Made by a program: the position numbers and the translations under genes. A DNA stretch of 35,890 nt, from IMG/VR virus record IMGVR_UViG_3300025313_000072, positions 1 through 35,890 of that record; one strand, given 5' to 3'. The stretch comes from a virus. The notes beneath the pieces were generated by a model. It was not told where the DNA came from. It made no database searches and saw nothing but the letters and a program-made list of their open reading frames with translations. Position 1 is the stretch's first letter. Each line of letters begins with the position of its first letter. Positions 1 to 35,890 of the stretch are shown in pieces.

Positions 1-143
1 ACGCCGCGCTTGCGCCAGAGCTAGCTGCGGCGGCCAGGGGGATCGGCGACGTCGCCGAGGCGATGCGCCGGGGGCAGGAGGCGATGGGCGGCCTATCGGG
101 GGCGGCGACGGAGCTTCGGGCGCTGCTCCGCGAGCTCGGGGTC
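1..143. repeat. Terminal direct repeat, left copy (circle overlap)
   Basis: Bases 1-143 match bases 35748-35890 with one difference: A at position 17 against C at 35764. The change is the third base of a proline codon and is silent. The tape-measure frame runs unbroken through the join, so the overlap shows a circular or circularly permuted molecule. The exact part is 126 bp (18-143), a length that a k=127 de Bruijn assembly could produce by itself, but the match continues 16 bp past the mismatch. Confidence 0.95.
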
Positions 144-1442
144 GCGGCCGATGCGGACCTCGCCGAGGCACTCGGCAAGGTCGAGGAGCGCGCGGGGCGG
201 GTCGCCGCCGCATTCTCGCACAATGCGATCAGCGCGCGTGAGTTTACGGGTGCCGTCAACGCGCTCGGAGCCGAGGTGGAGAAGGCCGGCGGGGATGCGG
301 AGGCGTTCCGAGAGCGGATCTTCGGCTTGTCCGGGGGCCTGGACGCGCTCGTCGCCGCGGGCGGGAACGTCGGCGGGATCATGCGGGAGCTCGGCATCGC
401 GGTCGGCTCGAGTAGCTCGGCGCTCGAGCACGCCACGGGGAAGGCCGCCGTGCTCGTCGCCGCGCTCCGTGATGGGACGATCAATCAGGGGGAGTTTTCC
501 GCGGCTGCGGCCGAGCTCGCGGATCGGACGCGCAAGGCGGGTGGCGACGTGGATATTCTTGTCGATGTGCTTGAAGAGCTTAGCGGCGTCTCGATCGTCG
601 CGGCTGCGGAAACGGGATCGCTAAACGCGGCGCTCGAGAAGCTCGGGGTAGTCACGGCGTCGCAGCTTGCGGGCCAGCTCGCCGCCGCTTCGGCCCTTCT
701 CGAGAGGCTCGAGGCCGCGGAGCGCGATGGAAGGATCAGCGCGGACGAGCTCGCAGCCGCTAAGTCCAGGCTACGCGCGCAGCTTCTCGCGGCCGCGGGC
801 GGAGTCGAGGAGCTCGAGCGCAATGTCCGTAGCTTGCTCGGTGCGGAGGATGCGACGGCGGCAAGTACGGAGAGCTTGGCCGACTCGCTCCGCGAGCTCG
901 GGGTGCTAACCCAGGAGCAGGTCGCGGCGAAGATGGGTCTTCTCAATACGAGGCTAGAGAATCTCGCGGTCGCGTTTCGCCAGGGCGTAATCGACGAGGA
1001 GCGTTACGCTGAAGGCGCGCTCAAGGTATCCGAGGAGCTTGATCGACTTCGCGGCACATCGTCGGATCTTGGCGCCGGCGTATCCGGGCTCAATACGCAG
1101 ATGGGCGAGCTTGCGAACGGGCAGGAGGTTGCGCAGCTTCGTGCGTCCTCGCTCCGCGGCGAGATGGGCGCGCTCGCCGGCGAGCTGATCGGCGTCGCGA
1201 ACGCGGCCGAGCTCGTCAACTCCGCGCTTAGCCGAGTCTCGGGCGTTGACTTCGATCGGCTCGTCGATCAGGTCGGGCTCGATGAGGCGGTCAAGGTCGC
1301 GGTCGCTTCTGGTGCGACGTTCGACAAGGCGCAGCGTCGTATCTTCCTTCCCGGGGGCGGCTCTCGGCTTGTACTCGCGGCGGGAGGATTGTTCACTTCT
1401 GATCGCGGCTTCAACGCCGATGGCACGCCGAGGAGGTTCTAG
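1..1442 (+). CDS. Tail tape-measure protein, C-terminal part (joins 32795-35747)
   Basis: This is the C-terminal third of the tail tape measure, which sets tail length and occupies the tail lumen. The frame is open from base 3, and an ATG at 63 is only an internal methionine. Rejoined with 32795-35747 the gene is 4,395 bp and 1,464 codons long without a frameshift. The segment is alanine- and leucine-rich and helical, as expected for tape measures, and carries four consecutive repeats of about 85 residues (126-1142). The last 90 residues lose the repeat and become more globular, ending in a GGGSRLVLAAGG-type tail. The stop lies 3 bases before the next tail gene. Assignment rests on size, composition and position after the tail-tube gene. 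Confidence 0.9.
   Translation, partial: AALAPELAAAARGIGDVAEAMRRGQEAMGGLSGAATELRALLRELGVAADADLAEALGKVEERAGRVAAAFSHNAISAREFTGAVNALGAEVEKAGGDAEAFRERIFGLSGGLDALVAAGGNVGGIMRELGIAVGSSSSALEHATGKAAVLVAALRDGTINQGEFSAAAAELADRTRKAGGDVDILVDVLEELSGVSIVAAAETGSLNAALEKLGVVTASQLAGQLAAASALLERLEAAERDGRISADELAAAKSRLRAQLLAAAGGVEELERNVRSLLGAEDATAASTESLADSLRELGVLTQEQVAAKMGLLNTRLENLAVAFRQGVIDEERYAEGALKVSEELDRLRGTSSDLGAGVSGLNTQMGELANGQEVAQLRASSLRGEMGALAGELIGVANAAELVNSALSRVSGVDFDRLVDQVGLDEAVKVAVASGATFDKAQRRIFLPGGGSRLVLAAGGLFTSDRGFNADGTPRRF
126..1142 (+). repeat. Four 85-residue tandem repeats in the tape measure
   Basis: Counting from the methionine at 63, repeats begin at residues 22, 107, 191 and 276, giving periods of 85, 84 and 85. 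Each opens with a LRELGV-like motif (LRELGV, MRELGI, LEKLGV, LRELGV). Each continues with a helical stretch, a turn of the type DGxIsxxEf, another helix and usually an AGGD or AGGV motif. They are diverged at the protein level, so the duplication is old. The fourth copy is recognisable for about 60 residues, so its end is approximate. Confidence 0.8.
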
Positions 1443-1445
1443 CGG

Positions 1446-2798
1446 GTGTCGATCGAGACTCCGAGCTATTCGACGAGCGTAGCGCCACAGGCGGTGCCGA
1501 GCGTAGCGAGTCACATCAACTACCTCGTGGATCGCCTCGGCCCTTCCGCGTTCGACGGCGGCGCGATCGGATGGGACGATCAGACGCGGCTCTACGATGA
1601 TCTCGACTCCCCCGTCGCGACGATGCTCGGGGATCTGATCGGCTACCCGGCGTCCTCTCACGCCTTCCGCGATCTCTACGCGCTCTCAGCCAACAATGTT
1701 TGGGTAGTTTGGTTTACTAACCAGACGAACCTTTACGACGACAGTAACTCTACATATGCGACATCTAGCACCACCTCCGATCCAGCCGTTTATGGTGACC
1801 GAAGATCCCCGCTGGTGATCGGCTCGCCAGTCTCGCTCGCTATCCCGAGCGGGCACGGACTGAAGCAAGGCGATTACATTTATATCAGATACGGCTCATC
1901 CAGTTCAACGACTCTAACCGCGCACATTCACGCAGTCACGGCAAGCCAGGGCGCCGGAGCCGGGATTTCGATTCCAAGCTTCGCGACTGCGATACCAAAT
2001 AGCTCGGCTGGGCGGTATTTCACAATCCTCATCAACAGAAACAATTCACCGACGTCGGGATATATCATTCACGAGATGCGGATTGTGACCCTCGGCGGCC
2101 CTACAACGAACGCCGTCCGCTACGATCGAGGCTCTCCCTCTCTACTCCATACGCCCTCGCGGCTCGTGATCCCATCAGGTCACAACCTGCCAGCCGCGCT
2201 CTCGCTAACTCTCGGATACGGCGAGACGTCGGTCTACTCCGCGAGGGTGGTGCACGCTACGCGCGTGCTCTCCTCTGCGGATGCAGCGGGTGCGATTACC
2301 TGGGATTTCGCCTCGTTCCCGGACGCCCCGGGCGCCTCCGGCGCCTCGATCTCGCGCTACATTTTCTTCGAATTCGGCGCCGTAACGAGCCTGATCCCGC
2401 AGGTCGGAGAGCTTCGCTTCACCGATACGCCAGCCGGCTCGCTTCAATTCGCGACGACGACCCGCGGCCCTGTAATCCGCCGCGATATGCAAGCGCCGAA
2501 TAACGTGATTGGCTCCGTTCTCGGCGGCCGAGGCTTCGGTATCTCGAACGGTCCCGCGCGCCGGCTCGTCGTGTACGACTATCACAAGCTTCGCGGCGCG
2601 GATCTCGCGACGCTCGATGGCGCATGGTCCACCTCGCGCCAGGGCGCAGATCCGATCATGGTCAGGCTTCACGATGGCGAAGAGCTACCGATGCGGGTTG
2701 TCGGATTCGAGCGGGATCAAGACTCGAAGATTCTTCTCGCCGATCTCGGGCCATCGTATCACATCACGATCACCCTACTCGAGGAGCCCGAGTCGTGA
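1446..2798 (+). CDS. Probable distal tail / tail-tip protein
   Basis: A 450-residue protein from a GTG start 3 bases after the tape-measure stop. I do not recognise the family by motif. Its place directly after the tape measure is where siphoviruses encode the distal tail (Dit-like) protein, which joins the tail tube to the tip. The sequence is rich in beta-strand patterns and serine/threonine. Residues about 130-340 contain two similar halves, each with an 'IPSGH' motif (IPSGHGLKQGDY and IPSGHNLPAALS), suggesting an internal duplication. The last 100 residues (VVYDYHKLRGADL onward) look like a separate conserved domain. The stop overlaps the next GTG start by four bases (GTGA), implying coupled translation. 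Confidence 0.55.
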   Translation: MSIETPSYSTSVAPQAVPSVASHINYLVDRLGPSAFDGGAIGWDDQTRLYDDLDSPVATMLGDLIGYPASSHAFRDLYALSANNVWVVWFTNQTNLYDDSNSTYATSSTTSDPAVYGDRRSPLVIGSPVSLAIPSGHGLKQGDYIYIRYGSSSSTTLTAHIHAVTASQGAGAGISIPSFATAIPNSSAGRYFTILINRNNSPTSGYIIHEMRIVTLGGPTTNAVRYDRGSPSLLHTPSRLVIPSGHNLPAALSLTLGYGETSVYSARVVHATRVLSSADAAGAITWDFASFPDAPGASGASISRYIFFEFGAVTSLIPQVGELRFTDTPAGSLQFATTTRGPVIRRDMQAPNNVIGSVLGGRGFGISNGPARRLVVYDYHKLRGADLATLDGAWSTSRQGADPIMVRLHDGEELPMRVVGFERDQDSKILLADLGPSYHITITLLEEPES

Positions 2799-5530
2799 GA
2801 CCGATGTTCGGCGATCAGCTCGAGCGGATCGCGCGGCAGACGCTCTATGTCGTCAACCTTGTTCAGCTCCGGACCTACGTTGCACGCGACTCGGCGCAGA
2901 TCGAATCACAGTATTTCCTGTCCGATCGTGCAGTCACTTACGGCGCCAACGCCTACTTCCCCTTCCTACTCGAGGTCGGGGAGCTCTCTCACGCGATCGA
3001 GCACATCCAGGCACTAAGCGGGCGAACGGGGATGCGCCGCTCCTGGGGATTCTCGGCGCGCAATGGCGAGATTATCGGTGGAACAACGCTCTGGGGCGAT
3101 CTTCGCCGTCGGAAGTTTCTCACGCTCGAGGTCGCATGGGCTCAGCTCTTTCTTGATCGGCCTGGCACCGCGGCGGACTGGGCCGCACAGGTCGCCGCGA
3201 TGAGCGGCGATGAGGCAACGGTGCTCTTTCGCGGAGAGCTCGATGAGGCTCCGGGGCTCTCGGAGTATCGGCTATCGTTCTCCTTCCGCTCGCTTGATCT
3301 ATCGAGCGTCCGCTACGACTACGCCGCTGTGACGGATTACGCCGCGCCGGATGATCGCGGCAAGGCGTTCCCGCTCCCGATCTTCGGGTTCACGGGGCGC
3401 CAGATTAGAGCGACGAATATCGATGCTCGCGATTCTGCGGCGGCTCACGAATACGTTACGACGGGCATCGCCGGCACTTCGAGCCCACCCTTCCAGCTAT
3501 GGGTAAGAGGCAGGCAAGGGAAGACGATCGAGATAAGCCCGAGCACGTCCGGATTCAGCTACTCGGCGTTCACGACTCAGCTCGGTCGCACGGCACAGAA
3601 GCTCTCGATTGCGAAGGCTACGGTAGACGCCTACGCGATTTTGCTTGACGGCGAGCTGCTTACTTTTGGCGATGCACTAGAGGTATTTACGCAGATTCGA
3701 GGTACGTCCGGATTGGGCGGAGCGTTAACGAGTGTCACGGATGCGCTCATCCGTGTCATTTGTGGGTATCAGCGCGTATCTACTGACGTATACGAGACTC
3801 AAGATGGCGTGCCTAGCTTTATGGACCCGCTCGTAAACGTAATGGGTGACGGCTATTCGGTTGAATCGATCCTGGCGCATATGGCGTTTGATGGCGGCGC
3901 TAATGTGGTGATGGTCGAACGAGCGTCTGGGACCAAGATCATCCATCGCAAGCTGCGCAATCGCGCCTCGGAATGGCCCACCCCGATCGTCGAGATCCCA
4001 TACAAGCTCTGGCAAGCGCTAGAGGAAGAGGTCAAACCGTTCGCGGCGATGGCGACTGAGTTCACGTTCCTTTCACACTGGTCAGCTCTACGCGGTACGC
4101 CGGGCGATCCGAGCGCATACGCGGGCGCGACGGTGCTCGATGAGGCACACCCGAGCATTCCGGATAGCTTCGGGCCAGCCCTGATCGGAAACGATGAATA
4201 TCAGCTCGCGGTCGATTCGATCGGCCGCATACCGCATGAGCCTTTCATGTACCGCTCGCTCTTTGTGGATAACCAGCGTCGCGCCGTATCAGTAGTCCAC
4301 GCGCGAGCGATCTTTGACCGCGGTAGCCTCTTTCGCCTCGTCGGCGTTCCGCACGTCTACGCCTGGCGCCTCGAGCCCGGGGACATCATCGGCTTCACTC
4401 CGCCGTGGACCCGCACGGCCGAGCTCGCCTCTGGGATTCCGATTCGTGCTCGCGTCCTCGAGACTACATACCGCCCGCATGACGGCTTCGTCGATCTTGT
4501 CGCAGTCGAGGTCTTCGGGCTCTCGGATCAGCTCGTGGCGTTGTGGTCCGCTAAGGCTACGCTCGCATTGACGCTATCCATTCCGACTAACGCCGTCGCA
4601 ACGTGGACGGCAACTGCTACGAAATCGTTTACGCTCACCGCCTACGGCTATCTTGCGGCGAGCTGGACGGCAACCGCGACAATGGACGCTGAGCTTCCAC
4701 ACATCTCCGCCGAGTGGCTCGCGTTCGCCACGCTCTCCGGGTCGCTTACGGTCGATGCGGCCCTCGCCGCGACATGGGCGGCGACCGCGACGCTTGTAAT
4801 CGTGCCATCGAATGAAGAGTTCATCGGAGGGTTCCAGCGCGTAATCGTCGGGCAGCCGCAGGCGGATTTCGCTCATATGGCGTGCCTGGAGTTCAATGGC
4901 ACGACAGATCGGCTGGACTACGTGCTTGAAGAGCCGGCAGGCATCACGACAGACTGGAGCATTCTCGTATGGGCGAAGATCGGAGGTCCAGGAGTTGTCC
5001 GGACGATCCTTCGTATTAAGCGCGCGGCGTCTCCGCACTCGAATATCCAGATCGACGTCACGGCAGCAGACGAGCTCCGCGTGCAGCTCTGGAATACGAC
5101 TGGCACCGTGTTCAAGGATTACGAGACGACGGACTCCGCGCTAGCTTATGACCGCGGCTGGCAGCGCTGGGTTCTGATCTGCGTATCGTGGAACGGCACG
5201 ACGCTAAAGCTATACCGCAACGGGACGGAGCTTACGGCGCTATCGAAGCCGACGGACGCGGCTGGGAGTCAGGCTTACACGGATCGCTCGATCCACGTCG
5301 GCTCAAACGATGGCGCTACGTTCTTTTCGGGGCGCCTCCATTCGCTCGCGTTCTTCGATCCGTCGCTAACCGAGAACGATATCCGCTCAGCGTTCGCTCA
5401 TGGCTTCGGATCGCACCTGAATATCTTGGCGTTTGTTGACGAGTTCGCTGGTTTTCCCGCCAGATGGTGGCGCTTCGGCCGCGCCGGGCAGCTCGCGGAC
5501 GCCGAGGTTGGGACGAGGGATCTAACGTGA
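2795..5530 (+). CDS. Large tail-tip protein with C-terminal LamG-like domain
   Basis: A 911-residue protein. The open frame extends upstream inside the previous gene, but a GTG at 2795 overlapping that gene's stop is the likely start; ATG 2804 is the alternative. The first 620 residues are a large tail protein of the kind placed next in siphovirus tail tips (hub or baseplate-like). Residues about 625-715 hold five short repeats built around W-x-A-x-A-T, probably beta-strand linkers. From about residue 695 a LamG / concanavalin-like jelly-roll follows: LEFNG at its start, then WSILVWAKI, a W..V.VSWNGTTLKLYRNG strand and a final IHVGS...FSGRLHSLAFFD. This fold commonly binds glycans, so a role in host-surface binding is inferred. 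The stop overlaps the next GTG. Confidence 0.7.
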   Translation: MRPMFGDQLERIARQTLYVVNLVQLRTYVARDSAQIESQYFLSDRAVTYGANAYFPFLLEVGELSHAIEHIQALSGRTGMRRSWGFSARNGEIIGGTTLWGDLRRRKFLTLEVAWAQLFLDRPGTAADWAAQVAAMSGDEATVLFRGELDEAPGLSEYRLSFSFRSLDLSSVRYDYAAVTDYAAPDDRGKAFPLPIFGFTGRQIRATNIDARDSAAAHEYVTTGIAGTSSPPFQLWVRGRQGKTIEISPSTSGFSYSAFTTQLGRTAQKLSIAKATVDAYAILLDGELLTFGDALEVFTQIRGTSGLGGALTSVTDALIRVICGYQRVSTDVYETQDGVPSFMDPLVNVMGDGYSVESILAHMAFDGGANVVMVERASGTKIIHRKLRNRASEWPTPIVEIPYKLWQALEEEVKPFAAMATEFTFLSHWSALRGTPGDPSAYAGATVLDEAHPSIPDSFGPALIGNDEYQLAVDSIGRIPHEPFMYRSLFVDNQRRAVSVVHARAIFDRGSLFRLVGVPHVYAWRLEPGDIIGFTPPWTRTAELASGIPIRARVLETTYRPHDGFVDLVAVEVFGLSDQLVALWSAKATLALTLSIPTNAVATWTATATKSFTLTAYGYLAASWTATATMDAELPHISAEWLAFATLSGSLTVDAALAATWAATATLVIVPSNEEFIGGFQRVIVGQPQADFAHMACLEFNGTTDRLDYVLEEPAGITTDWSILVWAKIGGPGVVRTILRIKRAASPHSNIQIDVTAADELRVQLWNTTGTVFKDYETTDSALAYDRGWQRWVLICVSWNGTTLKLYRNGTELTALSKPTDAAGSQAYTDRSIHVGSNDGATFFSGRLHSLAFFDPSLTENDIRSAFAHGFGSHLNILAFVDEFAGFPARWWRFGRAGQLADAEVGTRDLT

Positions 5531-6975
5531 CGCAGCCAACGCTCCGGCTCGATTCCCCGGATGGCGCCTGGATCAGCTTTGACCCCGGGACCGAAACAGC
5601 GAAGCTCCAGAGCGCGGCCGCCGTCACGCTCGGCGTCGCGAATATCTGGACGCTCTCCGTCTGGGCCTATGTCCGGGCCGCGACCGCGGGGACGTTCTTC
5701 GCGACATTGCCCGCAACTGGGTTCCAGAATCGGATCCTGCTGCAGATAGATTCTGCCCACGGCTCGCTCTATCCGGAGGGAGAGATCGCCGTAACGCTGT
5801 CCGACAATACCGCCGGCACTCCGCTCGTACTTCGCCGCCGGCGCTACTCGACGCCCGCCATCGGGTGGATCCACCTCGCCGTGACCTGGGATGGCTCAGC
5901 GCTGCTCTTCTATCGCAATGGCCTGCTAGAGCCGCATATCTCGATCCGCGCAGAGGACACGGCGGCGATTGGCCAGATTGATCAGGCGCGCACCGTCGCA
6001 GTCGGGGGGACGCAGGGCGGCTCGCTCTTCCTCGATGGCGGCGTTCATTCAATCGCGCTCTGGAACGTCGCGCTGGGCGCGCTCGAGATCGCGGAGCTCG
6101 ATCAGGGCGGGCACGCCCTTGTGCCGCTTGAGCGCAATTTCGGCGCCTACCAGAGCGCGGCCGCGCTGAAGCATTGGTGGCGGATCGGCCAGGGTAAGGG
6201 ATCGGTCGGGGCAGGCGGCGCGCTCGTCGTCGATCGCGTCGCTTCGGGCGGGATCGATCTCGAGGGCGCGATGCAGGCGATTACGGACTACGACGACCGG
6301 ATGATCTTCTCGGGCGCTCCGATCGGCCGGTCGCTCGAGCTCGTCTCCGGAGCTCTCTATTCCGTACCTCCGACTACGCTCGGGATCGCGAATCAGTGGA
6401 CGATCGCATTTGCGCTAAAACCGATCGCCTACGAGGGCGTACTATGGAGGATCTCGAGCGGGGCGTCTAACTTTATCGAGATGTCAAGAGACGCCGCCGG
6501 AGCGATGCGCGTTCAGATCAACTCGAGCGCTGGGGCGATCCTCAAGGTGTACGACTACACCGCAGCGCTACCTAGCGGAGAGTGGCGCAGTATCGCGATC
6601 ACCTGGAGCGGCGCGGCGTTGAGCGTCTATTCGAACGCGGCCGCGTTGACTCCGATCAAGTCGACGGACGTCTCCGGCACGATGACCGATACGTCGCGCG
6701 TAATTCGCCTCGCCTACTCGGGCTCCGGCTCCGTCCGCTTCGCGTCGCTCGCGTTCTGGAATCGCGTTCTCTCTGCGGCCGAGGCGCGCGAGGTCGCGGT
6801 GGGACGCACCGCTATGAATCTTCGCGTCGACCGGTACGGCTACGCCGGCGGGGGCGAGATCGTGCACTGGTTCAAATTCGGCGAGGACGCGGGATCAATC
6901 GGAACGGATTACGCGGGCTCTGCTCCGTTCTCTTCTGGTCAGAGTCCGCTAAACTTGAGGGGGGATGCACCATGA
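5527..6975 (+). CDS. Tail protein with two LamG-like jelly-roll domains
   Basis: A 482-residue protein beginning at GTG 5527, which overlaps the stop of the previous gene; an upstream in-frame ATG (5464) lies inside that gene and is less likely. Two LamG-like domains follow each other, about residues 10-215 and 258-470. Both show the family's strand order: a WTLSVWAYV or WTIAFALKP strand, then 'W..LAVTWDGSALLFYRNG' or 'WRSIAITWSGAALSVYSN', then a closing strand ending in SIALWN or SLAFWN. They resemble the C-terminal domain of the preceding protein, so three copies lie in tandem across two genes. A carbohydrate-binding, receptor-recognition role is inferred. The stop overlaps the next ATG (ATGA). 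Confidence 0.75.
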   Translation: MTQPTLRLDSPDGAWISFDPGTETAKLQSAAAVTLGVANIWTLSVWAYVRAATAGTFFATLPATGFQNRILLQIDSAHGSLYPEGEIAVTLSDNTAGTPLVLRRRRYSTPAIGWIHLAVTWDGSALLFYRNGLLEPHISIRAEDTAAIGQIDQARTVAVGGTQGGSLFLDGGVHSIALWNVALGALEIAELDQGGHALVPLERNFGAYQSAAALKHWWRIGQGKGSVGAGGALVVDRVASGGIDLEGAMQAITDYDDRMIFSGAPIGRSLELVSGALYSVPPTTLGIANQWTIAFALKPIAYEGVLWRISSGASNFIEMSRDAAGAMRVQINSSAGAILKVYDYTAALPSGEWRSIAITWSGAALSVYSNAAALTPIKSTDVSGTMTDTSRVIRLAYSGSGSVRFASLAFWNRVLSAAEAREVAVGRTAMNLRVDRYGYAGGGEIVHWFKFGEDAGSIGTDYAGSAPFSSGQSPLNLRGDAP

Positions 6976-7358
6976 GCGCCTTTTCTAATTATCTTGAGCA
7001 GAAGATCCTTGAGCTCGTATTCAAAAACCTGAGCTACGGCCCGCTCGCAAATGTGTGGGTGGCGCTCTATTCCGTCGCACCGAGCGACTCCGGTGGCGGC
7101 ACGGAGCTATCGGGCGGAGGTTATCTGCGCGTATCGACCGCGCCCGCCGGATGGACGGTGACGGTAGGCGCGCTCACGAATGCGAGTGATATCGTCTTCG
7201 CAACTGCGAGCGCGACCTGGAATATCGTCGCTGCCGGGATCTTTGACGCATCGACCGGCGGGAACCTGCTCTTTCATGGTGGCGTTACTCCGACCACGAT
7301 CAACTCCGGCGGGCAAGCGCGATTTGTCGCCGGGCAACTCAATATGACTCTGGACTAG
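6972..7358 (+). CDS. Short tail-associated structural protein (Gp80-like)
   Basis: A 128-residue protein from ATG 6972, overlapping the previous stop by four bases. The central block VALYSVAPSDSGGGTELSGGGY followed by an R, then W and a phase of small beta strands, is the signature I associate with a widespread short phage structural family placed beside tail fibres (mycobacteriophage Gp80-like). Its length fits that family. The function is not established; location between receptor-binding-type proteins and the fibre suggests an adapter or minor tail protein. The family name is recalled from memory and needs a profile search. Confidence 0.6.
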   Translation: MSAFSNYLEQKILELVFKNLSYGPLANVWVALYSVAPSDSGGGTELSGGGYLRVSTAPAGWTVTVGALTNASDIVFATASATWNIVAAGIFDASTGGNLLFHGGVTPTTINSGGQARFVAGQLNMTLD

Positions 7359-7361
7359 CGA

Positions 7362-8957
7362 ATGTCCGACGTTGAGGCCCCGGGCGCGTGGACGAAGGAC
7401 CGATTCCCGAGCGGGAATGATGGTGACGTTCTTCGCCGGCGCGACGCCGAAGCGGGGGGCTTGGCGTTTGAGGCGATACCCGATCTCTCCGCGCTCGAGG
7501 CTCTAAGTGGGACGGGGCTCGCGGCGCGCACGGCCGCAGATACTTGGGCTCTTCGGTCACTGGTGGGGCCAGCGGCGGGAATCACAGTCTCGAATGGCGA
7601 CGGCACTGGTGGTAACCCGACGCTGGCCCTTGCCAATGACCTCGCGGCGCTCGAGGCGCTTGCCGGGACTGGCCTTGCCGTGCGCTCGGCAGCCGATACT
7701 TGGCTGCACCGCAGTATCGTCGCAAGCGGTGCCGCGCTCGCCGTCGTCGATGGGAGTGGCGTAGGAGGGAATCCAACGCTTAGCCTCGCGGCCGATCTCG
7801 AGGCTGCCGCCGCGATTTCCGGTTCCGGAATGATCGCGCGTGACGCTACCGGTCCTGACTGGATAGCGCGCACAATCACCGGCTCCAGCTCGATCAACGT
7901 CGCGAACGGCGACGGGGTGGCCGGCAATCCGACGCTCAGCGTGCTCGCGGCGGGGGTGGATCATGGCGCACTGTCGGGCCTCGCCGACGACGATCACGCT
8001 GGTTACCTGCTGCTGGCGGGCCGATCCGGGACCGGAAACAATGCCCTGCTCTCGACCTCGGCCGACGGACAGATCATCGGGAGCGGGATCGCCGCCGGCA
8101 ACCTAGACCTTCGCGCGAGCAACCAGACCGACTACACCGGTGCGGTCACGGTCGGCAAGGGCGCGGGGGACTACGGCACGACGAGCGCCTACGCGCTCAA
8201 GATATGGCCCGATGGCCTTCGCATCGGCCTCACTGGGCTCGCCGCAGGAGTAGCGTTCACCGGGACGCTCGTCCAGGACACCGACACCCTATTCGGCCTA
8301 CCCTCGATCCAGCTCCTCTTCGGCGGCTACACGCACGAGAACGTCGCTGGCTGCACGGGGATCGCCACATCGACACCATTCTATGGGGCGATCACGCAAC
8401 GCAACGTCACTGCCGTCAACTCGACAGGCGCTGTTGTCTCCTACGTCAGCACCCCCGTGGTCACGCGCACGGCCGCCGGCACGATGACCGCCACCGAAGA
8501 GTCCAGCTACTCGTCGGCCATCCGCGTCGACAACGCCACCGCGACACTCGCTCGCGACTTCGCGGCTCGCACTGGCTCTATCGCGGGCGGCGGCGCAATC
8601 ACCACCCACATCGGGCTCGATATCGAGACGCTCGTCGGGACGACACCGGTATCAATTCGGTCGAGTGGTGCAGCGATCGACGCACGCCACGCGGGCGGGG
8701 TGCGCCTGGGCTTATCGACGGCTGGCGCAGACACCCTCTTGCACCTCACAGGGACCGCCTCCCGCGTCGCTGCAATCACACTCGACGAGGAGAGCAACAC
8801 GCCCGCGAACCCGACGGCTGACTCACAGATGCGCATGTACTGCCGAGCTAACAAGGTGATCTTCCAGTGGCTCGACGGGGCGACCGCCCGTTACAAATAT
8901 CTCGACCTCACGGGCACTGGCGTCACCTGGGTTCACACGACGACGGCCCCTACTTAG
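7362..8957 (+). CDS. Tail fibre protein
   Basis: A 531-residue fibre protein from ATG 7362, three bases after the previous stop. Residues 42-197 are three repeats of about 52 residues, each with ALSGTGLAAR, then DTW, then a strand ending in GNPTLAL; such glycine- and asparagine-punctuated repeats form trimeric fibre shafts. Residues 200-220 carry HGALSGLADDDHAGYLL, a motif frequent in phage fibres at a shaft transition. The remaining 300 residues are beta-rich without a recognisable enzymatic or chaperone motif; the end (CRANKVIFQWLDGATARYKYLDL) looks like a small tip domain. It is probably the receptor-binding fibre. Confidence 0.75.
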   Translation: MSDVEAPGAWTKDRFPSGNDGDVLRRRDAEAGGLAFEAIPDLSALEALSGTGLAARTAADTWALRSLVGPAAGITVSNGDGTGGNPTLALANDLAALEALAGTGLAVRSAADTWLHRSIVASGAALAVVDGSGVGGNPTLSLAADLEAAAAISGSGMIARDATGPDWIARTITGSSSINVANGDGVAGNPTLSVLAAGVDHGALSGLADDDHAGYLLLAGRSGTGNNALLSTSADGQIIGSGIAAGNLDLRASNQTDYTGAVTVGKGAGDYGTTSAYALKIWPDGLRIGLTGLAAGVAFTGTLVQDTDTLFGLPSIQLLFGGYTHENVAGCTGIATSTPFYGAITQRNVTAVNSTGAVVSYVSTPVVTRTAAGTMTATEESSYSSAIRVDNATATLARDFAARTGSIAGGGAITTHIGLDIETLVGTTPVSIRSSGAAIDARHAGGVRLGLSTAGADTLLHLTGTASRVAAITLDEESNTPANPTADSQMRMYCRANKVIFQWLDGATARYKYLDLTGTGVTWVHTTTAPT

Positions 8958-8965
8958 GAGAGACC

Positions 8966-9241
8966 ATGGCACTCAGCGCAAGACAGAAGCGAGCCATCGC
9001 CAACGCATTCGATGCCACGATGGTCGGAAGCTCAGTCGAGCAACAACTGACGAAGGTCTTTGACCTGCTGCTGCGCCCCCGCGCCGAGCAGACGACCGCG
9101 ATTCGTGGGTGGCTCGCTGCGCACCGCACGCGACAGTTAGACCTACGCAGCCAACTCGTCCAGAGCAAGCTCGACAACGAGGCAAACATCGATCAGGAAG
9201 TCACCGCGGTTGATGCGGTCCTCGCAGGGAGTGACGTATGA
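8966..9241 (+). CDS. Small helical protein of unknown function
   Basis: A 91-residue protein with an AGGAG ribosome binding site overlapping the fibre stop, five bases before ATG 8966. The frame is open further upstream, but the strong site fixes this start. It is mostly charged helix (LSARQKRAIANAFDA, LTKVFDLLLRPRAEQ, RQLDLRSQLVQSKLDNEA), soluble, with no cysteine. It sits between the fibre and the lysis-type genes and overlaps the next ATG by four bases. No family recognised. Confidence 0.7.
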   Translation: MALSARQKRAIANAFDATMVGSSVEQQLTKVFDLLLRPRAEQTTAIRGWLAAHRTRQLDLRSQLVQSKLDNEANIDQEVTAVDAVLAGSDV

Positions 9242-9873
9242 CCATGCCTCGAGAATGGACCGCCTGGGAAACGCTCAGCATGCTCCTGACATGCTTCGTG
9301 CTGGCTATGGTCGCCGCGGTCTTCTCATGCACCCCCGCCTACGCCTGGGACAACTCGCCGGCCTTCACGCACCAGTTCCAGGAGCCCTCGACCTACGCGA
9401 GTGGTGAGCCACTCACGACACTGGCGAGCTGCACCCTGCTCGCGACGACGACCGGAGGCCAGTACGCGGCCCGGACTTGGCCGGCCACCGCGCCGAGCGG
9501 CGGAGGAATCCGACGCTGGACCTGGAGCGCGACCCTCGGGGGCACCACGCCGACCGGCTGCGGGCGCGCGGAAATCTACTGCTGGACGACGACGACCAGG
9601 AGCGCGAGCGCGGTGATGGAGTTCGCCTTCGCTGGTTGCGAGACCGCGCCGCCACCGGACCCCGGTCCCGAGCCGGTCCCGATCCCAGACCCGAACACGC
9701 CCCCACCCCCGCCCGACCCCTGCGCCGCCTGCCCCTGCCCGGACCCACCCGCCTGTGACTCCTGCTGCGCTCCACCACCAGCTTGCCCCACGATGACGCC
9801 GGCCGAGATCGAGCTTCGCCTGATCATCGAGGGCCTACATCGGTGGGTGCTGGAGCATGGGGGCGTGCCATGA
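9238..9873 (+). CDS. Membrane-anchored or exported Pro/Cys-rich protein
   Basis: A 211-residue protein from ATG 9238 in an ATGA overlap. Residues 13-37 are a hydrophobic export signal (LLTCFVLAMVAAVFSC) ending in AYA-W, a plausible signal-peptidase site; the VFSC cysteine is only a poor lipobox. A beta-rich middle is followed by an extreme proline run (about 128-165, PDPGPEPVPIPDP type) and a cluster of about ten cysteines (CAACPCPDPPACDSCCAPPP). The last 30 residues are a charged helix. Exported proline-rich proteins beside lysis genes can be spanin-like, but there is no C-terminal membrane segment, so the role is open. Confidence 0.65.
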   Translation: MTMPREWTAWETLSMLLTCFVLAMVAAVFSCTPAYAWDNSPAFTHQFQEPSTYASGEPLTTLASCTLLATTTGGQYAARTWPATAPSGGGIRRWTWSATLGGTTPTGCGRAEIYCWTTTTRSASAVMEFAFAGCETAPPPDPGPEPVPIPDPNTPPPPPDPCAACPCPDPPACDSCCAPPPACPTMTPAEIELRLIIEGLHRWVLEHGGVP

Positions 9874-10091
9874 GTGGCTCACGCTGCTCTCACTGTGGCG
9901 AGACTTTGCTCGTGCTGTGCCCACGATGCCAGACGCATTATGCGATGACGGTGACGATCACGGATACAGGGACGTGCTCTCACCGGTGGCAGAAACGACA
10001 CAGCGAGGAAGTAGTGTGTGCCGACTGCGGCCTGCGGATCCGCGACCATGTGACGGCATCCCCGTTGCCGGAGCCAATCCGGTGCCCCTAG
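9870..10091 (+). CDS. Small zinc-ribbon-like protein
   Basis: A 73-residue protein from ATG 9870 in an ATGA overlap. Cysteines are arranged as CSHC near the start, CPRC at about residue 17, and CADC at about residue 50, with histidines between. Two knuckles of this spacing are what a zinc ribbon or rubredoxin-like fold needs. It could bind nucleic acid or merely be structural. No closer family is recognised. A second reading frame covers the same bases but lacks these motifs and a plausible start. Confidence 0.6.
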   Translation: MSGSRCSHCGETLLVLCPRCQTHYAMTVTITDTGTCSHRWQKRHSEEVVCADCGLRIRDHVTASPLPEPIRCP

Positions 10092-10339
10092 TGAGATGGT
10101 ACCGGGGCAAGAAGCGACCCGGCGACACCACGCGCAGCGAATCCCACCTCTGGCTCGAGGGTGAGAGCTCGACCCGCTGCGGCTTCACGATCTACTACCG
10201 GCCCGAGTTCGAGGTGCTGCCTGACTCCGATGAGTTGACTTGCCGGCGCTGCCAGCGACTCTGCGAGGAACCCCCCCGTTACCGCCACGCCGAGCCTGCC
10301 CCCTACCTCGGCCGCAACTGGAGGGTGCCGCTGCTATGA
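10082..10339 (+). CDS. Small cysteine-containing protein
   Basis: An 85-residue protein. GTG 10082 has a GGAG site eight bases upstream; GTG 10091 overlaps the previous stop and is the alternative. It contains SSTRCGF and, about 25 residues later, LTCRRCQRLC, a spacing compatible with one zinc site. Short phage proteins with a lone cysteine followed by a C-x-x-C-rich segment are common, without known function. It overlaps the next gene by four bases. Confidence 0.6.
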   Translation: MPLVRWYRGKKRPGDTTRSESHLWLEGESSTRCGFTIYYRPEFEVLPDSDELTCRRCQRLCEEPPRYRHAEPAPYLGRNWRVPLL

Positions 10340-10638
10340 GCGAATCAGATGGGGCTGGAGCCTGGAAGTGGCTCGTTGGAATACTCTCGAGCATGATGCT
10401 CACGGGCCTCGCTGCCTGGTACTCCTTTGGTGGCGGCATCAATGCGCAAGAAGCACGCACGATCATGGACCGCGAATACGAGCGCCCAATCGCCGCGAAG
10501 CTCGCGACGATCGAGCGCGACCTCGAGCGCGTCCATGCCGAGCAAAAAGCCACCAGCGAGAAGGTTGCCAAGCAGCACGAAGAGACGCAGGAGAAGCTGA
10601 ACCAGATTATCCGGCAGCTACCGAGGCCCGAGCGGTGA
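10336..10638 (+). CDS. Single-span membrane protein with coiled coil (holin or spanin-like)
   Basis: A 100-residue protein from ATG 10336 in an ATGA overlap. Residues about 10-32 form one membrane helix (WKWLVGILSSMMLTGLAAWYSF). Residues 40-95 are a charged heptad-patterned coiled coil (ATIERDLERVHAEQKATSEKV). A short N-terminus, one membrane span and a coiled-coil tail directly before an endolysin fits an inner-membrane spanin (Rz-like) or an accessory holin. The topology is inferred and no family-defining residue is visible. It overlaps the endolysin start by four bases. Confidence 0.6.
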   Translation: MSESDGAGAWKWLVGILSSMMLTGLAAWYSFGGGINAQEARTIMDREYERPIAAKLATIERDLERVHAEQKATSEKVAKQHEETQEKLNQIIRQLPRPER

Positions 10639-11330
10639 GCACCCAGCGGCTCGCGATCAAGAGCGGAGAGCACGGCGCGGTGATCGTCGCCGCACACTTC
10701 GACGCGATCATGTCGCGCGTCTGGGAGGCGACTCTCTCCGAGGCTCCTCCGATGGATGGCGGAGTCGTCACTTGCACCGGCGGCATGGAGGACGCGCCGG
10801 GCCGGCTCTCGACGAGCAAGCACCCGCTCCGCCGAGCGCTCGATTTCGGCAGCAAGGGGATCAGCGCAGCGGACCTCACGGCGCGCAGGGCTGCGCTAAA
10901 TCTCTGGGCAGATCGCGTGCGTGCGCGCCTTCCCGCGGCCTATGACGTGGTGCCGAGGTTCTACATTGAGACGCCAGATCGGGATCATTTGCATCTCGAG
11001 TTCGACCACGAGCAAGGAGAGGAGATCAAGATGGACGCAGAGACACAGGCAGAGATCAGGGCTGCGGTGGCCGAGGCGATGACCGCCGGCAGCGCAGTGA
11101 AGCCGAAGCCCGCCTATGCAAGCAAGGGCGTGCTAGGCGGGCTCGGCTCATTCCTGGCCGGGCTCGCTGGGCTCGCACTCATGGCGCAGGGCGCGGACCC
11201 GGCGACCGTCGCAGAATCAACGGCGCAGATCGGGAACGGTGTCCAGGAGATCGCCCCTCACGTCGTCGCCGCCGTGGCCGGCGTGCTCGCTGTCTGGGGC
11301 CGGCTCGCGGCGGTCGCTCGCATCCGGTAG
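10635..11330 (+). CDS. M15-type endolysin fused to a holin-like membrane domain
   Basis: A 231-residue protein from GTG 10635, overlapping the previous stop. The N-terminal 130 residues carry the zinc-peptidase M15 pattern: S61-x-H63 with A68-x-D70 (SKHPLRRALD, matching SxHxxGxAxD except Arg for Gly) and the distal HLH at 118-120 (DRDHLHLEF). The expected activity is cleavage of peptidoglycan peptide cross-links. Residues 163-231 are different: two hydrophobic helices (165-187 and 207-224) flank a short loop, and the protein ends in basic residues (GRLAAVARIR), the layout of small phage holins. So enzyme and pore-like domain share one reading frame. A strong ribosome binding site and in-frame ATG at 11031 lie between them. 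Confidence 0.75.
   Translation: MSTQRLAIKSGEHGAVIVAAHFDAIMSRVWEATLSEAPPMDGGVVTCTGGMEDAPGRLSTSKHPLRRALDFGSKGISAADLTARRAALNLWADRVRARLPAAYDVVPRFYIETPDRDHLHLEFDHEQGEEIKMDAETQAEIRAAVAEAMTAGSAVKPKPAYASKGVLGGLGSFLAGLAGLALMAQGADPATVAESTAQIGNGVQEIAPHVVAAVAGVLAVWGRLAAVARIR
11014..11024 (+). promoter_or_regulatory. Internal ribosome binding site inside the endolysin gene
   Basis: AAGGAGAGGAG lies six bases before an in-frame ATG at 11031, at the boundary between the enzyme and membrane domains. It is among the strongest Shine-Dalgarno matches in the window, whereas most genes here rely on stop-start overlaps. Confidence 0.6.
11031..11330 (+). CDS. Possible independent holin from an internal start
   Basis: Initiation at ATG 11031 would give a 99-residue protein. 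Its soluble head (MDAETQAEIRAAVAEAMTAG) is followed by two membrane helices and a basic tail, which is the size and layout of a typical two-span holin. It shares frame and stop with the endolysin, so both products could be made from one gene, as in the dual-start logic known for phage lysis genes. Whether the full-length fusion, the short product or both are used cannot be told from sequence. Confidence 0.5.
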   Translation: MDAETQAEIRAAVAEAMTAGSAVKPKPAYASKGVLGGLGSFLAGLAGLALMAQGADPATVAESTAQIGNGVQEIAPHVVAAVAGVLAVWGRLAAVARIR

Positions 11331-11744
11331 GTGGGGACTCCCTATCTAGTCATCCGGGACGGGCGAGCCTATCGCAGGATCGGCTCGGTCGAGCTCGAGA
11401 TCCCTTCGGCGTACGAGTGGGCGCGGGCGTCCGTCGCGGGGTTCCGCAGCAACGGCTCGACTCTGAGCACCGACTGGATCTTCGGAGTCCGGATCGCGAC
11501 CGGGGACAACACCTGGCCCCCGCTCGCCGCCGATCTGCACGACTACAGATATTTCGTGGGCGGCGCCGAGGACGATCGCGCGCGAGCGGATGACGAGCAC
11601 TACGCATGGCTTCTGGCGTCGATCGAGGCGACCGATCTCGACTGGACGCGGCGCCTGATAGCGAGGCTCCGGGCTCGAGCCCGGCACGCTGCACTACGCG
11701 CGGCGGGGTGGGCGCGGTGGAGATACCGAGCCCCCACGCCGTAG
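11331..11744 (+). CDS. Unknown protein, DUF1353-like
   Basis: A 137-residue protein starting with GTG immediately after the endolysin stop. The central stretch, STDWIFG... then LAADLHDYRYFVGG and ADDEHYAWLL, resembles the small phage family DUF1353 (A-x-x-HD-Y followed by an acidic helix), which often sits beside lysis genes; its function is unknown. The C-terminus is a basic Arg/Ala helix. It is the last rightward gene before the convergent leftward operon. The family match is from memory of the motif and moderate. Confidence 0.55.
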   Translation: MGTPYLVIRDGRAYRRIGSVELEIPSAYEWARASVAGFRSNGSTLSTDWIFGVRIATGDNTWPPLAADLHDYRYFVGGAEDDRARADDEHYAWLLASIEATDLDWTRRLIARLRARARHAALRAAGWARWRYRAPTP

Positions 11745-11773
11745 CAGGACCATCCGAGCGCCGGGACGCTACA

Positions 11774-11837
11774 TCCCTTGGCCTCTCTTGTACCACCCGC
11801 CCTTATACTACCATACTCCCATCTCGAGGCCAAGGGA
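11774..11837. repeat. 12-bp perfect inverted repeat with 40-base loop
   Basis: TCCCTTGGCCTC at 11774-11785 pairs perfectly with GAGGCCAAGGGA at 11826-11837. The 40-base interior is pyrimidine-rich and contains TTATACTACCATACT. Possible roles are a bidirectional terminator, a protein-binding site or a recombination site; none is shown. Confidence 0.7.
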
Positions 11838-11866
11838 AGGCAACGGAGAAAGCCTATATATCCGAG

Positions 11867-12034
11867 ATGTGGTCTTGCTCGGGCACCGGTCTACGGCTCC
11901 TTGCTATCGTTCGCCGCCTTCGCCAGGCGGGCCACGAGGTAGCTTCGGTGGCGCGCGTCGAACACGACCCCCTGTGCTACGCGGCCCGTGCCGATTACGC
12001 CGGTCGGGTCTTCTCTTCTATCCGCTCAAGCTAG
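11867..12034 (+). pseudogene. Short frame resembling a methyltransferase N-terminus
   Basis: A 55-codon frame contains SGTG followed by AGHEV and VEHDP, an order seen in the SAM-binding start of DNA cytosine methyltransferases. It lacks the rest of such an enzyme and has no clear ribosome binding site. It may be a decayed remnant or chance. Confidence 0.2.
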
Positions 12035-12041
12035 AACAGCC

Positions 12042-12638
12042 TCACTTGGGTGCCTCCTCGAACGCTCCGCGGATGCGTGTGGCAGTGCATACTTGGTCTT
12101 CATACGCCACACTTTGGTGGATGGTTGCGTCCAGTGCCATTAGTCGGGGAGCGCCAGCAGCACACCCTCGGCACACAGCGCGGCAGGCGCGCTCTATCGC
12201 AGCGCGTCTAGCGTCTGCAATGTCTGCCTGCCGTAGTGTGTCAACGAAATCGTGCGCCGTCTCCGGGGTCAGTACACTATAGATCGGCTGGCTGCGGACG
12301 TGCTCAAGCTTTGTACAGGTGAGCGAAGAGGTCCATATCTCGTCGCGCTCGCGGGTCGTAATGTCCCTCTGGTGCGCCAGACATTCCGATACGATGTCCT
12401 CGATCGTGTCTCCGTGACCCGTTGCGAGGCCGTAGAAGATCAGGATATCAGTCCAGCGACGGTCCCGCTCCGCCTCGATGATCGGCCGCAGCAGCTCGTA
12501 GGCGAGGCGGGCAACGGCGAGCCAGCCAGCTTGACCGTGCGCGCCTGCTTTGCCCGGTGAGATTGATGCCAACGTGGACACCAGTATCTCACGCAGGTCG
12601 CTCGAGATCGTATCGAGCTGCTCGTCACTCAGAGGCAT
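12042..12638 (-). CDS. Unknown protein, last gene of leftward operon
   Basis: A 198-residue protein. The start is ATG at 12638 because AAGGAGGT lies six bases upstream; a TTG 60 bases further up is open but unsupported. The first 140 residues are helical and acidic (DEQLDTISSDLREIL, AWLAVARLAYELLRPIIEAE). The C-terminus has ACRAVCRGCAAG, three cysteines that could form a metal site with neighbours. No family recognised. It is the promoter-distal gene of the leftward operon and the only late member with its own strong ribosome binding site. Confidence 0.7.
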   Translation of the reverse strand: MPLSDEQLDTISSDLREILVSTLASISPGKAGAHGQAGWLAVARLAYELLRPIIEAERDRRWTDILIFYGLATGHGDTIEDIVSECLAHQRDITTRERDEIWTSSLTCTKLEHVRSQPIYSVLTPETAHDFVDTLRQADIADARRAAIERACRAVCRGCAAGAPRLMALDATIHQSVAYEDQVCTATRIRGAFEEAPK

Positions 12639-12694
12639 CGGTAACCTCCTTCGCGCGGTGCGCGTCGAGTAGTTTGCAGGCGCGTTTGCCTCCG

Positions 12695-12859
12695 TCAAGC
12701 GTTATCGCAACCACACAGGCTTCCATTGCGTCTACTCACGCGCATCTCCTCGGCGACCGCGCGAAGCTCTGCTCGAGCAACGGCGTCGCCGTTCTCGCGA
12801 TCCGTAGAATACTCGTAGGCGTCGCTTATTCGCTCGACACGCTCAGCAAGGGGCGTCAT
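12695..12859 (-). CDS. 54-residue protein of unknown function
   Basis: A short gene whose ATG overlaps the stop of the upstream leftward gene (ATGA), read as MTPLAERVERISDAYEYSTD at its start. The middle is an acidic and arginine-rich helix (ARAELRAVAEEMR); the end has SLCGCDNA. The perfect overlap and its fit between neighbours support it despite its size. No homologue is recognised. Confidence 0.55.
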   Translation of the reverse strand: MTPLAERVERISDAYEYSTDRENGDAVARAELRAVAEEMRVSRRNGSLCGCDNA

Positions 12860-13125
12860 AGGATGCCCTCCAATGGCACGCGCAAGAACGCCTTGTGCGG
12901 ATGCACCGCTACCAGCGCGTGATAGATCCCTCGCTCGACCTTCACATAACCTTGATAGTCTGGGCCTCCAGGCATGTGCCTACCCTCATAGACAGTGCGA
13001 TAGCCAACAATCACGCCATAACGAGGCGTGTGCGGCTTCGCTATCCATTGCACAGGACCATCGTATATTCGGATACGCTCCAACGTGGCGTTGAACATTA
13101 CGGCATCGCCGAGGTTAGGCTTCAT
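12856..13125 (-). CDS. Small phage accessory protein
   Basis: An 89-residue protein whose ATG overlaps the upstream stop (ATGA); longer in-frame versions would run inside the upstream gene. It is beta-rich with GDAVMFN near the start and RYGVIVGYRTVYEG in the middle, ending in HKAFLRVPLEGI. Short proteins with a 'GVIVGYRT' strand and a closing 'VLPEDI'-like strand occur in many phage early regions and look like small SH3-type barrels. No function is known. Confidence 0.65.
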   Translation of the reverse strand: MKPNLGDAVMFNATLERIRIYDGPVQWIAKPHTPRYGVIVGYRTVYEGRHMPGGPDYQGYVKVERGIYHALVAVHPHKAFLRVPLEGIL

Positions 13126-13376
13126 GTCCGCATCACCCCCTCGGCGACGAGCTGCTCGATCACGAGCCAGTCGGAGGAGTGGACGCCGGAAGTATGGCGG
13201 CACGTCCAGCACTTGCGCACACCCGCTGCGCAGATGACACGGTCCTCCATACACACTATAGTTGACCGGTCCAAGGATGTAGCCCCTCCGCAGTTCTTCC
13301 ACCCGCCGCTTCTCCGCTCGTGGTAGCGGCCCGTCACGTCGAACCAGACACGATCGCCGACGCGGATGGACTTCAC
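13122..13376 (-). CDS. Small cysteine-rich protein
   Basis: An 84-residue protein from GTG 13376 overlapping the upstream stop (GTGA). It opens with an SH3-like 'IRVGDRVWFDV' strand and contains a CWTC pair plus two other cysteines and a histidine (CMEDRVICAAGVRKCWTCRH), compatible with a zinc site. Neighbours on both sides overlap by four bases. No family recognised. Confidence 0.6.
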   Translation of the reverse strand: MKSIRVGDRVWFDVTGRYHERRSGGWKNCGGATSLDRSTIVCMEDRVICAAGVRKCWTCRHTSGVHSSDWLVIEQLVAEGVMRT

Positions 13377-13483
13377 CGGAGCGCCTCGCCGATCAACCAC
13401 CAAAGCGTAGGACTGGCCAGCGCCAGGCCGATCAGCACCGCGCGCAGCACGGAGCCGAGCGTGAGGTCGTCGGGGTCAGTCAT
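13373..13483 (-). CDS. 36-residue single-span membrane protein
   Basis: ATG 13483 follows a strong AGGAGGAGG ribosome binding site and overlaps the upstream stop (ATGA). Residues 11-32 (SVLRAVLIGLALASPTLWWLIG) form one membrane helix after an acidic N-terminus (TDPDDL). Tiny membrane proteins in phage early operons are sometimes superinfection or host-takeover factors; nothing here shows which. The strong ribosome site makes it a convincing gene. Confidence 0.65.
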   Translation of the reverse strand: MTDPDDLTLGSVLRAVLIGLALASPTLWWLIGEALR

Positions 13484-13575
13484 CGCAGCCTCCTCCTGAT
13501 CTCGTCTACCTGCCGGCGCAGCTCGCCGAGGAGCACCAGCAGCGTGAACACCTCGCCGGGCGTGAGTGAGATCAT
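13480..13575 (-). CDS. 31-residue micro-protein
   Basis: The frame opens with ATG in an ATGA overlap with the upstream stop and closes in an ATGA overlap with the downstream membrane gene. It fills the only space between them and reads MISLTPGEVFTLLVLLGE followed by a basic coiled tail (LRRQVDEIRRRLR). The sequence looks like an amphipathic coiled coil. Precise coupling on both sides is the argument for translation. Confidence 0.5.
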   Translation of the reverse strand: MISLTPGEVFTLLVLLGELRRQVDEIRRRLR

Positions 13576-13793
13576 GCGCGCCCCGGCACACGGATCGAGA
13601 TAATCGTGCGATGAGCCCATCCGGGGGATAGATCACGAGCCATGTCACGGGCCTCCACCTCGCAAGAGAAGAGCTCCGGAAAGAGCTTCCAGCGGCCGTC
13701 AAGAGCCCAGCGCGCAACGACTGCGTACCCCCTGAGCTCGGGCACGGGCCGCTCGCTCAACTCGCCTACCACGATCGCCTCGAGTTGCTTCAT
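13572..13793 (-). CDS. Unknown 73-residue protein
   Basis: ATG 13793 lies seven bases after the upstream stop; a GTG at 13811 overlaps that stop and is the alternative. The protein (MKQLEAIVVGELSERPVPEL at its start) is mixed alpha/beta with GYAVVARWALDGRWKLF and EVEARDMARDL, suggestive of a small antiparallel domain. It overlaps the 31-residue gene by four bases. No family recognised. Confidence 0.6.
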   Translation of the reverse strand: MKQLEAIVVGELSERPVPELRGYAVVARWALDGRWKLFPELFSCEVEARDMARDLSPGWAHRTIISIRVPGRA

Positions 13794-13800
13794 TGCGCGA

Positions 13801-14490
13801 TCACCGCGCACCCGCCGCTATCCCGGTCTTGCACCACACCTTCACACCGGGGATCTTGAGTTCGGCCTTCTGCGCTCGGGCGAGTTGACCCAGGACCACG
13901 GTGTCCACCTTGAGTAGCGCTCGAGGCGCACGGCCGGAGGCCACGGATTGAATGAGCGCGCCCAGATCCACCACCTCTGCCTGCCACTGCTCGCGTGCGG
14001 CGATCCCCGCGACCTTCGGGACGCTCGACGCCACGACGGGAGGCGGGACGTAGCTGGGCTCCTCGAGTACCTGCTCGGCCGCTTGATGCTCGCCCGCAGC
14101 CTCGAGCGCCTGCGCCTCGGCCAGCCGCCGCTCTTCGTCCTGCAGCCTCGCCTCTGCGGCGAGCTCGGCTTCCCTCACTCGTCGGATTTGCTCTTGCTGC
14201 TCTCGCCACCCGGACATGCGCGACTTGAGCAGCGTTTCCGCCTGCGCGAGGGGCTCGTCCTGCTCCTTCTTGCGCGCGATTGCCTCGCGGTGTGTCTCGT
14301 GTGCGCGTGCGATGATCGGGTCGAAGGCGCCGGACACCTGGAGCCGCACGCCCTTGATGAGCTTGAGCAATTCAGCGGCTCGCTCGTAGGTCGGGGCGTC
14401 GATCACCTGATGCTGAGAGACTCGCTCCACGGTGAGCGCGCTCGTCTGCTGGATCTGCTCTATGTCGTCGTGGAGTTGCGCGTGTGCCAT
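13801..14490 (-). CDS. Coiled-coil phage protein linked to recombination genes
   Basis: A 229-residue protein from ATG 14490 with GGAGG about nine bases upstream. Residues 30-140 are an almost continuous coiled coil (KEQDEPLAQAETLLKSRM, LAAEARLQDEERRLAEAQALEA). The last 80 residues form a small domain beginning REQWQAEVVDLGALIQSV and ending IPGVKVWCKTGIAA. The same two-part plan (coiled coil, 'W..EV.D...L', then 'IPGV.V....IA.R') recurs in phage early regions beside exonuclease and annealing genes. A structural or DNA-end-binding role has been imagined for such proteins but is not proven. Confidence 0.65.
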   Translation of the reverse strand: MAHAQLHDDIEQIQQTSALTVERVSQHQVIDAPTYERAAELLKLIKGVRLQVSGAFDPIIARAHETHREAIARKKEQDEPLAQAETLLKSRMSGWREQQEQIRRVREAELAAEARLQDEERRLAEAQALEAAGEHQAAEQVLEEPSYVPPPVVASSVPKVAGIAAREQWQAEVVDLGALIQSVASGRAPRALLKVDTVVLGQLARAQKAELKIPGVKVWCKTGIAAGAR

Positions 14491-14494
14491 CTAC

Positions 14495-15082
14495 TCAATC
14501 CTCCGAGAGCCGCGCCAGTCCGTGGCGCAGGCGGTAGTAAGCAACCCGGAGGGCCGCTAGAAAATCGTGCATATCGTGCCTGTCGCTGTACCGGACCAGT
14601 CGATAGGTCGCATCCGGTCGGAGATAGAGCCCGAAGCGTTCGTGGCGCTCCTCGAGGCAGGCTTCGTAGGCCGCAAGCTGCGGCCCGGTCGACGGCTGCT
14701 CGGTCGCGGTGCTCTTGTAGTCGATCACGACGAGCCCCCCGCCGTTGAGACGTCCCGCAAGGTCGAGCGTCCCCGCGTATCGGTGAGTCCGATTGAGGAC
14801 CGGATGCTCGCAGCGCTCGGGCTCGAAATGCGTCTCTGCACGAAAGCGCAAATACCCGCGGATGTAGCCCTCGATCTCGAGCCCCGCTTCATCGCCTGGC
14901 TTGACGAGCTCCTCCACGAGAAGACTGAGCCATTGGTGGATTTCCTCGCCGCGCACCCGAGCCAGCTCGAGAATCTCCGGGGGGACGCGCGAGTAGTCGA
15001 TCAGCCCGGCGATCTGGAGTGCCTCCGTAACGGAGAGCACCCGCTGGCCGTCGATCTGATAGGTGGACGTGTCTCGCGCCAC
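14495..15082 (-). CDS. PD-(D/E)XK exonuclease (Cas4/RecB-like)
   Basis: A 195-residue nuclease from GTG 15082, two bases after the upstream stop. Catalytic residues can be placed: H49 in the early GEEIH helix, D107 in YAGTLDLAG, D121 and K123 in the IDYKS strand, and Q135 with Y139 in the following QLAAYE helix, the RecB/Cas4 motif order. There are no cysteines arranged for an iron-sulphur cluster, so it is closer to phage exonucleases than to true Cas4. It probably resects double-strand ends for the neighbouring putative annealing protein. Confidence 0.85.
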   Translation of the reverse strand: MARDTSTYQIDGQRVLSVTEALQIAGLIDYSRVPPEILELARVRGEEIHQWLSLLVEELVKPGDEAGLEIEGYIRGYLRFRAETHFEPERCEHPVLNRTHRYAGTLDLAGRLNGGGLVVIDYKSTATEQPSTGPQLAAYEACLEERHERFGLYLRPDATYRLVRYSDRHDMHDFLAALRVAYYRLRHGLARLSED

Positions 15083-15084
15083 GG

Positions 15085-16155
15085 CTAGAACGTCGCCTCT
15101 GACCCCATATCGGACTCGGGCGGCAGCCAGGCTTGGATCGCCTTTCGCACAATCTCGAATTCCGTTCTGAGCACCAATGCCGCTGTGGCCCGTCCACTCT
15201 CGTCTGCGCAGCCATGAGCCTCGAGTACGTCACGGATGATGGTTTCACCGTCGGCCTTGACCTGCTTCGCGCGATCTCCTGCGAGCTTGTGCAGCGCGCT
15301 CTGCATGGGCTTGGCGATGTACTGGCCGGAGGGCGGTGCCGCAGCGGGATGGGATCGCTGCGTTGGAGCGTGGCTCTCTGCCGGCTTCGATGCTGTGGCG
15401 CCCATGTCCGCGTCCTCGAGATCCTGAGTGAATATCCCGCTGGCCGCGTGCGCGAGTAGCGTTGCCGCGACGAGCGCGCGCTTCTCTGCCATCTTGAGCA
15501 GAGTGTTGTCAAGGTCGTGCGGGTCTGGATTCTCGACGACCCCGATCGACTGATCGACGATCTCCTGGGCTTTGTCTCCAAACTTCGCACCGCAGCCGCC
15601 CTTCCTCCCAAAGCACAACCACCCGCCGCCGTACTCCTGCCTACCCTTGATGATTGCGGCCAGCCCGCAGTGTGGGCAGACACGCTCGGCGCTGCGGTAG
15701 CGGTGCTTGCGTTCAAGGGAGTTGGCGGAGCCGTCGCCCTCGGCGATCACCTCGCCCTCGAAGACGAGCAGACACCGCACCTGATAGCGGATGTGTGGCG
15801 CAGTGATTCCGTCGCCCGCCTCACGCAGCGGCTCACCGAAAGTAGCCTTGAGGCGCGCGGCCTTGTTGAGTATCTCTGCACCCGGCTTGAGCAATGTCGG
15901 CGTCGGCGTCCCGGGGATCACGCCGTAATCGACACCCTCGGTCATGACGGCACGCTGGATCATCGCGAGGCGCACGCGCTCCTTGCGCACGAGCGCGAGG
16001 CGTCGTGCGAACTCGTCATCGGAGAGCTCAGCGAGCGGCGACGGCGCCCATTGCCCAGTAGCGGGCCGTTCGACGAGCGCCGCGCTACCCGCGGGACGCA
16101 CCGCGTCTACGATCTCTGGCTCGTGCACTTGATGTGCCTCCTTAGTCACACTCAT
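15085..16155 (-). CDS. Conserved phage zinc-binding protein, possible annealing recombinase
   Basis: A 356-residue protein from ATG 16155, with AAGGAGA six bases upstream and an ATGA overlap with the gene before it; the longer frame is rejected. Residues 60-110 (MTEGVDYGVIPGTPTPTLLKPGAEIL) and 120-150 (IRYQVRCLLVFEGEVIAEG) are highly characteristic of a widespread but poorly described phage family. C160, C163, C181 and C188 form a zinc-finger insertion. Residues 205-245 (VENPDPHDLDNTLLKMAEKRALVAATL) are the other hallmark. The KMA.KRA..A helix and the adjacent exonuclease recall single-strand annealing pairs of the RecT/Erf kind, which is an inference. The last 110 residues are a variable linker and a small helical domain. 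Confidence 0.7.
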   Translation of the reverse strand: MSVTKEAHQVHEPEIVDAVRPAGSAALVERPATGQWAPSPLAELSDDEFARRLALVRKERVRLAMIQRAVMTEGVDYGVIPGTPTPTLLKPGAEILNKAARLKATFGEPLREAGDGITAPHIRYQVRCLLVFEGEVIAEGDGSANSLERKHRYRSAERVCPHCGLAAIIKGRQEYGGGWLCFGRKGGCGAKFGDKAQEIVDQSIGVVENPDPHDLDNTLLKMAEKRALVAATLLAHAASGIFTQDLEDADMGATASKPAESHAPTQRSHPAAAPPSGQYIAKPMQSALHKLAGDRAKQVKADGETIIRDVLEAHGCADESGRATAALVLRTEFEIVRKAIQAWLPPESDMGSEATF

Positions 16156-16607
16156 GACGTTCTCCTTCCTGCGCAGCACCGGCCGGCGACGTGTCGAGCC
16201 CCCCTCGCTCCTCCTCGCGCGCGCCGCCAGCCGATGCATGATCGGTGCCGACGGAGAGGACCGGGGAGGCTAGAGCGCCGGAAGGTCCGGCAACCATGGA
16301 GCGCGATGCAGGGCACCGCGGCGACGCGCACCTCTCCGTCGGCACACGGGTCGCAGGCGAGGGCGCGGGGTCGTGGGACAGGGGAATGAGATGCGCCCCC
16401 GCCTGCACAGATCATCGGCCGAGTCCGCGCGGCGAGCTCGGCCAGGTAGTCGTAATCGATCTCGTCGCTCCCTCGGCACAGGATCTCGGTCCCGGCCCGG
16501 AGCCAGTCGAGGAGCAGCTCCTCGTAGCGCTGGGCGCGCTCCTGGAGGTCGCGGGCGCGCAGCCGCTCGCGTTCCTCGCACCCGCCGTAGTCGATGGAGG
16601 GACGCAT
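16152..16607 (-). CDS. Unknown 151-residue protein
   Basis: The chosen frame begins at ATG 16607, two bases after the previous stop, and ends in an ATGA overlap with the next gene, which is the main evidence. Residues 1-60 are helical and acidic (CEERERLRARDLQERAQRYEELLLDWL). Cysteines at the centre (LACDPCADG, then VPCIALHGC) could bind zinc. The last 50 residues are arginine-rich and low in complexity. Other frames are open here because of GC bias, so the C-terminus is less secure. Confidence 0.5.
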   Translation of the reverse strand: MRPSIDYGGCEERERLRARDLQERAQRYEELLLDWLRAGTEILCRGSDEIDYDYLAELAARTRPMICAGGGASHSPVPRPRALACDPCADGEVRVAAVPCIALHGCRTFRRSSLPGPLRRHRSCIGWRRARGGARGARHVAGRCCAGRRTS

Positions 16608-16609
16608 GG

Positions 16610-16825
16610 TCAGCGGTCCGCCCGGACTACGCGGTCTGTCTCGTTGCTCCGCCTGGCTGCCTGTGCCGCCGTCGTGTACCAGTATCCCCAGGTCCGGCTG
16701 GCCGTCGCGGCCTGATAGATCCGCCCCCGTCCGCCTCGAGGCCCTGCTACGGTGCGTCGCACGAGGCGCACCCCGCATGAGATGATCTCGGTCTCGACGC
16801 TGATGACGTGTCCCATGGTCTCCAT
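16610..16825 (-). CDS. First gene of leftward operon, unknown
   Basis: A 71-residue protein. Of several nearby ATGs, 16825 lies six bases after AGGGGAG, so it is preferred; ATGs at 16831 and 16816 are alternatives. The protein (METMGHVISVETEIISCGVR at its start) is a mixed small domain with an aromatic patch (TWGYWYTTAAQAA). It lies about 40 bases downstream of the leftward promoter and is the first gene expressed. No family recognised. Confidence 0.55.
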   Translation of the reverse strand: METMGHVISVETEIISCGVRLVRRTVAGPRGGRGRIYQAATASRTWGYWYTTAAQAARRSNETDRVVRADR

Positions 16826-16862
16826 TTCCATCTCCCCTATCGACTGCATTGCCGATATCGAC

Positions 16863-16890
16863 ACTCTACCGTATTACCGTGGGCTGTCAA
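16863..16890 (-). promoter_or_regulatory. Leftward early promoter (sigma-70 type)
   Basis: Read on the minus strand: TTGACA (16890-16885), 16-base spacer, TAGAGT (16868-16863). Transcription should begin near 16856, within a CGATATCG palindrome (16853-16860), and drive the recombination operon. Confidence 0.7.
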
Positions 16891-16927
16891 TAGGGGGGGG
16901 GCTTGCCGTATCCAGCGGGCACGGTAG
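16866..16927. promoter_or_regulatory. Putative repressor operator array (TACCGT sites)
   Basis: Four related 8-mers lie in 60 bp: TACCGTAT (16867), TACCGTGG (16875), TGCCGTAT (16904) and, inverted, TACCGTGC (complement of 16919-16926). They overlap respectively the leftward -10, the leftward spacer, the rightward -35 and the rightward -10. Such placement would let one DNA-binding protein control both promoters. The HTH protein at 16939 is the natural candidate. A run of nine G (16893-16901) separates the two -35 boxes. Confidence 0.55.
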
Positions 16928-16930
16928 AAT
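16903..16930 (+). promoter_or_regulatory. Rightward promoter for the HTH regulator, probably leaderless
   Basis: TTGCCG (16903-16908), 16-base spacer, TAGAAT (16925-16930). The predicted transcript start, about seven bases on, falls at 16937-16938, directly at the ATG at 16939, and no Shine-Dalgarno is present before that ATG. Confidence 0.6.
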
Positions 16931-16938
16931 GGCTGGGC

Positions 16939-17187
16939 ATGAGGCTCAGAGACTACCTCACGGCGAGAGCGGAATCCGTGGCGAGCTTTGCGCGCCGCGC
17001 GGGGATGCCGCAGCAGACCGTGAGCGATCTGCTCCTCCTGCGGGGCGGCGTAGGGTGCCGAGCCTCCACGGCCGCCCGGGTAATCGCGGCGACCCGCGAG
17101 GAGCCGGCCCCGGACGGAGGGACCGTGACCCTGCTAGACCTGGTCACGCCTGAGGCGCGGCCCGAGGGTAGACGCCGGGCTGGATAG
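16939..17187 (+). CDS. Cro/CI-like HTH transcriptional regulator
   Basis: An 82-residue DNA-binding protein. ATG 16939 is chosen because the promoter -10 lies just before it; an upstream GTG would lie within the promoter. Residues 11-50 form the helix-turn-helix (SVASFARRAGMPQQTVSDLL), followed by CRASTAARVIAATRE and a short GTVTLLDLV strand. This plan matches small phage Cro-like or YdaS-like proteins. There is no cleavable C-terminal domain, so it is more Cro-like than a full CI repressor. It sits at the divergent promoters and probably controls both early operons by binding the TACCGT sites. Confidence 0.75.
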   Translation: MRLRDYLTARAESVASFARRAGMPQQTVSDLLLLRGGVGCRASTAARVIAATREEPAPDGGTVTLLDLVTPEARPEGRRRAG

Positions 17188-17204
17188 CGGGGGCGATTAT
17201 CACC

Positions 17205-17223
17205 GGGGGTGAGGGGATGCCAA
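17205..17223 (+). repeat. 19-bp start-region repeat, copy 1
   Basis: GGGGGTGAGGGGATGCCAA spans the ribosome binding site and start codon of the HTH gene at 17217. An identical copy lies at 17987-18005 over the start of the replication initiator. Copy 1 is also part of a TCACC-GGG-GGTGA palindrome (17200-17212), which copy 2 lacks. Confidence 0.75.
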
Positions 17224-17489
17224 AACGATCCGCGATCACGGCGCACGAGGTGCTCGAGCGTCTGGACGCGGCAGTGTGCGCACGCGGCCGGGGCCTGCGG
17301 CTCACAGAACGCGAGGTCAACCAGATCCGCGAGGCGTACTGGGTCGATGGCCGCGGCGTGCTCGAGATCGCCGCCGAGCTCAGGGTCACGCGGGAGTCGG
17401 TCCACGCGATAGCGGTGGCGCGCACGCGCGCGACGGTCCCCCCATCGGAACGCCTGCGCATGGCGCTAGAGGAGGGGATCAGGCGGTGA
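17217..17489 (+). CDS. Small HTH DNA-binding protein
   Basis: A 90-residue protein from ATG 17217 after a G-rich ribosome binding site. Residues 28-70 (LTEREVNQIREAYWVDGRGVLEIAAELRVTRESVHAIAVA) form a resolvase- or Hin-type helix-turn-helix: a first helix opening with 'LTE..V..IR..Y', then IAAELRV and TRESVHAI. Such domains occur alone in phage regulators and fused to HNH nucleases; no nuclease part is present. It may be a second early regulator. Its stop overlaps the next GTG by four bases. Confidence 0.65.
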   Translation: MPKRSAITAHEVLERLDAAVCARGRGLRLTEREVNQIREAYWVDGRGVLEIAAELRVTRESVHAIAVARTRATVPPSERLRMALEEGIRR

Positions 17490-17710
17490 GCCAAATAGAA
17501 ACTGATCCTATCGTGCGGGAGGCGCTAGCTCGCCAGGTAGACTGCGAGCGGAGAGGAACAGACTACGTTCTGCGGGACGCCGTGGACGTAATCGGCGAGC
17601 AGCGGTTGCTCGTCTTGGCCCTTAGGCATCCAACCCTCCGGATTCGACGTGCGACGGTGAGTGAGAAGCCGAACACGCACAAGCACCCCAACCCAAACAG
17701 AAAGGTGTAG
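17486..17710 (+). CDS. Unknown 74-residue protein
   Basis: GTG 17486 overlaps the previous stop (GTGA). The frame is open upstream inside that gene, but the overlap is the more likely start. The protein reads MSQIETDPIVREALARQVDC at its start, then GTDYVLRDAVDVIGEQRLLVLALRHP, and ends in a lysine/asparagine-rich tail (EKPNTHKHPNPNRK) unlike the arginine-rich ends of its neighbours. No family recognised. Confidence 0.55.
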   Translation: MSQIETDPIVREALARQVDCERRGTDYVLRDAVDVIGEQRLLVLALRHPTLRIRRATVSEKPNTHKHPNPNRKV

Positions 17711-17714
17711 CCAC

Positions 17715-17969
17715 ATGAGAGAAACAATGCAGGCAATGGAAGAGCACTGCGTCGAGCACATCCGGCGCCTACTCCGAAGCTCGCTCCCGCTCGTCGAACG
17801 CTCACTCCTCGAGTCCAGCAGCGACAAGGACGCCTCGATCAACCTGAGCATCAAGTTCCTGCCGATCGAGGGACACATCGAGGTCTCAATCGGCGGGAAG
17901 ACGAACCTCCCGCTCGGGATCGACAAGGCAAAGGCGAGCTTGACGAACGGCCAACTGCACCTGCTCTGA
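17715..17969 (+). CDS. Unknown 84-residue protein
   Basis: ATG 17715 follows an AAAGGTG site nine bases upstream. The N-terminal half is a helix (MEEHCVEHIRRLLRSSLPLVERSLLE); the C-terminal half is alternating strand (ASINLSIKFLPIEGHIEVSIGGKTNL), giving an alpha/beta domain. Lysine, not arginine, dominates the second half. Short proteins of this type in replication operons can be single-strand DNA or protein-binding factors, but no motif decides. Thirty bases separate it from the initiator gene. Confidence 0.6.
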   Translation: MRETMQAMEEHCVEHIRRLLRSSLPLVERSLLESSSDKDASINLSIKFLPIEGHIEVSIGGKTNLPLGIDKAKASLTNGQLHLL

Positions 17970-17986
17970 GTCACACGGCAAGCAGC

Positions 17987-18005
17987 GGGGGTGAGGGGAT
18001 GCCAA
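17987..18005 (+). repeat. 19-bp start-region repeat, copy 2
   Basis: GGGGGTGAGGGGATGCCAA covers the ribosome binding site and first codons of the replication initiator and is identical to 17205-17223. Identity across the non-coding leader suggests either recent duplication of a translation-start cassette or a shared binding site for a translational or transcriptional regulator. Confidence 0.75.
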
Positions 18006-18877
18006 GTCGCGTGATCCGCGGGGAGATCAACGCAAGCCACTCGCTCGCGAGAGTGAGCATGGAGGCGGACCTCACGTTCCGTGCGTTGTTGGTCGCGGTG
18101 GACGACTACGGCCGCGCGGAGGCAGACCCACTGATGTTGAAGGCGCTGCTCTTCCCACGTCGCGCGGGAGTGAGCGGCAAAGACGTGCGTGTGTGGGTGG
18201 ATGAGCTCGCGGCCGAGGGATGCCTGCGCGTCTACGAAGTCGATGGGGTCGAGTACCTCGAGCTCGTGAACTGGGAGCGGCATCGCAGCAACTCCAAGCG
18301 CGCCGAGTCTTCCCGCTTCCCCCCATCAACCCCCCATATCCCCGGGATTTCCCGGGAATCCCCCGGGGATTCCCGGGAAATCCTAGACTCCCCGAAAATC
18401 CCCGCCCGTCTGACGTCTGACGTCTGTCGAGTGACGAGTGACGAGGGACGAGAGGGGGGAGCGGGGGGAGAACCCGAGGCGACGCCGCGCAAAGCCCCGC
18501 GTGCTGCCGCACGCTCCCCAGCGAGGCTCGATCCGCAAAAGCCCGAAAACGAGAACCCCCGGAAACGACCACGCCCAGCCGCACGCTCCCCGGCCCCGCT
18601 CGACCTGGGCGAGGAGCAGAAAGCGGCCCTGCGGACGTGGGCGCAGGAACGCGAGCCCTGGAGCGTGCCGCACCTCCGGGACCTCATCGACAACTGCCTC
18701 GGCTACTTCAGGGGCTCGGGAACGCCGAAGGCCGACTGGTACGCCACGGTCCAGACGTGGGTGAGGAACCAACGCATGCAGCACGGCGGAGTCAAGCAAA
18801 ACGGCAAGGACTCGATTCAGTGGCCCTCGGGTGAAGAGGCGATTGAGTCGCTCCGATCGAGGCCGCAGCGGTGGTGA
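17999..18877 (+). CDS. Phage replication initiator (lambda O / replisome-organizer type)
   Basis: A 292-residue protein from ATG 17999. Residues 1-105 form the winged-helix domain usual in phage replication proteins (IRGEINASHSLARVS, then FRALLVAVDDYGR, DELAAEGCLRVYEVDG, LELVNWERHR). Residues 106-205 are a low-complexity, proline- and arginine-rich linker. The final 85 residues (LRDLIDNCLGYFRGSG, DWYATVQTWVRNQ) match the C-terminal domain found in such proteins, which recruits the helicase. The linker is encoded by an unusual repeat cluster (18341-18450) resembling an origin, exactly as lambda's origin lies inside gene O. No helicase or polymerase is seen, so host factors are presumably recruited. 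Confidence 0.75.
   Translation: MPSRVIRGEINASHSLARVSMEADLTFRALLVAVDDYGRAEADPLMLKALLFPRRAGVSGKDVRVWVDELAAEGCLRVYEVDGVEYLELVNWERHRSNSKRAESSRFPPSTPHIPGISRESPGDSREILDSPKIPARLTSDVCRVTSDEGREGGAGGEPEATPRKAPRAAARSPARLDPQKPENENPRKRPRPAARSPAPLDLGEEQKAALRTWAQEREPWSVPHLRDLIDNCLGYFRGSGTPKADWYATVQTWVRNQRMQHGGVKQNGKDSIQWPSGEEAIESLRSRPQRW
18341..18450. other. Putative replication origin inside the initiator gene
   Basis: Two repeat families lie side by side in the linker-coding part. First, four consecutive 10-11 bp units beginning CCCGGG (CCCGGGATTT, CCCGGGAATC, CCCGGGGATT, CCCGGGAAAT) from 18341; they include a perfect palindrome with 19-base arms (GGATTTCCCGGGAATCCCC, 18345-18363, and its complement, 18365-18383) around one central base. 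Second, six heptads at 18409-18450: TCTGACG twice, TCTGTCG, AGTGACG twice, AGGGACG. Iterons spaced by one helical turn within an initiator gene are the classical origin layout. An AT-rich unwinding element is not obvious. Confidence 0.55.
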
Positions 18878-19473
18878 GGCGCAAGCGGAGCAGAGAACCG
18901 GGCATCAAGCGACACCTGGCCGAGTGGCTGATGCGGCAGGTGGAGCGGAGCGCGGAGATGTCGGACGGCGCACGCGAGGAGCTGCTCGCGATCCTCGCGC
19001 GATGGCGTGCCGGCACAGCGACCAACGAGGACGTGCGGCTCGAGGTCGATCGAGCTCGCGCACGGGCGCTGCTCCATGAGCGAGCGCATCCCTACCCGTC
19101 CGGGACGGTGCCGTATCTCGAGGCGATGGCGCTCCCGGCGAAGCAGCGCGAGACGCTCAAGCAGACCGACCCTGAGCGCTTCGAGGAGTCGCAGCGCGCG
19201 CGCCGGCAGTACGAACGCTGGTACGGTGGGCTGCAGGATCAGATCCGGGAGTTCCTCGACGTGATCCCCGGGGCATCCGATCCGGGCGTGCTGGTCGCGG
19301 GGCTTGCGGCGCTGCTCGGGATCTACGCGGCGCAGTACGAGGTCCGCAAGATCGCGTGGCTGCCGCGGCACTACCGCCTCGGGGAGTCCGGGCGCGAGGG
19401 GACGATCCTTGACCTGGCGCGTGAGGTGCTACGCGGGCAAGCGGGGGCACGCAAGCGGGGGGCGGCTGCATGA
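18871..19473 (+). CDS. Unknown 200-residue protein
   Basis: Two adjacent GTG codons (18871 and 18874) overlap the initiator stop; either may start. The first 110 residues are highly charged helices (IKRHLAEWLMRQVERSAEMS, REELLAILARWRAG). A middle part resembles a coiled coil (RFEESQRARRQYERWYGGLQD). Residues about 148-170 are hydrophobic (GVLVAGLAALLGIYAAQY) but probably a buried helix rather than a membrane span. No family recognised. Position after the initiator suggests a replication accessory role, such as helicase loading, but no AAA motif is present. Confidence 0.6.
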   Translation: MVRRKRSREPGIKRHLAEWLMRQVERSAEMSDGAREELLAILARWRAGTATNEDVRLEVDRARARALLHERAHPYPSGTVPYLEAMALPAKQRETLKQTDPERFEESQRARRQYERWYGGLQDQIREFLDVIPGASDPGVLVAGLAALLGIYAAQYEVRKIAWLPRHYRLGESGREGTILDLAREVLRGQAGARKRGAAA

Positions 19474-19817
19474 AGCGCACGGCCCCGCGCATCTCCTCGG
19501 CGAAGCCCCCGCCTCACGCGATCGTGCAGGGGCTCGCGCTCTACCGCTGCCCGGCGCTCTGCGCGCTCATCACGCTCGCGCGCTGCCTGGGGTATCGGCG
19601 CTGGACAAAACCGGGGCCGGGGCCGCGCGAGCCGAGGGTCGCCGGGCGGCAGCGGCGCAATCAGCTCTGGTATCGCGAGCTCGAGGAGATCCGTGGCGAG
19701 CGGCGCCAGGCGTGCGTCGGGTGTCCCGGCGTGCTCGCGCTCCGGCGGGCGGAGCTCGAGGCGACGCTGCCGCAACGGCCACGAAAAGAGGAGCGAGGCG
19801 AATGTCGGAGCAACTGA
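19470..19817 (+). CDS. Unknown basic protein with cysteines
   Basis: A 115-residue protein from ATG 19470 overlapping the previous stop by four bases. It is strongly basic. Cysteines near residues 27, 31 and 39 (LYRCPALCALITLARC) and two more later (QACVGC) could ligate one zinc ion. The rest is arginine- and glutamate-rich helix (RRNQLWYRELEEIRGERR). It overlaps the next gene by 16 bases. No family recognised. Confidence 0.5.
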   Translation: MKRTAPRISSAKPPPHAIVQGLALYRCPALCALITLARCLGYRRWTKPGPGPREPRVAGRQRRNQLWYRELEEIRGERRQACVGCPGVLALRRAELEATLPQRPRKEERGECRSN

Positions 19818-19990
19818 GCTTCCTCGGGCACCCTATGGCGCGGCGCGTAGACCCTCTCTCCTCGCACATAGCGGCTGATGACCATGAGCGCTCAGGCCAG
19901 GCGACGATCGACCGCGAGCGGGCCGTGCAGGCGGTCCGACGCTGGCCGGGCTCGAGCGCCGAGCAGCTCGCGATCGGCTGGATAACGTGA
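19802..19990 (+). CDS. Short winged-helix-like protein, possibly truncated
   Basis: A 62-residue protein from ATG 19802, preceded by a weak GAGGAG site. It contains VDPLSSHIAADDHERSGQA and RAVQAVRRWPGSSAEQLA, the pattern of phage proteins with 'DP.TS..AA' followed by the first half of a MarR-like winged helix. The usual recognition helix and wing are missing because the frame stops at WIT. Either the family is short here or the gene was split from the next frame, which begins in the same four bases (GTGA). Confidence 0.5.
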   Translation: MSEQLSFLGHPMARRVDPLSSHIAADDHERSGQATIDRERAVQAVRRWPGSSAEQLAIGWIT

Positions 19991-20205
19991 GTCACGAGAC
20001 GGTCATCGTGGAGGCCCTGGACCTCACGGAGTGGGTCGATACGGGCCGGACTCGTGTCCGCTACCGCCGGGTGTCGCAAGACCTGCTCATGGACGAGCTC
20101 AGGACCGAGATCCTGGGGCGCCGTGAGCGCATGGGGGCTGCTCCTCGCGCGGCCCCGGCCGGAGTGGACCGCGGGCAACTCGAGCTCCACTGGGGTGCTG
20201 GATGA
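19987..20205 (+). CDS. Unknown 72-residue protein
   Basis: GTG 19987 overlaps the previous stop. The protein is beta-then-alpha (TVIVEALDLTEWVDTGRTRVRYRR, then QDLLMDELRTEILGRRERM). The first part could be a displaced wing of the preceding winged-helix protein. It overlaps the next ATG by four bases. No family recognised. Confidence 0.5.
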   Translation: MSHETVIVEALDLTEWVDTGRTRVRYRRVSQDLLMDELRTEILGRRERMGAAPRAAPAGVDRGQLELHWGAG

Positions 20206-20372
20206 TCGACGCGCTACGGCTCGCAGATCGCCTGATCGCCGTGCTCGGCTACCTCCTCGAGCTCGGATCCACGCTGATCGTGGCCGGCAAGGCGACCGAG
20301 GAGGCTCCGTCTCTCGTCCCGGCCGTCCTCGCTCCGCCGAATCCCTCCCTCCCGGTCTACATCCCCCGATGA
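20202..20372 (+). CDS. 56-residue protein with hydrophobic helix
   Basis: ATG 20202 overlaps the previous stop, and its own stop overlaps the nuclease ATG (ATGA at both ends). Residues 4-28 (ALRLADRLIAVLGYLLELGSTLIVAG) form a hydrophobic or amphipathic helix, possibly membrane-associated. A proline-rich tail follows (LAPPNPSLPVYIPR). No family recognised; the double coupling supports it. Confidence 0.55.
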   Translation: MIDALRLADRLIAVLGYLLELGSTLIVAGKATEEAPSLVPAVLAPPNPSLPVYIPR

Positions 20373-20668
20373 GGCGCGCCGCGAGGCGAGACCGCAACGA
20401 GGCGGAGATCGTCCGAGCCCTCGAGCAGGTCGGCGCGAGCGTCCAGCGCCTCTCGGAGCGGGGCGTCCCGGATCTCCTGATCGGGTGGCGCGGCCAAAAT
20501 CTACTGCTCGAAATCAAGGAGCCGCTCGGGCCGCGGACGCCGCCGGCCAGAACCGGGCTCACCGATCCGCAGACTGACTGGCATCTCGCCTGGCGCGGCC
20601 AGGTCGCAATCGTCCGAGACGTCGCCGAGGCCCTCGAGGCGATCGGCGCCACCCGCCCGCACTCCTGA
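20369..20668 (+). CDS. VRR-NUC family nuclease
   Basis: A 99-residue stand-alone VRR-NUC domain (PD-(D/E)XK superfamily) from ATG 20369. Visible motifs: E11/E13 in the opening helix (RNEAEIVRALEQ), the SERGVPDLLIG strand with D35, then LLLEIKEP with E48 and K50, and QTDWHLAWRGQV as the conserved following helix. Phage VRR-NUC proteins act on branched DNA and are candidates for junction resolution or for trimming before packaging. It is the last gene of the rightward early operon. Confidence 0.85.
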   Translation: MRRAARRDRNEAEIVRALEQVGASVQRLSERGVPDLLIGWRGQNLLLEIKEPLGPRTPPARTGLTDPQTDWHLAWRGQVAIVRDVAEALEAIGATRPHS

Positions 20669-21092
20669 CCTGGCCTCAGCGCGGCACCGAATCTCGGTGA
20701 CGAGACGGGAGAAATGTCCGCCCTCGGAGCTACCCCTCCGCCTTGTGACGCCCCCTCCAGCGCTTAGCCGCCTTGCGCGGCCGTAGAGCAGCGATCTCCG
20801 GCCAACCCCGACAGCGCCTCGCCCTGCGATCTCCTCTTACGCCGACCCAGATAGCCCGTCAACAGTCAGATTCGACGATTTCCAGCCGTTACAACCGATT
20901 CGCCCGGAAATCCCACGCTTCCCCGTGGGAACAACGGCCAAAATCAGCGAAAAACGTCCAGATACTCCAGAATCCTCAATTATGGGCCAAAAGGTCACAG
21001 TGATATATCAAGGCGTGGCGGTGTCTGGTACGGCAGCCGTGGCCGATGCTAGCCTCTGGCGCATAACCTATCGTGATGGAGAGGGATCTCCC
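20669..21092. other. AT-richer gap before the late operon
   Basis: About 420 bases without a convincing gene, noticeably richer in A and T between 20870 and 21080 than the surrounding coding DNA. It contains a hairpin with a 7-bp stem (TCCCACG, 20911-20917; CGTGGGA, 20924-20930) enclosed by an outer GCCGTT / AACGGC pair, and a TGATATATCA palindrome (21001-21010). A frame at 20773-21003 is open but has no ribosome binding site. This gap is the likely place for the early terminator, the late promoter and perhaps the packaging site, which often precedes the small terminase. No clear -35/-10 pair is seen. Confidence 0.5.
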
Positions 21093-21314
21093 GTGATCTG
21101 GCTCTCGCTCGCGCTCGCAGCTCTGGCGCTCGTCACCGCCGGCTTGACATCGCGCGTCATCGCGCTCGAGCGCCGCGCTGGCGTCAAGCCTTCCTACCAT
21201 CCGTCCCCGGGGCTAGAGGCGGTAGCCAAACGCGCGAAACCCAGACGGCAAAGACTGCCGCCGAGCGCGTCCGACATCGCCCACGCGCGCCCAGAAACGG
21301 GAGACAGCGGATAA
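21093..21314 (+). CDS. Small membrane protein at head of late operon
   Basis: A 73-residue protein from GTG 21093 preceded by GGAGAGGG. Residues 2-21 (IWLSLALAALALVTAGLTSR) form one membrane helix with a basic, proline-containing cytoplasmic tail. A longer frame extends upstream but lacks a ribosome site and enters the AT-rich gap. Its function is unknown. It ends seven bases before the small terminase. Confidence 0.5.
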   Translation: MIWLSLALAALALVTAGLTSRVIALERRAGVKPSYHPSPGLEAVAKRAKPRRQRLPPSASDIAHARPETGDSG

Positions 21315-21321
21315 GAACGAC

Positions 21322-21966
21322 ATGTCCGAAAAACCACGAGGTATCAACCGCTACCCAAAGCACCACGCGAAGAACACGCCAGCCGAGAAACTCGCCAAGC
21401 TACGGGCAAGCGCCGCGGAGATGCGAAAAAGTATCCCAAAACGCGCGAAACGATTTGACGCAAAAATGGAAGCGGCCTTCTTCGCCGAGTTGAGCAAGGT
21501 GCCGAATGTGGCTGGCGCAGCCGCGAAAGCCGGGATCTCGCTCACAGTCGTTTACAAGCGCCGCAAGATCGATGTCGCCTTCGCCGAGCGCTGGGAGGAA
21601 GCATTCGCGACAGCGACGGCGCGGCTGGAGAAGGAAGCGGTACGGCGCGCTTACGAGGGCGTCCTCGAGCCGATATTCTGGAGGGGCGAGGTGGTGTACC
21701 AGGTGCGCAAGTACAGCGACCGGCTGCTCGAGCGTTTGCTCGAGGCGCACCACCCGGCCCATCGGCACCGGCATGAAATATTCGGTGGCGGACTCGAGGG
21801 CGCGCAGCCTAGCGATATCGAGGACCGGATCGGCGAGCGACTAGACGAGCTCGCGAAGCGCCTGCGTGTCGTCGATCCCGGCATGTCCGAGGCGCTCGAA
21901 ATCGAGGCGGTCGCAAAGCGCGAGCGCGACGAGGAGCCGGGTGGCAGTGGCGGCGCTGCGGCCTAG
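21322..21966 (+). CDS. terS: Terminase small subunit
   Basis: A 214-residue protein from ATG 21322. Residues 40-95 hold the DNA-binding helix-turn-helix (FFAELSKVPNVAGAAAKAGISLTVVYKRR), followed by the family's usual FAERWEEAFATATARLEKEAVRRAYEGVLEPIF block and RKYSDRLLERLLEAHHP. This segment order is typical of small terminases of HK97-like phages, which recognise the packaging site and recruit the large subunit. The basic N-terminus may add DNA contacts. The C-terminal 50 residues are acidic helix. Its end overlaps a further HTH gene. Confidence 0.8.
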   Translation: MSEKPRGINRYPKHHAKNTPAEKLAKLRASAAEMRKSIPKRAKRFDAKMEAAFFAELSKVPNVAGAAAKAGISLTVVYKRRKIDVAFAERWEEAFATATARLEKEAVRRAYEGVLEPIFWRGEVVYQVRKYSDRLLERLLEAHHPAHRHRHEIFGGGLEGAQPSDIEDRIGERLDELAKRLRVVDPGMSEALEIEAVAKRERDEEPGGSGGAAA

Positions 21967-22201
21967 GGGCCGGCCGTGGAGCTACCGGCCGGAGGTCTCC
22001 GCGGCCTTTGCGCGCCTCGTGATCGAGTACGGTCTCTCGCGCAAGCGGGCCGCGGCGGTGCTCGGATTCTCGCCGAGCGCCGAGAGACGCTGGCGTCTGG
22101 CGATCCCAGAGCATCGCGCCCTCCTCGAGCGCCTCGAGGCGGAGCGGCGCAGGGAGGCGGACGCCGAGGGCTTGCGGCTCCGCGTACTCATCGCGCAGTG
22201 A
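21941..22201 (+). CDS. Extra HTH protein between terminase subunits
   Basis: An 86-residue protein whose start (GTG 21941 or 21947) lies inside the small-terminase gene after GAGGAG. Residues 17-55 (VSAAFARLVIEYGLSRKRAAAVLGFSPSAERRWRLAIPEH) look like a helix-turn-helix: two helices, a turn at GFS and a recognition helix. A charged coiled tail follows (LLERLEAERRREADAEG). Its stop overlaps the large-terminase GTG, so it is translated with the packaging genes. It may be a second DNA-recognition subunit or a late regulator. Confidence 0.6.
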   Translation: MAVAALRPRGRPWSYRPEVSAAFARLVIEYGLSRKRAAAVLGFSPSAERRWRLAIPEHRALLERLEAERRREADAEGLRLRVLIAQ

Positions 22202-23550
22202 TCCACGAGTCCTCGCTCGCTGAACGTCTCGCGCTCGATCCAGCGGCGCGTCGGGACTTCTTCCGCGGGCTCGACGCCGAGGAGCTCGGCCAGCTCGAGA
22301 AGGACTGGCGCTTCTGGGGTCGCCCGGAGCAGCAACCACCACCGGGCGCGTGGCAGACGTGGCTCCTCCTCACTGGCCGCGGATGGGGTAAGAGCGCGAC
22401 GCTTGGCGCCTGGGCGAATCTACGTGCGGGCGCGCAGCCGGGGGCGTGCGGTGGGATCGTCGCTCGTACCGCAGCGGACGTCCGCGATGTCCTCGTCCCC
22501 GCGATCATCGCGTGGGCGAAACCGCGGAACCCTTGCCTGTACCTCCACCACTCGAGAACGATCCGCTGGGCGAATGGAGCGCGCGCTCTGTGCTTCTCGA
22601 GCGAGCAGCCCAACCAGATCCGAGGCCCGAATCTCTCCTGGGCGATCGGCGACGAGCTCGCGACGTGGAAGCAGATCAAGGACGAGCTCGGCGGAACGGC
22701 CTGGGATAACCTGCAATATGCGACGCGCAAGTCATCGGCCGGGATCGAGCCGCAGATCGTCGTGGCGACTACTCCGCGGCCGCTCGACCTGATCCGCAAG
22801 CTGACGACGGACACCTACGCCGTACTTACGCGCGGGCGCATGGAGGAGAATCAGGCGAACCTCTCGGCACCCGTCGTCGATATGCTCCGCGCTCGCTACG
22901 GCGGCACGCGCCTCGGGCGCCAGGAGCTAGACGGCGAGCTCCTCGACCGATACGAGGGCGCGATCGTCTCGCCCGAGATGATTGCCGCCGCGCGCATCCC
23001 CTGCGCCGATCCGGCAGAGGCACTGCGCGCGATCCGGCGCGTGCGCGGGGGCGTCGGGATAGATCCGGCCGGGAGCGTCACGAACCGTAGCGATAAGACC
23101 GGGATTGTCCCCGCGTTCACGGACGATTCTCGGCCGCCTCACCTCTATGTCTTGCCTCCCTCGACAGGCCGCTACTCGCCGCGGGGATGGGCGCTCAAGG
23201 CAGAGCACGAGCGGGCGCGATGGGATCTCGAGTTCATCGTCGTGGAGCGCTACGGCGGGGATCTTGCGCGCGAGGTGATGCTCGGCGCCGGCGTCGCCGG
23301 GAAGCTCTACGACGTTGCGGCCGCGCAGGGTAAGCATGTTCGATTCGAACCGCTAGGCGGGCTCTATGAGCAGGGGAGGGTCCACCACGTTGGGCCGCCC
23401 GAGGCGTTCGCGGAGCTCGAGGATCAGGTCTGCGCGTTCACGCCGGAGGCGTACCAGGGAGAGACGTCGCCGGATTCGGCGGATGCTCTCGTTTGGGTCG
23501 CGCATCGGCTCGGACTCTTCCGTGCCGCGCGAGAGATCCGCGTGAGCTAG
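22198..23550 (+). CDS. terL: Terminase large subunit
   Basis: A 450-residue packaging motor from GTG 22198 in a GTGA overlap; a longer upstream frame is rejected. The ATPase has Walker A GRGWGKS (60-66), an arginine-containing IVART after it, and Walker B WAIGDE with D152/E153. The C-terminal nuclease shows GIDPAG (first acidic residue near 285), a second acidic centre in FIVVERYGGD and the final SPDSADALVWVAHRL. The protein translocates DNA into the prohead and cuts concatemers. The length fits Terminase_6-type enzymes. Whether cutting is at cos or pac cannot be judged, though a circular assembly is compatible with headful packaging. Confidence 0.92.
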   Translation: MIHESSLAERLALDPAARRDFFRGLDAEELGQLEKDWRFWGRPEQQPPPGAWQTWLLLTGRGWGKSATLGAWANLRAGAQPGACGGIVARTAADVRDVLVPAIIAWAKPRNPCLYLHHSRTIRWANGARALCFSSEQPNQIRGPNLSWAIGDELATWKQIKDELGGTAWDNLQYATRKSSAGIEPQIVVATTPRPLDLIRKLTTDTYAVLTRGRMEENQANLSAPVVDMLRARYGGTRLGRQELDGELLDRYEGAIVSPEMIAAARIPCADPAEALRAIRRVRGGVGIDPAGSVTNRSDKTGIVPAFTDDSRPPHLYVLPPSTGRYSPRGWALKAEHERARWDLEFIVVERYGGDLAREVMLGAGVAGKLYDVAAAQGKHVRFEPLGGLYEQGRVHHVGPPEAFAELEDQVCAFTPEAYQGETSPDSADALVWVAHRLGLFRAAREIRVS

Positions 23551-23712
23551 CGCTGGTACGGCGGGCGCCTCTGGCGGACCCTCGGGCCTCGACCCTTCCC
23601 CACACGCTCCCGGGCCGAGATCCGCACGGCCAGCGGGGCGCCCCGCCGTTGGTGGAGAATTGCCAGAGATGCCCTAGGGTGTCAATATCTGCGCGAGTAG
23701 AGGGGGAGTAGC
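23551..23712 (+). promoter_or_regulatory. Spacer with palindrome and possible head-operon promoter
   Basis: This 162-base gap interrupts an otherwise packed operon. It holds a 14-bp perfect palindrome GCGGGGCGCCCCGC (23633-23646), a CCCTAGGG palindrome (23672-23679), and TTGCCA (23660-23665) followed after 17 bases by CAATAT, a weak promoter match. A terminator or a separate promoter for the capsid genes is possible. Confidence 0.35.
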
Positions 23713-23916
23713 ATGAGTCCAGCACTGCGCGCGAAAATAGATTCTATCGCCACCGAGCTGCTCGAGTCCGAGCCAACGCGGGACTCGGTAATCGAGGCGC
23801 TCGAGGAGCTTGTCCGGCTATCGGCGCGCGTCCTGGGCGCGAGGCTTTGCGCCTCCTGCTCCGATGCGGTCGCCTCGGCTGCCGCCCCCGATGAGGCGCC
23901 GGCCGAGGAGGGCTAG
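23713..23916 (+). CDS. Small acidic protein before the portal gene
   Basis: A 67-residue protein from ATG 23713 with GGGGAG upstream. It is a helical bundle-like sequence (LRAKIDSIATELLESEPTRDSVIEALEELVRLSARVL) with a CASC pair and an acidic Ala/Pro/Glu tail. Small acidic proteins next to portals occur in phages, but no family is recognised. It ends three bases before the portal start. Confidence 0.65.
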   Translation: MSPALRAKIDSIATELLESEPTRDSVIEALEELVRLSARVLGARLCASCSDAVASAAAPDEAPAEEG

Positions 23917-23919
23917 CCG

Positions 23920-25311
23920 GTGGGCGCGCTCAAGCGGCTGGGCCTGGCTTTAGCCTTCGGCCGCAAGGCCGCATCCTTCTCAGCCGATACTATCGCCGCC
24001 CTGCTCATCTCACAGAACACGAGCGACCCGCCGGAGCGCCTCTCGGACGGCTTCGCTTCGCTCGTTCGCTGGGGGTATCAGCGCTGCCCGTTCGCCTGGC
24101 GCGCAATCAATGATATCGCCGATGGCGGCGCTGGCGTCCCGATCGGAGTCTTCGTCGGGGACCGCGAAGTCCCGGACCATCCCTTCGCGCGGCTCCTGCG
24201 CGCGCCGCATCCACGGGCCTCGGGCTCGAGGTTTCGCGAGCGTGTCCTGCGTGACTACCTGATCGCGGGCGATGTCTACATCCGGCCCGTGGCGCCACTC
24301 GATCGTGGCGAGCCTATTGCGCTCCTGCGCTGGCGCCCCGATTACGTTACGCCGCGGCGCATCCGGCAGGCGGGGATCGCGGCGACCGAGTACATCTACG
24401 ATCCTGGCGACGCCTCCGCACGGGCGACTCTCATCGTGCGCGATGACGATGACCGCCCCGAGATGATAGGCCTGCGCTACGACGACCCGCTAGACGACGC
24501 CTCTGGCTTCTCGCCGCTTCGCGCCGCGCGTTCAGCACTCGAGCGATACAACCTCGCAGAGTGGTGGAACGCTCAGCTCATCCGCAACGGGGCGCGGCCA
24601 TCCGGCGTGCTCTCGGTCGAGCGCTCAAAGGATGACCCAGGCGTGCTCGATCCCGATACGAGGGAGCGGGTGAAGCAGGAGATCCAGGCCAAGCTACTCG
24701 GGCCAGCGAACGCCGGCCGGGTGGGTCTATTCGAGGGCGGGCTCAAGTGGCAGACCACAGGGCTATCGCCTGCGGACATGGAGTGGAGCGAGAGCACGCG
24801 CGAAGTCGCGCGGCTCATCGGAACCGCTCTCGGATACCCTCCGTTCCTCTACGGCATCCCGGGCGATAACACCTATTCGAATCAGCGCGAGGCGCGTGTC
24901 GCGCTCTGGGAGCAGACGATTATTCCACTTGTCGAGGGACGCATGAACGAGATTGCCTCGGCGCTCGCTCCGCGCTACGGACTGCGCGCCGGCGATCTCC
25001 GGGTCGTCCCGGACTGGGGCTCGGTATCCGCGCTCGCGCTCCGGCAGGAGCGGCAGTGGGAGCGGGTGCGCGGCGCCGACTGGCTCACGCCGAACGAGCG
25101 GCGCGTCGCGACCGGATACGATGAGCGGCCAGAGGCGGAGGCGGACCAGCTTTACATCGAGGCGTCGCTTGTGCCGCTCGCGCTGGTCGATGAGCTCTCG
25201 CGGAGCGGCGAGGAGACGCGCGAGGGATTCGCGGCGCACCTTGAGCGGCGGGGCTGGACGCGCGCGGCCGCGATTGTCCTCGCCGATACGGCGTTCGAGC
25301 AGGCGGCTTGA
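23920..25311 (+). CDS. Portal protein (HK97 family)
   Basis: A 463-residue protein from GTG 23920. The portal forms the ring at one head vertex through which DNA enters. Recognisable segments: the N-terminal YQRCPFAWRAINDIADGGAGVP, then HPFARLLRAPHP, RERVLRDYLIAGDVYI, the SPLRAARSALERYN helix, WWNAQLIRNGARPSGVL, and ARLIGTALGYPPFLYGIPGDNTYSNQREA, all hallmarks of HK97-type portals. The last 70 residues (WLTPNERRVATGYDERPEA) fit the family's clip region. Length and position after TerL agree. Confidence 0.93.
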   Translation: MGALKRLGLALAFGRKAASFSADTIAALLISQNTSDPPERLSDGFASLVRWGYQRCPFAWRAINDIADGGAGVPIGVFVGDREVPDHPFARLLRAPHPRASGSRFRERVLRDYLIAGDVYIRPVAPLDRGEPIALLRWRPDYVTPRRIRQAGIAATEYIYDPGDASARATLIVRDDDDRPEMIGLRYDDPLDDASGFSPLRAARSALERYNLAEWWNAQLIRNGARPSGVLSVERSKDDPGVLDPDTRERVKQEIQAKLLGPANAGRVGLFEGGLKWQTTGLSPADMEWSESTREVARLIGTALGYPPFLYGIPGDNTYSNQREARVALWEQTIIPLVEGRMNEIASALAPRYGLRAGDLRVVPDWGSVSALALRQERQWERVRGADWLTPNERRVATGYDERPEAEADQLYIEASLVPLALVDELSRSGEETREGFAAHLERRGWTRAAAIVLADTAFEQAA

Positions 25312-25313
25312 CC

Positions 25314-25658
25314 GTGGCGAAGAGGAAAAAGCACGAGCGGCCGAGTTACCTGAAGAGGCCGATCCTTGAAAAGGACAAGATGCACGCTGCCCGCGCACTG
25401 GTTGGGTGCGCATGCGGTGGATCGTATAATGACCCTTGCAAGGAGGCTAGATCCGGGGCCTTATGCTTGACGCTTTGGTGGGAGACGTTCGAGCACACGG
25501 AAACAGGCCGGAGACTGATTGGACATTTCCGCGACCGGCTGGCCGCTGGTGCTCTACGTAGAGCGCAACCCGGGTGGCTCGGTGAGGAGTTAGATCACAT
25601 CAAGGATCTCGAGGAGATGGCGCGTTGGTTCGTTGAGTCAGTGGCATCTTTTGAATGA
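25314..25658 (+). CDS. Unknown protein inserted between portal and head gene
   Basis: A 114-residue protein; GTG 25314 is chosen, three bases after the portal stop, over a TTG overlapping it. It is lysine-rich at the start (AKRKKHERPSYLKRP), has four cysteines (VGCACGGSYNDPC and GALC) that could bind metal, and ends in an acidic helix (LEEMARWFVESVASFE). Base use looks less GC-biased than in its neighbours. It interrupts the usual portal-to-head-gene order and may be a recently gained gene. The stop overlaps the next ATG. Confidence 0.6.
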   Translation: MAKRKKHERPSYLKRPILEKDKMHAARALVGCACGGSYNDPCKEARSGALCLTLWWETFEHTETGRRLIGHFRDRLAAGALRRAQPGWLGEELDHIKDLEEMARWFVESVASFE

Positions 25659-26422
25659 GTGCTTCCATCATCATTATCCGAGATGCGAAGGCCGATCGTG
25701 ACCGCCGGCGCTCGCTTCGCTACGCGCTCGCGATCCGGACTCGGATCGGGCACGAGCGCGGGCTCCAGCGCCGATCGGGGGCGCTACTCGCCGCACAGGC
25801 CCGGCGCGCCGAGTCGCTGATCCTGTCGGGCGGGCTCGAGGCGCTTGCCGATTCGCTCGAGCGCGACCGCCCCGGGCTTGCCAGGCTGATCTCCGCTCGG
25901 ACCCTGGTAGCTGGCCGCGACTCGATCCGTGCACTCCGTAGCCTCGTCGAGAAGGATCTCGGCCCCGCGGATGAACTGCTCCAGGATTTCGTCGCACAGC
26001 TGGGGCTCGCGAAGAGCAAGTCGGTAACGAAGACCACGATCGAGCTCGCGCGCCAAGCGCTCCAGGAGGGCGCGGCCGAAGGACTTCCCGAGCGGGAGAT
26101 CGCCCGGGCAGTCGCCAGTACGCTCTCATCATCGGTCGCCTTCCGCGCCGTCACGATTGCCCGGACGGAGATCGGGACCGCGAGCGCCTGGGCGGATCAG
26201 GCTTACGCCGAGCACTCCGGGCTCACGCTCGTCAAGGTCTGGCTCACGGCGCAGGACGGGGGGCCACGGCACCCGAGCGACCCGGAGCTACACGGGCAGG
26301 AGCGGGAGCTCTCGGAGCCGTTCGATGTCCGCGGCGCTGCGATGATGCACCCGCTTGATCCGGCGGGGCCGGCGGAAGAGGTAATCAATTGTCGCTGCGC
26401 AGCCGGTTACGATCCGGTGTAA
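25655..26422 (+). CDS. Head morphogenesis protein (SPP1 gp7 / Mu F-like)
   Basis: A 255-residue minor head protein from ATG 25655 in an ATGA overlap. The C-terminal half carries the family signature: IARTEIGTASAWADQAYAE, then KVWLTAQDGGPRHPSDPELHGQE, FDVRGAAMMHPLDP and the final AEEVINCRCAAGY. The N-terminal half is helical and variable. In SPP1 the homologue binds the portal and helps DNA ejection. No ADP-ribosyltransferase or nuclease fusion is visible. A 63-base gap follows, containing two GCGCGC elements but no clear promoter. Confidence 0.88.
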   Translation: MSASIIIIRDAKADRDRRRSLRYALAIRTRIGHERGLQRRSGALLAAQARRAESLILSGGLEALADSLERDRPGLARLISARTLVAGRDSIRALRSLVEKDLGPADELLQDFVAQLGLAKSKSVTKTTIELARQALQEGAAEGLPEREIARAVASTLSSSVAFRAVTIARTEIGTASAWADQAYAEHSGLTLVKVWLTAQDGGPRHPSDPELHGQERELSEPFDVRGAAMMHPLDPAGPAEEVINCRCAAGYDPV

Positions 26423-26485
26423 TTTCGCGCGCTTGCGCAGCCATAAATTGCGCGCCTGAAAACTCACGCTAAAGCTCTCCGGTAG

Positions 26486-27166
26486 ATGCAAGGCGGCGGG
26501 AGCAAGATCGAGCGGCGCTCGTTCGCGTTCGACGTCAAGGAGTCCGGCGAGCCGCCGGGAACCTTCGAGGGCTACGCTTCGGTCTTTGGCGTCCTCGATC
26601 ACGGAGGGGATATCGTCAAGCGTGGCGCGTTCAAGCGCTCGCTTCGCGAGCTCAAGGACCGCGGCAAGAAGCTCAAGATGTTCTATCGGCACTCGGAGCC
26701 GATCGGCGTCTTCGACGAGGTCAAGGAGGACGCACGCGGGCTCTTCGTCCGCGGCCGCCCGCTTGTCGAGGACGTGACGCAGGCCCGAGAGGCCGCCGCG
26801 CTTGTCCGCGCCGGCGCAATCGACATGCTGTCGATCGGGTTCATCACGCGCGAGGCGAAGCCGGACAAGGACGGGCACCGGATTCTCCTGGACGTCGATC
26901 TTGTTGAAGCGTCGATCGTACCGCTCGGGATGAATCAGGAGGCGTTCATAACGGCCGTCAAGTCCGCGGACGAGCTTCTCGGGTCTCGCGAAGCGCTCGA
27001 GGCCGAGCTCGCTGCGCGGGGCTTCGATCTTGAAATGACCGTTCGCATCGCCGACCTCGTCTCGGCCGGCTTCGCCGCGAAGCTCGCGGATGACGGAATG
27101 CTTAGCCACTTCGTTGAGGCGGCCGCACGCGCGGCTGCCACTTTGAGAGGGGGAATCAATGTCTGA
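26486..27166 (+). CDS. Prohead protease (HK97 type, S78 family)
   Basis: A 226-residue protease from ATG 26486. It matures the prohead by cutting the capsid delta domain. Conserved parts: FEGYASVFGVLDHGGDIVKRGAF, then MFYRHSEPIG with catalytic H69, and DMLSIGF with catalytic S116, followed by VDLVEASIVPLGMNQEA. The last 60 residues are helical and probably self-cleaved. No ribosome binding site is clear upstream. It overlaps the capsid start by eight bases. Confidence 0.92.
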   Translation: MQGGGSKIERRSFAFDVKESGEPPGTFEGYASVFGVLDHGGDIVKRGAFKRSLRELKDRGKKLKMFYRHSEPIGVFDEVKEDARGLFVRGRPLVEDVTQAREAAALVRAGAIDMLSIGFITREAKPDKDGHRILLDVDLVEASIVPLGMNQEAFITAVKSADELLGSREALEAELAARGFDLEMTVRIADLVSAGFAAKLADDGMLSHFVEAAARAAATLRGGINV

Positions 27167-28394
27167 CATCGCCACGGCCTACAAGGCCATTCAGGATCTC
27201 GGGGCGGCCTTCGAGGAGTACAAGAAGGCGAACACAGCGGCGCTCGACGAGATCCGCAAGCGCGGAGATGTGCTCGGCGAGACGGCGCAGAAGCTCGAGC
27301 GGATCGATACCGTGATGGAGAAGGCGAGCCAGATGAAGGAAGCCCAGGAGCGCCTTTTCGCCGCGACTGCGACTGCGGCGGGCGGAGCCGACCCGAAGGC
27401 CGACCCTGCCGAGGTCGAGTATGCGGGATACCTCCACGACTACATCCGGCGCGGCATCGAGAACAGGCCGGACCTCGCCGGCAAGCTCTACGAGAAGCGT
27501 AAGGAGGTCAAGCGCCTCTCTTCGCTCTCCGACCCGGACGGCGGCTACTTCCTCGGGCACGACCTGCTTACTGGAGTCGTCCAGTCAGTCACCGAATCTT
27601 CTCCGATGCGTGCGATCGCTAACCAGTTCACGACATCGCAGCACGCGGTCAAGGGTCGGCGCCGCACGGGCCGCGCAACCTCCGGCGGATGGGTCGGCGA
27701 AACCGATGCGCGATCGACGACAGGGACGCCGCAGGCTGGCGAATACGAGATCATCTGCCGCGAGCAGTACGCCTACCCAGAGGCGCCTCAGAACCTCCTC
27801 GACGATGCGCAGTTTGCGGTGGAGACGTGGCTCAGCGAACAGGTCGCGGAGGAGTTCGCGGTCACAGAGAACACCGCCTTCGTCAACGGCAACGGCGTCC
27901 GGCGGCCGCGCGGTTTCATGACCTACCCCGCGGGGACCGATCCGATCGCCGGGCAGATCGAGCAGGTCAGCACGGCGACGAACGATGTTTTCGCCGCCGT
28001 CGATCTCTTCTCGCTCCAGGGCGCGCTCAAGGAGCCCTATCAGCGCGGCGCCTCGTGGGTGATGAATCGCGCTGTGCTCACCGCGATTCGCAAGTTCACC
28101 GAGAGCTCGACGTCAAACTACCTCTGGCAGCCAGGGCTTCTGCTTGGAATCCCGAACACGATCCTCGGCCAGCCCTATCAGCTCTTCCAGGACATGCCGA
28201 GCGCGCTCACCGATGGCTTGCTCATCGCCGCCTACGGGGATTTCAAGCAGGGATACCTGATCGTCGATCGCGCGGGAATCTCCGTACTTCGCGACCCGAT
28301 CAGCAACAAGGGTTTCGTCGGCTTCTACACCACGCGGCGCGTCGGTGGCGATGTCGTCAACTTCGAGGCGATCAAGATCCTCAAGATCCAGTAA
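27159..28394 (+). CDS. Major capsid protein (HK97 fold)
   Basis: A 411-residue capsid protein from ATG 27159. Residues 1-95 are a charged coiled coil (AAFEEYKKANTAALDEIRKRG, EKASQMKEAQERLFA), the scaffolding delta domain removed by the protease. The shell domain starts near LSDPDGGYFLGHDLLTGVV, with the expected AYPEAPQNLLDDA and NGNGVRRPRGFMTY segments, WVMNRAVLTAIRKF, and LLGIPNTILGQPYQLFQDMP, ending in KGFVGFYTTRRVGGDVVNFEAIKILK. Order and length match HK97-like capsids. No cross-linking residues can be assigned by eye. Confidence 0.94.
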   Translation: MSDIATAYKAIQDLGAAFEEYKKANTAALDEIRKRGDVLGETAQKLERIDTVMEKASQMKEAQERLFAATATAAGGADPKADPAEVEYAGYLHDYIRRGIENRPDLAGKLYEKRKEVKRLSSLSDPDGGYFLGHDLLTGVVQSVTESSPMRAIANQFTTSQHAVKGRRRTGRATSGGWVGETDARSTTGTPQAGEYEIICREQYAYPEAPQNLLDDAQFAVETWLSEQVAEEFAVTENTAFVNGNGVRRPRGFMTYPAGTDPIAGQIEQVSTATNDVFAAVDLFSLQGALKEPYQRGASWVMNRAVLTAIRKFTESSTSNYLWQPGLLLGIPNTILGQPYQLFQDMPSALTDGLLIAAYGDFKQGYLIVDRAGISVLRDPISNKGFVGFYTTRRVGGDVVNFEAIKILKIQ

Positions 28395-28414
28395 TCGCCG
28401 GGAGGGAATGAGAA

Positions 28415-28846
28415 ATGCTCGCAGAAATCCATAACGCCATTACGGCGAAGCGCTCGCACAGTCCGGTTGACGCCACGGCCGACGCGGTCGGTGTGATCGT
28501 CGATCTCCAGGGGTACGAGGGCTGTGTTTGGCTGATCGCGTCCGGCGTGCTCACGGGCGGCGGGTTTACGCCGCTTGTCGAGCATGGGAACGACCCGGGG
28601 CTATCCGACGTTGCGGCGGTCGTCGATGCCGATCTGCTCCCGTCTGGTACAGGGCAGGAAGCCGCGGCGGCATTCACGAGCGCGGGCACGGATGACAACC
28701 AGGTTCGCAAGATCGGCTACCGTGGCAACAAGCGCTACGTCCGGCTCACGCTCACGGAGACGGGGACGGTCACGGTCGGGCTCATCTCTTCGATCTGCGT
28801 GCTCTTCCGCTCCGCCCGCGTGCCTGCTGCCCAGCCGACTGCGTAA
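28415..28846 (+). CDS. Accessory head protein, paralogue 1
   Basis: A 143-residue beta-rich protein from ATG 28415 after GGAGGG. It contains PLVEHGNDPGLSDVAAVVDADLLPSG followed by DDNQVRKIGYRGNKRYVRLTLTETG. The next gene repeats this pattern closely, so the two arose by duplication. Proteins with this 'EHGND..L.DA..V.D.DLL' plus 'Y.G..RYVR' layout directly after the capsid gene occur in other phages; a capsid decoration or stabilisation role is inferred from position only. Confidence 0.7.
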   Translation: MLAEIHNAITAKRSHSPVDATADAVGVIVDLQGYEGCVWLIASGVLTGGGFTPLVEHGNDPGLSDVAAVVDADLLPSGTGQEAAAAFTSAGTDDNQVRKIGYRGNKRYVRLTLTETGTVTVGLISSICVLFRSARVPAAQPTA

Positions 28847-28858
28847 GGATGGTGGCAA

Positions 28859-29287
28859 ATGCTCGGAGTTTCCGAGCTCTTCTCGGCGTTCCTGGTCGAG
28901 CGCTCGATCTCTCCGGTGCGGGTGCGGACGGCTACGATTGTCGGAGAAATCAACGATATGCTCGGCTTCGATGTCGCGACGTACCTCATGGCGAGCGGCA
29001 CAATATTGGCCGGTGCGGCAACGCCGTTGATTGAGCACGGCAACGATCCGTCGCTCACGGACGCCGTGGCCGTAGAGGATCCCGAGCTTCTACCTTCTGG
29101 GGTGAATCAAGAAGCACTCGCGACGTTCTACACGTCATCCGATGACCAAGTGCGGAAATTGTCTTATATCGGGTCGCGCCGTTTCGTGCGGTTGACGCTG
29201 TTCGAAAGCACGAGTTGGTCCGGGAATGACTACTCCGCCATCTGCCTCAAGCACCGCCTACCGCGCCCGCCGGCGGTGCAGCCGTGA
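28859..29287 (+). CDS. Accessory head protein, paralogue 2
   Basis: A 142-residue protein from ATG 28859, preceded by AAGGATGG. It shares PLIEHGNDPSLTDAVAVEDPELLPSG and DDQVRKLSYIGSRRFVRLTL with the gene before it, in the same order and spacing, but has a different N-terminus. Base composition in the middle (28940-29220) is more AT-rich than the first copy, so the duplication is not recent or the copies came from different sources. Its stop overlaps the next GTG. Confidence 0.7.
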   Translation: MLGVSELFSAFLVERSISPVRVRTATIVGEINDMLGFDVATYLMASGTILAGAATPLIEHGNDPSLTDAVAVEDPELLPSGVNQEALATFYTSSDDQVRKLSYIGSRRFVRLTLFESTSWSGNDYSAICLKHRLPRPPAVQP

Positions 29288-29502
29288 AAGCGGATCGCGT
29301 GAGAGAGCTTCGGCCGACGGCGCAACGCCAGGAGCTGCGCAAGCTCCGCCTCGTATCCGACCTCATGCTCTCCCGCGGCGGCGTAATGGTCGCCTCGTTT
29401 CGCGCCGGCGAGATCCTCGATCTGGCTGCGCTCTTGCTTGCCCTCGGGCTGGCCGAGCCGATCGGGCCAGGCTCGTCGCCGGAGCTCGAGAGCAAGGGCT
29501 AG
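29284..29502 (+). CDS. Small head-region protein
   Basis: A 72-residue protein from GTG 29284 in a GTGA overlap. It is basic at first (RELRPTAQRQELRKLRLVSDLML), then hydrophobic (ILDLAALLLALGLAEPIG). The motif LRLVSDLMLSRGGVMVASFRAGEILDL resembles short proteins often found just before the connector gene in siphoviruses. The function is unknown. It is followed eleven bases later by the connector. Confidence 0.65.
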   Translation: MKADRVRELRPTAQRQELRKLRLVSDLMLSRGGVMVASFRAGEILDLAALLLALGLAEPIGPGSSPELESKG

Positions 29503-29513
29503 GGGGCGACGCC

Positions 29514-30356
29514 GTGGCCGATCTCGCCACGCTCGCGCAGCTCAAGGACTACATCGGGGAGGCGGGGAGCGGGGAGGATACTACGCTGCAATTCGTTCTA
29601 TCGGGCGTCTCGGAGGCGATCCAACGCGAGGCGGGGCGCGCGCTAGCGACTCACACGGTGGATCTGGAGACGCACCGCGTAGGGACGAGATCCGAGACCC
29701 TCCTACTCCGTGATCGACCGCTGATCGCCGCGACCGAGCCCGTTGTCGTCTTCCTCGATGACCGGGGCTTCACGTTCGCGGCCGCGGCGGTTGATACGAC
29801 GCTCGATCAGGTCGCGTTCGCCGAGCACGATCTCGCGACGGCAGACGGGCCGATGCGTATCTACGCCCTCGGCTCCGGCTCGACAGTCCCGGCGGGGCTC
29901 ACGGCGCGCACGGTCGATTACTGGGTCATCCGCGCCGATGCCGATACCGTCGCGCTCGCCTCGAGCGAGGCCGGGGCGCTGGCCGGGACGCGGATCAATC
30001 TAACGTCGCAGGGCGCGGGGACGATCGCCGTAGTCGGGCCGCGGCTCGAGGACCGGCTAGACGTCGATCTACCGATCGGGGTCGCCAGGCGCAGGACCGG
30101 GGCGGCCTTCGATCCAGGTCTCTACCTTGCGTCGTACTCCGCGGGATACGGCACGGCCGGAGGCTTGCCGGATGATCTCGAGATGGCGACGATTAAACAG
30201 GCGGCGTTCGAGGCGCGAAACACAAAGAAGCGGGGCGTCCTGGGGTCGCGCAGAACGCAGGTCGAATCGGCAACGGTGCAGGAGTACCTCATCGACGATT
30301 GGGCGCCTGGCGTGCTCCCAATCGTTCGCCGATACCGCGGCGCAGGGCTCGGGTAG
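29514..30356 (+). CDS. Head-tail connector / adaptor (gp6-like)
   Basis: A 280-residue protein from GTG 29514, after AGGGGG; the upstream open frame lies inside the previous genes. The N-terminus LATLAQLKDYIGEAG... then IQREAGRAL is the usual helical start of gp6/gp15-type adaptors that bind the portal. The C-terminal end (DLEMATIKQAAFEARNTKKRGVLGSRR, then YLIDDWAPGVLPIVRRYR) also fits. About 130 residues of beta-rich sequence (90-200) between these parts are longer than in the minimal adaptor and look like an inserted domain. Confidence 0.75.
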   Translation: MADLATLAQLKDYIGEAGSGEDTTLQFVLSGVSEAIQREAGRALATHTVDLETHRVGTRSETLLLRDRPLIAATEPVVVFLDDRGFTFAAAAVDTTLDQVAFAEHDLATADGPMRIYALGSGSTVPAGLTARTVDYWVIRADADTVALASSEAGALAGTRINLTSQGAGTIAVVGPRLEDRLDVDLPIGVARRRTGAAFDPGLYLASYSAGYGTAGGLPDDLEMATIKQAAFEARNTKKRGVLGSRRTQVESATVQEYLIDDWAPGVLPIVRRYRGAGLG

Positions 30357-30824
30357 ATGGCATCCGTCGAAACGGTCAATCTCACGCTTTCCGCCGGTGC
30401 GAAGCAGCTTCTATCGGACGTCTCCGACCCGAAGGCGGCCCGTGTGGCGATGCTCCGCGCCGTAGGGCTCCGGACTCAATCCGTCGCGCGACGCGATTTT
30501 CTCTCCGGGCCGCGCTCCGCATCTAGGCTCGGCGTCGTATCTGGCCGCCTCCGTCGCTCGGTGATCGTCGATGAGCGCAAGCTCCCGCGTGCGGTCAACG
30601 TCGGCTCGGATGTGATCTACGCATCGGTCCACGAGTTCGGCGCGATCATCAAGGCGAGGAGCGCTCCGTTCCTCGTGTTCACGCCCCGGGGCTCCAAGCG
30701 GTTAGTTCGCACGCAGCGAGTCACGATCCCCGCGCGGCCGTTCCTCGCGCCGGCCGTCGAGAAGGTATTCCCGGTCGAGGCCGAGCGGCTCGCGGAAGCC
30801 GCGATCAGGGCGTTTCTCAGGTGA
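30357..30824 (+). CDS. Head-tail / tail completion protein (HK97 gp10-like)
   Basis: A 155-residue protein from ATG 30357, immediately after the connector stop. It shows SGRLRRSVIVDE, then VNVGSDVIYASVHEFGAIIKA and, near the end, TIPARPFLAPAVEKV, the family's sequence of a strand, 'YA..HEFG' and 'PARPFL.PA'. Such proteins cap or join the tail to the head. A VFTPRGSKRLVRTQR strand between these parts is typical of the mid-domain. Its stop overlaps the next GTG. Confidence 0.82.
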   Translation: MASVETVNLTLSAGAKQLLSDVSDPKAARVAMLRAVGLRTQSVARRDFLSGPRSASRLGVVSGRLRRSVIVDERKLPRAVNVGSDVIYASVHEFGAIIKARSAPFLVFTPRGSKRLVRTQRVTIPARPFLAPAVEKVFPVEAERLAEAAIRAFLR

Positions 30825-31246
30825 GCGCCTGGGGCGAGGAGCTTGACGCTTTGATCGCGCTCGTTAGGGGCGTCGCGGGTCTAACGCTTCCCACCGGCGA
30901 AGCGGGTGCGGAGCGCCGGGCGGGACCATCGGAGGAGCTTAGCGTGAGCGCGATGCCTCATCTCTTTGCGCATTCGCCGGCGTCGCGGGAAATTCAGCTC
31001 GATTTCCGGCAGCGTGAGGTCAGGACGACCTACACGCTGGAGCTATGGGCCGAGGCGACACAAGAGCAGATGTCGGGGCATCGAGACGGCATCAAGACCG
31101 CGATTGAGGCGGATCGGACGCTCGGGGGGCGTGTGCTCGATCTCCACCTTGTTGAGTCCTTGCTTCTCGAGACTGGCGCGACGGCGCCGGAGCCTCGGCG
31201 AAGAGTTCTCGCGCTCGAGGTCGAGACGTTGCGCGAGGAGGGATAG
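30821..31246 (+). CDS. Probable tail terminator or completion protein, first of two
   Basis: A 141-residue protein from GTG 30821 in a GTGA overlap. Strand-helix-strand pattern with REIQLDFRQREVRTTYTLELWAEATQEQM and a final RRRVLALEVETLREEG strand resembles tail-terminator-type proteins, which cap the tail tube. There is no sequence motif that proves it. Together with the following gene it fills the usual place of tail-completion genes before the tube. Confidence 0.55.
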   Translation: MSAWGEELDALIALVRGVAGLTLPTGEAGAERRAGPSEELSVSAMPHLFAHSPASREIQLDFRQREVRTTYTLELWAEATQEQMSGHRDGIKTAIEADRTLGGRVLDLHLVESLLLETGATAPEPRRRVLALEVETLREEG

Positions 31247-31251
31247 CCTGG

Positions 31252-31695
31252 ATGGCGACCGCTCAGCAGGCGCAGGACGCAATCGCCGCGAAGCTCGAGG
31301 CGACGCTCCCCTCGGGGACGACGCCTACGCGGATGGCGACCGATCTATCGACCGATCTTCAGCCGGTGCCGGCGGGGAAAACGCGCTACCAGCTCAAGGC
31401 GTGGGCCGGGCCGCGGAGCGAAGTCGGCGACTCGAATCTGATTTACCGCCCCGTCCTCGATATCCTGATGAGGGTCCACTACCACCTTGGCGCGGGCGAG
31501 GCGGAACGGACCTGGACAAGCGGGTCGATGCATTCCGCACTCGAGGCGATCCTCGATCCAGGATGGTGGCTAACGATCTCCGAGGTCTTCTACCTCGATT
31601 CCTTCCCGGGGCTCGAGGAGACGGATGTTTCGAGAGTCGGGCGCGTGATTACTTTTCAATTACGAGCTAGGGTTACGGTCGATCCGAACGCCTAG
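31252..31695 (+). CDS. Probable tail terminator or completion protein, second of two
   Basis: A 147-residue protein from ATG 31252. RPVLDILMRVHYHLGAGEAERTWTSG and a closing RVGRVITFQLRARVTVD give the same strand-helix-strand plan as the previous gene, though direct similarity is weak. The WWLTISEVFYLDSFPG part is distinctive. One of these two is probably the tail terminator; which cannot be decided. Confidence 0.55.
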   Translation: MATAQQAQDAIAAKLEATLPSGTTPTRMATDLSTDLQPVPAGKTRYQLKAWAGPRSEVGDSNLIYRPVLDILMRVHYHLGAGEAERTWTSGSMHSALEAILDPGWWLTISEVFYLDSFPGLEETDVSRVGRVITFQLRARVTVDPNA

Positions 31696-31712
31696 CCGAG
31701 AGGGGAGAGAAG

Positions 31713-32771
31713 ATGGCGAAGCTCAATGAGGGAATCGGACTGGTTGTCGGCGTGCAGAGCGCCGAAGGAACGATCAATCCCGAGGTGCAGGTCGCGACGA
31801 TCATCGCGAACACAGACGACGGCTCAGTGCTCTCCGCAAATGAAGCGCTCGGCGTCCCGATCCGCGACGGCTCGCTCCGCTTCGACATCGGGCGCGTAGA
31901 GGACGAGAACCCGGTCGTCCCGGGATCATTCACGAGAACTCCGGGGTCGTTTCTACGAGCCGAGGTTTCTACGTTCCAGTTCGACCTCGCCATCAAAGGC
32001 TCCGGTAAGACGAATGGGAACCCGGTCCTCGCCGGAGACTTCAACCTGCGCGAGGCGATGGAAGCGCTCCTCAAGGGTGCCGGAATCATTCGCGGGACTC
32101 CGACGACATCGGCGACGCCTTATGTTTTGGGAGGCGCATCTGTCCTCACGTTCAAGGTATGGCGCCGCGATAGCGCCTTCACCGTGCAGGACTGCCGGAT
32201 CAAAACAGTCTCATTCAAGCTGACTCCCGGAGGGATAGTCATTGCAACGTTCACCGTTGCGCCTGGCGCAGTCGCACTCCGAGATCCCGATACGTTCCCA
32301 ACGTCGATTAGCTACGGAAGCCTGCTCTCGACGAAGGCGCCGGTACTGCAAGGCGCCGCCGCGCAGTGGGCCGCTGGAACTGTTCGCGGATTTCTTTCCG
32401 GCACGCTCACGATCGATAACGAGTTCGAGGAATTCCCCGACTCGAATGCGACGACGGGCGTGATCAATGAGATGACCGGCCGTCGGATCTCTTGGAGCGG
32501 CCCATTCTACAATGATGACACTAGCGATACGCAGGACTTCTCGAACCTCATACGAGAATCGACATTCGCAAATGCAGATATGAGATTCGAGCTCGGGACT
32601 GCGCAGCCAGGCGTAGGCGCAATCAACAACTCGCTCAGATTCGAGCTCGAAGAGCAGGTCGTTACTGCGCAGAAATTCAGCGAGCAGGCCGGCAAGGTCG
32701 TCTGGGATCTCGAAACCTACGCCACGAAGGCGGCATCTGCGAACGGCGAAGCGGTTATTACGAGCAGATAA
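31713..32771 (+). CDS. Major tail tube protein
   Basis: A 352-residue tail protein from ATG 31713 with GAGGGGAG upstream. The sequence is mostly beta strand: LNEGIGLVVGVQSAEGTIN at the start, REAMEALLKGAG, then VKTVSFKLTPGGIVIATF-type strands and a FEEFPDSNATTGVINEMTGRRIS region late on. This order matches long siphoviral tube proteins that form the hollow tail. It is longer than minimal tube proteins, so a surface-exposed extra domain is likely. It lies 23 bases before the tape measure, with no chaperone gene between. Confidence 0.8.
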   Translation: MAKLNEGIGLVVGVQSAEGTINPEVQVATIIANTDDGSVLSANEALGVPIRDGSLRFDIGRVEDENPVVPGSFTRTPGSFLRAEVSTFQFDLAIKGSGKTNGNPVLAGDFNLREAMEALLKGAGIIRGTPTTSATPYVLGGASVLTFKVWRRDSAFTVQDCRIKTVSFKLTPGGIVIATFTVAPGAVALRDPDTFPTSISYGSLLSTKAPVLQGAAAQWAAGTVRGFLSGTLTIDNEFEEFPDSNATTGVINEMTGRRISWSGPFYNDDTSDTQDFSNLIRESTFANADMRFELGTAQPGVGAINNSLRFELEEQVVTAQKFSEQAGKVVWDLETYATKAASANGEAVITSR

Positions 32772-32794
32772 TCGCCCGGGGAGGGCCTCAATAG

Positions 32795-35700
32795 ATGGCC
32801 CGGGACGCTCGGGCAAATATCGAAATCACCGCGACCGATCGCACGAAGGGTGCGGTCGATTCCGCGCGCAAGGGCTTTGCGGGATTCGCGGATAACCTAC
32901 GTCTAGGCGTCGTCGCCGCGGCCGGGCTCGCCGCGCTCGCGCTCGGCAAGGTCGCCTCCATATTCGGCTCGGTCGTCGAGGCGGCGGCCGAAGAAGAGCG
33001 CGCGATTGCGAAGCTCAACCAGGCGCTCTCGGATCTTGGGCCGCACGCCGATCGGGTAAGCCGCTCGCTCATAGCACACGCCGCGGCGCTCCAGCGCCAG
33101 ACGACGTTCGGCGACGAGTCCATTATCGCCGCAGAGGCGATGATCGCGTCCTTCGTCAAGGAGGAGGGCGCGATAAAGGCCGCGACCGAGGCGACGGTTG
33201 ATTTCGCAGCAGCGAAGGGGATCGACCTCGTAGGCGCGGCAGAGCTCGTCGCGAAGTCGCTCGGGTCATCGACGAACGCGCTCGCCCGCTACGGTATCCA
33301 GGTCGAGGGCGCGGTCGGATCCTCGCAGCGCCTCGAGAGCCTGACCTCTGGGATCGCGCGTCTCTTCGGTGGGCAGGCCGCGGCGCAGGCCGAGACGTTC
33401 TCTGGGGCGATCGGGCAGCTAAGGAATGCCTTCGGCGATCTACTCGAGATACTAGGCCGGGCGGTGATCGAGAACGAGGGAGTCCGGCGCACGATCGAGG
33501 CGCTAAAGGCTTCGGTCGTCGATGGCGCGCTCGCCTCTGCGGCGCTTACCGCTGGGCGGGCAATCGGGACTATGCTCACGGCGGGGGCGAGTATTGCGCA
33601 GGCGCTCGCCCCTGTAGCCGAGCGGATCATCAAGACGACGGCAGTAATCGTCGAGTTCGGCGCCGGGGTGATCCGCTTGGCGGAGGTTCTCGGCCGCACG
33701 CTCGCCAATGCTGTTGCCTCACTCATGGGAGAGCTTGGGCCGCTCGCCGCGGTGATTCTCAAGGTAGCCGAGGTGGCCAGCAAGCTCGTCGCGTCGGGCG
33801 CGGCGTCGGTCGCAAGCCTCGGCGATCTTGCGGCTTCGGCGCTCGAGGCCGAGCAATCGCTCGGCGCGAAGCTATCCGCGGCAATCGCGCGAGCAAATGG
33901 CGCGCTAGAGGATCTCGGCGGACTGACTCCCGAGATCGCCGCCGGGATGAGCTCGCTCGCCGATGCGGCCGATCGGCAGGGCGAGGCGCTGCGCAGATCC
34001 TCGGATAACGTGCAGGGCCTTTTTGACGCCTTCTCCGCTGGGCGCGCGACGACAGAGGAGGTCCGAAGCGGCCTGGCGGATCTGGCGACCGAGGCCGAGC
34101 GGGTCGCGACGCTATCCTCGGCGCTTGCCGACGCGCAGGGGGCACAGGCTAGCGGAGCGTCCGCTCTACAGTCGCAGGTCGAGGCGCTTGTCCAGGGCTT
34201 GCGTGCGCAGGGTGCCTCGAGTACGGATGCTCGCGCGGCGCTTGATGCACTTCACGAATCGGCCGACGGATTCGCTTCAGGGGTTGAGCGGATCTCGGGG
34301 GCACAGTCGGCGCAGGCGGCTGCGGCTCGGAGCGTCGCCGAGGCGCTCGCCGGCACGGATGCCGCGCTATCGAGCGCGGGGGCTTCCTCCGCGGCGTTCG
34401 ATTCGCAGCTCGACTCGTTACTCGTTACAGCTCGCGGATCGGCCGGGACGTTCGCCGAGCTCTCGGCCGAGGCCGAGAAGCAGCGCAGGGCATTCGGAGA
34501 GAACGCCGCGGCGATGCGCGCGCTAGTTGAGCAGATGGCCTCCGGTGCCGTCGGGTCACGGGAAGCGGCTGCGCGATTCCTCGAGCTCCGCGGTGCGATG
34601 ATCGGCTTGACCGGGGCCGCGGCCGATGTGGAGGCGGCGCTAGCCTCTGGCCTCTCTGCTCTCGTCGCGACGCGCGCCGCGGCATCGGGCGCTACGGACG
34701 CGATCGACCGCTACGCAACGGCCGTGCGCGGGCAGGGCGCGGCGGTACGCGCGGCGACCGAGGCGGTGATCGTATCCGTCGCCGAAACGAAGACGAGCGA
34801 GGCGTCCTATGTGGAATTGATCGCGAGCGTCGAGCAGCTTAGCTCCGCGCTCAGCGTCTTCGTCTCGAGTGGCGCGGCCGCGGCGATGTTGACGAAGGAG
34901 CAGGCGGAGCAGACCGGGGCGCTTAGCGAGGAGATGACTGACCTACTCGCCGGACTTCGTGACGGCTCAATCGGACTCGGGGAGTTCAAGGCGCGCCTCG
35001 GCCTGGCGATCCCGCTTCTCTTCGAGGCGGGCGCGGCGTCGGTCGCTATCGCGAAGGGCTTCGATGGCCTCGGAGATTCAAGCTCTCGACTGAACGCCCT
35101 ACTCTCTACGCTCGGCACCGGCGCAGACTCGCTCGCAGGGGCGCTCCGCGCGCAGGGCGAGGCGTTCGCCGGATCGGTCCAGGGCGTAGCCTCGCTCGCC
35201 GCGCAGGCGTCGGCCGGCTCCGCCCCGGTCGAGCGCCTCGGGGAATCGATCGGCTCGCTCATCGCGCAGTCTCAGGGGATGGCGAGCGCGGGCCGCTCGC
35301 TGACCGATGCGATCGCCTCGCAATCCTCTGAGGCCGGCCGGATGCGGGATTCGGTCGCGGCGCTCCGGGCCGAGATCGCGGGCGGGGTATCCGATACGGA
35401 CGTGCTTCGGGAGCGCGTGCTCGGGCTCGCGGCCGGCGCCGCGGCACTCGCCGGGTCGTCGAATCGGGCGACCGGGGCGCAGTCGGCGCAGACAGTCGGG
35501 GCGCGCAAGCTCGCCGAGATCCTCGCCGCGGTCGCCGAGGAGATCGAGAGGACCGGGACCGCATCGGGAGCGGCCGGCGCCTCGCTCGATCGAGCTACCT
35601 CGAGCGCCGAGGGCCTCGCTGGGAGCTTCGCGGCACTCGGGGCGGGGGTAGGACAGCCGGCGGCCGCGTTCGGCGATCTGATGGCAAAGCTCGAGGCGAT

Positions 35701-35890
35701 CGTCCCCTTGCTCGAGGCGGGCAAGGTCGATGAGGTCGCGGCCGCTTACGCCGCGCTTGCGCCCGAGCTAGCTGCGGCGGCCAGGGGGATCGGCGACGTC
35801 GCCGAGGCGATGCGCCGGGGGCAGGAGGCGATGGGCGGCCTATCGGGGGCGGCGACGGAGCTTCGGGCGCTGCTCCGCGAGCTCGGGGTC
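32795..35890 (+). CDS. Tail tape-measure protein, N-terminal part
   Basis: The gene opens at ATG 32795 and is still open at the window end (1,032 codons); it continues at base 3 across the circle junction to 1442, 1,464 residues in all. The start (ARANIEITATDRTKGAVDSARKGFAGFADNLRLG) is the usual amphipathic helix of tape measures. Residues 40-60 are hydrophobic (VVAAAGLAALALGKVASIFG). Residues 85-200 (LIAHAAALQRQTTFGDESIIAAEAMIASF, then LVGAAELVAKSLGSSTNALARYGI) match the conserved N-terminal domain of siphoviral tape measures. Long alanine- and serine-rich helices follow. By the rule of about 0.15 nm per residue a tail near 220 nm is expected, an estimate only. Confidence 0.92.
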   Translation, partial: MARDARANIEITATDRTKGAVDSARKGFAGFADNLRLGVVAAAGLAALALGKVASIFGSVVEAAAEEERAIAKLNQALSDLGPHADRVSRSLIAHAAALQRQTTFGDESIIAAEAMIASFVKEEGAIKAATEATVDFAAAKGIDLVGAAELVAKSLGSSTNALARYGIQVEGAVGSSQRLESLTSGIARLFGGQAAAQAETFSGAIGQLRNAFGDLLEILGRAVIENEGVRRTIEALKASVVDGALASAALTAGRAIGTMLTAGASIAQALAPVAERIIKTTAVIVEFGAGVIRLAEVLGRTLANAVASLMGELGPLAAVILKVAEVASKLVASGAASVASLGDLAASALEAEQSLGAKLSAAIARANGALEDLGGLTPEIAAGMSSLADAADRQGEALRRSSDNVQGLFDAFSAGRATTEEVRSGLADLATEAERVATLSSALADAQGAQASGASALQSQVEALVQGLRAQGASSTDARAALDALHESADGFASGVERISGAQSAQAAAARSVAEALAGTDAALSSAGASSAAFDSQLDSLLVTARGSAGTFAELSAEAEKQRRAFGENAAAMRALVEQMASGAVGSREAAARFLELRGAMIGLTGAAADVEAALASGLSALVATRAAASGATDAIDRYATAVRGQGAAVRAATEAVIVSVAETKTSEASYVELIASVEQLSSALSVFVSSGAAAAMLTKEQAEQTGALSEEMTDLLAGLRDGSIGLGEFKARLGLAIPLLFEAGAASVAIAKGFDGLGDSSSRLNALLSTLGTGADSLAGALRAQGEAFAGSVQGVASLAAQASAGSAPVERLGESIGSLIAQSQGMASAGRSLTDAIASQSSEAGRMRDSVAALRAEIAGGVSDTDVLRERVLGLAAGAAALAGSSNRATGAQSAQTVGARKLAEILAAVAEEIERTGTASGAAGASLDRATSSAEGLAGSFAALGAGVGQPAAAFGDLMAKLEAIVPLLEAGKVDEVAAAYAALAPELAAAARGIGDVAEAMRRGQEAMGGLSGAATELRALLRELGV
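35748..35890. repeat. Terminal direct repeat, right copy (circle overlap)
   Basis: This is the counterpart of bases 1-143, identical except at 35764 (C here, A at 17). Removing one copy gives a circle of about 35,747 bp and restores a continuous tape-measure gene. Confidence 0.95.

Follow-up and report, generated by a model that had tools for sequence, protein, structure and literature searches.

Endolysin and holin are normally separate, since separation allows timing. A gene in the virus record IMGVR_UViG_3300025313_000072, which was analyzed over its whole 35.9 kb (35,890 nucleotides; referred to here as the window), had been read as an endolysin continuous with a holin-like domain, with an internal start at the joint (the original prediction). 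The locus raises the question of whether endolysin and holin have been joined in one polypeptide and, if so, whether the gene gives one product or two.

The lysis gene and its peptidase half

Genes for terminase, portal, HK97-like capsid, and tape measure are recognized in the window. Both contig ends (positions 3 to 1442 and 32795 to 35890) lie inside tape-measure-like ORFs with weak PHROG tape-measure matches, which suggests that the genome is circular or permuted, almost complete, and cut within that gene. Two consecutive tail-region ORFs (2801 to 5530 and 5464 to 6975) each have a match close to the C-terminal end of PHROG 8510, a pattern resembling a domain duplication. The product of positions 9238 to 9873 starts with a hydrophobic signal and has a tail rich in Pro and Cys; it is possibly an o-spanin-like or secreted protein.

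The lysis gene (Table 1) is a single continuous frame, as had been predicted; it is uninterrupted across 231 codons from its GTG start, the two parts meet in frame and without an indel, and the neighboring genes read cleanly. Neither the whole 231-aa protein nor its halves gave a useful match to Pfam, PHROG, NCBIfam, or PDB sequences, and no close relative was detected by tblastn and pattern scans of 50,697 phage records, IMG/VR, and GTDB genomes. Relatives were also sought via the tail and terminase genes, and this yielded one identical fragment, without coverage of the lysis gene. In a 7-kb contig (L002; IMGVR_UViG_3300025289_000274), the matched stretch is the C terminus of the window terminase, identical over 97 residues, which indicates that the window virus, or one very closely related to it, occurs again.

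Table 1. Positions of features in and around the lysis gene (window coordinates)
Feature	Positions	Strand	Basis or remarks
Upstream gene (100 aa) with a single N-terminal hydrophobic helix, then a charged tail that is probably a coiled coil	10336..10638	+	
Fused lysis gene, 231 aa; M15-type peptidase and C-terminal two-helix holin domain	10635..11330	+	GTG start; 4-nt overlap with upstream stop
M15/hedgehog-type peptidase domain, ~residues 8-128	10656..11018	+	Profile E = 2.5e-6, invariant columns, model
Zinc/catalytic set of the peptidase domain: S61, H63, D70, D115 or D117, H118, H120, E122			
AAGGAGAGGAG, Shine-Dalgarno (SD)-like site, 6 nt before ATG 11031	11014..11024	+	Predicted pairing, -9.1 kcal/mol
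Possible internal ORF, 99 aa, including the whole holin domain	11031..11330	+	In-frame ATG, residue 133
Second in-frame ATG, residue 149; 14 residues before SK motif	11079..11081	+	Weaker SD, -6.2
Holin domain, residues 158-231; family K-[WY]-x-SKTIWGAL ... YGRIRATxxI	11106..11327	+	Profile match
Membrane helix 1, residues 166-184	11130..11186	+	Hydropathy, model
Membrane helix 2, residues 210-228	11262..11318	+	Hydropathy, model

The N-terminal half was compared with a profile of 29 compact M15-like proteins (25 from IMG/VR and 4 from microviruses), from which the window protein was left out. The seeds for this profile and for the holin profile were fetched with consensus queries, and both profiles consist entirely of real loci. 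In a search of ~2,250 sequences, including 2,000 shuffles, the window protein scored 24 bits (E = 2.5e-6), compared with 5 bits for the best shuffle; its alignment to the profile begins at S61 and includes the H-x-H motif. The S61-x-H63, D70, and H118-x-H120 residues are all at the positions originally given for them, and in an alignment of distinct homologues, they are in register with columns that are invariant in 86/86 M15 homologues. In the PDB, the family profile finds hedgehog/M15-fold structures (hedgehog proteins are eukaryotic relatives of the M15 peptidase fold), and individual family members match Pfam HH_signal and Peptidase_M15_3. A structure model of the fused protein from a 56-row alignment has a mean pLDDT of 77; single-sequence folding gave a poor model. 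When the model was searched against the PDB, hedgehog chains were the top coherent group, with weak E values of 0.17 to 0.5, and the top match among viral proteins was a microvirus hedgehog-like protein (E = 3.3e-3, probability 1.00). Based on profile homology and catalytic columns, with the modeled fold pointing weakly in the same direction, we conclude that residues 1 to 132 are, as proposed, a diverged M15/hedgehog-type zinc peptidase. Enzymatic activity of the predicted peptidase is likely, although not assured, because R66 replaces the Gly that 84/86 homologues have in S-x-H-x-x-G-x-A-x-D and the DGxH motif of the M15 family is missing; R66 is a second-shell residue, and the zinc ligands are intact.

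A SAR endolysin was considered and rejected, as there is no N-terminal hydrophobic segment (hydropathy maximum, 1.06 at residue 16). Two of the 86 M15 homologues (L086:524-1048 and L109:2992-3465) differ from the bare enzymes in having 42- to 43-aa amphipathic C-terminal tails, and they lack the two-helix domain. The gene at L006:13668-14816 (MW202748.1) carries the annotation "n acetylmuramidase," but its product looks like an M15-type peptidase that also has a peptidoglycan-binding-like domain; the C-terminal hydrophobic segment of this protein does not match the holin profile.

The membrane half and its stand-alone relatives

The C-terminal domain contains the two helices expected of it: both hydrophobic segments (Table 1) are modeled as helical. 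A profile of stand-alone two-helix genes matches residues 158 to 231 end to end, over the whole SK...GR.xA signature (28.5 bits, E of about 1e-7), and the best of 3,000 hydrophobicity-preserving shuffles reached about 15 bits. When this family was sought by tblastn, neither a consensus nor two individual holin sequences from M15 loci gave a match, but a query from locus L130 did. Compared directly with PHROG models, including holin families 34682 and 4712, the window protein reached no match; stand-alone members of the two-helix family do match these two PHROG holin families. Members are annotated as holin in Idiomarinaceae phage 1N2-2 and phage K1-5, where they stand beside or after the endolysin. 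The holin-like reading of the domain is not only upheld but strengthened, because homologous stand-alone genes score to PHROG holin families and adjoin endolysins. As judged from profile scores, the domain assignments of both halves are far beyond chance. These SKT-type holins resemble the window domain in being homologous two-helix proteins encoded 3' of an endolysin; they differ in that they are separate genes of ~50 to 80 aa, whereas the window domain is fused in frame to the peptidase.

There are three positive charges before helix 1 and two after helix 2, and the loop has no positive and three negative charges. Based on charge count and hydropathy, rather than a trained predictor, the fused protein is predicted to have both ends inside (N-in/C-in). 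Since the helix flanks are positive and the loop is negative, giving the topology that is also annotated for phage Siskin, the proposal of a membrane-tethered lysin is plausible.

In other phages, the two halves are found apart. An M15 gene is followed by a separate holin gene in loci L052 and L091, and possibly in L010, where the holin is partial and cut by the contig end. The same order occurs in L152 and L156, where the gene ahead of the holin-family member is M15-type and scores to PHROG endolysin families. A holin tail was found on 0/86 M15 homologues, and no genuine fusion was found among the relatives of the stand-alone holins. Long ORFs around stand-alone holins L124 and L131 were tried as fusions and rejected, being upstream in-frame extensions. 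Among the 86 M15 homologues and the holin-family loci, no second M15-holin fusion was found besides the window gene. Because the peptidase and holin families are separate neighboring genes elsewhere, the window gene is best read as an in-frame fusion. We estimate a probability of roughly 0.65 that, as sequence comparison suggests, it arose naturally by in-frame joining of an M15-type peptidoglycan endopeptidase to a two-helix holin that other phages encode immediately downstream. The fusion is known from one contig with no close relative and so rests on one assembly; the AAG at 11028 is one base from TAG, which would restore two genes. The C-terminal hairpin would most likely anchor the full-length product of such a fusion in the inner membrane and keep the enzyme on the cytoplasmic side, until assembly of the holin helices into a lesion allowed the tethered enzyme to reach the wall.

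Comparison with known lysis systems

The statement that no named family has this arrangement is too strong. The endolysins of Siskin and Enc34 (Casjensviridae) also consist of an enzyme domain and a C-terminal two-helix membrane domain, with a one-TM protein encoded upstream (PMC6498227, PMC8943055). The window gene shares with them the N-terminal enzyme, the two C-terminal helices, and the small one-TM protein upstream, and the N-in/C-in topology predicted for its product is the one annotated for Siskin. The components differ, however: the enzyme is PHA02564 lysozyme-like in Siskin and Enc34 but M15 in the window gene, their membrane domains have no detectable similarity to the holin profile, and no strong internal SD was found in their endolysins.

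The upstream gene at 10336 to 10638 occupies the position of Siskin's annotated class III holin gene, and its product has weak Rz-like spanin matches (E = 0.018 and 0.022). Taken together, these observations suggest that the product could be a second membrane component, and it is a candidate i-spanin or second holin. Enc34 ORF38 (L174:120-464) has itself been described in different ways: its record says Rz-like spanin, PMC8943055 says lambda-holin-like, and the Siskin counterpart is annotated as a class III holin.

Endolysin genes with two products are also known. In-frame internal starts are predicted in about half of Gram-positive phage endolysins, versus 15% in portal controls, a false-positive rate to be borne in mind (PMC9430671). 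Two-polypeptide endolysins (PMC9430671; CTP1L, PMC4777826; Ms6 LysA, PMC3111421) have an in-frame start with its own ribosome-binding site near a domain border, as is possible in the window gene; their C-terminal product is the wall-binding or enzymatic part, whereas that of the window gene would be a membrane holin. In the papers searched, we found no endolysin gene reported to contain a holin within its reading frame. Lambda S and the class II dual-start holins make two products of one frame, both of them holins that differ by a few residues; in the window gene, too, timing could be set by a pair of products from one frame, if both are made.

The ribosome site at the joint

The site AAGGAGAGGAG is present, as predicted, six bases ahead of the in-frame ATG at 11031, which is residue 133 and would start a 99-residue product. 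The main plus-strand genes of the window contain 94 in-frame internal ATGs, and none has stronger predicted anti-SD pairing than this one. The accompanying claim that most starts in this genome lack a strong ribosome site did not hold: 10 of 24 tested gene starts, including those of the major capsid, portal, and tape measure, pair more strongly than -9.1 kcal/mol (one of the 24 positions, 8965, was set off-frame and is not among the 10), and so the contrast drawn between 11031 and the genome's starts was wrong. The lysin's own GTG start has weak predicted pairing (-5.9). In high-GC related loci, ~2% of internal ATGs and GTGs are as strong as the 11031 site, which translates to a chance of ~4% among the linker's two ATGs and ~8% among its four ATG/GTG codons. 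Of the synonymous codings of the peptide HEQGEEIK, 43% yield a site as strong, and mRNA structure at the joint is unremarkable (z = 0.41). The site stands out modestly from chance expectation, and its position exactly between modules of separate ancestry adds to its credibility, since a fusion by stop-codon loss would keep the holin's start. The ATG at 11031 is 30 residues from the SK motif and the clearest stand-alone holin starts are ~6 to 17 residues before it; M149 (ATG 11079) is nearer than M133 to stand-alone holin length.

We give about even odds to the reading in which the SD-like site arose by coincidence or persists as a silent relic and only the full-length protein is made, in the manner of Siskin and Enc34, with the 10336-to-10638 protein as the holin or pinholin. 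The parallel with Siskin (a one-TM protein and then an enzyme with two C-terminal helices) is consistent with this, as are the full-length action of known C-terminally anchored lysins (PMC7143992, PMC8879335, PMC8943055) and the ease with which SD-like strings arise from purine-rich Glu, Gly, and Lys codons. However, unlike the membrane domains of Siskin and Enc34, the C-terminal domain of the window protein is a member of a family that scores to holins.

A free 99-residue holin from the putative internal start is possible, if tentative, and the same holds for a dual-product gene in which the ratio of tethered lysin to free holin sets lysis timing. That 11031 has the strongest SD of the 94 internal ATGs, that it lies at the junction of modules that are separate genes elsewhere, that 99 residues is near the length of stand-alone holins (roughly 50 to 80 aa), and that in-frame internal starts with C-terminal products are documented for endolysins (PMC9430671, PMC3111421, PMC4777826) all argue for two products. 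Against this are the ~2% background of equally strong internal ATGs, the 43% of synonymous codings that match the site, the lack of special mRNA structure, the lysins of Siskin and Enc34 without such a site, and the fact that no close homologue was found that could show conservation of the SD and ATG. If the retained ribosome site and ATG do also yield a free holin, it could co-assemble with the tethered form and set the timing. One frame giving a tethered M15 endolysin and a free holin identical to its anchor, with co-assembly timing the passage of the enzyme, would be a single-gene lysis clock, an idea that we regard as somewhat speculative.

It is unlikely that the hairpin is a mere membrane anchor or export signal, without holin activity, of a holin-independent endolysin such as M4Lys or LysAP. 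Those endolysins, like the window gene product, have a C-terminal membrane segment, and they lyse via it (PMC7143992, PMC8879335); but it is a single helix joined to other enzyme types, while the window protein has two helices with homology to stand-alone holins rather than to an anchor. It is very improbable that a sequencing or assembly error joined a normal tandem M15 endolysin and holin, since, although separate tandem genes are the rule in relatives and several codons are one substitution from a stop, the joint is in frame without an indel, the adjoining genes read cleanly, and the 30-residue ATG-to-SK distance exceeds that of stand-alone genes, as expected of a linker.

The window gene is thus solid as a fusion and a candidate for making two products. 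Endolysins with a C-terminal membrane domain of two helices are already known, as are in-frame internal starts in Gram-positive phage endolysins; the pairing of peptidase with holin, and its combination with an internal start, would be new. The fusion is a compact natural case in which to ask whether lysis timing needs a free holin and whether a holin assembles with an enzyme on its N terminus. It also bears on a possible origin of anchored endolysins of the Siskin/Enc34 type, from tandem endolysin and holin genes by loss of a stop codon.
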